DNA from: Cordylochernes scorpioides
Taxonomy: Eukaryota > Arthropoda > Arachnida > Pseudoscorpiones > Chernetidae
Assembly: GCA_030710605.1 (NCBI GenBank)
Contig: CP092872.1
Location: 10,841,119-10,905,118, forward strand
Reading direction: 5' to 3'
Length of the DNA stretch: 64,000 nucleotides
Shown: one piece after another, positions 1 to 64,000 of the stretch
Numbering within the stretch: the first letter of the stretch is position 1
Layout of the letters: every line of letters starts with the position of its first letter
The notes under the pieces: generated by a model
Told to the model about the DNA's origin: nothing
What the model saw: only the letters and a program-made list of their open reading frames with translations
Database searches by the model: none
Position numbers and translations under genes: made by a program

Positions 1-400
1 TCAGAACTCCTTGAAATCAATGGCACACCGCCCCTATATCACCCTGTTCCATGAGATGTCTTTACCAGAATGTAGAGCCTACACGAGCTACCTGATTCTT
101 CATCTACGTCTGAACAACGACCTTCTAGCCTTCACATTTTTGTGTCTTTGCATATTTGTTCTTTGTATAGCACAATTTACATAGTTTAAATTTAACGTAT
201 TTATGCTATATATAGGACATATGTGTTAAGTTAAGTTAAGCAGTCCAGTCCAGCGTTAGGAATAGAGTAGTCTTGTTGACTTAAACATCTTTTGCTACTG
301 TAGCTTTTAGCTTGACAAATAAATAATATTTTCTCAAGTATAAGAGTGGTTTCGTGGCCCAGAGCAACACGACACACATTCTAGAAGCTTTGTCAGATAT
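1..400 (+). other. Possible 3' end of a retroelement or gene (18 codons plus 3' UTR)
   Basis: Frame 1 is open from base 1 to a TGA at 52-54 and ends in a proline-rich tail (...PPLYHPVP). About 260 bp further on lies an AATAAA-rich stretch (near 317-328). The layout fits a coding tail followed by a 3' UTR or LTR, but only 18 codons are visible and no domain can be recognised. It could equally be chance. Confidence 0.2.
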
Positions 401-667
401 TTCCCTCTATATCTAGCGATATTTCATATAATTAAAAATATATAATATGTGAGTTGTTAAGTATTCACAAGTATTCTCATGAAGATTAAGTTTGCCTGGC
501 TGGTATTCATAGTTCTTAGAATTAAGAGACACAAGTATTCTTTTTACTTGGTATATTATATACAAAACTTTAACCCTCGAAATATATAGTGGAACAAACT
601 TATATTTGCATATTTATCTTCTAAATGTACAAAAAAAAACTGAATCTATTTATACTTCATAGGCAAA

Positions 668-857
668 ACATGAGAAAGTTGTACCTTATAGCATGTATAT
701 CGGGATTCAGACAATAACTCTGAAAGATATTACAGTGACATTTATTGAAGACACACCAGATGACCAAGTATGAAAAGAATCGCCTCTTTCTCCCTCAAAA
801 GACAGATGACCGGAGATATAAAAGACAATTACTTCCTTAAGTTTTTCCATGTTTATG
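668..857 (-). repeat. M76 MITE copy (Tc1-like), left end missing
   Basis: This is a copy of the dispersed M76 family, which forms the 76-bp satellite at 23.2-25.6 kb. It keeps the subterminal block (GTATATCGGGATTCAGAC) and the inner part (TTTATTGAAGACACACC...) and ends with the other terminus, ACTTCCTTAAG. It is a monomer, not a tandem array. Confidence 0.7.
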
Positions 858-1108
858 TAACAATTTTGATTAGCTCTCTTCTGTTGTGTGAGCATAATTA
901 ACTTGGTTGACCTTGCGTAGTTCATTTATGTCATCGTAGCGTATGTAAATATGGGACACCACAGATTGTGGGCCAATGGCGGCCCGAGGAGATATCGCCG
1001 AACTTATCTTGTAGATGTTATCTAGTGATGTTAGTTAATGCTGTTAAATACTGTATGATTAAAACTATTTTTGAAATGTATAATTATTTTCAAATAAAAC
1101 AATTTTCT

Positions 1109-1375
1109 ACCGCCCTTACTGCAACGATAATATAATGGGAGGGCCTGGCTCATCAGTTGTGAACCCACCCAGCGGTTTCGCCAGTTTAATCTACCATACC
1201 CCTGTAATATTGAACATTGGGCTCTTTTCCCTTCATACTGATACTGAAGCTAACCTCTCTGAAAGAGTATTTCAAAAAAACTATGGACATAAACTCTGAG
1301 CACAATAGAAATACTTATAATTATAAATATATAAAATGCTTCGAGCAATTACTCTTCCGTAAAATATTTTATCCC
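1109..1375 (+). repeat. Dispersed repeat family D, near full length
   Basis: This copy carries the family landmarks in order: a CTACCGCCCTTACTGCAA block, GGGAGGGCCTGGCTCATCAG, AGCGGTTTCGCCAGTTTAATC, and a tail ending in ATGCTTCGAGCAAT. More than ten copies or pieces are scattered through the window, for example near 31055, 35200, 38505 and 50690. It codes for nothing and its mobilising class is unknown. Confidence 0.7.
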
Positions 1376-1764
1376 ATCTTTGAAAGTTGAATTGAAACAA
1401 TTCCACACTAGTAAACACAATTTCAACTTTATTACTTTATGAATAAAATATTTTTTAACTCTCTTTTTATCCTCTAAGAACTAAGAAAAAAGCTCAAATT
1501 AAAATTTAACAACTGTGATCTGAAACTAAATTGTATCCACCGAATTTATAGTTAATAAAATTTTCAAAGTCGAACTCTCTGGTCATAATATCAGAATCAT
1601 AAATAATAGTTTAAGCTTAATCACCAATATAGGCCTATTTAAAACTATTAATAATAGAAATTCATCAAGAATAATTGATAATAAAAATACAAGGGGTTTA
1701 TAGGATTATTTGTTAGTTGAAAGTTTGTTTAGAAAACATATATGTATGAAAAAATTAAAGATAA

Positions 1765-2020
1765 AAAGGTCAGGTGTTGAATTCAAAAATAAAATGGCAT
1801 CTCCTGACCACGAGCACATGTGCTTTTTAGATGGCAGAGCGCCATCTGGTGGAACAGAAATCAACTAAACATTGATTTAACCTGTTCCCTGATGTTTATT
1901 TCAATGATTAGTTGATTTCTGTTCCACCCGATGGCGTTCTGCCTTCTGTAAAGCACATGTGCTCCTGGTCAGGATATGCCATTTTTATTTTTGATTTCAA
2001 CACCTGACCTTTTTATCTTT
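1765..2020. repeat. Snapback remnant of the 351-bp ribozyme repeat (family R1)
   Basis: Two inverted arms (about 1765-1900 and 1905-2020) match the non-ribozyme part of the 351-bp repeat at 52-54 kb, including CACATGTGCT and the GATGGCG...GGTGGAACAGAAATC blocks. The hammerhead portion is absent. The head-to-head layout is the same as that of the palindrome at 52.0-52.5 kb. Confidence 0.75.
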
Positions 2021-2174
2021 TTTTTTTTCTTTCATTTTTTCATATATGTGTGTATATGCATGTGTGTGTGTGCATATGTGTGCGTATGGCTACATCACAA
2101 AACCAATCTCCTCCTTTACCGGTCCCAAGCCCGGATGAAAAAGGAGGAGGGGGAGCAGTAACAAGCTCACTAAA

Positions 2175-2425
2175 AAACCTGGGTTTAGCTGGCCCGGCTG
2201 ATAGTACCCTGTAAGGGCTCCTGATCCAGGTATACAGGATAAGCAGCGTTTGTACTCCATGCTAGGAGCGGCTGCACATGGCGTCTGTTCCTCATGTCAG
2301 AGGCGCCCATTTCTTTTGGAGCTAAGTCGGCCTGCCACTGAGTAGTGCTCCCAGTCTTAATGACAAAGGCAGACGCATTCTACTTCACCCAGTGTGGAGA
2401 TAAGAAAGAAGAAGAAGAAGAAGAT
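2175..2425 (+). repeat. Non-LTR/SINE-like repeat with (GAA)n tail
   Basis: A moderately GC-rich repeat ends in an AAGAAAGAAGAAGAAG tail, as expected of a retroposed 3' end. Related copies lie at 17205-17372 (+), 37995-38310 (-) and in pieces at 49477-49895 (-). They share the block around TCTTTTGGAGCTAAGTCGGCC and GTCTTAATGACAAAGGC. No coding frame is visible. It may be the 3' end of a LINE or a SINE. Confidence 0.55.
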
Positions 2426-2705
2426 AAAACCAATGTTTTATTCAGTTCCAAACATTTCAGTAACTTTCTGTCACTCACCACAGGTAAATGATTCATTTCA
2501 GAAATTATCATTCCCTCTGAAGAGACTCGCAGCAATTAACTGAAACTTTGGGAATTAAAAATTGGTTGATGAATCTATATTTTTTCCAAACATGAGGAAA
2601 TTTACATAAACCCACACTTTAATGGTTTTCTATAACAAAAAATTCCCTTTTCTGTTTGAAAGTTAAAAAGCCCTCTTACTGATATTGCTATATACATGTC
2701 GTAAA

Positions 2706-3080
2706 CCCGGGTAAGCCAACAAGTGAGTTGGAAGCAGTCGGGGTTGAGTGGCAAAGCGTTCAGAGTGGGAAGTCCGCACGGGACAGTAAGGACAAAGTTT
2801 GGGATCAAAAGACGCTCTCCTAGTACGTCTCAAGTGGCACCAGGACCAGGAGAAAGTTGAGGACTAACTGAGGAAAGCTCGGCGTCCTGCATGAAGCCGC
2901 GGAGGCAGGGAGGAATCAAATCGGCGGCCACGAGGGCCGCCGTGAGACCTAGCACTGAGTGGCCTGTCCGAAAATATCCACTGTAACCTAACTAACTGTC
3001 AACATCCGAACCAACGCCCTTTTTGTCCCTCTATGGATCCTCCCCCGGGCGTCCGGTGGCAAGCTGGTGTCACTTTGAGA
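2706..3080. other. GC-richer anonymous block, no open frame
   Basis: About 370 bp of clearly higher GC content than its surroundings begins with AACCCGGGTAAGCC and includes GGCGGCCACGAGGGCCGCC, a short palindrome. No frame is open across it. It is probably a fragment of an unrecognised transposon. Confidence 0.35.
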
Positions 3081-3155
3081 CGACTAGAAAAGACGTCATA
3101 CTTTATTACTTACATATCACATTGTTTAAATCACGATATACATTATTTTAAATAA

Positions 3156-4170
3156 CCAAAGCGGCATAACAGGATATATATATCCTCATTCCATCAACTT
3201 ACAGTAATGCCTGTGAAGGATTATAAAGATACGAAAGCCTGTATTTTTCACGAATAAAGAAACGCATTTCTATTGTTAATATTCTTATTTAAGGATTTCC
3301 AACTAACCATTCTAACTAATACTCATATATATAACGTAAATTTTAACTATTGATTGCATTTAAGGAACACCAAAGTTGGTTAAGTAATATACAATATACA
3401 ATATACAGATTTGCTATCATTCAGGTCTTATGTAAAACACTTAAATAAAACACTATTAATAGGATTATCTTTCTTTATTAATTTCAGAGTAATTAGAAGG
3501 TTTATAAAACTAACAAGTACTAATCATTTATATCCAGATAGTTTTTAGCTTGGTTTTGACCGTGTAGTAGAGCGGTCTAGAGATTAATTTGGCGAAACCG
3601 CTGAGAGGGTTCACTACTGATAAGCCAAGCCCTCTCTTTCAATGACTCATATCATTGCAGTAAGGTCTGTAGAAGTAATATTTGATGATATTCAAAAGAA
3701 ACGCATTGCCAGTATATTTATTTGTGTAAAATTTTAAGAATAATTAGAAGTTTAAAACAAGTACTAATCATTTATTTCGAAATAGTTTATAACTCGGTTT
3801 TAGACGAAAAATTCCCGTTTCTGTTTAAAAGCCCTTCTACTGACATTGCAATATAGATTAAGTTAATTAACCAAAGCGACATAACAGCATTTCCTACTAA
3901 CCATTCCAACTAATACTATCGTATAACATAAATTCAACTATTAATTACATTTAAGGAACACCAAGTTTGGTAAGTAATTCGCCATTTTGAATTCGCCAAT
4001 ATATAGATTTGCTTTCATTACGTTTTTCATGCAAAAACTCTTAAATGAATATCTATTAATCGGATTCTTTCTTAATTATTTACAGAATAATTAGAAGGTT
4101 TATTTAACTAATCATTACTAATCATTTATTTCGAAATAGATTTTAACTTGTTTTTGACCTTTTCTATGTA
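3156..4170. repeat. Diverged direct duplication in AT-rich DNA
   Basis: Segments at about 3156-3560 and 3862-4165, with a piece at 3722-3795, share an ordered set of blocks: AACCAAAGCGGCATAAC, AAGGAACACCAA, TAATTAGAAGG and TACTAATCATTTAT. They are old direct copies of one repeat. A minus-strand piece of family D sits between them at 3562-3675. From 4170 to 5120 I see only AT-rich sequence and a degenerate GCCCGAAAGCTTGC hairpin near 4428-4465. Confidence 0.5.
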
Positions 4171-5124
4171 AAAAAAAAACGTCTTTTTTTTTGTTGTTTT
4201 TTGGTCCGAGAATATTTGGCATATTCCCCTATAGTTTCAAACTCCAAGCATATCAATTCCTTATTTATATATTTACTTAATATCTTTCTAATTATAAAAT
4301 AATCATAACTAATGCAAATACTCATTTTCATAATTTATTCCGCAAATATGTAAATAGTTATATGTATATATTATCTTTTTATCCATTGTACCTGCATTAT
4401 AGTACCAAGTTTGATGCTGTAATCACGCCTGTAGAAGGTTTTTTGCCCGAAAGCTTGCTTTAATATATTTCTATTAAAAGAAACTCTTCTTCTTTTATTT
4501 CGTCTTTTCGTCTAAATATTTTTGTAAAAATAGAATTTTAATCCTTTTATAATGAGATCCAATTGAAAGAGCGTAATTAATTCTAAATTGTGTGCGGAAG
4601 GAATATAAGGAATATTTATTTAGCGTTAATTTGTTCCTATACAAATAAATTACATAATATATATAGAGGTAAATTTACTAAATGATTCAATAAAATAGTG
4701 GTCAAATATTATCATATACTTTGTGTGGTAATATCTTACTAACCGACATTTTGTCAGTGAGCTACAGTTAATCATATTTGCACAGTAAAACATGCTAAAA
4801 AACACAAAGTCGAGATTTTTTATTTTTAAAATAACCCAAAGATATATGCAAAATAGTAAAAGAACAAATGGATATGCAAATAAATGCTAATAATCAATAT
4901 AGAAATCAATATATTAATCAAAATGTGCATGAATAAAACTTTTAAAACACGTAAAATTTATATATATGACTTATCTCTCTGTAAAATATCTGTATTTATA
5001 AAATATTTCGAAATAAAAATAATAATTAGATTCTATTTATAAAAAAAAAACAAGCAAAATATTTAGACATTTCGCTTCCGTGGTTTTTCTTCTATACAAG
5101 AAATGATTCTATTTAGAGCAAAAT

Positions 5125-5215
5125 TGTTTATTCTTACTACGATAGAAAATATAGAGATGGCCTGACTCATCAGTAATAAACCCTCCTAGCGGTTTCGCCA
5201 GTTCAATCGACCATA
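5125..5215 (+). repeat. Fragment of dispersed repeat family D
   Basis: It contains a diverged form of the CTCATCAGT...AGCGGTTTCGCCAGTT block. It is followed by AT-rich sequence and a poly-C/CT low-complexity stretch at 5598-5640. Confidence 0.6.
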
Positions 5216-5899
5216 CTGATATTGTATATATGTATTTATTATTGAATTAGGCTAATCTACTTATATAGCCAGTTATTTTAAAAATATTCTTATAGCTGAA
5301 GGAAAATATGAATAGGCCTTTGTTCCTCCCAACTTATAGAATTAAGATCGGCCCGTAGAGAGAGATTGAAACTACTTTATTCCACAACAAAGACAATATG
5401 AGGTTATATAAGGTTATATTACAGTATAAATCATTTTATTCGTGATCGAACGTTGTGGCCCACTGTACGTATTCAATATACAGTTACGAGCGTCATGCGT
5501 TCTTCATCTCTTAATTCTTCAGTTTTCATCTCTGTCACCGTTTGCTTTTTTTTTTTGGAATGGCGCTCTCCTATTGGTTGGCTACGATCACGCCACCTTT
5601 GCCCCCCCCCCCCCCCCCCATCATGCCCTCCCCCCCCACTTGCTTTTTCGTTTTTGTAACTATTGTGTTGGAGCGGGTCGCTCCTTAAATAAATGTATAT
5701 TAAGAGTTAATAACTAAATGGAATCCTCTCTTTCTTTTTCCCAGTAAGAGACGCCTACGGAAGTCAACAGTACATAGACAGATAAAGCACATAGGCTATA
5801 GTTATTAACTAATATATGCATATATTTAAGGCGCCAATTTATAATTGTAACAAATAGTATTTGAATAAAAACATTCAATCGGGTAAAACACGTGCATTG

Positions 5900-6430
5900 C
5901 CCGGGTCATTCGGCTAGTTACATCCCAAACACGACACCAGCCATCTCTGTCTTGAGCTCGATGTGCCATCTCGGTGACCGTTTAACCAGTGAGTTCCTTT
6001 AATTGGTTCACGAAGAATGTCGGTGGGCATCCAGGTATGTGTCGCCCAGACATCTTTCCGGTCAGTATGGTGTACTCCATTCCCCTGTGTAACGCGATGT
6101 GACCGAAGAATCTCAAACAATTACATTACACAGAAGTCGGTCATCTTCCGAAATCGATAGTTGTGATAGTATCGCTATCCAAGATATACGAAACATTCTT
6201 CGCCAACAATACATCTCGAACGCATCGATTTTATTCTCTAGCGTTGATGTTATAGTGCAAGACTCTGAAGCATAAGTAGCCACCGAGAAAACTAGTGCCC
6301 GGACTCTCATTGTTTCTCGTCGTGATACTAAGGATATAAGGTTAAATATAAAGATATCTGTGTATCCTTTCTGACGGCAACTCCCATCTTTGCCGCTACG
6401 TCGATCTGGCGCAATTGGCACACCCGGAGC
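5900..6430 (-). pseudogene. Decayed LINE reverse-transcriptase C-terminal region
   Basis: Two minus-strand frames joined by a frameshift near 6115 (6421-6113, then 6120-5914) resemble the region after the palm in animal LINE ORF2 proteins. The first carries the IDAFEMYCWRRMFRISW signature, normally downstream of a YGSE-type block and here degenerate as YASE. The second resembles the following G-N-G-x-x-x-T ... R-x-P-x-x-W segment. The reverse-transcriptase core and endonuclease are absent, so this is a truncated, dead LINE copy. The clade cannot be fixed by eye; RTE- or jockey-like groups carry this motif. Confidence 0.6.
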
Positions 6431-6724
6431 CCCTGCCGAGTGAGATTTTTACCATGTAAATCTGCCAATTCACAGTCTGAAGTCTATCCAAGGTGTCCTT
6501 AGTTTATTCTTGTATGGAACTTTCCAACGGTTTTTATGGAATGTGAACTACACTCACTTTACCTTCATTTGTAAACAGCGGTCAATGGTCTCTCTAGGGG
6601 AGTCTACAGCGCTTTAATCACAACCCATATATACGGCGTGGAATCATACAGAGCGGATTCACGATTGGCATACATCCACATTGTTTAAATTTCTGATCTC
6701 GTCATAAATCTGTCTTTGTTACCA

Positions 6725-7080
6725 TCATAAGTGGTGTTCGTCTGCTTTTTGTAGATTCATATTCTTTTGTAGTTTATTTAGATTTGATTTAAATAAGAAT
6801 GAATGAATATACTTTATAAATAATAGAGTAGGTTTTAGATTTGATTTTAAGAAGAATGAATGAATAAATAAATACTTTACAAAGAATAGAATAGGTTTTA
6901 TTAACCACGAATAGATTACAATGCCTCCCAACAATGGCGGAGATCAGTAAACAAAACAACCAACAGTGACAAGCAACAAAATAAAACTCACATATTAAAA
7001 TGAACAAATAAATTAATTAAAAAACAAATGAATAAAATAAATGCAAATAAATGAATAAATGAATATTTACATTTGAATCC
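6725..7080. repeat. AT-rich local duplication of about 58 bp
   Basis: A segment with AGATTTGATTT...GAATGAATGAAT is repeated at about 6778 and 6837, followed by AATAAATGAA-type simple sequence. The short minus-strand frames here come from this low complexity. No gene is supported. Confidence 0.45.
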
Positions 7081-7269
7081 AACAAGTGGTATAAAGTTAC
7101 TTCGTTACATATCGCCAATGCTTACTTTATAATTCCAGTCTCTTACAGTGTCGTTATATGGCATGATCCATATATTCAGTTTAGAGTTAATTTTTTATAT
7201 GTATATCTAAATATAAGACTCCGATACAAGGTTGTCCTAAAGGTTCGTAAACACTTGAAAAAATGAAAT

Positions 7270-7518
7270 ACCAATATTATTCGCCGTTACGTATAATGTA
7301 TTTGTATTATGTATAAAGTAATTGTATTATTATGTATTCGCCGTAATAATATTATTCGCCGTTATGTATAATGTATTTGTATTATGTATAAAGTAATTGT
7401 ATTATTATGTATTCGCCGTAATAATTTTATTCGCCGTTATGTATAATGTCTTTGTATTATGTATAAAGTAATTGTATTATTATGTATTCGCCGTAATAAT
7501 ATTATGCGCCGTTATGTA
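7270..7518. repeat. 75-bp tandem array, left part
   Basis: Units contain TATTCGCCGTAATAATATTA and TTTGTATTATGTATAAAG. The same array resumes at 9727-10113 and again at 13868-14065. It is therefore one array split by two later insertions. Confidence 0.85.
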
Positions 7519-9726
7519 CCAATTACCAATTAAACAGATTTTATTGACTTCACAGTCAATTAGTACACTCCGGAGAGAAAGCTTAAAAATTTACAATTAT
7601 TTAACAATTATTTCAACAGGAGGTCGGACGGCAAGGCGGCCCTAAGCTCAGATAGGTCCCTGAGAGTAAGGGAGTGTAAGTCCCGAGTGTGCTCGGAAAG
7701 CTTGTCCAGGATTTGGATGATGGCTTTCCTGTCCTCCGGGAAAAGTCTCCTGAGGAAGCCCTTCCTATCCTCAGGGTATAGCACCGCCTCCACGAGGTCA
7801 GGGTATAGAGAGTCCAGTTGTGGCCAGAGGTTGAGTTCCTTCATCAATTGGATGGTTAAAAGCCGCAATTCATCGCAACGTGTGGCCATGGCCGGCGTCG
7901 ACTCCCTCTCTTGGGGAGCGGGTGGTGCTGGCTCGGCAGGCCAAGGCGCAGGCAGTGGGGGTGTTGGAGGCACTGCCGCCGGTCCTTTTTTCAATTCGGA
8001 TTTGACCTGGTGTAAGATTTTGTATACATTGGTATTGCCTGCGGGCTTCAGGCCAAGGATTTGTTTAATCAGACCGGCAAGAGCATCGGTCTGCGGAGGT
8101 GTCAGGAGCCAGCGTTTTCTTTGGGCCTTGGTTCTCGAGGAGAGGAGGTCCAAGACCTCCTCCCGCCCAAGACCAAGAACATCCGTCCCAGTAAAGGACA
8201 CGGTGGGGCTTGTCCGGATGAACGCCACGAGGTCATCTCTCATGGATGTCCTGCTTGATGTTGTAGAGGAAGCGGAGGACTCCTCGATGGCGGTCATTTC
8301 AATGTCCTGAGCGGGGGGTCCCGACTTCGTTGATTGGGGGCTCACGGAACCCCCAGGAGCCCGCAAGGACGGAGCTGGTATCACAGGTGGAGGGGCAGGA
8401 GACGTGTCCTCCACAGGTAAAGCCAAAGGCGCTGGTGGTGGTGGCCGGGGTGCAGCAGGTGGAAGTAGCGCGGCACGGTTCGCGGGAGGCACGTCGGAGA
8501 GCTCCATGGTTGGACTGGGAGACGCCGAAGGTGGAGGCTGGGCGGATGGCTGCTGAGGCAGGCCAGGCGCAGACGCTGAAGGGACGCTGGTGGGAGAGGT
8601 AGGTGTGGCCGGTCCAGGAGCGTTGGTTCGCCCTGCAAGCAGGGGGCAGTTGGCCCGGCGATGTCCTTGGCCTCGGCACCTGGAGCACCTAATCCCGGAG
8701 GATAGGTATGCGGGCCAGGCCTCGCCTTTGATGGTGATGTTGAGACGGGTGGGCAGTCCCTCGATGGTCATTCCTTCGCGGAGGATGATGAACGCCTCTC
8801 GGCGGCCGTCGTTGTAGGTGTATGGGCCCGCTTTCATCAGCTTGGGGGCGATGGATGTAACTCGCCCAAGAGGTGTAAGGGCGCTGATGACGGCTGCATC
8901 CCCCACGAAGAAGGGGAGGTTGCCCACCGTTATTCGCTCCGCCCTCTTGCGGAACGGGAAGGCCCTGTGGAGTGTTCCCTCCACCTCGAGGCCCTCGTTG
9001 ACGAGGCGCTCGGCCATGCCTCTGTTTGCCAGTCCCACCAGGAAGTGGCCGTTCATCTTGGTCACTTGGAAGACCTCCCTGGTGCTCCCAAACATTCGAT
9101 CCATGGCCCTCATGTAATGGTAGGGCTCCAGTTCAGGGCTGTGCTCTATATAGACGCAGTGGTCTTCTGTTGAGGACGCTTGCCGCGCCCTGGCCTCCAC
9201 GATATGCGCTCGGGTAGTCCTGACTTCCTGGGCGCGCGGCGCCCATCTTGCCGAAGATTGCGGACGGCGGTTAGTTCTGGCACCTCCTAAATTGGAGGAA
9301 GGTGCGGCCGCTGGAGACGAATTCGCCGAACCGCGACGTCTCTTTCTTTTCTGGACAACGGTGAAGTTGCCCTCATATTCGGAGTTGCTATCCTCCGTTA
9401 ATTCTGCCCAGTTTCTATGGGCTTGGGCAGCAGCCTCAGAGGATGAAGCAGCGGCAAAGTCGGTCGGCGCGGCCGGATTTGCATCCTTGCCGCCGGTAGC
9501 CGGATTTGCATATCTTTGATTCTTCGTCGATTTCATTGAAGAATTGAACTTCAAAGCGTTTTTCGCTGGTAATTCCGCACTGGGCTGTGCTTTTGAGCCG
9601 AGCTTTACAGGCTTTTCTTCGGCTTTTGAAGGGCTTTCAGCCCGTGCTAAACTCGGCGTATTGCCGGAACTCATACATCCGCCCGAGGCGAAATACGCGG
9701 AGCTCGCGCGACGCGTGGCCGCACGG
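7519..9726 (-). mobile_element. ORF1-only LINE-like (half-LINE) element, intact frame
   Basis: A GC-rich (about 60%) 2.2-kb block sits abruptly inside the AT-rich 75-bp array. On the minus strand it has a short 5' leader (9726-9675), one long ORF, and a 3' UTR with TCAATAAAATCTG followed by a tail of two AATTGGT units at the insertion edge (7519-7534). These are retroposon features. No ORF2 is present. Array sequence stops at GTTATGTA on the left and resumes at TCTTTGTATT on the right. About 5 bp of the unit is missing between them and no target duplication is visible. This resembles mammalian HAL1 elements in layout only. Confidence 0.65.
7608..9674 (-). CDS. ORF1/Gag-like nucleic-acid-binding protein, 688 aa, CCHC zinc knuckle
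   Basis: The protein would bind element RNA as a non-LTR ORF1 (Gag-like) protein. Residues 1-165 are low complexity with a basic patch QKRKRRR (about 108-114). Residues 170-330 look like paired RRM-type folds (for example ITVGNLPFF near 248). They lead into one zinc knuckle, C-x2-C-x4-H-x4-C, at C330, C333, H338 and C343. Residues 350-480 are proline/serine rich, and the C-terminal 200 residues are predicted helical with leucine-rich repeats of charge. The start is the first Met after the 5' edge and the frame is uninterrupted. Its GC-rich codon use contrasts sharply with the surroundings. No reverse transcriptase follows. A domesticated gag gene is an alternative, but the retroposon tail argues for a young insertion. 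Plus-strand frames here are shadows of this ORF. Confidence 0.7.
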   Translation of the reverse strand: MSSGNTPSLARAESPSKAEEKPVKLGSKAQPSAELPAKNALKFNSSMKSTKNQRYANPATGGKDANPAAPTDFAAASSSEAAAQAHRNWAELTEDSNSEYEGNFTVVQKRKRRRGSANSSPAAAPSSNLGGARTNRRPQSSARWAPRAQEVRTTRAHIVEARARQASSTEDHCVYIEHSPELEPYHYMRAMDRMFGSTREVFQVTKMNGHFLVGLANRGMAERLVNEGLEVEGTLHRAFPFRKRAERITVGNLPFFVGDAAVISALTPLGRVTSIAPKLMKAGPYTYNDGRREAFIILREGMTIEGLPTRLNITIKGEAWPAYLSSGIRCSRCRGQGHRRANCPLLAGRTNAPGPATPTSPTSVPSASAPGLPQQPSAQPPPSASPSPTMELSDVPPANRAALLPPAAPRPPPPAPLALPVEDTSPAPPPVIPAPSLRAPGGSVSPQSTKSGPPAQDIEMTAIEESSASSTTSSRTSMRDDLVAFIRTSPTVSFTGTDVLGLGREEVLDLLSSRTKAQRKRWLLTPPQTDALAGLIKQILGLKPAGNTNVYKILHQVKSELKKGPAAVPPTPPLPAPWPAEPAPPAPQERESTPAMATRCDELRLLTIQLMKELNLWPQLDSLYPDLVEAVLYPEDRKGFLRRLFPEDRKAIIQILDKLSEHTRDLHSLTLRDLSELRAALPSDLLLK

Positions 9727-10113
9727 TCTTTGTATTATGTATAAAGTAATTGTAGTATGTATTCGCCGTAATAATATTATGCGCCGTTATGTATAATTAC
9801 TTTGTATTATGTATAAAGTAATTGTATTATTATGTATTCGCCGTAATAATATTATGCGCCGTTATGTATAATGTCTTTGTATTATGTATAAAGTAATTGT
9901 ATTATTATGTATTCGCCGTAATAATATTATGCGCCGTTATGTATAATGTCTTTGTATTATGTATAAAGTAATTGTATTATTATGTATTCGCCGTAATAAT
10001 ATTATTCGCCGTTATGTATAATGTCTTTGTATTATGTATAAAGTAATTGTATTATTATGTATTCGCCGTAATAATATTATTCGCCGTTATGTATAATGTC
10101 TTTGTATTATGTA
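9727..10113. repeat. 75-bp tandem array, middle part
   Basis: About five units; the repeat of CCGTAATAATATTAT at 9841 and 9916 gives a period of 75 bp. Units differ by single bases, such as ATTATGCGCC versus ATTATTCGCC. The array is interrupted at its right edge by the PLE insertion. Confidence 0.9.
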
Positions 10114-10170
10114 TAAAGTAATTGTTAGAATGAAATAAGGTAAGTAAAGGAGCTTCTTTATACACGTTTA

Positions 10171-10214
10171 TTCTCGCTAGCTTTCGAACCTACAAGGTTC
10201 TTCATCTGGCATGG
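10171..10214 (-). ncRNA. Hammerhead-like hairpin at PLE terminus (minus copy)
   Basis: On the minus strand it reads CAGATGA, a stem GAACC/GGTTC, GAAA, then AGCT, a self-complementary minimal stem III. A short stem I encloses this. The first box differs from the consensus CUGAUGA at U4, and a base is bulged next to stem II. PLEs are known to encode minimal type I hammerheads, so position and architecture fit, but activity is doubtful. Confidence 0.45.
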
Positions 10215-10477
10215 ATAGCTTTTACACTAACAAAAGTACTGCAACACAGGGACCTTATATACACCTAGGAGGAAATTTACATACTTAAGCTAATGGATTA
10301 AAAGAGAATATATGACGCCGACGTTAAAATTGGAATATTTACATATAAAAAACCGAAAACAAGATTTGTAAAATTATGAATATATGCAAAACCAGCCAAC
10401 ATTGTTGCGACAAATGAGTAAATGTCCAAGGGCACAACCAGGGGCCCCACTCAATGTCACAACCAATGGGTAGGGGA

Positions 10478-10516
10478 TAGGGGGGGGGGGGAAGGAAGTG
10501 GGGGGGGGGGGGGGGT
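10478..10516 (-). repeat. Poly-G tracts in the PLE 3' region (minus copy)
   Basis: Two runs of ten or more G on the plus strand (C on the element sense strand) are separated by GAAGGAAGT. The mirror copy is at 13438-13480. They lie between the PLE stop codon and the terminal hairpin. The G-rich strand could fold into a G-quadruplex. Confidence 0.6.
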
Positions 10517-10541
10517 TGGGTGGGAGGAGTAGTATCTACTT

Positions 10542-12358
10542 TTAATAAAGGACTTTGTATATATCGGGAAGGTCTATTTTGCGATTAATACTGTTGGTTT
10601 GTGAGGAAATAATGGATTCTAAGCATAGTCTATTGTGTTTGTGGTTGATATGTCTGTATTTAATGTGTGGATGTTCAAGATCAAAACTGTGGCCTGTTTG
10701 TGCGATATGGGTGTAGACTAGGGATTTTGTATCTTTGTTATGAATATTGCGATTATGTTCTGAAATTCTGATACGTGTGGTTCTGCCTGTTTCCCCGACA
10801 TATGATGCTGGGCAATTATTGCACTGTAGGGAATAGATGGCGCCAGTGGAGTCTATTGGGAGGGTAGGTCTATCTGATTTGGTGATGCTATTTCTGAGAA
10901 TGGTGGTTAGGTTGGGCGCCATATGGGCGCAATATGCGGGATATTGAAACTGCTTTGGGGGAATATGGAAGCCAACATGTGGATCTATAGATTGTAGTGG
11001 TTGTATGGACACATGGATCAAACATGTGTTTGTCTATAAAGGGCAAGGGGTAACCTGCAGCCATAAGGATCAAACGGATTCTAGATTTTTCGGTGGTTTT
11101 AAATATGGGCAATGAGCAATGGGTGAAGATTCTCTTGGATAGGGTCTTAACTGTATTTATTTTATATGCTATGGGGCTACTGGAGGAGAAGTGTGTGTAT
11201 TGGGGGGGAATGTTCTTTTTGTGAAAAACTGTGGTTTGAAAGGTGTGCGGTGTGCGTATGACTAAGATGTCTAAAAAGGGTAAAGCGGAGCTCGATTCGG
11301 TATCATAAGTAAATTTTATATTTGGGTTGAAGTCGTGTAAGGTACTATGGATGCGTTGGAGGCTGTTTGAGTTAATGATACAAAAAAAAATCATCCACAT
11401 ATCTCCTCCAGTAGTGTATGTCAGAGGGGAGGGTTTGGTTGATCCATGTGTCCAGCGAATTCATGACTATTTCTGCAATTATTGATGAGAGAGGACTACC
11501 CATAGGGGTGCCTCTGATTTGTTTGTAATAGTGCGTGTTAAATGTGAAGGAACTAACGGTCAAACAGAGGGAGGTTAGTTGTAGTATGGTGGAAGCTGTC
11601 TGTGTGTCTATGTTAGATGTTGTGAGGAATAGTTGTAATTTATCTGTGATGAGGGTATGTGGTAGGGAAAGGTACAGAGATGTGACGTCAAAGGACGCCA
11701 TGATGTGTTGTGGTGGCGGAGTTAGGGCTGTTATGTTTTCTATAAATGTGGGGGGGTGAGTGATGCTGTATATGTTTGGGTTTTGCTTCATGAGAGGGGA
11801 CAAAAGGCTTACCAGATATTTGGAGACTGAATATGCCGGGGATTGGTGATAAGCGATGATTGGTCTAAGTGGGACTCCCGGTTTGTGCACCTTGGGACGC
11901 CATAAATGTAAGCATGTAAGCATTCTTGTCCAAGTTGGCTGTAAAATGAGTATGTAGTTCAGTTGGGATGAGGCCAGATTTCTTCATGTTGTTTAAGGAT
12001 TTTCTGAACATTTTGGTAAGGGTGGTGTTTTCTTGTGGGGAGATAGATGAGAAGGTGGAGCTGTCTTGAAGGATGTCTGTCATCTTTGCTGTGTAATCCG
12101 ATCGGTCCATTATGACGGGGTGGTTTCCTTTGTCCGCTCTTGTAAATACCAGGGATTTATAGCTTTTTAACTTATTGATTATGGCTTTGTTGTTGTGGCT
12201 GGGTACTTTGTTCCGGTCTGGTCTTAGTAGGGCTTGGACTATCGCATTCCGTACTTTAAAAGTTTCACCTTGATTTAGAGTGCTCATGATGCCTTCCACA
12301 CCAGCAATGATTCTGGGGATGTCCGGTTTGGGTGGAGGTACATACTGGAGGCCTAGTT
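10542..12358 (-). pseudogene. Penelope-like reverse transcriptase plus GIY-YIG endonuclease, frameshifted
   Basis: PLE proteins copy RNA with a telomerase-related reverse transcriptase and nick DNA with a GIY-YIG nuclease. The reading passes through four minus-strand segments: 12358-11865, 11923-11372, 11400-10888 and 11021-10542. Visible motifs in order are a conserved N-terminal region, palm motif A (SFDVTSLY), motif B (GTPMGSPLSS), the catalytic YVDD, and the GIY-YIG domain (AIYSLQC ... YVGETGRT...R...EH). At least three frameshifts break it. The first is an 8-bp tandem duplication (GTAAGCAT twice, about 11908-11923). The N-terminus is truncated at the head-to-head junction. The copy is dead but recent enough to align easily with its twin. 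Confidence 0.85.
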
Positions 12359-13411
12359 CTACAGATAAATTACAACTATTCCTCACAACATCTAACATAG
12401 ACACACAGACAGCTTCCACCATACTACAACTAACCTCCCTCTGTTTGACCGTTAGTTCCTTCACATTTAACACGCACTATTACAAACAAATCAGAGGCAC
12501 CCCTATGGGTAGTCCTCTCTCATCAATAATTGTAGAAATAGTCATGAATTCGCTGGACACATGGATCAACCAAACCCTCCCCTCTGACATACACTACTGG
12601 ATGAGATATGTGGATGATGTTTTTTGTATCATTAACTCAAACAGCCTCCAACGCATCCATAGTACCTTACACGACTTCAACCCAAATAGTCATACGCACA
12701 CCGCACACCTTTCAAACCACAGTTTTTCACAAAAAGAACATTTCCCCCCCAATACACACACTTCTCCTCCAGTAGCCCCATAGCATATAAAATAAATACA
12801 GTTTAAGACCCTATCCAAGAGAATCTTCACCCATTGCTCATTGCCCATATTTAAAACCATCGAAAAATCTAGAATCCGTTTGATCCTTATGGCTGCAGGT
12901 TACCCCTTGCCCTTTATAGACAAACACATGTTTGATCCATGTGTCCATACAACCACTACAATCTATAGATCCACATGTTGGCTTCCATATTCCCCCAAAG
13001 CAGTTTCAATATCCCGCATATTGCGCCCATATGGCGCCCAACCTAACCACCATTCTCAGAAATAGCATCACCAAATCAGATAGACCTACCCTCCCAATAG
13101 ACTCCACTGGCGCCATCTATTCCCTACAGTGCAATAATTGCCCAGCATCATATGTCGGGGAAACAGGCAGAACCACACGTATCAGAATTTCAGAACATAA
13201 TCGCAATATTCATAACAAAGATACAAAATCCCTAGTCTACACCCATATCGCACAAACAGGCCACAGTTTTGATCTTGAACATCCACACATTAAATACAGA
13301 CATATCAACCACAAACACAATAGACTATGCTTAGAATCCATTATTTCCTCACAAACCAACAGTATTAATCGCAAAATAGACCTTCCCGATATATACAAAG
13401 TCCTTTATTAA
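12359..13411 (+). pseudogene. Second Penelope-like copy: partial RT plus GIY-YIG
   Basis: This copy starts inside the reverse-transcriptase palm (at the DKLQLF block), so it is more 5'-truncated than the minus copy. It keeps motif B, YVDD (about 12608-12620) and the whole GIY-YIG domain (12932-13411). A deletion of about 57 bp after the HDFNPN block removes sequence present in the minus copy, and a stop at 12782 plus frameshifts separate the segments. The final 159 residues, with the GIY-YIG domain, are identical to those of the minus copy, so the two arms are young or gene-converted. Confidence 0.85.
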
Positions 13412-13437
13412 AAGTAGATACTACTCCTCCCACCCAA

Positions 13438-13480
13438 CCCCCCCCCCCCCCCCCCACTTCCTTCCCCCCCCCCCCCCCCT
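13438..13480 (+). repeat. Poly-C tracts in the PLE 3' region (plus copy)
   Basis: Mirror of the tracts at 10478-10516, lying just after the stop codon of the plus-strand PLE copy. Confidence 0.6.
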
Positions 13481-13745
13481 ATCCCCTACCCATTGGTTGT
13501 GACATTGAGTGGGGCCCCTGGTTGTGCCCTTGGACATTTACTCATTTGTCGCAACAATGTTGGCTGGTTTTGCATATATTCATAATTTTACAAATCTTGT
13601 TTTCGGTTTTTTATATGTAAATATTCCAATTTTAACGTCGGCGTCATATATTCTCTTTTAATCCATTAGCTTAAGTATGTAAATTTCCTCCTAGGTGTAT
13701 ATAAGGTCCCTGTGTTGCAGTACTTTTGTTAGTGTAAAAGCTATC

Positions 13746-13786
13746 CATGCCAGATGAAGAACCTTGTAGGTTCGAAAGCTAGCGAG
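13746..13786 (+). ncRNA. Hammerhead-like hairpin at PLE terminus (plus copy)
   Basis: Same structure as at 10171-10214: CAGATGA, stem GAACC/GGTTC, GAAA, AGCT, with a short stem I. AATAAA follows within 20 bp. The first box deviates from the hammerhead consensus at one position. Confidence 0.45.
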
Positions 13787-13867
13787 AATAAACGTGTATA
13801 AAGAAGCTCCTCTACTTACTTTATTTCATTCTAATTTGATCAAGATTAGAGTTCATCTATAAAAAAA

Positions 13868-14065
13868 TAAAGTAATTGTATTATTATGTATTCGCCGTAA
13901 TAATATTATTCGCCGTTACGTATAATGTCTTTGTATTATGTATAAAGTCATTGTATTATTATGTATTCGCCGTAATAATATTATTCGCCGTTACGTATAA
14001 TGTATTTGTATTATGTATAAAGTAATTGTATTATTATGTATTCGCCGTAATAATATTATTCGCCA
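13868..14065. repeat. 75-bp tandem array, right part
   Basis: About 2.6 units, continuing directly from the right PLE target duplication. The array ends at ATTCGCC, where a fragment of the CTGACGA foldback family follows (14066-14165). Confidence 0.85.
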
Positions 14066-14760
14066 AGATAGAGGTTGCCTGGCCAAAATTCATAGTTCTT
14101 AAAATTTGTCGAAGCGTCGAGACAGTAAAAAAAGTTTACTGGCCGAAGTATCTTTAATTTTAAGAATTTACCCCAAATAAAAACAATGTTTAGAGAAAAG
14201 CACGAACTTTTAGGACAACCTTATATGACACCGCTTCACCACATAGATTAGCAAAACCGTAATAAAATTTCCCAATTAGCTATTTAAATTGTCAATCAGA
14301 AAGTTTAGCATATTTACACAAATCCAACGTAGAGAACGGAGTTTGGTTCGTCTCTATTTCCATACGTAAAGTTTGATATGATACTATTTGTTATGCATGA
14401 TTTTAAGAATTCAATTGTTCATTGATGTTAGGTATTTGTAAATTCACTATTTAGAGTTTCAAATAATCCTTATTTACATATCGACATAGCTGAGGTTGTA
14501 AATTTATTTCTAACAGGTGATTGGTTAGTTTACAGCCAATGGTAGCTGTAGGACTTTGATGGTGACGTAACAACCAATCTGGTCGTTGCCATGGAGATAT
14601 GGTGATTTAATATTAACTTGGTATTAGAGTTATGAACAAAAATTGGAGAAATCGAAAATTTTGTAAATAAAATTGATATTAAATTATAAGAAAGATGGCA
14701 TACACCGCATGGACAAAACTTAAAGCACACAAACTTCAGCATGTTTATATGTTTTCTTCC
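14066..14760. other. Foldback fragment, then AT-rich sequence without genes
   Basis: 14066-14165 matches one end of the foldback element at 17.4-17.8 kb (TTGTCGAAGCGTCGAGAC ... TACTGGCCGAAGTATC). The rest shows no conserved frame or repeat that I can recognise. Confidence 0.4.
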
Positions 14761-14769
14761 TAGATCACG

Positions 14770-15075
14770 AAATACGTGATGTCACTGGAGACCCGCTGGT
14801 GATTCTCCACCAAACTCTGCAGCGGTGGTAGATAAAATATCTTTATTTTACGGGGCTGCTAACCAAAATGAATGATTTTTGAGCCCCGATGGACGCATAA
14901 AGCGGAATATATACAAAGCACAGTTAGAGGGGCCTGGGGATGGGTGGCCAGGGGATCATCGCCAGGTGAGGACAGGAGAGCCAGGATGTAGAGGAGGATG
15001 GGGGGGGGGGGGGGGGGGTCAGGATGGTGATCCGCGGAGTTCAGGGGGTGGCAAAGCCCAGGGGTGACCGTGGAG
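14770..15075. other. GC-richer anonymous block with poly-G run
   Basis: A block of elevated GC with an 18-base G run (about 15000-15018). A 62-codon frame crosses it, but it is glycine low complexity from the G run and not a credible gene. Confidence 0.3.
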
Positions 15076-15419
15076 AGCAGACATACCGCAATGATTGAAG
15101 TATATGATTTTTAAGCCCAAAAGGTTTCTGCAGGCAGACAAGCCGCAATGCACAATATCAAAGTACCAAGGTGCTGCATGCAACCAAGGCTGTTCAAAAA
15201 GGTTAGATTCCCCAGGCCAGGAAAAATAAAAGAAAGACAGCTGTTGTTTGAATAAGAATACTAGATAAAGCGAGAATGAATAAGCAGCGGTGGTATAGGC
15301 GCCATGTACATTGTATATAGTTGTATATATCTAATTATTGTTTTAAACTAATAGTACAGACTGTGTGTGTTCACTTTTACATGTATTGACAAGATGTCAA
15401 TAAAATATTTTACTTGTTA

Positions 15420-16062
15420 ATTGTCTACCATATATATCGGGATTTAGACAATTCCTCTGAAAGACATTACAGTGATATTTATTGAAGACACACAAGATAA
15501 CCAATGTACATTCAAGGACAGAATTTAAGGAAGTTGTACCTTTTAGTATGTATATCGGGATTTAGACAATAACTCTGAAAGACATTACAGTGATCTTTAT
15601 TGAAGACACACAAGATAACCAATATACACTCATGGACAAAACTTAAGAAAGTTGTACCTTTTAGCATGTATATCGGGATTGAGACAATTCCTCTGAAAGA
15701 CATTACAGTGATCTTTATTGAAGACACACAAGATAACCAATGTACATTCAAGGACAGAATTCAAGGAAGTTGTACCTTTTAGTATGTATATCGGGATTTA
15801 GACAATAACTCTGAAAGACATTACAGTGATCTTTATTGAAGACACACAAGATAACCAATATACACTCATGGACAAAACTTAAGAAAGTTGTACCTTTTAG
15901 CGTGTATATCGGGATTCAGACAATAACTCTGAAAGACATTACAGTGATCTTTATTGAAGACACATAAGATAACCAAGTGTGTGTGTGTGTGAACAAAATT
16001 GCCTCTTTCTCCTTCAAAAAATGCCTATGACCAGCGATACCAAAGACATTCCACTTATGTTT
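15420..16062 (-). repeat. M76-family tandem array with 118-bp units
   Basis: AAGATAACC recurs at 15494, 15612, 15730, 15848 and (diverged) 15966, a constant spacing of 118 bp. Each unit is the 76-bp monomer seen elsewhere plus about 42 bp of the adjoining MITE interior (TTTATTGAAGACACACAAG). The array ends in the MITE interior and opposite terminus. Confidence 0.85.
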
Positions 16063-16279
16063 AGTCCCTGTGTGTAAATTCAATAAAATTTGATAATTTA
16101 AAAGATATTAAGAATGAATGAGATAAGAGCTCGACACACACTCGATGCATTAACTGAATTAGATGATGTAGATAAAAGAAAACATTCTTTCGTGAAATTA
16201 CGGATATTAAAGATGGACATTTTCCGGATAAACATTTCAATTTATATCAAATGATGCAACATTTTTCTGGAGATGTGTC

Positions 16280-16570
16280 TCTTTTCATTTTATTATCGTA
16301 TTCTTAAGCTTTCAGACATTTATTCTCTTCTTCAAGAATACAAAATGAATAATTAAAATTGGTTTCTAAAAACTACAACTATTAATCACAATGTATATTT
16401 GTAAACATCCCTTGTAAGAAATAGTCAAGGTTTTAATTGAACCTTTTGAAGAATGATTTTTACTTGAAAGATAGCATATCAAAACAAAAAGAAAATCATT
16501 ATAAGAAAAATGTATAGGTTTTAAAAGTTTTTCACAATTTTAATTCGAATCAAAATTTGTTTCTTTAGAA
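16280..16570. repeat. Snapback repeat with GAAAG hairpins
   Basis: A minus-strand copy (around 16300-16345) and a plus-strand copy (around 16390-16560) of one repeat face each other head to head. The plus copy carries TTTTGAAGAAT...CTTGAAAG. Related copies are at 35740-35890 and 46145-46510. Confidence 0.45.
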
Positions 16571-17204
16571 CTTATACAGCGAGGAATAATTAGAGGAAAT
16601 ATGACTATCATTGGTTTATAAATAATTAATTTTAAAGAGGTAGTGATGGAAATATGCTTCATTTCCACATCTATTGATAATTAATATGAAAAAACAATTA
16701 AAATACCAATGAAAGTTCTATATCAATAAAAACACCAACAAGTAAATTCAGGACCTCAAAAGGAAAAATCAAGATGGCGAATAACCAGTTGTTTGAATTA
16801 GTTGTAATTGGGTAAAGGGGGGAAAACACATTAGGTACGTGTGCTTCAATTAAGAAAAAAAAAACGGTTTAAAATCCGCCTGTTTAATTGCAAACATTAA
16901 TTAATCACAATCCTAATTGTTTGGTTTTTAAGTTGTCAGGAAGGTTTTTGTGAAGAAGAGAACAAATCCCTATTTTTTCCTTTACCATTATTGATATGAA
17001 ATGTGAGCCTGTACCATTAGCAAGCTATCTCGGCTTTTAGATGACGTCGTTCCATTTAGGTATTTTAATGGCATGTATTTACTGTAATTATTTGGTTTAC
17101 TTCTCATCTCACTGTAATGGACGAAATTGTTCATAATATGAGTATCTAATGACACAATCTTTTATCCTAGAAATATCTTTTACATTTGTAGATATTAGGT
17201 ATGT

Positions 17205-17372
17205 CAGAGGCGGCCATTTCTTTTGGAGCTAAGTCGGCCTGCTACTAATAGTGCCCCCAGTCTTAATGACAAAGGCATTCTACTTCACCCAGTCATGATG
17301 GTTGTCAAACAGACACCATCAAGGATCACAACATGATATCCTAATATGATTGAGTGGGGATAAGAAAGAAGA
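17205..17372 (+). repeat. Non-LTR/SINE-like repeat with AAG tail, partial
   Basis: It matches the copy at 2175-2425 from the TCTTTTGGAGCTAAGTCGGCC block to the tail GATAAGAAAGAAGAAG. Confidence 0.55.
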
Positions 17373-17429
17373 AGTATCTTAAAGATATAGGTTACCTGGC
17401 CAGCATTCATAGTTCTTCAAATTAAAGAT

Positions 17430-17532
17430 TTGGAACGCTTCACGATTTTGCGTGTCATCCTTGCGCAGGGGCCATGCTAATTTTCTCTGTATCGTTCCAA
17501 TTGTAGTATATGTACCGCCGAACAAGCGTGTA
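17430..17532 (-). pseudogene. U6 snRNA retropseudogene
   Basis: On the minus strand this is almost the whole U6 spliceosomal RNA, including ATTGGAACGATACAGAGAA, the ATTAGCATGGCCCCTGCGC region, GGATGACACGCAAA and GTGAAGCGTTCC. It is flanked by the direct repeat CAAATTAAAGAT at 17418-17429 and 17533-17544, a target duplication. It also lacks the terminal T run, so it is a retroposed copy and not a gene. Confidence 0.9.
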
Positions 17533-17570
17533 CAAATTAAAGATACTTCAGCCATTAAATCTTATTATTG

Positions 17571-17611
17571 TCTCGACGTTTCGACAAAAATCTTTTGTTC
17601 TCGTCAGGAGT
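17571..17611 (-). ncRNA. Hammerhead-like motif, left arm of foldback
   Basis: On the minus strand: CTGACGA, a stem with one bulge (GA-CAAAA/TTTTGTC), GAAA, then the self-complementary ACGT and C17. Both catalytic boxes match consensus, but stem I is only about three weak pairs. Confidence 0.4.
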
Positions 17612-17719
17612 GAACAAAAATTGAAACATTTGGCAAATCGTTAAAAATTATTCTAAAGAACGCCCTTTGCAGCCTTAGAATTTTTTTTAACGCTTTGCCA
17701 AATGCTTCATTATATGTTC

Positions 17720-17762
17720 GTTCCTGACGAGGACAAAAGAATTTTGTCGAAACGTCGAGACA
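17720..17762 (+). ncRNA. Hammerhead-like motif, right arm of foldback
   Basis: CTGACGA (17724-17730), a bulged stem II GACAAAA/TTTTGTC, GAAA, ACGT and C17, giving a GUC-type cleavage triplet. It is the mirror of 17571-17611. Stem I is weak, so this is probably a decayed ribozyme. Confidence 0.4.
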
Positions 17763-18136
17763 ATAAAAAAGATTTACTGGCCGAAGTATCTTTAATTTGA
17801 AGATATTAAGTATGTCTATGTGGATTTTTATAACGCTCTAATCAATCAAATAAACATATATAAAAATACATTCAGATTTATTAAGATCACCGGTCTTATA
17901 CAGATTGACTGCAGGAAGGAATCATAGATGGAGCTCCTATACTCCAGGCAGCGCAGCACCCAACAACAGCCTCCTGGTCCGACGCATGTCCAGTGGCCAC
18001 ATAAATATATATAAAGGTATAACTTCCTTAGGTTTTGTCCATGAATGTAAATAAACGTTTCAATCTCTAATCCGAAATACGCTCTATTATTAAATTTATC
18101 GGTATATGTAAAAACAGGCATGTCCACTCATGGAAG

Positions 18137-18440
18137 TTAGAGTCCAACTCAAGGAAGTTGTACCTTTTAACATGTATATCGGGATTCAGACAATAACTCT
18201 GAAATATACACTCATGGACAAAACTTAAGGAAGTTGTACCTTTTAACATGTATATCGGGATTCAGACAATAACTATGAAAGATACACTCATGGACAAAAC
18301 TTAAGGAAGTTGTACCTTTTAACATGTATATCGGGATTCAGACAATAACTCTGAAAGATATATCATTAACTTTTATTGACAACACACGAGATAACTAAGT
18401 GTGAACAAAATTGCGTCTGTATCCTTCAAAATAACAGACG
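18137..18440 (-). repeat. M76-family short tandem array
   Basis: About three terminal units in tandem (ACACTCATGGACAAAACTTAAGG), followed by the MITE interior with AACACACGAGATAAC and GAACAAAATTGC. Confidence 0.75.
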
Positions 18441-18494
18441 ACTTACAATTTGACAATTAAAAAAGTTTATTAACATCTAGTCAACAGTAGGGAG

Positions 18495-18665
18495 AGAGGT
18501 TACAGTTTAAAATATTTACATGAAAAAGATCAGCCAGGTGTTCTTCCCCACCGTGATAGTGTCTTCCTCCAGGCGATGACGGGGTCCTCGATGGTCTGGC
18601 CCAGCCCGACCTGTTCGAAGTATCGGTTGATTCTATAAAACCAGAGGTCTGTAGGCCTCAAATAT
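18495..18665 (-). pseudogene. Short coding-like remnant, unidentified
   Basis: On the minus strand an open stretch of about 50 codons includes INRYFEQVGLGQTIEDPV and a tryptophan-rich continuation. It has markedly higher GC than its surroundings. It looks like a piece of a transposon protein, but I do not recognise the family. It is followed by stops. Confidence 0.25.
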
Positions 18666-18689
18666 TTTCCACTACCTTAAGTTTTATCC

Positions 18690-19980
18690 ATGAATGTACA
18701 TTAAAGTAGAATTGCATTCTATTATATCGAAAATGTATTTATTTTTTATTTATCTAAACAACCTATTCATATGAATAAACTTTTTGATATTGTTTTAATT
18801 GAATGATTCTCTAATATCTAGCATATTTTCATTCAAAAATATTTCTTAAAACCTTTTTGTAATCTTTTGCTTTTCTCGAATACACACAATACTTTACAAT
18901 TTGATTTCATTTAACTAAATTTGCATACCAACCCTTTATACATATATCCCAGTATAAAATCTATTACTTTAGATAGAAACAGTCTGATGCACGCCCGCGA
19001 GAACACATGCTAATAACAAAAGTTTTCAATTATTCTGTATAAATATTATTTAGAGATTGTACATTGTGTGTGTGTGAGTATTAACCGTTGAAGAACATAT
19101 ATTGCTCGAAAGCTTTCAAATTCAAAATTAAAAGAAACATTTTACCTGATTTTTATTTTTACTTTTTAAAATAATATTTCTGGGTAACCATTGCTCAAAT
19201 ATATCAATTGTGTTGATTTTTTTAACATTTTCATCTATTTAACTTGCATACTAATTCTGTACATATTTAAATATCTTTCTTTCTTTTCTTTCAAAATTTT
19301 TGTTTATATTTAAAGTGCAAGTGTCCCTAGGGGGACATAGCGCTCTAAGTCGAAATAAAGGATACACCTAAATATAAATTACATATTTACATAGTCTCCC
19401 ACTCCATTTATATATATATTTACCTTATATATAACTTATTTATTTACCAAACCTCTCCATTGTACGCTAGAAGAATAGATAAATACACGAGTCTCAGTGT
19501 TCCTTTGCCCTTTCCAATATATAAAAGTCAATAAATCGATTTTTATCAGAGAACGCGAAGTCAATAAAAACCAATTTTAATCCCAAATAACATTTAAGAT
19601 TACAGAGGAGACAAAATAGAAATATATTAACCTTTTGGTAAAATAAAATTTACAAAAAATATATATTTAATATTCCATTTTGAACGCAATATTTAATCGG
19701 AAATATATTTTATTTGGAATAAAATGTGCATAGTGTTCACGAGTAAATATCGATCTTTGATTTCTGGCGTGATTTTTATTGATTTTCATATATTTATTCG
19801 TAGAGAGAGGCGAATATTGGAGATATTTTTATTGCGCGCAATTCTTATTAGGAACACAATATTGGGATTTTTGGAAGGTTATTTACAAATCTGTGAGATA
19901 AAATATTTCTGTTCTTGTTCCATTGATTCAAGTTTTGTTCAAAACTTATATTTAAGAATATATTCGCATATATATATATA
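18690..19980. other. AT-rich sequence, no gene seen
   Basis: Only a degenerate GAAAGCTTTC hairpin with TTAAAAGAAAC downstream (about 19080-19140) stands out, in the layout of PLE-tail remnants. The 85-codon frame at 19724 lies in low-complexity sequence. Confidence 0.4.
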
Positions 19981-19981
19981 G

Positions 19982-20552
19982 ATGGAAATTTTGCCGGGAG
20001 GATATTGATCTATAAAAAATAAAGATTGCCTCTCCCGTCAAAATAGACGTCAAAACTAGACGCCATCTATTGACCGTCGCCGCAAAACTAGCGGCTTCGA
20101 GTCGGTAACAAAGCCACAACACCAGCTTTGGTAAACTGAGAAGCGTCCACCTAGAGACCATGGTTTCGGGCAAATGGCCCTTGTGAGTCTAACACAGACT
20201 TTATTCAATGAAATTCACATGGGATCTAATGGAATCCTCACATTCTACCAAAGAGGTGTTTAGCTGGTAGAGTTGCTAGACCAAATCTATGGTTGAAATA
20301 TATATGGAAATTATGTCGGGTGTATATTGATCTAGAAGACAGAGGTCGTCTCTTCCGTCAAAATAGACGTCGAAAACTAGACACCATCATATCAGATTGT
20401 GTTGTGGCTTTGTCACCGACCAAACACCTATAGTGTGCGGCGACAGTCAATAGATAGCACCTAGTTATGACGTCTATTTTGACGAAAGAAGCGACCCTTA
20501 TCTTTTTTAGATCAATATCCTCTCGGCAAAATTCCTATCTATATACTAGAAG
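19982..20552. mobile_element. MITE family T, long copy with terminal inverted repeats
   Basis: The outer ends GGAAATTTTGCCGGGAGGAT and the inverse of GGAATTTTGCCGAGAGGATA are inverted repeats followed by TTGATCTA. Inside are the opposed blocks GTCAAAATAGACGTC and AGACGCCATCTATTGACCGT. Other members are at 39250-39505 and 49085-49372. No transposase frame is present. Confidence 0.7.
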
Positions 20553-20813
20553 AATGACCCGGCTTCGCCCGAGAAATCCTCCGAGTGAAGTATCCTTCAT
20601 ACTGAAAGTACATCAATAATAAATAGTAGAAGTGCCATAGAATAGCAATACAGAAGAAACACATAAACTACAGAAAAAAAGTGTGTAATGGCCAAAATTG
20701 TATTATATTAGTGTTTAGGTATTTGATTTAATTATTTTGTTTGCAATCCATTTAGTTGTTTCAAAATTAATATAGTTTAAATAAATGAGTTTTAAAAATT
20801 GTACAAAAAAAAA

Positions 20814-20884
20814 TGCATCGGCCGGGAATCGACCCGGGCCGCCCGCGTGGCAGGCGAGCATTCTCGCCATTGAACTACCGATGC
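20814..20884 (-). tRNA. tRNA-Gly (anticodon GCC)
   Basis: The minus strand gives a full cloverleaf of 71 nt: acceptor GCATCGG/CCGATGC with discriminator A, A box around TAGTTCAATGG, anticodon loop TTGCCAC-type with GCC, and B box GGGTCGATTCCC. A run of nine T follows immediately (20805-20813), a strong Pol III terminator. Every feature of a functional gene is present. Confidence 0.93.
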
Positions 20885-21654
20885 TTATAAGAAATGGCCA
20901 TATTTGGGTATTTATTCCATTCACAAAAGCAAACGGTGACAGAATTGATTAAGAATTGATTGATGACTCAGATACTTGTATATACTATATATGCAAATGT
21001 ATTCTTATATACAAGTAGTGATGAAGGCCATAGACCGACAATATAGTATACATGTTGGCCTTTTGTCTGAATTTACCAAATAGGTGTTGTGGTTCATTCT
21101 TGATCATCAACAGAATGCTCTGCATTGGGATGATAAACCAAAATACATCGTTTTTATGCATTTTTTACATTATAAGTACTTCTCTTTGGTACATACAAAA
21201 AGGTATCATTCAATGTTGGTAAAAATACGAATAAAATCGTATAAAAAACAATATTTCGGTATTTCTTATAATCCTCGGGCCTAAGAAGGATTACTTCACC
21301 CCCGCGTCAGTTTTTCTCCTAATTAAAATTTAAAAAAAGGATCCTCTCCCCATGAGTGAAAAAGATGCCAAGTTAATCCTAACGAGCATCTCGGCCTTTC
21401 TAATTGAACATTCAATTTAAAAAGAGAGATTTGTTTGGTCATTAATTTTTAAATGAAACTTTCTGCAAACTTTTAATCCCGAGCTCAAAAAATCAACAAG
21501 GTTTGTAATCCGATTAGAATCTTATTTGGCAAAAGTCTTAAATAGAAACTTGGTGTCACACACACAAGATGGTGGCATTACCATATATGGTATATCGTTA
21601 ACTTGTTGTTCACTGATCTATATACGTAGAATCTATCTGATGTGACTTTTTTTT

Positions 21655-21951
21655 GCTTACCCCTAGTACACGTGGTACAGGCCATTATAATCATGGTGGG
21701 TAGAAGTAGGCGACTGCTTTTTCCTGTAAGTGCACCACATGTCTATACATGTGAAAAGCAATTCGACTTTGCACTTGCAAATGTTCTATAGCCTCATATG
21801 GTTACTTGCACTCGATGGTAGGGTTGGACTTATGCAAGAATCTGGGGCCATTGGAGCAATCTTTAATTAGAAAAAGTTCCCAATGCGGGATTCGTTCCCG
21901 GGTCGTAACGGTTGAAAACCAACGTTTAGACCACTCATCCACCGATCCCCA
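21655..21951 (-). repeat. tRNA-derived SINE, full length
   Basis: On the minus strand the head is tRNA-like, with a B-box-like GGAACGAATCCC that is diverged from GGTTCGATTCCC. A body with TCTTGCATAAGTCC follows. The tail carries ACCATGATTATAATGGCC and ACGTGTACTAGGGG. Siblings are at 22236-22370, 22789-22930, 26995-27298, 28288-28478 and 37379-37668. Confidence 0.75.
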
Positions 21952-22235
21952 ATGTGATTGATGTAGTTCTAACTCCACCAATAAAAAGTCTAAATTTTGA
22001 AGCGTATTAAGTGTAAAGAGCCCATCGGCGCATAAGTCCTGCGTAGCTCAAACATTTCTATATAACTTTGAGATGTGTCATCAATTAAAAGATAGAGATA
22101 GAGAAGATATGAACATCAAATATTCTAAATAATATGGGGCGATAGTTATCCCAAGTACATGAGGAACAGCAGTCATGATAATCATGGTGAATACTTAGCG
22201 CCTGCTTATACTCGAAATATATATATATATATATT

Positions 22236-22370
22236 GCTTATCCCCTAGTACACGTGGTACAGGCCATGATAATCATGGTGGGTAGAAGAAGGCGACTGCC
22301 TTTACTGTAAGTGCACCACATGTCTACACATGTGAAAGCAGTTTGTCTTTGTACTTACAATACTATAAAT
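22236..22370 (-). repeat. tRNA-derived SINE, 5'-truncated tail half
   Basis: Only the tail half is present (CACGTGTACTAGGGGATAAG at its 3' end, next to an AT microsatellite), as expected for incomplete retroposition. Confidence 0.7.
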
Positions 22371-22436
22371 ATACCACATTTAACAGTTTAAGCAGTCGCT
22401 AACTATTCAGTACACAACAGTACACCAGATTATGAA

Positions 22437-22775
22437 AAAGGCATCTCCTTACCGTGCAGCTAAAAGTTGCTGATGGCTTGCGCCATCTATCGGAATAAAT
22501 ATCAACTATTCTCGTTGATTTTTAATTATTTCATAATTGGCCAAATACCCTTTCTTGATTAATCAAGAAAAGCTAACTACGGACGCGTTTCGGGCTGTTG
22601 GCCCTCATCGGCGTGGTGCAAGCTGTACCTCAACGACCAAAAAACTGGTCATTCAGGCATCCTGAAAAATCATGAAACAGGTAGTTAAGGCCAGAATTGC
22701 GTGAGACCGCGACACAATATGAAAAAATAGTACAAATGTGATATTGTACTGGGATAAGGTATCTCCTTACTTATT
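22437..22775 (-). mobile_element. Retrozyme-like repeat R2, single unit
   Basis: One complete unit of about 335 bp, bracketed by the block AGGCATCTCCTTAC at its start and a related AGGTATCTCCTTAC at its end, which is a little more than one circular unit. It matches the R2 repeat at 61.6-62.1 kb, including GATGGCTTGCGCCATC, the TTCTTGATTAATCAAGAA hairpin and the hammerhead. Confidence 0.75.
22576..22617 (-). ncRNA. Hammerhead ribozyme, degenerate R2 copy
   Basis: On the minus strand: CCGATGA (U4 changed to C), stem II GGGC-CAACA-GCCC, GAAA, ACGCGT, C17. Stem I CCACG/CGTAG has one mismatch. It is otherwise identical in layout to the canonical copy at 61897-61940. The box change should abolish cleavage. 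Confidence 0.7.
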
Positions 22776-22788
22776 TACACCAGAAGTT

Positions 22789-22930
22789 TAGACATGTAGA
22801 AAGCAATTCGACTTTTGTATATAAAAGTTTCCATTGCCGCGTTTGGTTACTTGTACTCACTGGTATGATTGAACTTTTGCAAGAATCGGGGGATATTGAA
22901 GCAAATTTTTCATTCAGACAAAATATGTCC
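22789..22930 (-). repeat. tRNA-derived SINE, middle fragment
   Basis: It matches the body of the SINE (AGCAATTCGACTTT, TTGGTTACTTGTACTC, TTTTGCAAGAATCGGGGG), with both ends missing. Confidence 0.6.
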
Positions 22931-23183
22931 AGTATGGGTGTATGAAAAAGTGAAAGTTGTATAAGCTTATGATTTTGTTTTGTTTTAAAAATGAATCGAT
23001 TTTGGTTCCATATGCTTGAATTGAATATTACACCTTAGTTCTATATATTTTATTTAAAATACCATATATTTTATTGCTTAAAAGGGAACACAACAAAACA
23101 AATAAAGAAACTACAATTGCAAATGATTTGATAACTATCCAAAAAAATAATAATAATTAAAAAAATATGATAAATAATTGAAT

Positions 23184-25629
23184 GAGTCCATGAGTATATC
23201 TTTCAGAGTTATTGTCTGAATTCAGATATACATGCTAAAAGGTACAACTTCCTTAAGTTTTGTCCATGAGTGTATCTTTCAGAGTTATTGTCTGAATTCC
23301 GATATACATGCTAAGAGGTACAACTTCCTTAAGTTTTGTCCATGAGTGTAACTTTCAGAGTTATTGTTTGAATCCTGATATACATGCTAAAAGATACACC
23401 TTCCTTAAGTTTTGTCCATGAGTGTATCTTTCAGAGTTATTGTCTGAATCTCGATATACATGCAAAAAGGTACAACTTCCTTAAGCTTTGTCCCTTAGTG
23501 TATCTTTCAGAGTTATTGTCTGAATCCCGATATGCATGCTAAAAGGTACAACTTCCTTAAGTTTTGTCCATGAGTGTATCTTTCAGAGTTATTGTCTGAA
23601 TCCCGATATACATGCTGAAAGGTACAACTTCCTTAAGTTTTGTCCATGAGTGTATCTTTCAGAGTTATTGTCTGAATCCCGATATACATGCTGAAAGGTA
23701 CAACTTCCTTAAGTTTTGTCCATGAGTGTATCTTTCAGAGTTATTGTCTGAATCCCGATATACATGCTGAAAGGTACAACTTCCTTAAGTTTTGTCCATG
23801 AGTGTAACTTTCAGAGTTATTGTTTGAATCCTGATATACATGCTAAAAGGTACAACTTCCTTAAGTTTTGTCCATGAGTGTATCTTTCAGAGTTATTGTC
23901 TGAATCTCGATATACATGCAAAAAGGTACAACTTCCTTAAGCTTTGTTTCTTAGTGTATCTTTCAGAGTTATTGTCTGAATCCCGATATACATGCTAAAA
24001 GACACAACTTCCTTAAGTTTTGTCCATGAGTGTATCTTTCAGAGTTATTGTCTGAATCCCGATATACATGCTAAAAGATACAACTTCCTTAAGTTTTGTC
24101 CATGAGTGTATCTTTCAGAGTTATTGTCTGAATCCCGATATACATGCTAAAAGATACAACTTCCTTAAGTTTTGTCCATGAGTGTATCTTTCAGAGTTAT
24201 TGTCTGAATCCCGATATACATGCTAAAAGATACAACTTCCTTAAGTTTTGTCCATGAGTGTATCTTTCAGAGTTATTGTCTGAATCCCGATATACATGCT
24301 AAAAGATACAACTTCCTTAAGTTTTGTCCATGAGTGTATCTTTCAGAGTTATTGTCTGAATCCCGATATACATGCTAAAAGATACAACTTCCTTAAGTTT
24401 TGTCCATGAGTGTATCTTTCAGAGTTATTGTCTGAATCCCGATATACATGCTAAAAGATACAACTTCCTTAAGTTTTGTCCATGAGTGTATCTTTCAGAG
24501 TTATTGTCTGAATCCCGATATACATGCTAAAAGATACAACTTCCTTAAGTTTTGTCCATGAGTGTATCTTTCAGAGTTATTGTCTGAATCCCGATATACA
24601 TGCTAAAAGATACAACTTCCTTAAGTTTTGTCCATGAGTGTATCTTTCAGAGTTATTGTCTGATTCCCGATATACATGCTAAAAGATACAACTTCCTTAA
24701 GTTTTGTCCATGAGTGTATCTTTCAGAGTTATTGTCTGAATCCCGATATACATGCTAAAAGATACAACTTCCTTAAGTTTTGTCCATGAGTGTATCTTTC
24801 AGAGTTATTGTCTGAATCCCGATATACATGCTAAAAGATACAACTTCCTTAAGTTTTGTCCATGAGTGTATCTTTCAGAGTTATTGTCTGAATCCCGATA
24901 TACATGCTAAAATATACAACTTCCTTAAGTTTTGTCCATGAGTGTATCTTTCAGAGTTATTGTCTGAATCCCGATATACATGCTAAAAGATACAACTTCC
25001 TTAAGTTTTGTCCATGAGTGTATCTTTCAGAGTTATTGTCTGAATCCCGATATACATGCTAAAAGATACAACTTCCTTAAGTTTTGTCCATGAGTGTATC
25101 TTTCAGAGTTATTGTCTGAATACCGATATACATGCTAAAAGATACAACTTCCTTAAGTTTTGTCCATGAGTGTATCTTTCAGAGTTATTGTCTGAATCCC
25201 GATATACATGCTAAAAGATACAACTTCCTTAAGTTTTGTCCATGAGTGTATCTTTCAGAGTTATTGTCTGAATCCCGATATACATGCTAAAAGATACAAC
25301 TTCCTTAAGTTTTGTCCATGAGTGTATCTTTCAGAGTTATTGTCTGAATCCCGATATACATGCTAAAAGATACAACTTCCTTAAGTTTTGTCCATGAGTG
25401 TATCTTTCAGAGTTATTGTCTGAATCCCGATATACATGCTAAAAGATACAACTTCCTTAAGTTTTGTCCATGAGTGTATCTTTCAGAGTTATTGTCTGAA
25501 TCCCGATATACATGCTAAAAGATACAACTTCCTTAAGTTTTGTCCATGAGTGTATCTTTCAGAGTTATTGTCTGAATCCCGATATACATGCTAAAAGATA
25601 CAACTTCCTTAAGTATTGTTCATGAGTGT
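23184..25629 (+). repeat. 76-bp satellite array (M76), about 32 units
   Basis: Units repeat at exactly 76 bp (TGTCCATGAG at 24021 and 24097). The monomer is the terminal 76 bp of the M76 MITE, ending in the terminal inverted repeat CTTAAGTTTTGTCCATGAG. The left third is heterogeneous and contains a higher-order duplication. A variant pair (TTTGAATCCTG, then an AAGCTTTGT unit) at 23367 recurs at 23823, 456 bp or six monomers later. From about 24000 the units are nearly identical. Confidence 0.95.
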
Positions 25630-26220
25630 TTTAGGGGTTTCTATACGAGGCTTCAGAAACCAGAATTATCCAAATAAATAATATATTCAATTACTCGTTG
25701 ACACATAACACCATTTCAATAATCTACATGATTACCTTTATTCAGCCTCACAATAAATATCAATAAACTAATCCCTTAGATCTATAGATTCAAGAAAATA
25801 AGACCTAATCCAAAAACTATTATTATGAGTGACATTTCGGTAACAGCATTGTTACCATTCTTTTGTCTGACGATGGTAACAATGCTGTAACCGGAGAGTC
25901 ACACACCATTTATTTATTGTGATTAGATCTTATTTTCTTGTATCTATTGATCTATAATCCAAATTGTGCTTTATCATCCTTAGATCTAGTTTAGATGCAA
26001 GTAGAAATCACGCATTGAAGAGTTTCTTTTTGAAATATTATAGCAAACAACAAAGAGTTTTATTAAGACCTTTCAGTCTTATACATATTCTCCAAGCAGA
26101 TATGTAGGGTATATACAGGAATAACAGTAATAATACCAGTAATAAGCCCACAATGTTGTTATTATTATTGGTTTTGAAGCTAAACACATTTAATGTTATG
26201 ATGCATTAGCGCGCCATCTG

Positions 26221-26401
26221 TTATGAAAATTAGAAACTATTTTAGACGCGTAAGATTCTTTTTTGATATTAAACAATTTCTACTGCCCTTACTGCAATTA
26301 ATGCCTTTCCATTTAATTTTTCCATTGCAGTAAGGGCAGTAGAAATTGCTTAATATCAAAAACAATCTTACGCGTCTAAAATAGTTTCTAATTTTCATAA
26401 C
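26221..26401. repeat. Near-perfect palindrome from the leading part of repeat D
   Basis: Arms at 26221-26298 and 26324-26401 (78 bp each) flank a 25-bp loop. Each arm is the start of family D (GACGCGTAAGATT ... TTTCTACTGCCCTTACTGCA). This is a snapback dimer. Confidence 0.85.
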
Positions 26402-26994
26402 ATTTAATGGTTATATGGAATTTATATACAGCGGAAACCTAAATAAGACAATCAAGCTAATAGGGATTTCATAAATTTTATCTTGAGATGTTCAGGTTTA
26501 AAAGTTCTTCATACAAAATAACAGGAAAAAATAAAACTAGAATACACTCGTCTACAAACACACACTCTGTTAAAGAAATGTCATTCTTATCAAAAAGTGC
26601 CATCGCAACAAATATCCTTCAAAACAAAGATTTTATTATGTTTTATCTTGTTCTATCTAGAAAAGAGGCTTTTAAAGTTCAACACAAAACTATATAAATT
26701 TGATAAAATCTCAGAAGAAATACATCCTAGGATAGAATTTATATTATCACTTTATATTATAAAATCTTACAACAAATTTTGTCTAGTGAAATTCATAGGT
26801 TGTGGATTTGTATATTTTATATAATAACAGAGCTATGATACTCATTAATTCTTCATTGATCATTCATTGATCACATTTATAAATGGTGTCAGTAAGTCGT
26901 CAAAACGTTTGTCAATAAAAAACATACCAATTGGGGTTTATACCTAATATATACAAGTATACTCGACTTATAAACAAGATATACTTGTATATCG

Positions 26995-27298
26995 TGAGGT
27001 TCGGTAGAAAGATGGTCTAAACCGTTGGTTTTCGACCGCTACGACCCGGGTTCGATTCCCGCATTGGGCACTTTTTTATTATAAAAAAAAAAATGCTCCA
27101 ATGGCCCCCGATTCTTGCAAAATTCCAACCCTACCAGTGAATACAAGTAACTAAACGGGGCTCTGGAACATTTGTAAGTGCATAGTCGAACTGCTTTTAA
27201 CATGTGTAGATATATGGTGCACTTATAATAAAAGCAGTCGCTATATATCCACCATGATAATCATGGCCTGTACCACGTAAACTAGGGAAAAGCAAATA
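26995..27298 (+). repeat. tRNA-derived SINE, full length, plus orientation
   Basis: The tRNA-like head includes ATGGTCTAAACC (A-box region) and GGGTTCGATTCCCGC (B box). The body contains CCGATTCTTGCAAAATTCC, and the tail ends in CCATGATAATCATGGCC, CTGTACCACGTAAACTAGGG and an AT microsatellite. About 300 bp. Confidence 0.8.
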
Positions 27299-27319
27299 TA
27301 TATATTGAAAAAGGAATAA

Positions 27320-27505
27320 AAGTTAACGGTTGCGAGTTTATTTTATTTATGCTGTATAATCGGCAAGCTTTCGGACTTTGACGTCTTTCAAAGTGTTGTC
27401 AAGTGTCAAGTTTGTGTTACCTGTTGAAGGACATAATAGTCCGAAAGCTTGCTGATTATACAGCACAAGTAAAAGAAACACGTCGCCATAAAATTTTATT
27501 CCTTC
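27320..27505. repeat. Snapback repeat with opposed GTCCGAAAGCTTGC hairpins
   Basis: A minus-strand copy (GGCAAGCTTTCGGACTTT at about 27371) faces a plus-strand copy (AAGGACATAATAGTCCGAAAG at about 27426). AGAAACACGTCGCC follows in the plus copy. It resembles a PLE tail, but the box that should read CUGAUGA reads CTGTTGA. Confidence 0.55.
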
Positions 27506-27967
27506 TTCAAGATGATGTTTGGCGATTCATTCTCTTGTAATTTCATATATATCGTGGTTTAAATCATAATCATAAATATTTGCAGCTTGTCTTGAACAAG
27601 CAGAAAATAAATTAGTTTGGCAAATTCGCGAACCATTTATTTGCCAGTATCTTTTGAGCTAAAACAATAGTAGCGTCAAAAGGTTAGGAATATATTATAA
27701 TTATAGAATAAAAATCACAGAGTTTAGTTAGAACAACATTGATCGAAACGTACAAAGTGAGCTAGTGGCTATGGCTAATATAGCGTAATGGTCGAATGTT
27801 GTAGAAATGTCGCGAGATATCGTCACTAGTCTAAAACATTCTATCAAGTAAATTTACACTTTATTTACAATTATTCTATTATAATATAATATTTCAAATT
27901 AAAAACAGATATTTAAAAAGTTTGAGTCAAAAAGCGATCCATCAAATAAATTTATATTATAGGGCGT

Positions 27968-28120
27968 TCCTGGATCTGTAAAAAAAAAGAATTTGTTTTT
28001 TTCTCAAAATATTTCAAGAGATTGCTGATGAGAGATTTACTATGAAATAAATTGATAAAGAGGAAGCAAACTCTCGAAATATTTTGAGAAAAAACTTGTC
28101 TTTTTTTTTACAGATCCAGG
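27968..28120. repeat. Foldback MITE
   Basis: The ends CCTGGATCTGTAAAAAAAA and their inverse bracket a second inverted pair, TTCTCAAAATATTTC / GAAATATTTTGAGAA. About 150 bp, non-coding. Confidence 0.65.
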
Positions 28121-28287
28121 TACCCCCTTTTATATAAAGATATTGAAAGAGTTAAATTAATGAATTCAAACATATGTATATACAGTAGAACCTCCCTGTA
28201 AAGGACAACATCTAATTGCAGAGCCAAACTGTCCTTTAAAGAGAAGAGTCCTCTTACAGAAGAATTGCTAAATAGTAAAAATTTTTC

Positions 28288-28478
28288 ACTTACAAATGTG
28301 CCAGTGTCCCGTTCGGTTACTTGTATTTTCTGGTGGTGTTGGACTTTTGCAAGAATCGGAGGGCCATTGGAGTATTTTTTTTTTTCAATCAGAAAAAAGT
28401 GCCCAATGCGGGAATCGAACTCGGGTCGTAGCGGTCGTAAAACCAACGGTTTAGACCATCCATCTACCGACCCCCCCA
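28288..28478 (-). repeat. tRNA-derived SINE, head half
   Basis: It contains the tRNA-like head (GTCTAAACCGTTGG, GAGTTCGATTCCCGC) and the body up to about CACTGGCACATTTGTAAG. The 123-codon minus frame here is made by this SINE and is not a gene. Confidence 0.75.
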
Positions 28479-28481
28479 TAG

Positions 28482-28756
28482 TACACCTATCCCCCGATTT
28501 ACACGGTACTTGTTTTACACGTTTTCGCTTTTACACGGTTTTCCAAATAAGTTTTTTTTTATCGCACTATACTAAATCATACTGTGATTGAACACATGCG
28601 CTGTGTACACATCTCACAAGGAATCCCGAGCTTATGTGCTAACTACATATTTTAACCTGTCAATGCATTTTATTTTTATTTCTGTGTACACCTATCCCCC
28701 GATTTACACGTTTTTCTCAGGAACGTATCTACCGTGTAAATCGGGGGATAGGTGTA
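28482..28756. mobile_element. MITE with CACCTATCCCCCGATTTACACG termini (Tigger/pogo-like)
   Basis: The left end TACACCTATCCCCCGATTTA and the right end TAAATCGGGGGATAGGTGTA are perfect inverted repeats. A second inward copy near 28686 makes the right 70 bp a palindrome. The termini resemble those of pogo/Tigger derivatives with a TA target. No transposase is present. Confidence 0.6.
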
Positions 28757-29224
28757 TATAGAGGAATACCTACAATTATAATTTATAAAAGAACTGGTTT
28801 AGAGAAGGTCAAATTGAATAGATAACAAAAGTCTATATCAGATAAAGAACCAAAAGTCCCATTCCAAACACCATCTTGATTTCAGTGAAAATCGAGAGAA
28901 CGCGATCTACCATAAAATTATCATGGCCTGTCAACACTTCCATATATGGTAATCCCCATGTCGGAATGATTGACCCGACAAAATCCCATTTCCAAATGCA
29001 AACCGTTGGTGAAGTTGGCGTAAGGAATTTACAATTCAATTGAATTTTGAAAGGTCATCATTTCTGAACGATTTTGGTGAAAATGAATTTAAAATGCTAT
29101 TACCTTTTTTTATTAACGATTTAAACACTAAAATATCTTAATAATTTGTAATGATATTTTGAAATTTTATTTGCTTCTTTTATGATATTAATTTATTAAA
29201 TATTATCTATATATATATAAATAT

Positions 29225-29331
29225 ATATTAAAAATGGCTGACCAGGAGCACATGTGCTTTACAGAATATTGATTATTAATATTGATTTCAACACCTGATA
29301 TTTTATCTTTTTTTCTTTCGTTTTTTAATAT
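29225..29331. repeat. Small snapback remnant of ribozyme repeat R1
   Basis: It carries TGGCTGACCAGGAGCACATG, CACATGTGCTTTACAGAA and the R1 tail ATTTCAACACCTGATATTTT...TTTCTTTCGTTTTTTAAT. The ribozyme part is absent. Confidence 0.6.
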
Positions 29332-29712
29332 AAATATATATTACAAATTTTATATATTTATAATTGTATGTAATTCTGCTGTCCTCAAAGCTTATGTCCA
29401 TAGTTCATCTAAAATACCCATTCCAAGAGTCTAACAACAGTATCACTATAAAAGGAAGATGGAAAATGGAATATAACAACGGTATGGTAGGTTAAACTGA
29501 CGAAACCGCTTGCCCGAAGGTTTTAGAGATTTTTAAATAAAAAATATTTTAAAAAGAAACTTTTCCCTGGAAACTTAATGTTCTTGTTTTAATATTGATT
29601 CAAGCGATTATTTTATCGAATTTGAACTTTATTGTGAAAATACACGAGATAAACAAGTGTGAAAAAAATTGTCTCTGTCTTCTTGTATAAATATTCGGAT
29701 ATTTCAAAGTGT

Positions 29713-29921
29713 ATACACTCATGGACAAAACTTGAAGAAGTTGAAATTCTTCTATGTTAACAGTCAATATTTTAAAGAGACAGAGGCAATTTTGTTCACA
29801 CTTTGTTATCTTGTGTGTCTTCAATAAAGGTCACTGTAATATCATTCAGTTATTGTCTGAATCCCGATATACATACTAAAAGGTACAACTTCCTTAAGTT
29901 TTGTCCATGAGTGTAAATTTT
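29713..29921 (+). mobile_element. M76 MITE, full-length single copy
   Basis: It starts ACACTCATGGACAAAACTTG and ends CTTAAGTTTTGTCCATGAG plus TGTA. The terminal inverted repeats are about 28 bp, with TA at both edges. The interior carries AGACAGAGGCAATTTTGTTC and TTCAATAAAGGTCACTGTA. At about 209 bp and with no frame, it is a Tc1/mariner-type MITE and the parent of the 76-bp satellite. Confidence 0.75.
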
Positions 29922-30521
29922 TATATCAATGATATATATTTTTTAAATAGATTTTCTCATATTCGAATAGAAGCATGTACAAAAAAAGTGTAAAAGACTA
30001 GAAAAGATTTGCAGAAGATCTGTTCAATTCACGTTCAATGAATTAATTGCTGAACACAAAGAAATAATCTAAATGTTAGAATTTTTAATCGGAATAAAGA
30101 AATAAAAAAAACCTCATCCACAGCATTTATTGGAAAAACATAATTAAAATATTCGTTTTATTAAAAACCCCCAAAAAAAATATGAAAAAAAAAAACTTTT
30201 AATAAAATGTTATGAAAAGAAATGAAAAAAGTCAAATGAATAGGAATATTTGTACACAGCCAACTTTTAAATATACTTTATTATTAATAATTCAATATAT
30301 ATGCTGGGTAGAGGAAGCCATGAAAAAATAATTAGATTTTAGAAATATATAATTAAAGGCTAAAATTTGATCTAAACCTTTTGATTAAATGAAAATTTAA
30401 TTAAAAATTTAATTATATGGAAAGATTGGATAGAGAAAAATGGGGGTAATAATTTTTCGGATTGAAGCTTTTCCTTAGAGGGTATGACGCGGTGAGTTTA
30501 AAATAGAAATATCGGGTGAAC

Positions 30522-30975
30522 TCATGGACAAAACTTGAGGAATTTGTACCTTTTAGCATGTATATAGGGATTGAGACAATAACTCTGAAATTTATTATAG
30601 TGAACTTTATTGAAGACACACGAGATAACCAAGTGTAAACTGCACTCATGGAGAATTTCTTAAAGAAGTTGTACTTTTTAGCCTGTATATCGGGATTCAA
30701 ACAATAACTCTGAAAGATATTACAGTGACCTTTATTGAAAACACACCAGATAACCAAGTATGAACTGCACTCATGGACAAATCTTAAGGAAGTTGTACCC
30801 TTTAGCATGTATATCTGGAATTCAGACAATAACTCTGAAATTTATTACAGTGACCTTTATTGAAGACATACGAGATAACCAAGTGTGAACAAAATTTCCT
30901 TTGTCTCCTTAAAAAAAAAGACGACCGGTATCATCAAAAACTTTCCACTTCCTTGAGATTTTCCATGAATGTATC
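30522..30975 (-). repeat. M76-family tandem copies
   Basis: Three diverged units of the longer type, each with the ACTCATGGAC terminus, GTATATCGGGATTCA-type block and TTATTGAAGACACACGAG, ending in the opposite MITE terminus. Confidence 0.75.
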
Positions 30976-31054
30976 TAAAACTATAAGAAAGGAAATCATT
31001 AAATCACTTCAACAACATACCTTCCTCTACTGTCCTACTCTATCTACCTCCCAA

Positions 31055-31455
31055 AAATTATTGGGAGGGCTTGGCTCAACAGTGGTGAACCCTACCAGAA
31101 GTTTCGCCAATTTAATCTTTCAGACTCTTATATCTCTAATACTGTATTGGACGATTCTGCTCATATATGCTGCACTGAAGAGTGGAATCTTAGAAGTGAT
31201 ATTTAAGCAAACTATGGACATAAGCTTTTAGGATAGTAGAATTACATATAAATATTTACATCGAGCAATGCTCTTTACAAACAATAAGTACAAGGCCAGT
31301 TAGGTGTAATTAATTATAAGGTAATAACATGCCATCTATATATAATAAATTGTAGCATTAAAGCACGGATTTTTCGTTTAAATATAAAACAAACTTCTAC
31401 TGTCCTTACTGCGATGAAACATTATTGAGAGGGCTTGGCTCATCAGTGGTGTTGA
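31055..31455 (+). repeat. Two copies of dispersed repeat D
   Basis: A fuller copy (31055-31250, GGGAGGGCTTGGCTCAACAG onward) is followed by a shorter one (about 31325-31455, TTCTACTGTCCTTACTGCGA and GGGCTTGGCTCATCAGTGG). Confidence 0.65.
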
Positions 31456-31749
31456 TGATATATAACATTGAATGGAATTCCTATATAAGTACAATAGATT
31501 GTTGGACATAGCTTCATTTTTGTAAGTGACACAAGCTTTCGAGATTTTTTTCTTCAACAGGCTGTAGAGATAATGAAATATTCAGTGTTATATCTCTATA
31601 TCCTGTGTGTGTGTGTGTTGAAAATCACTCACTCGAAAGTCTGCATCTCTTCCACAAACCATAAAGAAACGTTTTACCTAACAGGTACTGTCTTTATTTT
31701 AGAAAATACTGGAGGTGATTGTAAATCCTAAAGAGTTTTTATATAATGT

Positions 31750-31990
31750 ATATGTAAAGTCTACCACCAGATGTCGCGGTTTTCCCTATATAAACCTAAT
31801 TGTTGTTGTTTCCCGTTGGCCGGCTCAAAGCTTTCCGTACATATGTAAATACGTAATATATTATTTTCTTCTTTACGCTTCAAATCAGATATTTCTTTCT
31901 AAATTATTTTCATAAACTCAATATTAAAGCTATTAATATTTTAAACTGTTTTGATTATTTTTCCCCCGACTTCAAATCCATTGTTAAAAT
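31750..31990 (+). repeat. Dispersed repeat with TATA-like box (possible solo LTR)
   Basis: The sequence CCCTATATAAACC followed by TGTTGTTGTTTCCCGTTGGC matches 60395-60660 (CCCCTATAAAAAATCG, TGTTGTTCTCCCCGATGGTC) in layout. It could be a solo LTR promoter region, but no target duplication is evident. Confidence 0.3.
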
Positions 31991-32429
31991 ACTCGTGTAT
32001 CCTCAAAATAATCAGTATCAGTAAATGATTATTTCTTATCTCAATAATATTCTTAAATCATCAGAGAATTATATTATAATATATAGATATTTATTGACAA
32101 AACTAAAGGAATCTTCATATTTTGTTGTCGCCAGTCATTTTATTTTAAGAAGAAGATAAGGAGTTGGCCAGGAAGTTCCATGCCTAGTTTGGCCATAGAG
32201 TTGAGGTGTTTCAGTCCAGGTAGCTGTTTGTATCCTGTCTCAGGAATGCTGTACAGCTTAGAGCTAGAGGATATTGAATAAAGAGCTATGGAACATATAT
32301 GATGCTTTCATGAATACACACTGATATTCTGTTGTCATATTTTATTTCATCAATTTTATTACAATAATGAACAAATTTTAAGGAAGAGGAAATTCTTTGA
32401 TTTTGTCGATAATCTATTTTTTAATGAAA

Positions 32430-33405
32430 CAAAGACAATTTTGCTCACACATAGTTATCTCGTGTGTCTTCAATAAAGGTCACTGTAATATCTTTCAGAG
32501 TTATTGTCTAAATCCCGATATACATGTTAAAAGGTACAACTTCCTTAAGTTTTATCAATGAGTGTATATTGGTTATCTCGTGTGTTTGCAATAAAGGTCA
32601 CTATAATATCTTTCAGATTTATTGTCTGAATCCCGATATACATGCTAAAAGGTACAACTTCCTTAAGTTTTGTCCATGAGTGTATATTGGTTATCTCGTG
32701 TGTCTTCAATAAAGGTACTGTAATATCTTTCAGAGTTATTGTCTGAATCCCGATATACAAGCTAAAAGGTACAACTCCCTTAAGTTTTGTTCATAAGTGT
32801 ATCTTTCAGAGTTATTGTCTGAATCCCGATATACATGCTAAAATGTACAACTTCCTTAAGTTTTGTCCATGAGTGTATCTTTCAGAGTTATTGTCTGAAT
32901 CCCGATATACATGCTAAAAGGTACAACTTCCTTAAGTTTGATCCATGAGTGTATCTTTCAGAGTTATTGTCTGAATCCCGATATACATGCTAAAAGGTAC
33001 AACTTCCTTAAGTTTGATCCATGAGTGTATCTTTTAGAGTTATTGTCTGAATCCCGATATACATGCTGAAAGGTACAACTTCCTTAAGTTTTGTCCATGA
33101 GTGTATCTTTCAGAGTTATTGTCTGAATCCCGAATATACATGCTAAAAGGTACAACTTCCTTAAGTTTGATCCATGAGTGTATCTTTCAGAGTTATTGTC
33201 TGAATCCCGATATACATGCTAAAACGCACAACTTCCTTAAGTTTTGTCCATGAGTGTATCTTTCAGAGTTATTGTCTGAATCCTGATATACATGCTGAAA
33301 GGTACAACTTCCTTAAGTTTTGTCCATGAGTGTATCTTTCAGAGTTATTGTCTGAATCCCGATATACATGCTGAAAGGTACAACTTCCTTAAGTTTTGTT
33401 CACAC
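32430..33405 (+). repeat. M76 array mixing 118-bp and 76-bp units
   Basis: The left part has the MITE interior and two units of about 118 bp (TGTATATTGGTTATCTCG near 32566 and 32682). From about 32795 the period drops to 76 bp for about eight units. Both unit types share the outer boundary GTCCATGAGTGTA and differ only in the inner breakpoint. Confidence 0.85.
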
Positions 33406-33409
33406 ACAC

Positions 33410-34500
33410 ATAAAAACATGAGAGTATAAATTATAAATTTAATAATAAAATAAATAAAGTATTAATTATTTAATTACCACAATATTAATTTTAAATTTTT
33501 ATAAGTCAGAAACGTGTCATTATATACTTATCTTTTAATGATGTATTTAAGATATAGTAATGTGAATCATTTACATTTATAATGTGATGGTCTTTCACAA
33601 TATTTATGGAAGTGAAAAACTCCAACATAAATTTGTAGCACATTGAATAGCCAAAATAATTAACAGAAAAACAATTTATTAATACATCTCAATATATATA
33701 AAACCGAATCAATATGCAAATTTAAAGGAATCTTCTCTATGTGCAAATTTGAAATATTATAAATGTATTAACTGATATAAAAATAATATTTGTGAAAGTA
33801 TAAACATTATTTTTGTGCGTGAACTTATTTCAAATAAACTAAATAGAACAAACTTTCTACTGCCCTTACTGCAATAATGAAATATTGGAAGGTCCTGGCT
33901 CATCAGTGGTGAGTCCATCAATTTAATATTGCATACTGCCTTAATATTGTATTGATCTGTTTACCTTTATCTCCTGTATATCTTGTACTGTAGAGGAATT
34001 CTTGGCAAAGTTTGGTTTACTGAGAAAATAGAATGACGCCATAAAAAGTTTATATTTTCAAACATAGATGGCGCTCTAAAGGATTATATTGAAATTCTAA
34101 GAATATATTGGCACAATTACTAAAATGTAATTATAATAGCTTATAGTAAATAAAGATTTTATGCTAATTTAATTACACCATAATTAATTAAGCCCTATCA
34201 ATGATAAACACAAAAAAAATAATTCAAAATATAAAGTTATCGATCATTTTAAACTTGGTGTAGATAGCTAAGTAGACTCTCGAAATATTTTTTTCAAGCC
34301 ACAAATAGCTATGTATTGAAATATAAATATTGTAGCCAATATGTAAATAAATCTATTTATTTACAATTGTATCTTGTATATCACAATTCGTGATAAAATT
34401 GCAATCGTCCTATAAATAAGATGTTTGTAGAATTATGCTATTGAGTTTCAAATTTTAAAATGTTTAAGAAAATGATACTGTTATCTTTTTAACAAATTCT
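33410..34500. other. AT-rich sequence with one repeat D fragment
   Basis: 33855-33930 is a family D piece (TTCTACTGCCCTTACTGCAA, CTCATCAGTGGTGAG). I see nothing else. Confidence 0.4.
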
Positions 34501-34504
34501 ACAG

Positions 34505-34690
34505 GTTCCTGCAGATGCGTTTCTTTCATCTTTATTGAAAGTAATCTCAAGATTTCGGGCATCTTTGTCTTTTACAGGAGTACATAGGTACATGTGTAGT
34601 TCTGTAGAAGAGCAGAGATGCCCGAAAGCTGCGGATTACGTTTATATTAAAGATAAAAGAAACTCATCTCCAGAAGTCTGTAGTATTTGT
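34505..34690. repeat. Snapback PLE-tail-like repeat
   Basis: Opposed hairpins: the minus copy carries TTTCGGGCATCTTTGTC (about 34553), and the plus copy carries CTGTAGAAGAGC...GATGCCCGAAAGC with AAAGATAAAAGAAACTCATC downstream. A sibling is at 40600-40765. Confidence 0.5.
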
Positions 34691-34917
34691 ATGAAATATA
34701 TAACAGATTAATATACAACTCAACCTGTCTATATCGCCCCCTCTTGGGACTCACCAAAATAGGGTGCTATAGAATTGGTCCAAGGTGACTGACTTGGCAA
34801 CGGCATCCATTTTCCAATGAAGAGAATGGACTCGACAACAACAAAACAACATCTACATTAAAACCAGCACGATGCCAACCCATAAAGGTATACTTGGGAA
34901 TGTGAAACCAAATACAT

Positions 34918-35074
34918 TTAAACCTGTCTATAGCGCCCCCTCTTGGGACTCATCTAAATAGGGTGATATAGAGAGGGAGTGCTATAGACAAGTTACTTTT
35001 AAGTACTACGTATTTAAAATCGGGCGCTATAGAGAGGAAGGCGCTATTTAGAGGGGTCGCTATTGACAGGTTTA
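34918..35074. mobile_element. MITE with AAACCTGTCTATAGCG termini
   Basis: The left end TTAAACCTGTCTATAGCGCC and the right end GGTCGCTATTGACAGGTTTAA form imperfect inverted repeats around 157 bp that also contain internal CTATAGAGAGG-type repeats. A related left end with a different interior is at about 34720. Confidence 0.6.
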
Positions 35075-35139
35075 ACTGTATTTATATGTATATATGTCAA
35101 TTGAGAGATACTTTTATATTATGATAAATAAGCGCGCCA

Positions 35140-35460
35140 TCTGTTATCAAAATTCGAAACTATTATAGACACGTATAATTCTTTCAAATATTAAACAATT
35201 TATACTGCACTTAATGCAATGAAAAATTAATAGGAGTGCCTGGTTCATTAGTGGTGAAACCTCCCAGCGGTTTCGCCAGTTTAATCTATCATACCGCGGT
35301 TATATTGTATTTTTCGGTTTTTCTTTTATGCCAATACTGACTCTGAAATAATCTTTCGTATCCTAAAACGTGAGAGCGTCACCTGAAGTAGAAATGTGCC
35401 CTATCTTCTCCGTAATTATCCTCAATAACATTATTTCGGTTAGTGTCCATTTGTAGTTTA
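35140..35460 (+). repeat. Dispersed repeat D, full-length type
   Basis: It starts GCGCGCCATCTGTTATCAAA and runs through GACACGTATAATT, TTAATGCAATGAAAAATTAA, CCTCCCAGCGGTTTCGCCAG and a diverged tail. Confidence 0.65.
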
Positions 35461-35539
35461 GATTGTTATGTAAAATACTAGGGGGAAAACCTACATAAAG
35501 ATAAATATTTATTCTGATTGAAGCCAATTATCTAACACT

Positions 35540-35633
35540 ACTACACTAAGGGACAAAAAACGTAAGGAAGTAGAAGTTTTTGATTAATATCAAAGACTTT
35601 TCACTTCCTCTCTTAAGTTTTATCTATGATTGT
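35540..35633. mobile_element. Internally deleted M76 MITE, about 94 bp
   Basis: Both terminal inverted repeats are present (ACACTAAGGGACAAAAAACG ... TCTTAAGTTTTATCTATGAT) with almost no interior. Confidence 0.6.
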
Positions 35634-35739
35634 ACATATGTATCAAGCTATAATTAACTTATAATTTGTGTATGAAAATACATATAAAGTATAAAAATGA
35701 AGTTTTAAAAATTTTGAAAGTTTTCAGAATTTCAGTTAT

Positions 35740-35890
35740 AAATATCCACGCTGTGTGCACGTATATTTGTAAATATTTATTGTAAGAAATGGCCAATTGT
35801 TTTAATTAAGCCTGTTGAAATGTGATTATCACTTGAACGCTCGCAATTTGAAATTAGAAAAGAAACTCATTGTGAAAAATAGATATTTGT
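35740..35890 (+). repeat. PLE-tail-like repeat, single copy
   Basis: GTATATTTGTAAATATTTATTG is followed by CCTGTTGAAATGTGATTATC, CTTGAACGCTCGC and AGAAAAGAAACTCATTG, the same layout as 46390-46510. Confidence 0.45.
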
Positions 35891-36084
35891 AGTTTTTTTA
35901 AACACTTTTCACAATTTTATCTTGAAGAATGAAGAAAATAAAGTACATGTAATAGGACTAAGTATATAAAGTACATAAACATTTAATATAGACTACACAT
36001 AAAGCTAGCATTAGGTACATATACAGTGAGTATATGTCTCCAAAGGTCTGTTTTCTTTTTCATAAGAGACAGGCAATTGTGTTC

Positions 36085-36283
36085 AAACTTGTCTATCTCG
36101 CATGTCTTCAATAAAGGTCACTGTAATATCTTTCAGAGCTATTGTCTGAATCCCGATATACATGTTGAAAGGTACAACTTCCTTAAGTTTTGTCCATGAG
36201 TGTATCTTTCAGAGTTATTGTCTCAATCCCGAAATACAGGCTAAAAGGTACAACTTCCTTAAGTTTTATCCATGAGTGTATTT
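36085..36283 (+). repeat. M76 family, two units plus MITE interior
   Basis: CATGTCTTCAATAAAGGTCA leads into two terminal units ending TGTCCATGAGTGTA and TATCCATGAGTGTA. A family D fragment follows at 36375-36480. Confidence 0.75.
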
Positions 36284-36544
36284 ATATGAAATAACAGATA
36301 GGCAATGTGATACTGAATTGCCAAAGATATTTAAGAAATAAAATTATTAAATCAAGAATGTTTCTTTAAAAAAAAAAAAACTTTTAACTATGCCCATTGC
36401 GATGAAAATATATTGGGAGGGATTAGCTCATCAGTGGTGAACCCTCACAGCGGTTTCGACAATTTAAGCTACCGGATCGCGCTTCTTTGCCCTCTAATAC
36501 TGTACTGCACGATTCAGTTTATATATTTCTTTAACAAATAGACA

Positions 36545-36930
36545 GTTCAGAAAGTTTAAAGTTTTATTTTCTAAACGTTTCAACAAAAATATTTTGTCTT
36601 CGTCAGGAATAATAAAAATAAAGTATTTTGCAAGACGTTAAAAATAGTTCTCAATATTTAACACCTTGCCAAATACTATATTTCTCCTGAAAAAGACAAA
36701 ATATTGTAACATAGTATTTATTAATTTTATTTATGTAACATAGTATTTATTATTTTTATTATTTTTTATTAAAATAGTGGTCATTTTTATGTTTATATCT
36801 TGCGACTCTGTAAATTTCCCTCGTGGCTTATCTTTTGTTTACCATTTCTTAGTTTTGTCCTTGCCTGAAATAAATTTTGTTTCCTCCTGAAGTTTTTGTC
36901 TTCCATAATTTTCCACGTGGCAATACCTTT
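36545..36930. repeat. Diverged foldback and an unclassified repeat
   Basis: 36545-36720 is a decayed inverted pair of the GTCGAAACGTC foldback family. 36716-36930 (TGGTCATTTTTATGTTTATA ... TTTTCCACGTGGCAATA) recurs at 41036-41223. Its 97-codon minus frame is not supported as a gene. Confidence 0.5.
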
Positions 36931-37378
36931 GTTGAAACCTTGAGAAAATAAAATTTTAAACTTGCTGAACTGTCTATTTTTTACATAAATATGAATGTCG
37001 GCCAGGCAACCTCTCTCAATGTATATAGTATGTTGTAATAAAGGATGGAAAATCTTAGAAATTGTATTCAAACAAACTATCGACATGAGATTTCAGGACC
37101 GTGTAAATGTATATACATATTTGCATCAAGCAATATTCTTCAAAGATGCTTAGTAGTGTAATATATAAAATAATGATATATTGATTTATTTTATATTATT
37201 CTCTCACAATATTAGAGAAATACTAGAGCAATTATTTCTGATCATTAATTTATCTTATTCATAAGACTGTATTTATAAATACAATTGGCCCTATCGTTAA
37301 AATTTGTATCAATTTGAAAAAAAAATCCAATTTATTTTCTGATAATGTGTTTTTTTATTATTATTATTTTTTTAATTA

Positions 37379-37668
37379 TCCCCAGTACACGTGGTACAGG
37401 CCATGATAATCATGGTGGGTAGAGGTTAACGACTGCCCTTACTGTAAGTGCACCACATGTCTACACATGTGAAAAGCAGTTCGACTTTTCACTTACAAAT
37501 ATGCCAGAGCCCTGTTTAGGTTACTTGCACTCGCTGGTGGGGTTGGACTTTTGCAAGAATCGCGGGCCATTGAGGCATTTTTTAACAGAAAAAATTACCC
37601 AATGCGGTAATAGAACCCGGGTCGTAGCGGTTGGAAACCAACGGTTAGACAATCCTTCCACCTACTCC
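37379..37668 (-). repeat. tRNA-derived SINE, full length
   Basis: From the tail CACGTGTACTGGGGATAA (plus-strand left edge) to the tRNA-like head with GGTTCTATTACCGCATTGGG. The B box is mutated. About 290 bp. Confidence 0.75.
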
Positions 37669-37736
37669 TTAGGTTTTTTGAAAATAATATCATGAAATAT
37701 TATTTGAAAAAACAATAGAAAAAATAAAAGATAATT

Positions 37737-37875
37737 GGGTCAGGTTATCAAGAAATTGGGTTGGCTAAATATCTCGGAGCAAGCTAAATAGACGTTTAGT
37801 TTATTTTTGCTCCACTAGATGGCGCTCTGCCATCTAAAATGCGCATGTGCTCGTGGTCAGTAGATGCCTTTTTTA
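37737..37875 (+). repeat. Fragment of ribozyme repeat R1
   Basis: It contains ATCAAGAAATTGGGTTGGCT, AGATGGCGCTCTGCCATCT and CATGTGCTCGTGGTCAG in R1 order, without the hammerhead. Confidence 0.7.
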
Positions 37876-37994
37876 TTTTAAAAATATTATCTGTACAGAC
37901 CTTACTTATAATGATAAATGTTATTGAATAATTAGCTATATAATTATGAATGATTAACTTTTTTATTATCCCATGGGTAAGATTACACCAGGTT

Positions 37995-38310
37995 ATCTTC
38001 TTCTTTCTTATCTCCACTATTCATATTAAGGCTAAAGCTTGTAAAGCTTGAGACTTTTGATGGGGTCTGCCGGGGGACAACCATCATGACTGGGTGAAGT
38101 AGAATGCGTCTGCCTTTGTCATTAAGACTGGGAGCACTACTCAGTGGCAGGCCACCGACTTAGCTCCAAAAGAAATGACCGCCTCTGACATGAGGAACAG
38201 ATGCCACGTGCAGCCTCTCCTAACATGGAGTACAAACGCTGCTCATCCTGTATCCCTGGATTAGGAGCCCTTACAGGGTACCGGCAGAGGCGGAGTTACA
38301 CCAGGTCATG
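37995..38310 (-). repeat. Non-LTR/SINE-like repeat with AAG tail
   Basis: On the minus strand it runs from CCTGTAAGGGCTCCTAATCC to GATAAGAAAGAAGAAG. It is the most complete sibling of 2175-2425, with an extra segment (CATGATGGTTGTCCCCCGGC). Confidence 0.6.
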
Positions 38311-38504
38311 AAAGTTGAAAGCAATAAATTGATTAACTAATTTATAAGACTGTCTATCATTATTAATTAGGTTGATATTTTGATTTTTATCACTTTAAAA
38401 GTATATAAATATACTTCAGATTATTTTTATAATTTGTAATTACATTTTATAAATATGAAAAATATGCATTATTTTTGATGCGTATGATTATTTCAAAAAT
38501 AAAT

Positions 38505-38580
38505 CAATATTCTACTGCCTCTATTAATGGGAGGGCCTGGAACGCTTCACGATTTTACGTGTCATCCTTGCGCAGAGGCC

Positions 38581-38620
<40 letters not shown>

Positions 38621-38750
38621 ACCGCCGAACAAGTGTGTACAATGGGAGGGCCTGGTTCATCAGTGGTGAACCCTCCCAGCGGTTTCGTCAGTTTAATCTA
38701 CCATACTGCTGTAATATTGAATGTTTCAGGTTTCCTTTTATACTGATACT
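38505..38750 (+). repeat. Dispersed repeat D interrupted by U6
   Basis: Repeat D resumes after the insertion at AATGGGAGGGCCTGGTTCAT and continues through AGCGGTTTCGTCAGTTTAAT. The site itself was duplicated. Confidence 0.75.
38539..38640 (-). pseudogene. U6 snRNA retropseudogene
   Basis: A minus-strand U6 from GTACACACTTGTTCGGCGG to GTGAAGCGTTCC, with a few substitutions. A perfect 15-bp target duplication, AATGGGAGGGCCTGG, lies at 38526-38540 and 38641-38655. There is no T-run terminator. Confidence 0.92.
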
Positions 38751-38789
38751 GAGGCTAGACTCTTGGAATCATACCCGTTAAAAATATTT

Positions 38790-39020
38790 CTTGAAAATAA
38801 AGATACTTCGGCCTGTAAAACTTTTTATTACCTCGACGTTTCGACAAAAATCTTTTGTCCTCGTCAGGATCAAACAAAAATTAAACATTTAGCAAGCCGT
38901 TAAAAATCTTTCTAAAGTTCCAAGGGCGTTCTCACGCGATATTTAAAATTTTTGTACAACATCTAGTCGAGGTAATAAAAAGATTTACTGGCCGAAGTAT
39001 CTTTATTTTCAAGAAATATG
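38790..39020. mobile_element. Foldback element with hammerhead-like motif
   Basis: The left arm (38800-38890) carries TTACCTCGACGTTTCGAC. The right arm (about 38965-39020) carries TCGAGGTAATAAAAAG and TACTGGCCGAAGTATC. Between them is a partial second motif. It is a sibling of 17385-17830. Confidence 0.6.
38831..38871 (-). ncRNA. Hammerhead-like motif in foldback
   Basis: On the minus strand: CTGACGA, bulged stem GACAAAA/TTTTGTC, GAAA, ACGT, C17. Both boxes are intact and stem I is weak. Confidence 0.4.
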
Positions 39021-39249
39021 AATGCCGGTTAGGCCGTCTCAATATTTCCGTTAAAAATAGTTCACCATATTTTTCACCACAGATTCACCATCATATTAAC
39101 ATTATGAATATGATCTTGTACTAATTACATATTACTTCCCTTATAACGTGCGAGCTTTGAAAAATGCGCTTATACACAGCATATACATTCAATACACATT
39201 TAATATATTAAACATCTAATATGAATTTCTAAAAAAATAATTATTTATA

Positions 39250-39505
39250 TTGACGGAAATTTTGCCTGAGGAAATTGATCTAAACAGACAAGGGTCGCCT
39301 CTCCCGTCAAAACAGACGTCTAAACTGACGAGGGCCATTAGCTTGAAACCGTGGTCTCTAGGTGGACGCTTTTCAGTTTGTCAAAGCTGGTGTTGTGGCT
39401 TTGTCACCGACCCGATGCCGCTAGTTGCGGCGACGGTCAATAGATGGCGTCTGGTTTTTAGACGGCTGTTTTTACGGGAGAGGCGACCCCTTGTCTCTTT
39501 AAATT
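39250..39505. mobile_element. MITE family T, short copy
   Basis: GGAAATTTTGCCTGAGGAAA, GGGTCGCCTCTCCCGTCAAA and the opposed CGACGGTCAATAGATGGCGT ... GGGAGAGGCGACCCC. It matches 49085-49372. Confidence 0.7.
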
Positions 39506-39509
39506 ATTT

Positions 39510-40600
39510 ATATGTGAAAAAACAATAACAATAATAGAAATTAAGAAAAAATGCATTTCCTGATCGATCAAGAATTTCTTAATTGATACCTGATCCAAGT
39601 AATAATTCACTTTTGTACTATTTTTCATAATAATAGAAAGGGTCTCTCATGTGAGCCTGGTCAGGAAATGACTTTTTTTATTTTTAATTATTTATATATA
39701 TACAATTCAAAAAATAATTTTCTGTATTATTTTAAATAAAGAAGGAAAGGTAACTAAACGAAAAATAAATTTGTTAAAAATAAAATATTCAAATATATAA
39801 TGATATAAATAAAAAAAGCATACGAATTATGAAAATTATGCCTTAGGGGGTGTAAATTCATTTAATTCATTAAATTCAAATTTTCTAAATAATAAATTTC
39901 TTTTAAGAAATCTTAATTATGTTAATGAATCTTACAGATAAATAGGCACAACGTAATAAAAAAAGGTATATTTGCATATAAATCAAATAATATAAATTAA
40001 GACTTTTTCAAAAGATTTTATAATTAACCGAAGAGGGAAAAAATAAAGTAGGCTTATTTAAAGGCGGGAAATCTCTGAAATGGAAGGATTGAGCTCAATT
40101 TCTTTAATTTGAAGAATAAACAATTGTAGCTTTACCGAATAAATATATTTGCTATATCGGCTGCATTTAAATTCGAATTAGAATAAATTTATGCCTCCTA
40201 AGTAGTTTAATTAAATTTGAAAATTGATCTTTTGCTCAGCGACCGAATATAGTTTAGATATCTGTTGATCAAATATTTTGTAAGGAATGGATATTTCTAA
40301 TTATATAGGGTATTAAAATGTATGATATCCATTTTAGAATATATTTTTTATTAGATTTTATATAAAGATTTAGGGTTATCCCGATAATTGTAAATATATG
40401 GCCGGAGTAAGATTCCTTGTAGCTTCTCTTCAACACTCACCTTTTATCTTCCAAATCTTGAAGATAATCTTCTATATAGATAGGAGATTTTCCAGAAGGA
40501 TATAAAATCTATTAAAAAGTAAGCTCATAAAAATTTACTTGATTTAAAAAATCTTCTAAATATTGATTAAAATAATACAAAAGGTTTCTGTAGATGAGTT
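39510..40600. other. AT-rich sequence, no gene seen
   Basis: There is a faint R1/R2-like foldback remnant at 39545-39690 (CTGATCGATCAAGAATTTC, GGTCAGGAAATG). No conserved frame. Confidence 0.4.
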
Positions 40601-40765
40601 TATTTTCATTAATGTAATCTCAAACTTTCGGGTATCTCTGCCCCATCTACTGGAGTACATAAAACTATTAATAATAAAATTATAATTTGTTTTATGTACT
40701 TATCTAGAAGGGCTAGAATGCCTGAAAGCTCGATATTATATTAACAAAAAGATCATCTCCAGAAA
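40600..40765. repeat. Snapback PLE-tail-like repeat
   Basis: A minus copy (ACTTTCGGGTATCTCTGCCC, about 40624) faces a plus copy (AGAAGGGCTAGAATGCCTGAA, about 40706). It is a sibling of 34505-34690. From 40800 to 41030 lies an unclassified stretch with a 77-codon frame I cannot support. Confidence 0.5.
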
Positions 40766-41035
40766 CCTTTTGTATTATTTTTAAAAAAGCATTAATTATT
40801 CATATAACATTTAACGATGACGGAATCGAGGGATTTCTCTGCTTGGATCTTCAACTACCCCCGGCGGATATTGATGTTGTTATCTCTTATCCCCTTGTGT
40901 AAACAGTACACGAATTCCATGAGTTCATGCTCCTCGAGCTCATCTCATGGAATGGGATATAGGGGTGCAGCTTTCCCGGTGGATGTGAACAGGTTCAGTG
41001 TAATGCCCAGGAACCTAACAGAATGTATATTGTGC

Positions 41036-41223
41036 CAAAATATTTATTAATTTTATTATTTTTTATTAACAGAGTGGTCATTTTTATGTTTATATTTTGC
41101 ACTCTGTAAATTTCCCTCGTGGCTTATCTTTTGTTTACAATTCATAGTTTGTCCTTCCCTGAAATAAATTGTTGTCTCCTCCTGAAGTTTTTGTCTTCCC
41201 TAATTTTCCACGTGGCAATATCA
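41036..41223. repeat. Second copy of the 36.7-36.9 kb repeat
   Basis: GTGGTCATTTTTATGTTTAT, TAAATTTCCCTCGTGGCTTA and TTTTCCACGTGGCAATA are shared with 36716-36930 in the same order. Confidence 0.65.
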
Positions 41224-42236
41224 TGGACTGCTGTTGCAAGAGCTACCAGGCAAAAGGCCCTCAGTGTTTTTTCAAGGACCTTTTTGTCACTTTTATCCGA
41301 GTCTTCTTGCCAACACAATCACATTCTTCCCATATCCATCTGATTTATTTGTCTTTGCCATTAAACTTGAATCCTAATCTAAATAAAAATTAGGTGTAAA
41401 TATTTGAAAATATATATATATATAAATTAGGCATGTTTTTGAATGCGTTTTCAAGACCTGGTTTCATTCTCAAACTAAAGTGTCTTTATACATAAAGATC
41501 TAATATGCAAATACAGCTTTGGATTGTGGGTTATCTAGACCGAAGTCTGTATGCCTAAATATAATATGCAAATACAGAAATTGTATTGTATTCAGTGAAT
41601 ACATTTAGAAAATTGCATCTCTTAAACGTATAACTGACACCCGCTGTTGGTTTTATGGCTTCATCTATTGGAATAAATATTAACTAATCATTGATATTTC
41701 AATTATTCAAGAAAATAACACAAAGCAATAACGCGCCATCTATACATATAAAATAAAATGATTTAAAAGCACGAATGTTTCTTTTATACTTAATACAAAC
41801 TTCTACTGTCCTTACTGCGATGAAAAATATATTGGGAAATATATCAGGAAAATAATGTTTGGCTTTTCTTGTGTGATTTATCAAGAGAGCTCTTTTGGCC
41901 AATATTAAGGAATAATTAAGGATTAATTGATATTTATTCTGACAAATATAGCACAAGTCACCACCTACTTCAATAACTTCTATTCGCTTCAAATATAATT
42001 TCCATAACTGAATTCTCCTTGCCTAATCAACACAAGATTTCGATATACAGTCAGTCACACTCAGTTTCATAATCAAATAACTCCTAAAGAAACAAAAAGA
42101 GGCTTTTCTACATGCCATTGATTTATGGATGATAAGAAAGATAACAATAATAAACATTTTCAGTCCGGAAAATTCTATTTTTTCAGGTTTATTATATAAT
42201 TGAATTATAAAACAATATAATGCGGCTTGTGATTGC

Positions 42237-42609
42237 AAAACGACATTTGAAAATTATCCCTCATTAGTTTCTTTTTAACGAAAAATCAATATTTATTTAA
42301 AGGAAAAATAACGATTATTTCTAAAACCTTAGTGATGAGATATGAAAAGGATGAATTGTGAAGAGTAATGATAAACGAAAAAATAAAAATGTCCAGGGAT
42401 GGGAATCGAACCCACAATGTTCCGCTTACCGGGCAGATGCCATGTCCACTAGGCTACCCTGGACATATTTTTCCGTTCGTAAATAATACATAAAGTAATT
42501 TATAATACAATATAATATAATCTCTCTGTAAATAATTTCTCCTTTAAATAAATTTTGATTTTTTTTGTTCAAAAGAAACAAATGCGGGATAATTTTCAAA
42601 TGTCGTTTT
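42237..42609. mobile_element. Foldback element enclosing a tRNA-like sequence
   Basis: Perfect inverted ends AAAACGACATTTGAAAATTA (42237-42260) and its inverse (42586-42609) continue inward as an imperfect inverted repeat. The tRNA-like cloverleaf sits near the centre. Confidence 0.6.
42391..42464 (-). tRNA. tRNA-like sequence (GGT anticodon, C33), probably tRNA-derived
   Basis: The minus strand folds as a perfect cloverleaf: acceptor TCCAGGG/CCCTGGA, A box TAGCCTAGTGG, anticodon stem TCTGC/GCGGA, T arm GTGGG-TTCGATT-CCCAT. A T-rich terminator (TTTTTATTTTTT) follows. The anticodon loop CCGGTAA would give GGT (Thr), but position 33 is C where U is nearly universal. G34 is also unusual for eukaryotic Thr. 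Its position inside a foldback suggests a tRNA-derived element. Tools may call it a tRNA gene. Confidence 0.5.
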
Positions 42610-43167
42610 ATAATTTAATTATAAATGATAATTGTTGGGAAAATTTATATATTCGAACAAGAGGAAGAAGGCTGATAATTACGTAAAGCGTTTATTACTC
42701 GAAAGGTATTTATAAACAATAAGGAAGGACAAGATATTAAAGAAAGTGAACTTGATAAAATTATATACACTCTAGCAGCATACACTCAATCAGCGGTCTG
42801 ACCTATCCAAGAACCGCTAGCCAACAAGAACAAACAATCCAACAAAGCTACGACAGATATGCAAATTCGCATAGACAATATTACAACAATATGCAAATTA
42901 TAACAATAGTATTACACATCGAAGAAATATCCTAGAATTGCCACTTTTAACAAATATCTTGTCAACCTTTTTTTTATATTTCATTTTTAGCATTTAGGCA
43001 ACCCGTTATTTCAAATAATCTATAGTTTTCATTGTTTACTTTGTATTTGAATTCTGGATGAATTTCCATCTTTGAAATTGGTATCAAATGTGCTTTAGAA
43101 AGTTTTATTCTGAAATAAGATATCAGGCGTGTGACAATGTAATATTTTATACACCAGCATATCTAAT

Positions 43168-43464
43168 ATAAACTCATGGACAAAACTTAAGGAAGTCGAA
43201 AGTCTTTGATATCGCAGGTTGTCTGTTATTAATATTTTTCTGGAGGAGGCAAAGGCAATTTTGTTTACATTTGATTATCTCGGGTGTCTTCAATAAAGGT
43301 CACTGTAATATCTTTCAGAGTTATTGTCTGAATCCCAATATACATGCTAAAAGGTATAACTTCCTTAAGTTTTGTCCACGAGTGTATCTATCAGAGTTAT
43401 TGTCTCAATCCCGATATACATGCTAAAAGCTACAATTTACTCAAGTTTTGTCCATGAGTGTATT
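43168..43464 (+). mobile_element. M76 MITE, full length plus one extra terminal unit
   Basis: The left end AAACTCATGGACAAAACTTA and the interior lead to the right end at about 43386. A single further 76-bp terminal unit follows (43387-43463). It shows the first step from MITE to satellite. Confidence 0.75.
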
Positions 43465-43619
43465 AAAATAAAGATAATAAAATGTATTATAAATAATTTT
43501 AATTATTCCCGATATATATAGAACCTCTTCATAAAGGTTAGAAGTTGATAATTAGAAACAAATATCATAGAATCTAAAAGATTTTTCACAATTGATCTTT
43601 TTCAAATATATATGTGTGT

Positions 43620-43957
43620 TTTGAAAATAGAGCAACCATAAATAAATCTTTAACTAAAAAGGCATATATTGGATCAAAATATCATTTATTTTACCAATAT
43701 TTCAGTTGGCTGAACGCCAACCTTTATCAAGGTATTATAACATATTTAATTTGTGTCAACAACAAACTCAGTGCTACATAACGTCTATCATAACGTTATG
43801 TGGCGCTGAGTTAGTTGTTGACAAAAATTAATATGTATAATACCTTGATAAAGGTTGGCGTTCAGCCAACTGAAATATTGGTAAAATAAATGATATTTTG
43901 ATCCAATATATGCCTTTTTAATTAAAGATTTATTTATGGATTGCTCTATTTTCAAAA
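43620..43957. repeat. Palindrome with 165-bp arms and 8-bp loop
   Basis: Arms 43620-43784 and 43793-43957 are almost perfectly complementary. Each carries the hairpin GGTTGGCGTTCAGCCAAC and the tail ATATCATTTATTTTACC. It is a head-to-head dimer of one repeat, whose single-copy relative is at about 61499-61541. Confidence 0.9.
43841..43883 (+). ncRNA. Hammerhead-like hairpin (TTGATAA type)
   Basis: Stem I UACC/GGUA, box TTGATAA, stem II GTTGGC-GTTCA-GCCAAC, GAAA, self-complementary ATAT, then T17. It is the layout of a minimal hammerhead but departs from CUGAUGA at two positions. A mirror copy lies at 43691-43733 on the minus strand. Confidence 0.4.
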
Positions 43958-44619
43958 ATATATATTAAGCCTTTCCATTGTTCTGGCTATGTCAAAATAA
44001 AGCCTCTGCTATTCGCAACATTCAATCAAAAAAATTAAACACTTGGCAACAAAAAAAACACAACCCCAATCTCACAAAAATACTGTTATTAATCTTTCTA
44101 ATCAATCAATTCGCCTAGCCAAAAATATATATGTGTGTGTTACAACATTTTTTTTAGAAATAATATTAAAAAATCATTTATATAGATCATATCTGATCTC
44201 TCTTTATAATTATTTAGTTAAAATAATTTTAAAATAATAATAATAAGGCATCAAAACACAGCAAAAGGTTTTAATGAAGGTGGAGAAATACAACGCTACC
44301 CACCACAACAATAAAAAAAAAGCAGACGAATTTTTTGATCCGGGCATCAGACGACAACGATATTTCACATCAAACGATCAGACTTCGATGTCAACCGAAA
44401 TGTAAGAGTATCGTCTGGGCACTTCATCAGTCATCATGTCTGTACTTGATCCCAATAATGGTTGGCCCATCTCCAGCACTAATGGCTTTCGCGCCATTTG
44501 CTACCGGCTCGTCTGCCCAAGAAATACAGAGTACCTGTAGCCCAACTTTCTTTAGCTTTGTCTTAAATTCTTCATTTAAACGTTTTTTCGAAATTTTATT
44601 GAGAAGATCACAATTTTAA

Positions 44620-45300
44620 AGATATATTTATATATAATCTACATGATATGATCATTATGACATTTATTCTCTCAATCAAAAAAAAAAACTTTCTTCTGTT
44701 CCTTACCACAATCTTCATTTTAACTTTAATTCGAAGTTTTTTTTATAAGATACCTATCTTAAATATATAGTTATATTTATATATGTAATCAATTATTTGA
44801 TCATTATGACATTCATTCAATAAAAAACTCTCTTTTGATTTGTCTTACAATCTTCATTTAAACTTTAATTCGAAGTTTTTTTTAGAAGATATAGCCATAT
44901 TTATATGTAATCTATGATTTGATCATTATGACATTTATTCAATAAAAATAACTTTCTTTCTATTTTACTTACAATATTCATTTAAACTTTAAACCGAAGT
45001 TTATTTTAGATGATAAGATCACTATTTCAAAAATATATTTATATATTATCTACATGATTCGATTATGATGAAATTTATTCAATAAAGAACATTCTTCTTC
45101 TGTTTCACACAATCTAATTTAAACTTTAAGTCGAAGGTTTTTTTTTTAATAAGAAAACTATCTTAAAGATATATATTTATATGTAATCCATGATTTTATC
45201 ATTATATATTACATATAAATAATTATAAACATTCTTCTTCTGTTACACACAATCTTAGTTTGAAAACTTTAAGTTTGAATATCTTATAGGAAAAATAAAT
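44620..45300. repeat. Diverged tandem repeat, about 120-150 bp, five units
   Basis: GATCATTATGACATTTATTC or close variants recur at about 44650, 44799, 44921, 45061 and 45193. Each is followed by a TTCTTCTGTT-like block and TTTAAACTTTAATTCGAAG. AT-rich and non-coding. Confidence 0.7.
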
Positions 45301-46144
45301 TATAATTTAAAAATATTTTTACACAATTCATTTATTATTTATAATTAAAACATTTCATCTGTATATTTATATATCAATTTTAAATATTCTTCATAAAAAA
45401 TATATCAAATATTTTATATTAATAATTCCTATATATATATAATTACGTGAAGAAAATTGATAAACATGTATAATTTTACTTACACATACATATATTCCCC
45501 AATTTCCATAATATATTCAATATATAAATATTATATTAGATTTATTTCGAAAAATCTTATTCATCCATATGAATATAAAATCCCTGAAGCTATATTTAAA
45601 TATTCAATTATATAAATTTATATAAACCGCACACCTATATAGACAAAACAATAATAAAACTTGAAATATAACAGCAACTTGAATGTATGAATTTCAATAA
45701 ATGAATATATATTTCAGATATTAACTATAAATATATATTTTGATATTCAATAGTATTCGTTATATATGCAAAATATAATTTAAAAACATATATATATATA
45801 TATTCAGAAAAGATGCATATATTGGATTTATACATACATATATATATATACTTGAAAGCTCGTACAAGCCGAATGGCAAAAAAACTTTTAAAAATAAAAA
45901 GACGTCTCCATTATAAATTCTCAAATAAGTTGCAAGCGCTGGAGGCAAGTTTGTTGCATATTAATACAGATATTCCTTGGCGCTCATTTGTTGGTTGTTC
46001 AAAGTTTTGTTGAATTGTTAAACACATCGCTTTGTTCGTCCATTATTTGTCCATTGTTCGTCTGGTGATAACAACGGTATTTATTTCGGTCATTGTTTTA
46101 AATAATACCAAACGATAATTTGAATAAGAATAAATGATTCAAGA

Positions 46145-46510
46145 TAAAATTGGAAAAACGTTTGAAAACTACAGAAATTTTGTCTCACAATGAGTTGTTT
46201 TTTAATATTAAAATGCAAGCTTTCAAGTGATAGTATCTCTTTAACAGGCTTAATTAAAAAAATCGGCTGTTTCTTATAAGAAAGTGTTCACAAATTTACC
46301 TGCGCGCAGCGTGGATATTTACAATTGATATTTCAGCTGTAAAGACATGCAAATATAACTGATATTTCAGTTGTAAATTTCTTCACGCTGCGCGCATATA
46401 TATTTGTAAATACTTCTTGTAAGAAATAATCGATGTTTCAATTAAACTTGTTGAAGAGCGATTATCGTTTGAAAGCTTGTATTTTAAAATTAAAAAAAAA
46501 AACTCATTGT
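46145..46510. repeat. Snapback PLE-tail-like repeat
   Basis: A minus copy (GCAAGCTTTCAAGTGATA, about 46217) faces a plus copy (TTGTTGAAGAGCG ... TTTGAAAGCTTG, about 46447). The middle holds opposed GCGCGCAGCGTG blocks. Confidence 0.55.
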
Positions 46511-46789
46511 AAGAATATTTTTGTATTTTTAAAATAAGAATAAAACCGTTAGGTTTCTCTCAACCTCTAACTACATATAGACTCTTCTCGCAAAAATATA
46601 CCACTGTAAATATTAAGAATAATTAAAAATATAATACAAGCCATTACAAAGCCAACTATATGTATTGTATAAGACCTTTCTCAGCGGGAATATCAATAAT
46701 TAATTATCAAACAAAACATTTCCTACAACAATTATATATAAAATATTTGAAGTAAACGAAAAAATTGCGCTACAAATTTTAAAATAAAA

Positions 46790-46888
46790 ATACAACCTTT
46801 CGCAATGAGTTTCTTTTATTATGATAATTATTATTACATAATAAAAGAAACTCATTGCGAAAGGTTGTATTTTTATTTTAAAATATAT
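46790..46888. repeat. Perfect short palindrome
   Basis: ACAACCTTTCGCAATGAGTTT and its inverse flank an AT-rich loop (about 46828-46843). The arms are about 45 bp. Confidence 0.75.
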
Positions 46889-46924
46889 AAAATATGAAAA
46901 TAGAAAGATGTAAAAAATATATAT

Positions 46925-47163
46925 TGAGAGGGCGCGGTTTCATTAAAGTATTATTGTTGATTAAACTGGCGAAACCGCTGGGAAGGTTCTCCACTGATGA
47001 GTCAAAGCCTTTCAAATATATTTCCATTACAGTTGAGATATAAGAAAGTGTTTCGTTTGAAAAATAAGACACATTTACATTTAAATGGCTGAGCGCCATC
47101 TAGTGGAACAGAAATCAACTAAACGATGATATAAGCTGTTCTCTGATATTTGGTAAACCCTTA
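46925..47163 (-). repeat. Fragments of repeat D and of ribozyme repeat R1
   Basis: 46925-47030 is family D inverted (GGCGAAACCGCTGGGAAGG). 47085-47163 is the minus-strand R1 block (GAGCGCCATCTAGTGGAACA ... TTCTCTGATATTTGGTAAAC). The R1 piece is cut by the mariner insertion. Confidence 0.65.
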
Positions 47164-47165
47164 TA

Positions 47166-48488
47166 CAAGGTATGTCCCATAAGTTCCCGGACTGGGTCCA
47201 TAAAAAATAAATGAATGAAAAATGTAAATAAATTTGACTGTTTATTATAGAAAAAATATCTGGCAACACGGTGGTACCAATATCGAGGCGGTACATGCGC
47301 GCGCGCCAAGGTCATTCTAATTTATTTAAAGGTCACACCTAGCGCTGCGGCGATTTTACGATGGAACAAAAATTGAAGCAGAGGATTTGCATAGAATTTT
47401 GTGTGAAACTTCAAATATTAGCAACCGAAACTTTTTAAATGCTTAATAAAGTATTCCCCAATGACGCCCCAAAGAGAACAACTGTTTTTGAATGCCATTC
47501 TAGATTTAAAGCTGGCAGAATTTCCATTGAAGATGATCCTCGGCAAGGACGCCCAAATTTTCAAAGGACTGATGAAAATGTGCAAAAAATCACCGATTTG
47601 ATAAAAGAAAATCCTCGAACCACTTTGCTGGGGCTAGAGCAAGACACAGGCATCTCTAAAACAACGATTGGAAGGATCGTAACCGAAGATTTGAAGCTCA
47701 AAAGACTCCTGCAAAATTCATCCCAAGATTCCTCACTAATGAGCAAAAACTGTGTCGGCTTGCAACCTGTGAGGACATGTTGCAAATGACAAGAACGGAT
47801 CCGGAATGGAAAGACAAGATAATCACAGACGACGAGACATGGGTCTATTGCTATGACCCTGAAACCAAGCGTCAATCTGCCGAGTGGGGAGGTCAGGGTG
47901 AGCCTAGACCCAAAAAATCCAGGATATTGAAATCCAGAAACAAGGTGTTGCTGGTCGCTTTTTTGGATAACAAAGGCATTGTTCATCACGAGTATCTTCC
48001 TGCAGGCCAAACAGTTATTAAGGAAATGTATTTGGGCATTATTCGCCGTCTAAGGGAAGCGATTCGAAAAAAAAAAGGCCAGAAAAATGGACTAATGGTG
48101 ACTGGATCCTACACCATGACAATGCCCGCCCTCACACAGCGCACTTGGTGACGAGTTTTTTGGCGAAAAACGGGACACAAATCCTATCTCAACCACCCTA
48201 TTCCCCAGACATCGCACCAAATGACTTTTTCCTGTTCCCCAAACTTAAAGCAGTTCTAAAAGGAAGACATTTTGACACCAGGGATGACATAATAGAAAAA
48301 TCGCTGTTAGCACTGAAGAGCATTCCAAAAGAGGCCTATAAAAACTGTTTCGACAATTGGGAGAAACGATGGCGCTGGTGCGTTGAAGCAAGGGGGGATT
48401 GCTTTGAAAAATTTTAATATATATATATTTTTTAATATCTTACCTTTTTTTTATGGACCCAGTCCGGGAACTTATGGGACATACCTTG
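47166..48488 (+). mobile_element. Mariner transposon, complete ends, broken transposase
   Basis: 1323 bp with terminal inverted repeats of about 40 bp (CAAGGTATGTCCCATAAGTT ... inverse) and a TA target duplication at 47164-47165 and 48489-48490. Length and structure are typical of mariner. Confidence 0.95.
47361..48417 (+). pseudogene. Mariner transposase (DD34D), inactivated
   Basis: The transposase would cut and paste the element at TA sites. ATG at 47361 opens the frame. A TAA at 47436-47438 (codon 26) interrupts the N-terminal helix-turn-helix, and the frame then runs to about 47705. A frameshift there leads to 47777-48065, and a second within the A run at 48067-48077 leads to 48078-48417. 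Catalytic signatures are TDDETW (first Asp), HHDNARPH (second, readable only after correcting the frame) and YSPDIAPNDFFLFPKLK (third). The linker between DNA-binding motifs reads KENPRTTLLGLEQDTGISKT. The three lesions mean it is certainly dead, though its ends remain good substrates. Confidence 0.93.
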
Positions 48489-49084
48489 TATATATGAAAT
48501 AAGGAAAATCATATTTTTGGTAAATAGAGTATTTTTCAAATAATATCTAGGTTAAACACCCACTATCGCTTAAATAAAATATACAACAACATCAGGAGCT
48601 TTATTGAGACCTTTTAATCTTATACAGATTCTCCAAGCAGAAATATAGGATACATGCAGGAAAAACAGTAATAGTACCTTAATGGTAACATGATATTTAT
48701 ATACATGGAATATTTTATAAATACAATCAAGCTAATAGATTAATCTGGATATATTGGAGGCAAAGAAAGTTACTATACATGGATTTACCACGGATTCTCT
48801 GCAAATTTAATATAAAAAGTTACATAAAATATATATAAAATATGTAATCGTAAGTTAGAAGTATTTGTGTGGAGTTTGAAAGAGGAATGTATAGAAATGT
48901 GTGGGTTTATACATCTGTCATTTCCTAGAGTGAGAAATGGACCCTGTGTCACAGAGAAATGACAAACGACAAGTCACCATTGCCAAAACTTCTGATGTGC
49001 CAGCAACTATCGATGACATTCTATGCAACTCCAGCTCCCCATTTTATCTTTGACACTATATGTAGATATGTTCCATATTATTAT

Positions 49085-49372
49085 GTATGGAAATTTTGCC
49101 GAGAGGAAATTGATCTAAAGAGACAAGGATCGCCTCTCCCGTCAAAATAGACGTCTTAAACCAGACGCCATCTATTGACCGTCGCCGCAACTAGCGGCAT
49201 CGGGTCGGTGACAAAGCCACAACACCAGCTTTGGCAAACTGAAAAGCGTCCACCTAGCTGGTATTATGGCTTTGTCACCGACCCGATGCCGCTAGTTGCG
49301 GCGACGGTCAATAGATGGCGTCTGGTTTAAGACGTCTATTTTGACGGGAGAGGCGACCCTTGTCTCTTTATA
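49085..49372. mobile_element. MITE family T as a near-perfect palindrome
   Basis: Arms 49116-49219 and 49267-49370 (about 104 bp) are almost perfectly inverted. They carry GAGACAAGG, CGCCTCTCCCGTCAAAATAG, AGACGCCATCTATTGACCGT and CGGGTCGGTGACAAAGCCA. The loop is 47 bp. The outer end GGAAATTTTGCCGAGAGGAA is present only on the left. Confidence 0.85.
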
Positions 49373-49476
49373 TTATTATGTGTATATGCAAATATATTTG
49401 GTGTCTGTTTTATTCTCCCTCTGATTAACTCTTCACTATCGAGTCATGTTAATCAGCAAATCAGCGTTTAGTCCTC

Positions 49477-50015
49477 TTCTCTCTTATCTCCACTCAATCG
49501 TATTAAGGTATTAAGCTTGTTGAAGATGTCTGCTTGGGGATGAATAGATCTCATCAAAGGAGATTTGACATCTGTTACGACTACTAAAGTAGTCAACTTC
49601 TTTTTATGTAAATAATTTTGTAACTCAAAAAACTAAGAGAGAAAAGTATGTAAATTTCTTTTAATGTATAAATTGAGCGTGTTTTTCAATAAAAAATAGT
49701 TCTGGATAAGATTTTGGACGTTTGATAGACGTCCTTAGAGCCTCTTCCTTGGAATTGCGGAGCTGGTCAAATAGCTGGACACTAGGTTGTCTCTCAAGGT
49801 AAAGAGAGACACCAATCTATATTGAGAACCCCCCTCAATAACATCCATAATAATTAGGTGAAGTAGAATGTGTCTGCTTTTATATTAAGACTGTGACATA
49901 GACGCTAAAACAAAGCGTTATCTATTGACAGTCTCCACAAATTTTCAGCCTCAGTAACAAAACCGCAACACCAGCTTTTGGAAACCCAGAAAGCCGACCT
50001 GGAGACCATGTTTTC
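49477..50015 (-). repeat. Fragments of the AAG-tail repeat and of MITE T
   Basis: 49477-49560 (TCTTATCTCCACTCAATCGT) and 49856-49895 are pieces of the AAG-tail repeat. 49895-50015 (CAGTCTCCACAAATTTTCAG, AACACCAGCTTTTGGAAACC) is a diverged MITE T end. Confidence 0.45.
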
Positions 50016-50186
50016 GGATTAAGAATTCTCTCGTCAGACAATGGATAATAATGGTTTCAGGAAATTTACTAAGGATTCATAAATATTTTTCAAAATTTTC
50101 CAAAGATTAATTTAGCTGGTAATGTGGTTTAGTCATTTTTATGGTCGAAATATAAATGGATATTTTCCATTAGAATATTAATATAT

Positions 50187-50531
50187 ACACTCATGGACGA
50201 ATATTTAAAGAAGTGGAAAGTTTTTTTATGTCACCGGCCGTCTGTTTATGTTAAGGACACACACGCAATTTTGTTCACACATTTTGTTCGTGTCTACAAT
50301 AAAGGTCACTGTAATATCTTTCAGAGTTATTGTCTGAATACCCGATATACATGGTAAAATGTACAACTTACGTGAGTGTATCTTTCAGAGTTATTGTCTG
50401 AATCCCGATATACATGCTAAAAGGTACAACTTCCTTAAGTTTTGTCCATGAGTGTATCATTCAAAGTTATTGTCTGAATACCGATATACATGTTAAAAGG
50501 TATAACTTCTTTAAGTTTTGTTTATGAGTGT
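50187..50531 (+). mobile_element. M76 MITE plus two extra terminal units
   Basis: The left end ACACTCATGGACGAATATTT, the interior with CCGGCCGTCTG, the first right end at about 50377, then two further terminal units. Confidence 0.7.
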
Positions 50532-50632
50532 AAAAAGCTAGCATTATCACTGCTTCCATCCGAATAGATCACGTTTAGTATGTCTATTTTGAAAGTAGAG
50601 GTGATAATTATTTTATTTTCAAATATAGCAAG

Positions 50633-50955
50633 TTTATCAAAATTTAAAACTATCTTAAACGCGTAAGATTCTTTTTTAAATTAAACAATTTCTACTGCCC
50701 TTACTGCAATGGAAAATTTAATGGGAGGGCCTGGCTCATCAGTGGTGAACCCTCTAAGCGGTTTCGCCAGTTTAATCTACCATACCGCTGTTATATTGCA
50801 TTTTTGGAACTTCCTTTTATAGTGATACTGTTGCTAGACTCTTGGAATGGGTATTTTAGAAGAACTATTGACATAAGCTTTGAGGACAGTAGAATTACAT
50901 ACAATTATAAATATATAATATGCTTCGAGCAATCGCTCTTCCGCAAATATCAAAT
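50633..50955 (+). repeat. Dispersed repeat D, fullest copy
   Basis: It runs from TTATCAAAATTTAAAACTAT through CTACTGCCCTTACTGCAATG, GGGAGGGCCTGGCTCATCAG and CCATACCGCTGTTATATTGC to ATGCTTCGAGCAATCGC. It is useful as the family reference. Confidence 0.7.
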
Positions 50956-50959
50956 TGTG

Positions 50960-52045
50960 TCTTTTATTAGTTATATAAGAGATAATATACATTAATATTT
51001 GAGATGTCAAAAGATATAACTATAAAAATTTATTTAAAAAAAATAATAGGTGTAAGTTCATATTTATAAGTTAACAAAAAAGCCGAAAAATAAAGGTATT
51101 CATTTCAACAATCAAAACAAAGATTATTACATAAATACATTATATATATAACATAACAATTTTACATATTTACAATAAATAATTTTATTATAAAATTAAT
51201 AACGTAATCGTATTGTTTAAATATTTATAATATCGTATCAAACGATGATTTAAAAAAATAGAGAAATAAAAAAAGCTATTTCTTTCATCTAATTTACACA
51301 GTAGAACTTTTAAAAATCTCCCAAATTGCTTTGTGCAATTATTTCTCTCAAATCGCCATGTAGTGCTCCTATTTGGAATTCCAAATGTAACCTCCTTTCT
51401 TTATTTTTTAAGTAAATTGAAGAATCCACGGCAGAGAAATCTGCAGTATTACTCCAAGGGACATTTACCTACTCTATAATATGGTTGGTTAGATAGATAA
51501 ACCTTTTTTTTTGAATTAAAGAAAATATTTTTGATTCTTTTTATATTCATATTGTATATCACTATTTTTGTTTTCCCTCTCTCTTTCTTGCGGTGGGCGC
51601 CACCAATGAAGACTTGTATATATATTTATATATATATATATATATATGTTATATAATTTTTAAAAAATTAATAGAAATATAATAGAGATAAATGCATGTA
51701 AATATTATTTTATTTTATTAATCTGTTTAAAATAACTCTGTTGTTCTTGGCCACTAGATGGCGCCACCTTAAATATAAATAGATTGTTTTGTTTTTTTTA
51801 GTGTTGGTTAGGTAAGTTAGATTTTATTTTATATAGGTATGTAAATGGTGATATAGAATTAATTGTTAAAATTCTATATTTACTTAATTTAAAATATATA
51901 CTTTTGCTCAAAGAGTTCAAAATAAACTACTTGAGACTGATTTTCTCTTTTTTAATTAAATTCAAGACGACTGCACCTTCAATTTTAACAAATCATTTTT
52001 TGGATTTACATAATTATAGAACATATATATATATATATATATATG
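50960..52045. other. AT-rich sequence, no gene seen
   Basis: (AT)n tracts at about 51615-51650 and 52021-52045. A possible repeat at 51735-51980 (CACTAGATGGCGCCACC ... ACGACTGCACCTTCAAT) shares its end motif with about 60650 and 61020. Confidence 0.4.
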
Positions 52046-52047
52046 TA

Positions 52048-52460
52048 CATTAAAAAACGAAAGAAAAAAATAAAAGATAAAAAGATCAGGTGTTGAAATC
52101 AATATTAAAAATGGCATATCCTGACCAGGAGCACATGTGCTTTTCAGAAGGCAGAGCGCCATCTGGTGGAACAGAAATCAACTATTCATTGATTTAGCCT
52201 GTTCCCTGATATTTGGCCAACCCAATTTCTTGATAAATCAAGATGGCAAATCGTGGATGGCTTTTCTTGATTTATCAAGAAATTGGGTTGGCCAAATATC
52301 AGGGAACAGGCTAAATCAATGAATAGTTGATTTCTGTTCCACCAGATGGCGCTCTGCCTTCTGAAAAGCACATGTGCTCCTGGTCAGGATATGCCATTTT
52401 TAATATTGATTTCAACACCTGATCTTTTTATCTTTTATTTTTTTCTTTCGTTTTTTAATG
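52048..52460. repeat. Perfect palindrome of repeat R1, 195-bp arms
   Basis: Arms 52048-52242 and 52266-52460 match base for base as far as I compared them, with a 23-bp spacer. The left arm is an inverted, ribozyme-free partial R1 unit. The right arm is the start of the tandem array. Because of this, frames on both strands encode identical peptides. Confidence 0.95.
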
Positions 52461-52565
52461 TGCTAAGCGTATTTACGCAAGTTTGGCCTTAAATACCCAT
52501 TTCTTGGTTTTTCAGGAAGCCATTGGGATCAAAAATTATTTTTTTGGTCGCAATGGTTCAGCCTA

Positions 52566-52609
52566 CTCCACGCTGACGAGCGCCAAAAGCGCGAAACGCG
52601 TTCGTGGAT
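52566..52609 (+). ncRNA. Hammerhead ribozyme, R1 unit 1
   Basis: Stem I TCCACG (52567-52572)/CGTGGA (52603-52608), box CTGACGA (52573-52579), stem II GCGC-CAAAA-GCGC (52580-52592), GAAA (52593-52596), self-complementary ACGCGT, and T17 at 52602. It is a minimal type I hammerhead with a GUU triplet. Such short stem III forms usually work as dimers. Confidence 0.85.
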
Positions 52610-52916
52610 GGCTTTTCTTGATTTATCAAGAAATTGGGTTGGCCAAATATCAGGGAACAGGCTAAATCAATGAATAGTTGATTTCTGTTCCACCAGATGG
52701 CGCTCTGCCTTCTGAAAAGCACATGTGCTCCTGGTCAGGATATGCCATTTTTAATATTGATTTCAACACCTGATCTTTTTATCTTTTATTTTTTTCTTTC
52801 GTTTTTTAATGTGCTAAGCGTATTTACGCAAGTTTGGCCTTAAATACCCATTTCTTGGTTTTTCAGGAAGCCATTGGGATCAAAAATTATTTTTTTGGTC
52901 GCAATGGTTCAGCCTA

Positions 52917-52960
52917 CTCCACGCTGACGAGCGCCAAAAGCGCGAAACGCGTTCGTGGAT
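52917..52960 (+). ncRNA. Hammerhead ribozyme, R1 unit 2
   Basis: Same sequence and structure as unit 1, offset by 351 bp. Confidence 0.85.
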
Positions 52961-53267
52961 GGCTTTTCTTGATTTATCAAGAAATTGGGTTGGCCAAATA
53001 TCAGGGAACAGGCTAAATCAATGAATAGTTGATTTCTGTTCCACCAGATGGCGCTCTGCCTTCTGAAAAGCACATGTGCTCCTGGTCAGGATATGCCATT
53101 TTTAATATTGATTTCAACACCTGATCTTTTTATCTTTTATTTTTTTCTTTCGTTTTTTAATGTGCTAAGCGTATTTACGCAAGTTTGGCCTTAAATACCC
53201 ATTTCTTGGTTTTTCAGGAAGCCATTGGGATCAAAAATTATTTTTTTGGTCGCAATGGTTCAGCCTA

Positions 53268-53311
53268 CTCCACGCTGACGAGCGCCAAAAGCGCGAAACG
53301 CGTTCGTGGAT
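53268..53311 (+). ncRNA. Hammerhead ribozyme, R1 unit 3
   Basis: Same sequence and structure as unit 1, offset by 702 bp. Confidence 0.85.
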
Positions 53312-53618
53312 GGCTTTTCTTGATTTATCAAGAAATTGGGTTGGCCAAATATCAGGGAACAGGCTAAATCAATGAATAGTTGATTTCTGTTCCACCAGAT
53401 GGCGCTCTGCCTTCTGAAAAGCACATGTGCTCCTGGTCAGGATATGCCATTTTTAATATTGATTTCAACACCTGATCTTTTTATCTTTTATTTTTTTCTT
53501 TCGTTTTTTAATGTGCTAAGCGTATTTACGCAAGTTTGGCCTTAAATACCCATTTCTTGGTTTTTCAGGAAGCCATTGGGATCAAAAATTATTTTTTTGG
53601 TCGCAATGGTTCAGCCTA

Positions 53619-53662
53619 CTCCACGCTGACGAGCGCCAAAAGCGCGAAACGCGTTCGTGGAT
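53619..53662 (+). ncRNA. Hammerhead ribozyme, R1 unit 4
   Basis: Same sequence and structure as unit 1, offset by 1053 bp. Confidence 0.85.
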
Positions 53663-53969
53663 GGCTTTTCTTGATTTATCAAGAAATTGGGTTGGCCAAA
53701 TATCAGGGAACAGGCTAAATCAATGAATAGTTGATTTCTGTTCCACCAGATGGCGCTCTGCCTTCTGAAAAGCACATGTGCTCCTGGTCAGGATATGCCA
53801 TTTTTAATATTGATTTCAACACCTGATCTTTTTATCTTTTATTTTTTTCTTTCGTTTTTTAATGTGCTAAGCGTATTTACGCAAGTTTGGCCTTAAATAC
53901 CCATTTCTTGGTTTTTCAGGAAGCCATTGGGATCAAAAATTATTTTTTTGGTCGCAATGGTTCAGCCTA

Positions 53970-54013
53970 CTCCACGCTGACGAGCGCCAAAAGCGCGAAA
54001 CGCGTTCGTGGAT
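53970..54013 (+). ncRNA. Hammerhead ribozyme, R1 unit 5
   Basis: Same sequence and structure as unit 1, offset by 1404 bp. Confidence 0.85.
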
Positions 54014-54174
54014 GGCTTTTCTTGATTTATCAAGAAATTGGGTTGGCCAAATATCAGGGAACAGGCTAAATCAATGAATAGTTGATTTCTGTTCCACCAG
54101 ATGGCGCTCTGCCTTCTGAAAAGCACATGTGCTCCTGGTCAGGATATGCCATTTTTAATATATATATATGTATA

Positions 54175-55003
54175 TGTGGCAATATCGTTGCGGGGTTTCT
54201 TGTTGTTGGATGCGAATGGTGATATTTGGTTGAAGCGCAGTCGTTGAGTGGTAAGTGAAGCACACAGTTAGGAATAATCAGGACACATGGTGAGGTTTGA
54301 AAATAAAAGGCAACTGGATTGGAGGGAAGAAAGCTTGAGAAGGCGGAGCGATTTTGATTGTTAATTAACTGATCACATGGCGGTGATTGTACTTAGCTGT
54401 GGGATGAGCCGAGGGAGAGAGGTCTAAAGCCGATGTCACCTCCTTGGGAGCCCAAGCGTAACTAACTATTCTTGTCTTTCGATTTAACACCACGAGTCAG
54501 TTTCTCTCTGATTGGTTGAGAGATGTCACATGCTCTTTTTCTATTGGTTGACCTACTTAAGGTGCTATCTTCTGATAGGCCGGCGGCTTCCCTTGATGAA
54601 AGCTGTGCCCTGCCTGGTATATCCGATTTCATCAGGAAGTGTTTGGTGGCTTGACGCTTATAGTTTCGAAGGATATTAGACACGTCCTGTTTTTGCCGGA
54701 AGTACTGGATGTCTCTCAAACTTTTATAACTTCTGGTCACTCGACACGTCCTGTTTGTCAGGAAGTATTGAGTGAATCTTGGCTAAAATAACTTCTGCGG
54801 TCACTAGAGACGCCCGGTCTCTGCCCCTGCAGTATTGACACAGGGGTGCCCAGAATAGTCGGGCCAGCCTTAGGTCTATTTCCTATATCTTAACGCTACT
54901 TGCTTCCCTCCAGTTACCTTGTTCTTTATTAAGTCTTTGAAATTCATACATGGTACATACATAGTGGGTCGGGGTTGCATTTAATTATATACAAATTATG
55001 ACA
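54175..55003 (-). repeat. 3' LTR
   Basis: 829 bp; one difference from the other LTR seen by eye (C at 54681 versus T at 59999). It contains a 92-codon minus frame (54740-54462) and direct repeats of about 65 bp around ACACGTCCTGTTT (about 54680-54830). Confidence 0.93.
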
Positions 55004-56640
55004 GATGCGCCCCCTACATGTGAAGAATTCAAGAAGGGGTTAGCCTGAGAGAATTCTGTAAAATGAAAAATAATTTTTGTGGGAAAATTAGTTGTGGGTA
55101 TGGAGGGGCTATATACAAACATTGCTGGTAATATAAAAGTAAAATAGAATGGTGTTGATGATATAGGTTGAGTATAATTAATAGAAATCAAAAATTTTAA
55201 TTGTAAGAAATCAAGGAATGTTATGGTACATAGTGGATTAAAAGAAAAGAAAATGCGCCTAAACGAATTCTACTCGAGTTAAGAAATGAATTCGAGGGAG
55301 TTCTATTAAGGCTTTTGAATTCAAATAAGATAATATAAAAATAGTTGAATGAAATCAAAGTGAAGGTTTGGTTGCACAAAAAGGAAAAAGCCTTGTTGTA
55401 TGAAAAAAAAAGAGAAAATGCTTTGTTGCGTTGGTGAGAAAAAAAAAAAAAGAATTGCCTAATTACTATCCTACCTGAGATTGGGAATGAAATCGAAGGG
55501 GTTTTCATTAGGTCTTTTGAGAAATCAAAGTAAAAATAAAAATAAGAGTTGAACGAAATCAAAGTGAATGTTTGGTGCGTGGTGAGAAAAAAAAAGGAAA
55601 AATGCCTAATTATATTCTAGCTCGGAATTGGGAATGGAGACCGAGGGAATTTTATTAGGGCTTGTGAGAAATCAAAATAAAAATAAAAATAAAAGTTGAG
55701 CGAAATCAAAGGTGAGTGCTTGAGAAAAAAAAAATGAAAAATAAAAGGTTTCAACAACAAAGGGTGATTTAATGTTTTTAGTTTAATCGAAAACCAGTGT
55801 TTTCGTTGATAATTGAGTTGTGACAATATAAGTCAAGTGGTAAATAGAATGATAATTGATAAATAAAAATGATAATATAAAATAATTGGGAAAAAAAAAA
55901 AAAATGATAATTAATGATAAAAAGTGGTAATAAGTTGAATAAATTGATAAATTGATTAAATATTTAACTTTTAATTGAGAGAAAATAATAAAATGATTGA
56001 TATGAAAAATAAGATGTATTGGTTGGAACCCTATGGTATCTACATGCCCTGATCTAAATGTATTGATTGTTCCATTTTGCCCTATAAATGTTTTACTTGC
56101 TCAATTATGCCCTATAAATTTTTTGTCTCGTCTGTATCGACACTTAGGTGAAAAACGTGATTCTAGCCCTCAAGTGCGTTTATGCTGTGTACAGGAGACA
56201 TGGAAATCTATATAACCTTTATGTGTAATTTTTTGTCTTTGTGTGTGTGTTGTGAAAAATGTTAGAAGTCGGTTGTGTAAGAGTTGTGTGAGTTAGTTCT
56301 AGGTGTTGTTTCGTGGATGTGTAATTGGTTGGTAAAAATCGATATGTAGACTCGAACTGGAATCAAAACCGGTGGCATAGTGAGGTTCCCAGTCGACCTC
56401 AATAGGGGATCTTCTCCTTGTAATTAGAGATACGGAAGTGGGGTGTGTCGGGCAAAAGAGAGGGAGGGAAATTGGAGATCGGACGAAGGCGCTCTGCTTT
56501 GTTTACAGAGGCCGAATTTAACCTCCGTGGACTATACTTCCTGTCGTGGTGTTTCAAATCTCATTTCCTGCCGTCTATTTATTTTTGGTGCGGCTCAGAT
56601 CTTGTTTTTGGAGCGTGATTTCTCCGACACTGGTTGGTTA
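55004..56640 (-). other. LTR element 3' non-coding region with diverged internal repeats
   Basis: Units of about 150-200 bp, starting near 55256, 55455 and 55605, share GAATTGGGAATG-like, CGAGGGA...TTTTATTAGG-like and GAAATCAAAGTGAA blocks. Purine runs lie between them. The minus frames here are lysine/phenylalanine low complexity. No domain is visible. Confidence 0.5.
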
Positions 56641-56645
56641 TCTTT

Positions 56646-58949
56646 TCATTTACTGTTATCTCTTCGGAGTTTATTTAGATTTTCTGCGAAGATGGTTCCT
56701 AAGGTTATGAGAAGTTTTATAAATGTTTGTCCAAAATTAAAAACTGCCTCTTGTAGTTCGAAGATTTTCTGATCGGGCATAGCATAGATAAACAAGTACT
56801 TAATGAATAAAATTGGAATACAGTTGTACGGTAGAACTAATAAACAAAGGATAAAAATCAGATGAAAGATAGGATATTGTCCCATGTTCGTCCACATTTT
56901 TGTAACTGGGGACTCTGAAATATTGATTTGAACCTTATGAATTGTAGAATTTGAATGATTGGTAGGTTCGCAGTTTTCCTGTTTGATATCTTTAGGGAGT
57001 GGTGTGATATGATTGGATTGGTTGTCAGGTTTACAGTTCTCCTGTTTGATCGTCAATGGTTTTATTAGAGATATGTCGGCGGTAATTGGTTTAGGTTGAA
57101 ATGTGTGATCTTTCCTCTGACGTGGATGTGGTAATTTTGGTATTGTTTGTGTTGTGTGTACGCTGTGTTTTATGTACGAATTTTGTTTTGTTTGGGTACC
57201 TGTGTCGGTATTTTTACGTGCAGGTTGTTTGTATTCATCGATTCTTCTAGCGAATCGGCAGGTGGGGCAGGTTTTTACCTGTTTTGCGATGTCCTGTGTC
57301 ATGTTCTGCCAATAATATTGTGCTGAGATGAGTCTCGTCATCTTGGAGATGTTTGGGTGGTGGTGTTGTGTGTGTACGGACTTAAGAAGTCTGGTTGTAA
57401 ATGAATTTGGGACTATAGTTTTAAGTACTCCTTTTCGGGAGGCGGTGCGCAGTTTATTGGGATCCATAGTCACGCGGGATTTTCCCGGTGGAGAAGACTG
57501 TTGGCTCTTTATGAGTGGCGCATCTAGAAAGCCACAAAATGGGATACGAGTTACAACGCCCGTTTCATATTGTTGTACTCCATTTATGCTACGGACCTCA
57601 TATTCGTATCTTGACAATCTTAACCTCCATCGAAACAATCTGCCTGACGGAGCTTTGATCTCTTTCAACCACTGCAATGCAGGATGGTCAGAAAGTATTG
57701 TAAACTTTCTGTCCATTAGACAGGTGCGGAAATTATCCACACTTTCCACAATGGCTAGGCATTGTAGCTCCAAGTCTGAATAATTTCGCTCGTGACCACG
57801 CAGAGATCGGCTGAAATGTTGAACGGTGTATGTCTTCCCATCAGGGTAGACTTGTTTAATAATGCCTGTAATGCTGAATGTTGAGGTGTTACAGTACACC
57901 TGGCATGGCATACCTTCCTGGTAAAGGTGTAATGTGGGGTGTGTGGTAAGGTTTTCTTTCAGGTTAGTGAACGCTTTCTGGCATTCGTCATCCCAGACCC
58001 ACATGATATCCTTTTTTAGAAGGTTGATAAGTGGCGTCCGCAAGCGGGCGTGGTCCGGAATGAACTCTTTATAGACGTTCACATCTTTTAGGAAAGATCG
58101 CAAGGTTTTTCGATTGTGTGGTTGTTTGGTGGCGTGAATTTTTTCTATGTTTTGTGTAGATGGGATGATTGTATTATTCTTAACGGTTGTGCATGCGCTT
58201 GTTTGTCGTTGTTGTTGTCTTTTGGCGTGCGTGTTGCGTGTGTTGTGAGGTACATTTGCGTGTTTCTGGCGTTGCGAAGTATGGTTATGTGTGGATTTTG
58301 TGTGGTAAGTGGGTGAGCTGTGTCGGGGTACGGACACTTGTTTGGGCATTAATGGAGTTGTAGATTGAAGTCGTGGTGGCTTTATATGTGGTGGGCATAA
58401 AGTATTGGCAATTGAGTTGAGCGAAAGGTTGTGTGGTGTGAGATTAGAATGGTGGCATGTAAATATTTGGGGTTTGGGCAATGAATGCAGGTAAGGGTTT
58501 CCATGTGTGAAAGCTTTGGGTGCTGTGCGAGTCCTTTGGGACAGGTTTTGGCCTAGCCCGTGCTTGCATTCATTTGACACATGTTTAAAGTGGTAGATAG
58601 TATTAGACAATGGGACGCCAAGTTGGAAAATAGTGCCGCGATTATAATTTAGTTTTAATTTATATTGATAAAGGGTTTTTAAGGTAAGAACTCCAAATGG
58701 CAAGGATGCATTTACCACGTGGAAGTTCTCTCTACGGGTTATTTGGCCTATTGTCAGAGGGAAAGTTAAATGTCCTATTATTTTCGTAAAACTATTTAGG
58801 GTGGATAGATCAAGGGAAGGTTTTTTAATACTTAAATTGGGAAGTTGTGCTTTTAATCTATTGTATAAATGATACGGCAATATGTTCGAACCTGCGTCTG
58901 GTTCAATGAGAAAGGTACATGGTAGGTCCTGGGTCAGATACAAGTCCAA
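56646..58949 (-). CDS. Gypsy Pol-derived 767-aa protein lacking RT palm and integrase core
   Basis: The frame is uninterrupted. Residues 1-120 resemble a retropepsin, but the active-site D-T/S-G-A reads E-P-D-A (16-19), so catalysis is unlikely. Residues 120-280 are His/Thr/Asn/Lys rich and occupy the place of the missing palm. Residues 281-445 are a gypsy connection/RNase H region (FLKDVNVYKEFIPDH, HFSRSLRGHERNYSDLELQC, SDHPALQWLK), with the first catalytic Asp replaced by Asn (N353). Residues 526-564 form the integrase H2C2 zinc finger (H526, H530, C561, C564). No D-D-E core follows. Residues 605-690 are polar with a repeated IKQENC-P motif. Residues 693-722 are a hydrophobic, probably membrane-spanning segment. 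Dead enzyme sites in an open frame suggest a non-enzymatic role or a very recent source copy. Confidence 0.75.
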   Translation of the reverse strand: MDLYLTQDLPCTFLIEPDAGSNILPYHLYNRLKAQLPNLSIKKPSLDLSTLNSFTKIIGHLTFPLTIGQITRRENFHVVNASLPFGVLTLKTLYQYKLKLNYNRGTIFQLGVPLSNTIYHFKHVSNECKHGLGQNLSQRTRTAPKAFTHGNPYLHSLPKPQIFTCHHSNLTPHNLSLNSIANTLCPPHIKPPRLQSTTPLMPKQVSVPRHSSPTYHTKSTHNHTSQRQKHANVPHNTRNTHAKRQQQRQTSACTTVKNNTIIPSTQNIEKIHATKQPHNRKTLRSFLKDVNVYKEFIPDHARLRTPLINLLKKDIMWVWDDECQKAFTNLKENLTTHPTLHLYQEGMPCQVYCNTSTFSITGIIKQVYPDGKTYTVQHFSRSLRGHERNYSDLELQCLAIVESVDNFRTCLMDRKFTILSDHPALQWLKEIKAPSGRLFRWRLRLSRYEYEVRSINGVQQYETGVVTRIPFCGFLDAPLIKSQQSSPPGKSRVTMDPNKLRTASRKGVLKTIVPNSFTTRLLKSVHTQHHHPNISKMTRLISAQYYWQNMTQDIAKQVKTCPTCRFARRIDEYKQPARKNTDTGTQTKQNSYIKHSVHTTQTIPKLPHPRQRKDHTFQPKPITADISLIKPLTIKQENCKPDNQSNHITPLPKDIKQENCEPTNHSNSTIHKVQINISESPVTKMWTNMGQYPIFHLIFILCLLVLPYNCIPILFIKYLFIYAMPDQKIFELQEAVFNFGQTFIKLLITLGTIFAENLNKLRRDNSK

Positions 58950-58986
58950 AGTTAATTTGATGATGTCATTGGTTGGATTGCCTACC

Positions 58987-59448
58987 TTAGTCTCGAAAAG
59001 TCTCCATTGCGGCGTCTTCGGCTTGGTGTAGCTGGCTTGGAATATCTGTTGGATCGGGTCGGGACCTTTTGCACTGTCCCCGCGATTGAAAGGGAAATCT
59101 AGTCATTTGTATTGCTTCCATTCGAGTGGATCGCGTTGTCGGTACACTGGGTCCGTGTCGCGTGGGTTGCTTCCGTGTGTACTGGTACGGCATGGTGGGT
59201 GGCGATAACTCGGTGGGTGTCAGGCTGTTCGGACACGTACCGGCGGTGCAGGCGGCGGTTGTCCCGAGGGTGGCGCTCCGGAAGACCGCTTTCAGTTGCG
59301 TGGATCTCGCCCCTTGTAGCGCGGCGGTCAGTTCTAAAATTACCGTCGCCAGGGTATGTCTTGTCGCTTCGTTCGTTGTCAGTTTCTTCTCTCTTGGTTT
59401 ATCATTGCCTTTTGTTGTGCTGGCGCCTGGGTTAATTTCCATCTTCAT
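58987..59448 (-). CDS. Short Gag-like or leader frame of the LTR element, 153 aa
   Basis: The frame starts 44 bp inside the 5' LTR boundary and ends 38 bp before the long frame. The composition is Thr/Arg/Pro rich, ending in a stretch with Arg/Cys (SRGQCKRSRPDPTD). It lies where Gag should be but is far too short for a full gypsy Gag, and no zinc knuckle is visible. It is probably a deletion remnant. Confidence 0.4.
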   Translation of the reverse strand: MKMEINPGASTTKGNDKPREKKLTTNEATRHTLATVILELTAALQGARSTQLKAVFRSATLGTTAACTAGTCPNSLTPTELSPPTMPYQYTRKQPTRHGPSVPTTRSTRMEAIQMTRFPFQSRGQCKRSRPDPTDIPSQLHQAEDAAMETFRD

Positions 59449-59492
59449 CCTGATTAAGCTCTATAATCTTTATCCTGTCGACTTAACCGTTC

Positions 59493-60321
59493 TGTGGCAA
59501 TATCGTTGCGGGGTTTCTTGTTGTTGGATGCGAATGGTGATATTTGGTTGAAGCGCAGTCGTTGAGTGGTAAGTGAAGCACACAGTTAGGAATAATCAGG
59601 ACACATGGTGAGGTTTGAAAATAAAAGGCAACTGGATTGGAGGGAAGAAAGCTTGAGAAGGCGGAGCGATTTTGATTGTTAATTAACTGATCACATGGCG
59701 GTGATTGTACTTAGCTGTGGGATGAGCCGAGGGAGAGAGGTCTAAAGCCGATGTCACCTCCTTGGGAGCCCAAGCGTAACTAACTATTCTTGTCTTTCGA
59801 TTTAACACCACGAGTCAGTTTCTCTCTGATTGGTTGAGAGATGTCACATGCTCTTTTTCTATTGGTTGACCTACTTAAGGTGCTATCTTCTGATAGGCCG
59901 GCGGCTTCCCTTGATGAAAGCTGTGCCCTGCCTGGTATATCCGATTTCATCAGGAAGTGTTTGGTGGCTTGACGCTTATAGTTTCGAAGGATATTAGATA
60001 CGTCCTGTTTTTGCCGGAAGTACTGGATGTCTCTCAAACTTTTATAACTTCTGGTCACTCGACACGTCCTGTTTGTCAGGAAGTATTGAGTGAATCTTGG
60101 CTAAAATAACTTCTGCGGTCACTAGAGACGCCCGGTCTCTGCCCCTGCAGTATTGACACAGGGGTGCCCAGAATAGTCGGGCCAGCCTTAGGTCTATTTC
60201 CTATATCTTAACGCTACTTGCTTCCCTCCAGTTACCTTGTTCTTTATTAAGTCTTTGAAATTCATACATGGTACATACATAGTGGGTCGGGGTTGCATTT
60301 AATTATATACAAATTATGACA
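59493..60321 (-). repeat. 5' LTR
   Basis: 829 bp; near-identical to 54175-55003. The same 92-codon minus frame is at 60058-59780, and the same direct repeats lie near 59998-60150. On the minus strand this LTR would drive transcription toward the coding frames. Confidence 0.93.
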
Positions 60322-61490
60322 TATATTTAATAATTGTATATATTGATTCATATATATGTATGTTATATAAAAATATTATTTCATCTAAAATATATATCAT
60401 AGATTCAAATATTGTTAAATCGACCGCCAGAGGTCATGCTTCCCCTATAAAAAATCGTTGTTGTTCTCCCCGATGGTCGGCTAAAACCTTTGTACATTAT
60501 GTAAATAATCTTTTGTTTTCCTTATTCTACTCGACTTAAGCCAGGCATTACTTTTATCAAATTATGTTCTTTTATATATTCCTTTATCACAATTAAAGCA
60601 ATTACTGATCAAAACCATATTATTATTTTTATTTCAATATTATTCAACCACGACTGCACCGCCATAGCTTAATCCTCAAGATAACCAAAATTAAGATAAT
60701 CTCAACAATTCTAAATACAAGCAGAATATATATTTTTCTTTATATAAGATGTATATATATTATAATCTAATATTCAAATATTTTAATTTTCAAAAACATG
60801 TATTTTATTTCCATCATTGACTATTCTTTTATTTTTGACCATAGATTTAGAATACTTTGAATATTGTTGTAAATATGTATAGTTGACCTACCTATCATTT
60901 AATTCACGAATAGAGAATTCATTTTATAAATTCCGTGAAAAATAATTTTATGTGTAATTTGCTTCAAGTAATTCAAAATAGAAACTAATTGATGGGTAAA
61001 TAATTATATTTACTATTTTTACGACTGCACCTTCAATTCTCTATCTCTTTCAACAACAAAACAAAATAATCATAACATATATATATGTTATGAATAATTT
61101 GTTGTGTGTGTTGTTAGATAAAGGGTTAATAAGACAAAGGATCGATAAGATAAAGGGTTAAAGATGCGGTCGTGATAGGAAAAAGATAATTATTTACCAT
61201 CAAGTAGCTTTTATTTTCAATTACTTGAGGAACAATTAGACATTAGTTATTTTCACATTATATAGAATTTATAAAGTTAATCTTATTTTTTAGTGATTTA
61301 AAAAGATAGATATGTTAACTACGCATAATTACAACAAAACTGAAAGTCTTTCTAAAAACGATGTAACCAAAAGTAAAAATATCAATGAATAAAAATAAAA
61401 TATATTTTTTAAAATATAGAAATATTTGAATTTTTAGATTATATAATACATATATATATATGGATAAATATATAAAATTGATAAATATAC
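60322..61490. other. AT-rich sequence; one TATA-bearing dispersed repeat
   Basis: 60395-60660 resembles 31750-31990 (CCCCTATAAAAAATCG; TTGTTGTTCTCCCC; AATTAAAGCAATTA) and may be a solo LTR. The motif ACGACTGCACC occurs at about 60650 and 61020. I see nothing else. Confidence 0.35.
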
Positions 61491-61496
61491 TTCGTA

Positions 61497-61541
61497 ATGC
61501 CTTGATAAAAGTTGGCGTTCAGCCAACCGAAATATTGGCAA
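61497..61541 (+). ncRNA. Hammerhead-like hairpin (TTGATAA type), single copy
   Basis: Stem I UGCC/GGCA, box TTGATAA, stem II GTTGGC-GTTCA-GCCAAC, GAAA, ATAT, T17. It is the same fold as 43841-43883 with a compensatory change in stem I. Confidence 0.4.
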
Positions 61542-61576
61542 ATAAATAAATAAATATATAAATATATATATATATA

Positions 61577-62081
61577 TGAAAAAATAGTACAAATGTAACA
61601 TTGTACTGGGATAAGGTGCATAAATTAAGTATTTGGCCAATTCTGGAATAATTAAAAATCAACGAGAATAGTTGATATTTATTCCGATAGATGGCGCCAG
61701 CCATCAGCAACTTTCAGTTGCACGATAAGGAGATGCCTTTTTCTTAATTTATGCACCTTATCCCAGTACAATGTTACATTTGTACTATTTTTTCACATTG
61801 TGTAGCGTCCTCACGCAATTCTGGCCTTAACTACCCGTTTCATGATTTTTCAGGATGCTTTAATGACCAATTTTTTGGTCGTTGAGGTACAGCTTGCACC
61901 ACGCTGATGAGGGCCAACAGCCCGAAACGCGTCCGTGGTTAGCTTTTCTTGATCAATCAAGAATGGGTATTTGGCCAATTCTGGAATAATTAAAAATCAA
62001 CGAGAATAGTTGATATTTATTCCGATAGATGGCGCCAGCCATCAGCAACTTTCAGTTGCACGATAAGGAGATGCCTTTTTC

Positions 62082-62084
<3 letters not shown>
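61577..62084 (+). mobile_element. Retrozyme-like repeat R2, about 1.4 units with snapback start
   Basis: TTGGCCAATTCTGGAATAAT recurs at 61633 and 61971, giving a unit of about 338 bp. The left end (61577-61628) is an inverted piece matching 61745-61796 (TTATCCCAGTACAATGTTAC). This is the same snapback-then-tandem layout as R1. The unit contains TAGATGGCGCCAGCCATC, the TTCTTGATCAATCAAGAA hairpin and a canonical hammerhead. It ends in an (AT)n tract. Confidence 0.8.
61897..61940 (+). ncRNA. Hammerhead ribozyme, canonical core (R2)
   Basis: Stem I ACCACG (61898-61903)/CGTGGT (61934-61939), CTGATGA (61904-61910), stem II GGGC-CAACA-GCCC (61911-61923), GAAA (61924-61927), self-complementary ACGCGT, and C17 at 61933. 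This gives the classic GUC cleavage triplet. Every invariant core base is present. Confidence 0.9.
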
Positions 62085-62121
<37 letters not shown>

Positions 62122-64000
62122 CTGCTGTGGTACTATTGACAAGCCAATTCATCTTGGTCAAAACAATTCAATCTTATTTACCCTTAATTAATATGAAGCT
62201 CAAAATGGAGCCGAGTAAAAATATCAAAATATTATTCTGTAGTTAAAAAAATGAAAATACACAAATATTAATAAATATATATAATTCAGATAATTATTTC
62301 GTATGTTCATAATCTAATTTTATGCATTTCGAACACTAAACTGTAAGATGTCACAGAAAAATATAATTATAACTTAACCTCTCTAAATCTCTTATTTATA
62401 TAAATCGAGGTTTATATATATGCCCTAAATAATGGTTGAATCATAATTAAGCATATTTTAATTTCTCATTATAATTTCCAAAAACTTTTCTTCTATTTTT
62501 ATTTTATTTTTTTCAATTCCCTTATCTAAAATACACAGTATGTATGTGTAGTATATGTAAAATATATGCAATGTATGTAAAATAGGATATCAACAATTTA
62601 TGCATTACTTGGTTAGTTAATAATTAAATATAAATGAATATTTTCAATATAAACAGGAATGTATAATCATCTGGGGAATTCAACAAAACAGCAATATGTG
62701 GGTAATTAGATATTTCGAAATTTCATATTTGAATATCCTTTTGCATATATATATTCGTCAATTCATATTATTCCTCTAAATAAAGAGTATTTCGAAAAGC
62801 ATTATTAATATTTAGAATATATTAAAATTAAGAACATATTTCAATATATTTTTAATTAAAATACATATATATTTTAAATATATATAATGTTTAATAGAAT
62901 ATTATTCTTTTGGATATATGTAAAGAAATAAACACAAAAATAAAATATATTTATATTATATAATATATTATAATAATGAAAAGAAATGTTTTTTGAAATT
63001 TCTAAATAAACTATTAAATGGATAAAAAAAGATTCAAATTTTTATATTAATAATTGCGTTTACTTTAAAAATATTTTCCCATATAAGGTATGAACATAAT
63101 ATAAAACTTAATAAACACAAAACTTTATTAAAATAATTCAAATTAATATTTGCATTATATTTCCTTATTAAAATATAAATAATAATTGTATGCTCTTTAA
63201 TAAATATATATATATTAAAATTTAATATCCCCAAGAAAACTAAAAAATGTGAAAATATAATTATACTTAAAATATATTTGTCTAAAATATTTATATATAT
63301 TAAAATTTGTTCTGGAATATTTTATTATTTGGAGATTTTAAAATAACTTCAATTTAATATTCCCATTTTCTTCGTATCTTGATGTTATTTTAAAAGGACT
63401 TTTGTTTCATAAAGAAAAAAAAACACCATTTTGTCTAATTCTCATCTCTTTAAAATACAAAATAGAAATAAAGAAAATCTTATCTCTCAATTTAAAATAA
63501 TAATTCATTCCTTTTTCGATATTAAAAATATGGACTTTTAAATATCGAATGAGAGAGTGGGGAATGGAAATTCCTTAAATAAATATAATAAATCTTTTCC
63601 TATTTTTTTATTCTTTTATAAGAGATATTTCTAAAATATAAAGAAAGAAGAAGAAAAGCCTAGATTTAAATTAAGCAATTTTCTGCAGACGAGTTCGATA
63701 TAAAAATGGCGGGAAAGTGAAAATATTCGTCTGCGTTATTTGTATAAGTACAGACGAACTGTTTTGTTGCCTTTATTTATTGGGTAGCAGACTTTCTGAA
63801 CTCGTAATTTTTCTGCCTTTTGGGGGTTATTGCTTAGGTCTGGATACAATAGTGGCCCTTTGGAAGTCTAGGCGCCTCATATTTACTGCTCATACCCTTT
63901 ATTGATATTACATGAAACTTTTATCACAATTTTAAAAACTATTTTTTTTTATTGTGGAAAATAAAAAAATATATATATATATTAATTTTTTATATAGAAA
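62085..64000. other. (AT)n tract, then AT-rich sequence without genes
   Basis: 62085-62115 is an AT microsatellite. The remainder is extremely AT-rich, and its short frames are low complexity. The frame of 62 codons at 63717 has no recognisable domain. Confidence 0.5.

What the first reader, a model, noticed from the sequence alone, without database searches (positions are those of the whole stretch)
52252..54160. A 351-bp hammerhead-ribozyme tandem array whose first base is the ribozyme cleavage site
Seen: five exact 351-bp units and a partial sixth, each complete unit with both hammerhead boxes, a closed stem II, a 6-bp stem I and a self-complementary ACGCGT stem III. The array starts at 52252 with CGTGG, exactly the base after the predicted cut, so the integrated copy has a self-cleaved 5' end. 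Known: retrozymes in plants and metazoans are short tandem repeats with type I hammerheads that yield circular RNAs. Inference: a cleaved, possibly circular, multimeric RNA was reverse transcribed here. The family looks new to me, but I cannot search databases.
Basis: partly seen in the sequence, partly recalled or inferred. Interest (0 to 1): 0.85.

Follow-up and report, generated by a model that had tools for sequence, protein, structure and literature searches.

The report
Ribozyme retroelement inserted head-to-head
A short repeated sequence whose RNA is built to cut itself sits in many copies in this genome, and the shape of its insertions suggests that Penelope-type retrotransposon machinery writes it in from both DNA strands at once, which would answer an open question about how such ribozyme elements move.

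Summary
Confirmed: five exact 351-bp units plus 155 bp of a sixth, each complete seam with a type I hammerhead (Rfam HH9, E 3e-5, below the curated cut-off); covariation across four families supports the fold. The insert is two arms, head-to-head, in a TA tract.

That layout is the rule. Of 19 independent sites read, 17 have two outward arms; in 14 of 17 the outer ends lie within 4 nt of unit positions 155 and 208, one on each side. Inner ends scatter, but joints at the ribozyme cut (540 places) exceed three control positions (110, 102, 18).

[quoted passage not shown] Best reading: a metazoan retrozyme, mobilised by PLE enzymes through two-sided target-primed reverse transcription of ribozyme-cut RNA, partly circular. 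The kind is known; I did not find this signature in the papers searched. RNA circles, cleavage and the partner enzyme are untested here.

The parts
52023..52046 (.). left flank, TA repeat (target)
   Evidence: sequence
52047..52243 (-). left arm: inverted copy of unit positions 210 to 14; its outer end is the '208-type' end
   Evidence: 100% over 197 nt
52244..52251 (.). 8 nt at the joint of the two arms (T52251 also fits the unit's last base)
52252..54006 (+). right arm: five identical 351-bp units, first base = base after the predicted ribozyme cut
   Evidence: 0 mismatches
54007..54161 (+). right arm: partial sixth unit, positions 1-155; its outer end is the '155-type' end
54162..54176 (.). 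right flank, TA repeat (target)
   Evidence: sequence
52557..52622 (+). type I hammerhead over the first seam (copies at 52908-52973, 53259-53324, 53610-53675, 53961-54026)
   Evidence: Rfam HH9 31.3 bits, E 3.1e-5, below gathering score 52
52263..52282 (.). 20-bp near-perfect palindrome close to the 5' end of the unit
   Evidence: (I25)
10126..13866 (.). Penelope-like element with the same head-to-head layout: GIY-YIG and reverse transcriptase fragments on both arms, 32-nt tail 13835-13866 at the right end, ATAAAGTAATTGT on both sides (10113-10125, 13867-13879)
   Evidence: the duplicated word recurs in the 75-bp repeat target, so the duplication is tentative
61577..62088 (.). second retrozyme family (C), head-to-head, TA on both sides, hammerhead 61888-61953
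   Evidence: (HH9 26.5 bits, E 6.4e-4)

Best explanation
A non-autonomous retroelement of the metazoan retrozyme kind, inserted by Penelope-type machinery. RNA of the 351-nt repeat cuts itself at the seam with a hammerhead; monomers stay linear or are closed to circles (circle inferred). A PLE protein opens both strands of a TA-rich target. One strand's 3' end starts cDNA synthesis at RNA position ~155, the other's at ~208 (fixed outer ends are shown; priming is inferred). Each cDNA runs toward the RNA 5' end and stops anywhere, with an excess at the ribozyme cut (run-off from cleaved RNA), or crosses the seam and goes round again, giving multi-unit arms. The two cDNA ends are then joined with microhomology or a few extra bases (joints shown). 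In the window one strand made 0.56 unit, the other 5.44 units ending at the cut.
For: Two outward arms in 17 of 19 independent sites; outer ends within 4 nt of 155 and 208 in 14 of 17. TA repeat on both flanks in 14 of 19 sites, on one in 4, none in 1; background 4.8% of 20-mers. Genome-wide 155-end next to TA 2961 places, 208-end 1866, backward controls 0 and 1. On C1 up to 162.8 Mb, exact matches: 17 divergent neighbour pairs, all 155 with 208. Joints at the cut 540 versus 110, 102, 18. Covariation 5 of 12 pairs. Inner ends of the two arms within 5 nt in 0 of 17. PLEs here are head-to-head too: 11 of 11 and 23 of 27 neighbour pairs, and one in this window. A PLE family ends at TA at 41 places, control 0. 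Published PLE: both strands cut and extended, AT-rich target, two internal start sites (PMC11167929).
Against: No RNA, cleavage or enzyme data. In vitro, the Anolis PLE showed no difference in start site between the two strands, ribozyme mutants inserted as well, and no RNA reads began or ended at its ribozyme cut (PMC11167929). The spacing of the two start sites is ~53 nt here, 30-40 in PLEs. L055 has two 208-type ends; L040 and L041 have one off-site end. Most inner ends are not at the cut. In 46 of 76 distinct joints the copy seems to reach two bases past the predicted cut. The unit shares no significant sequence with the window PLE. LINEs were not surveyed as control.
Confidence: 0.8

Rival explanations
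1. Same two-sided PLE insertion, but the template of the multi-unit arms is a long uncleaved tandem transcript; circles play no part.
For: PMC11167929 reports multi-copy PLE RNA and unprocessed RNA as the dominant substrate in vitro. Exact seams fit a multimer as well as a circle.
Against: Units of one insertion share the same variants: 69 fixed, 169 single, 12 intermediate, which asks for a monomer bottleneck or a very uniform source. Joints pile up at the cut.
Confidence: 0.35
2. Self-priming: one cDNA is made, its end folds back and copies itself, giving the inverted arm, as proposed for rotifer PLEs (PMC3846280).
For: A palindrome lies near the unit's 5' end; joints are frequent there (436 places); three insertions (window, L051, L057) have inner ends 13-14 nt apart by alignment.
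Against: Fold-back makes the two inner ends nearly equal and the outer ends alike: 0 of 17 insertions have inner ends within 5 nt and 16 of 17 have outer ends of different type.
Confidence: 0.06
3. LINE-type twin priming on a tandem RNA, without PLE enzymes.
For: Twin priming gives inverted 5' parts and microhomology joints (recalled, not tested here).
Against: Here both outer ends are fixed internal sites and nearly all copies read are two-armed; PLEs of this genome show the same layout. LINE insertions were not examined.
Confidence: 0.06
4. A DNA transposon or MITE with terminal inverted repeats that prefers TA sites.
For: Inverted arms and a TA target.
Against: The two ends are different unit positions in 16 of 17, arm length varies from a fraction to more than seven units, joints vary, the ribozyme covaries, and L041 shows a ~12-nt duplication in a target that is not TA.
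Confidence: 0.02

Closest known systems
Metazoan non-LTR retrozymes (Cervera and de la Pena 2020, PMC7229834; parts 1-4 of 6 read)
   Same: Short low-GC tandem repeats (150-450 bp) with type I hammerheads, no coding capacity, weak stem III as in salamanders; reported as linear and circular RNA of unit length.
   Different: Head-to-head arms, fixed paired outer ends and the TA target are not mentioned there (word search). RNA not tested here.
Penelope-like elements (PMC11167929 parts 1-2 of 4 read; PMC3846280 and PMC8969392 passages)
   Same: Head-to-head inverted copies, AT-rich targets, an extra tail at one end explained by two adjacent start sites, 5' palindrome, hammerhead, duplications of roughly 8-13 bp.
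   Different: No reading frame; unit 351 bp; tail ~53 nt instead of 30-40; canonical hammerhead with a closed stem II; joints do not fit the self-priming model of PMC3846280.
Plant LTR retrozymes (PMC4918200, listing only; features as summarised in PMC7229834)
   Same: Non-autonomous, hammerheads, circular RNA.
   Different: Type III hammerheads, LTRs, 4-bp duplications.

Membership tests
Metazoan non-LTR retrozyme | tandem repeats of 150-450 bp | tested here: met
   351 bp, 5.4 copies in the right arm
Metazoan non-LTR retrozyme | type I hammerhead in each unit | tested here: met
   HH9 E 3.1e-5, below gathering score; covariation on nine rows, rows partly chosen by pairing
Metazoan non-LTR retrozyme | GC content below 50% | not tested
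   the unit is visibly AT-rich, no value computed
Metazoan non-LTR retrozyme | self-cleaved linear and circular RNA of unit length | not testable with these tools
   no RNA data; joints at the cut and clonal units are indirect
Penelope-like element, insertion signature | head-to-head inverted copies | tested here: met
   17 of 19 independent sites
Penelope-like element, insertion signature | tail at one end from two adjacent start sites | tested here: met
   ends within 4 nt of 155 and 208 in 14 of 17; spacing longer than the published 30-40
Penelope-like element, insertion signature | AT-rich target | tested here: met
   TA repeat on both flanks in 14 of 19, on one in 4
Penelope-like element, autonomous | reading frame with reverse transcriptase and GIY-YIG | tested here: not met
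   the 351-bp unit holds no such frame; it can only be a non-autonomous passenger
DNA transposon or MITE | two alike terminal inverted repeats | tested here: not met
   end types differ in 16 of 17

The most novel reading that the evidence does not exclude
Animal retrozymes are to Penelope-like elements what SINEs are to LINEs, and PLE protein integrates them by an obligate two-sided reaction: of the two opened target strands one is committed to start site ~155 and the other to ~208, both run round the same ribozyme-made RNA circle, and the two cDNAs are joined head-to-head.
Probability: 0.5. Interest if true: 0.85.

Novelty: new variant of a known kind. Interest (0 to 1): 0.74.

Why it matters
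Which enzyme moves animal retrozymes is stated as open in print: PMC7761336 (section 7) says that their repeats show no conserved motif that would tell. Fixed paired ends, the tail and the head-to-head layout are such a mark and can be looked for in coral, mussel or salamander genomes at once. For PLEs, many small non-coding insertions offer a record of a poorly known reaction: two strands, two start sites, where synthesis stops and how the cDNAs are joined. The excess of joints at the cut would be a trace in the genome that ribozyme-cut RNA is used as template.

Tried and rejected
Pattern CTGATGAGTC...GAAA as a hammerhead finder: 31 places; those I looked at by eye had no pairing stem II; dropped. 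Rfam microRNA matches on the inserts are below their cut-offs and follow the long inverted arms; dropped. Self-priming, LINE and MITE readings: see rivals. DNA similarity of the unit to the window PLE: none significant. Rfam on the window PLE: no hammerhead match, although a hammerhead-like word stands at 13751 and 10182. Family B's hammerhead (L045) is not among the Rfam matches up to E 0.05; family D was not given to Rfam. The minimum-energy fold of the unit as a circle, and of the ribozyme stretch alone, does not show the hammerhead; not pursued. The excess at the palindrome (436) may be inflated by subfamilies with another unit start and is left open. Dropped before counts: two older neighbours (L040 near 3000, L045 above 5000); L052 and L053 as duplicates of L051 in the site counts (they are still in the variant count). 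One search counts 5 inner ends at the cut; L057 among them really goes on to unit position 345, so the report says 4 (chance 7e-4 for a 4-nt window). Covariation rows: family D was found with a search that demands pairing, B and C by similarity or a looser word; one family C row has a mutated core.

Full report
1. What is there. The window lies in an unnamed eukaryotic genome of 2.62 Gb in 24 contigs. From 52252 five 351-bp units follow each other without a difference, then 155 bp of a sixth, to 54161. Each complete seam carries a hammerhead: Rfam HH9, 31.3 bits, E 3.1e-5, below that family's gathering score of 52. The array is only the right arm of the insert. The left arm, 52047-52243, is a perfect inverted copy of unit positions 210 to 14; 8 nt join the two, and TA repeats lie on both sides.

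2. The layout is the rule. The unit search gave 142 matches from 40 scored of 591 candidates, which I group into 39 sites. Twenty were fetched with kilobases of flank; the 18 others were asked for in vain (all, eight of them). With the window that makes 21 sites, 19 independent, because L051-L053 are copies of one locus. In 17 of 19 two arms point outward; L054 has one arm joined straight to TA, L047 a left arm of 22 nt. In 14 of 17 the outer ends lie within 4 nt of unit positions 155 and 208, one on each side; L040 has 198/155, L041 154/186 in a target that is not TA and with a ~12-nt duplication (aacactatgttt), L055 208/208. A TA repeat stands on both flanks in 14 of 19 sites, on one in 4, on none in 1; 4.8% of random 20-mers of these loci hold one. 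Genome-wide, with up to one mismatch, the 155-end next to TA occurs at 2961 places and the 208-end at 1866; backward controls 0 and 1. From the exact matches listed on contig C1 up to 162.8 Mb (100 and 37) neighbours under 5 kb are 17 divergent pairs, all of a 155-end with a 208-end, one convergent and one parallel pair. Ends drawn independently at these frequencies would be mixed 17 of 17 times with a chance near 1e-7.

3. Inner ends. The 36 inner ends (17 two-armed insertions, L054, L047) scatter. In 0 of 17 insertions are the two within 5 nt of each other; the smallest distance is 12. Joints overlap by up to 8 nt or hold up to 17 extra nt. Four inner ends fall at the ribozyme cut or within two bases of it: window, L045, L051, L054. 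One joint pattern was counted genome-wide at five unit positions: cut 540, position 75 110, 120 102, 300 18, palindrome near 14 436; in the 21 sites read the exact words occur 99, 98, 84, 80 and 99 times, so copy number alone does not explain the differences. These are places, not independent events: of the first 100 listed for the cut, 76 differ in the ten letters at the joint. Of these 76, 46 have TT just before the cut, as the unit does, and only 8 of the 46 go on with the unit's next base. So the usual cDNA end seems to lie two bases past the predicted cut. I read this as untemplated A addition after run-off; RNA with two more bases at its 5' end fits too.

4. Ribozyme. Beside this family (A) three more were found: B (L045, 7725), C (window 61904, and a copy near 22.6 kb with a mutated core) and D (L039, near 1354). 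On nine hammerhead rows 98.1% of cells pair and 5 of 12 pairs have changes on both sides. No shuffle of 500 reaches the observed value on four measures, 4 of 500 do on the fifth (further pair types); every slid version is lower. The two stem III pairs counted never vary. Stem III has no loop and is self-complementary in A, C and D, with different letters in D, which suggests action as a dimer, as PMC7229834 reports for salamander retrozymes; a paper on dimeric PLE hammerheads was seen only as a title in a reference list. Families C and D show head-to-head arms in TA tracts too.

5. One monomer per insertion. Among variants in insertions with at least three units, 69 are fixed in all units, 169 are single (59 of them in L048, which has a poorly aligned unit), 12 are intermediate. 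All 95 seams that match the test words have the exact two-base joint. This fits a circle copied repeatedly, or a very uniform multimer; it fits badly with jumps between linear monomers.

6. The Penelope link. The window holds a PLE at 10126-13866: reverse transcriptase fragments on both arms (PF00078, E 1.1e-10 and 4.5e-9) and GIY-YIG on both arms (E 0.0013, below its cut-off); two further frames gave no match. Its arms are inverted and point outward, the right end has a 32-nt tail, and ATAAAGTAATTGT stands on both sides; the word recurs in the 75-bp repeat that is the target, so the duplication is tentative. GIY-YIG matches in the genome (146, from 150 scored of 17015 candidates) make 11 neighbour pairs under 10 kb, all divergent. 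With the window PLE's endonuclease as query (150 scored of 47418 candidates) 27 neighbour pairs under 5 kb are 23 divergent and 4 parallel, none convergent; the two sets may share elements. PLE arms also lie head-to-head near retrozymes in L039, L042, L043 and L046; L054 has a single fragment and L043 a further single arm. The PLE of L039, about 285 bp from a retrozyme, ends in TTTTTTCGTTTAAT before TA on one side and has a ~25-nt tail before TA on the other; its untailed end at TA occurs at 41 places with up to two mismatches, control 0. Published PLE work gives two-strand cutting and extension, AT-rich targets and two internal start sites that explain the tail (PMC11167929, parts 1-2 of 4 and passages), and inverted pLTRs, mostly head-to-head, a palindrome at the pLTR 5' end, 8-10 bp duplications and cargo moved in trans (PMC3846280, passages). 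PMC8969392 (passages) names inverted pLTRs and short 3' extensions as peculiarities of PLE copies. Against a simple transfer: in vitro the Anolis PLE showed no difference in start site between the strands, ribozyme mutants inserted as well as wild type, and no RNA reads began or ended at its ribozyme cut.

7. What is new. PMC7229834 (parts 1-4 of 6) and PMC7761336 (section 7 and passages) propose PLEs or LINEs as movers, and the latter says that no motif tells. In PMC7229834 the words head-to-head, inverted, twin, microsatellite and tail-to-tail do not occur. Searches: retrozyme with head-to-head 0 papers; retrozyme with target-primed 2 papers; at least two of hammerhead ribozyme, Penelope-like, head-to-head 42 papers, 20 listed. 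I saw no report of this signature, mostly from listings; subscription journals and three papers asked for are not held. So the kind is known, and the signature and its reading appear absent from what I could search.

8. Limits. One genome, no RNA, no empty sites. The sites read are the best-scoring ones, so long arms are over-represented; many C1 pairs span less than 1 kb. LINEs were not surveyed. The partner PLE is not identified by sequence. The organism is not known to me.

Noticed in passing
window 1749-2043, 22480-22702, 29219-29329, 37707-37875, 47070-47160: Further, older relatives of the 351-bp unit (about 72 to 93% alike), three of them with pieces in both orientations.
   Followed up: partly
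window 10126-13866: Head-to-head Penelope-like element inserted in a 75-bp tandem repeat, with a 32-nt tail at one end.
   Followed up: yes
window 17424-17533 (-) and 38531-38640 (-): Two U6 snRNA-like copies, 103.5 and 95.7 bits; the second lacks the usual T-rich 3' end.
   Followed up: no
window 23186-25629: Array of 32 copies of a 76-bp unit, with shorter arrays of the same unit elsewhere in the window.
   Followed up: no
window 47660-48417 (+): Mariner-type transposase in two overlapping frames (Transposase_1 E 3.3e-13; DDE_3 E 7.5e-5, below its cut-off).
   Followed up: no
window 56649-59102 (-): 818-aa frame with retroelement RNase H and integrase zinc-binding domains.
   Followed up: no
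L045:8037-8091 (-): Type-P1 twister match, 42.9 bits, below its gathering score of 67.2, inside a diverged retrozyme relative.
   Followed up: no
unit positions 12-16 (window 52263-52267): Second pile-up of joints just past the palindrome: 5 of 36 inner ends and 436 places genome-wide; cause not settled.
   Followed up: partly
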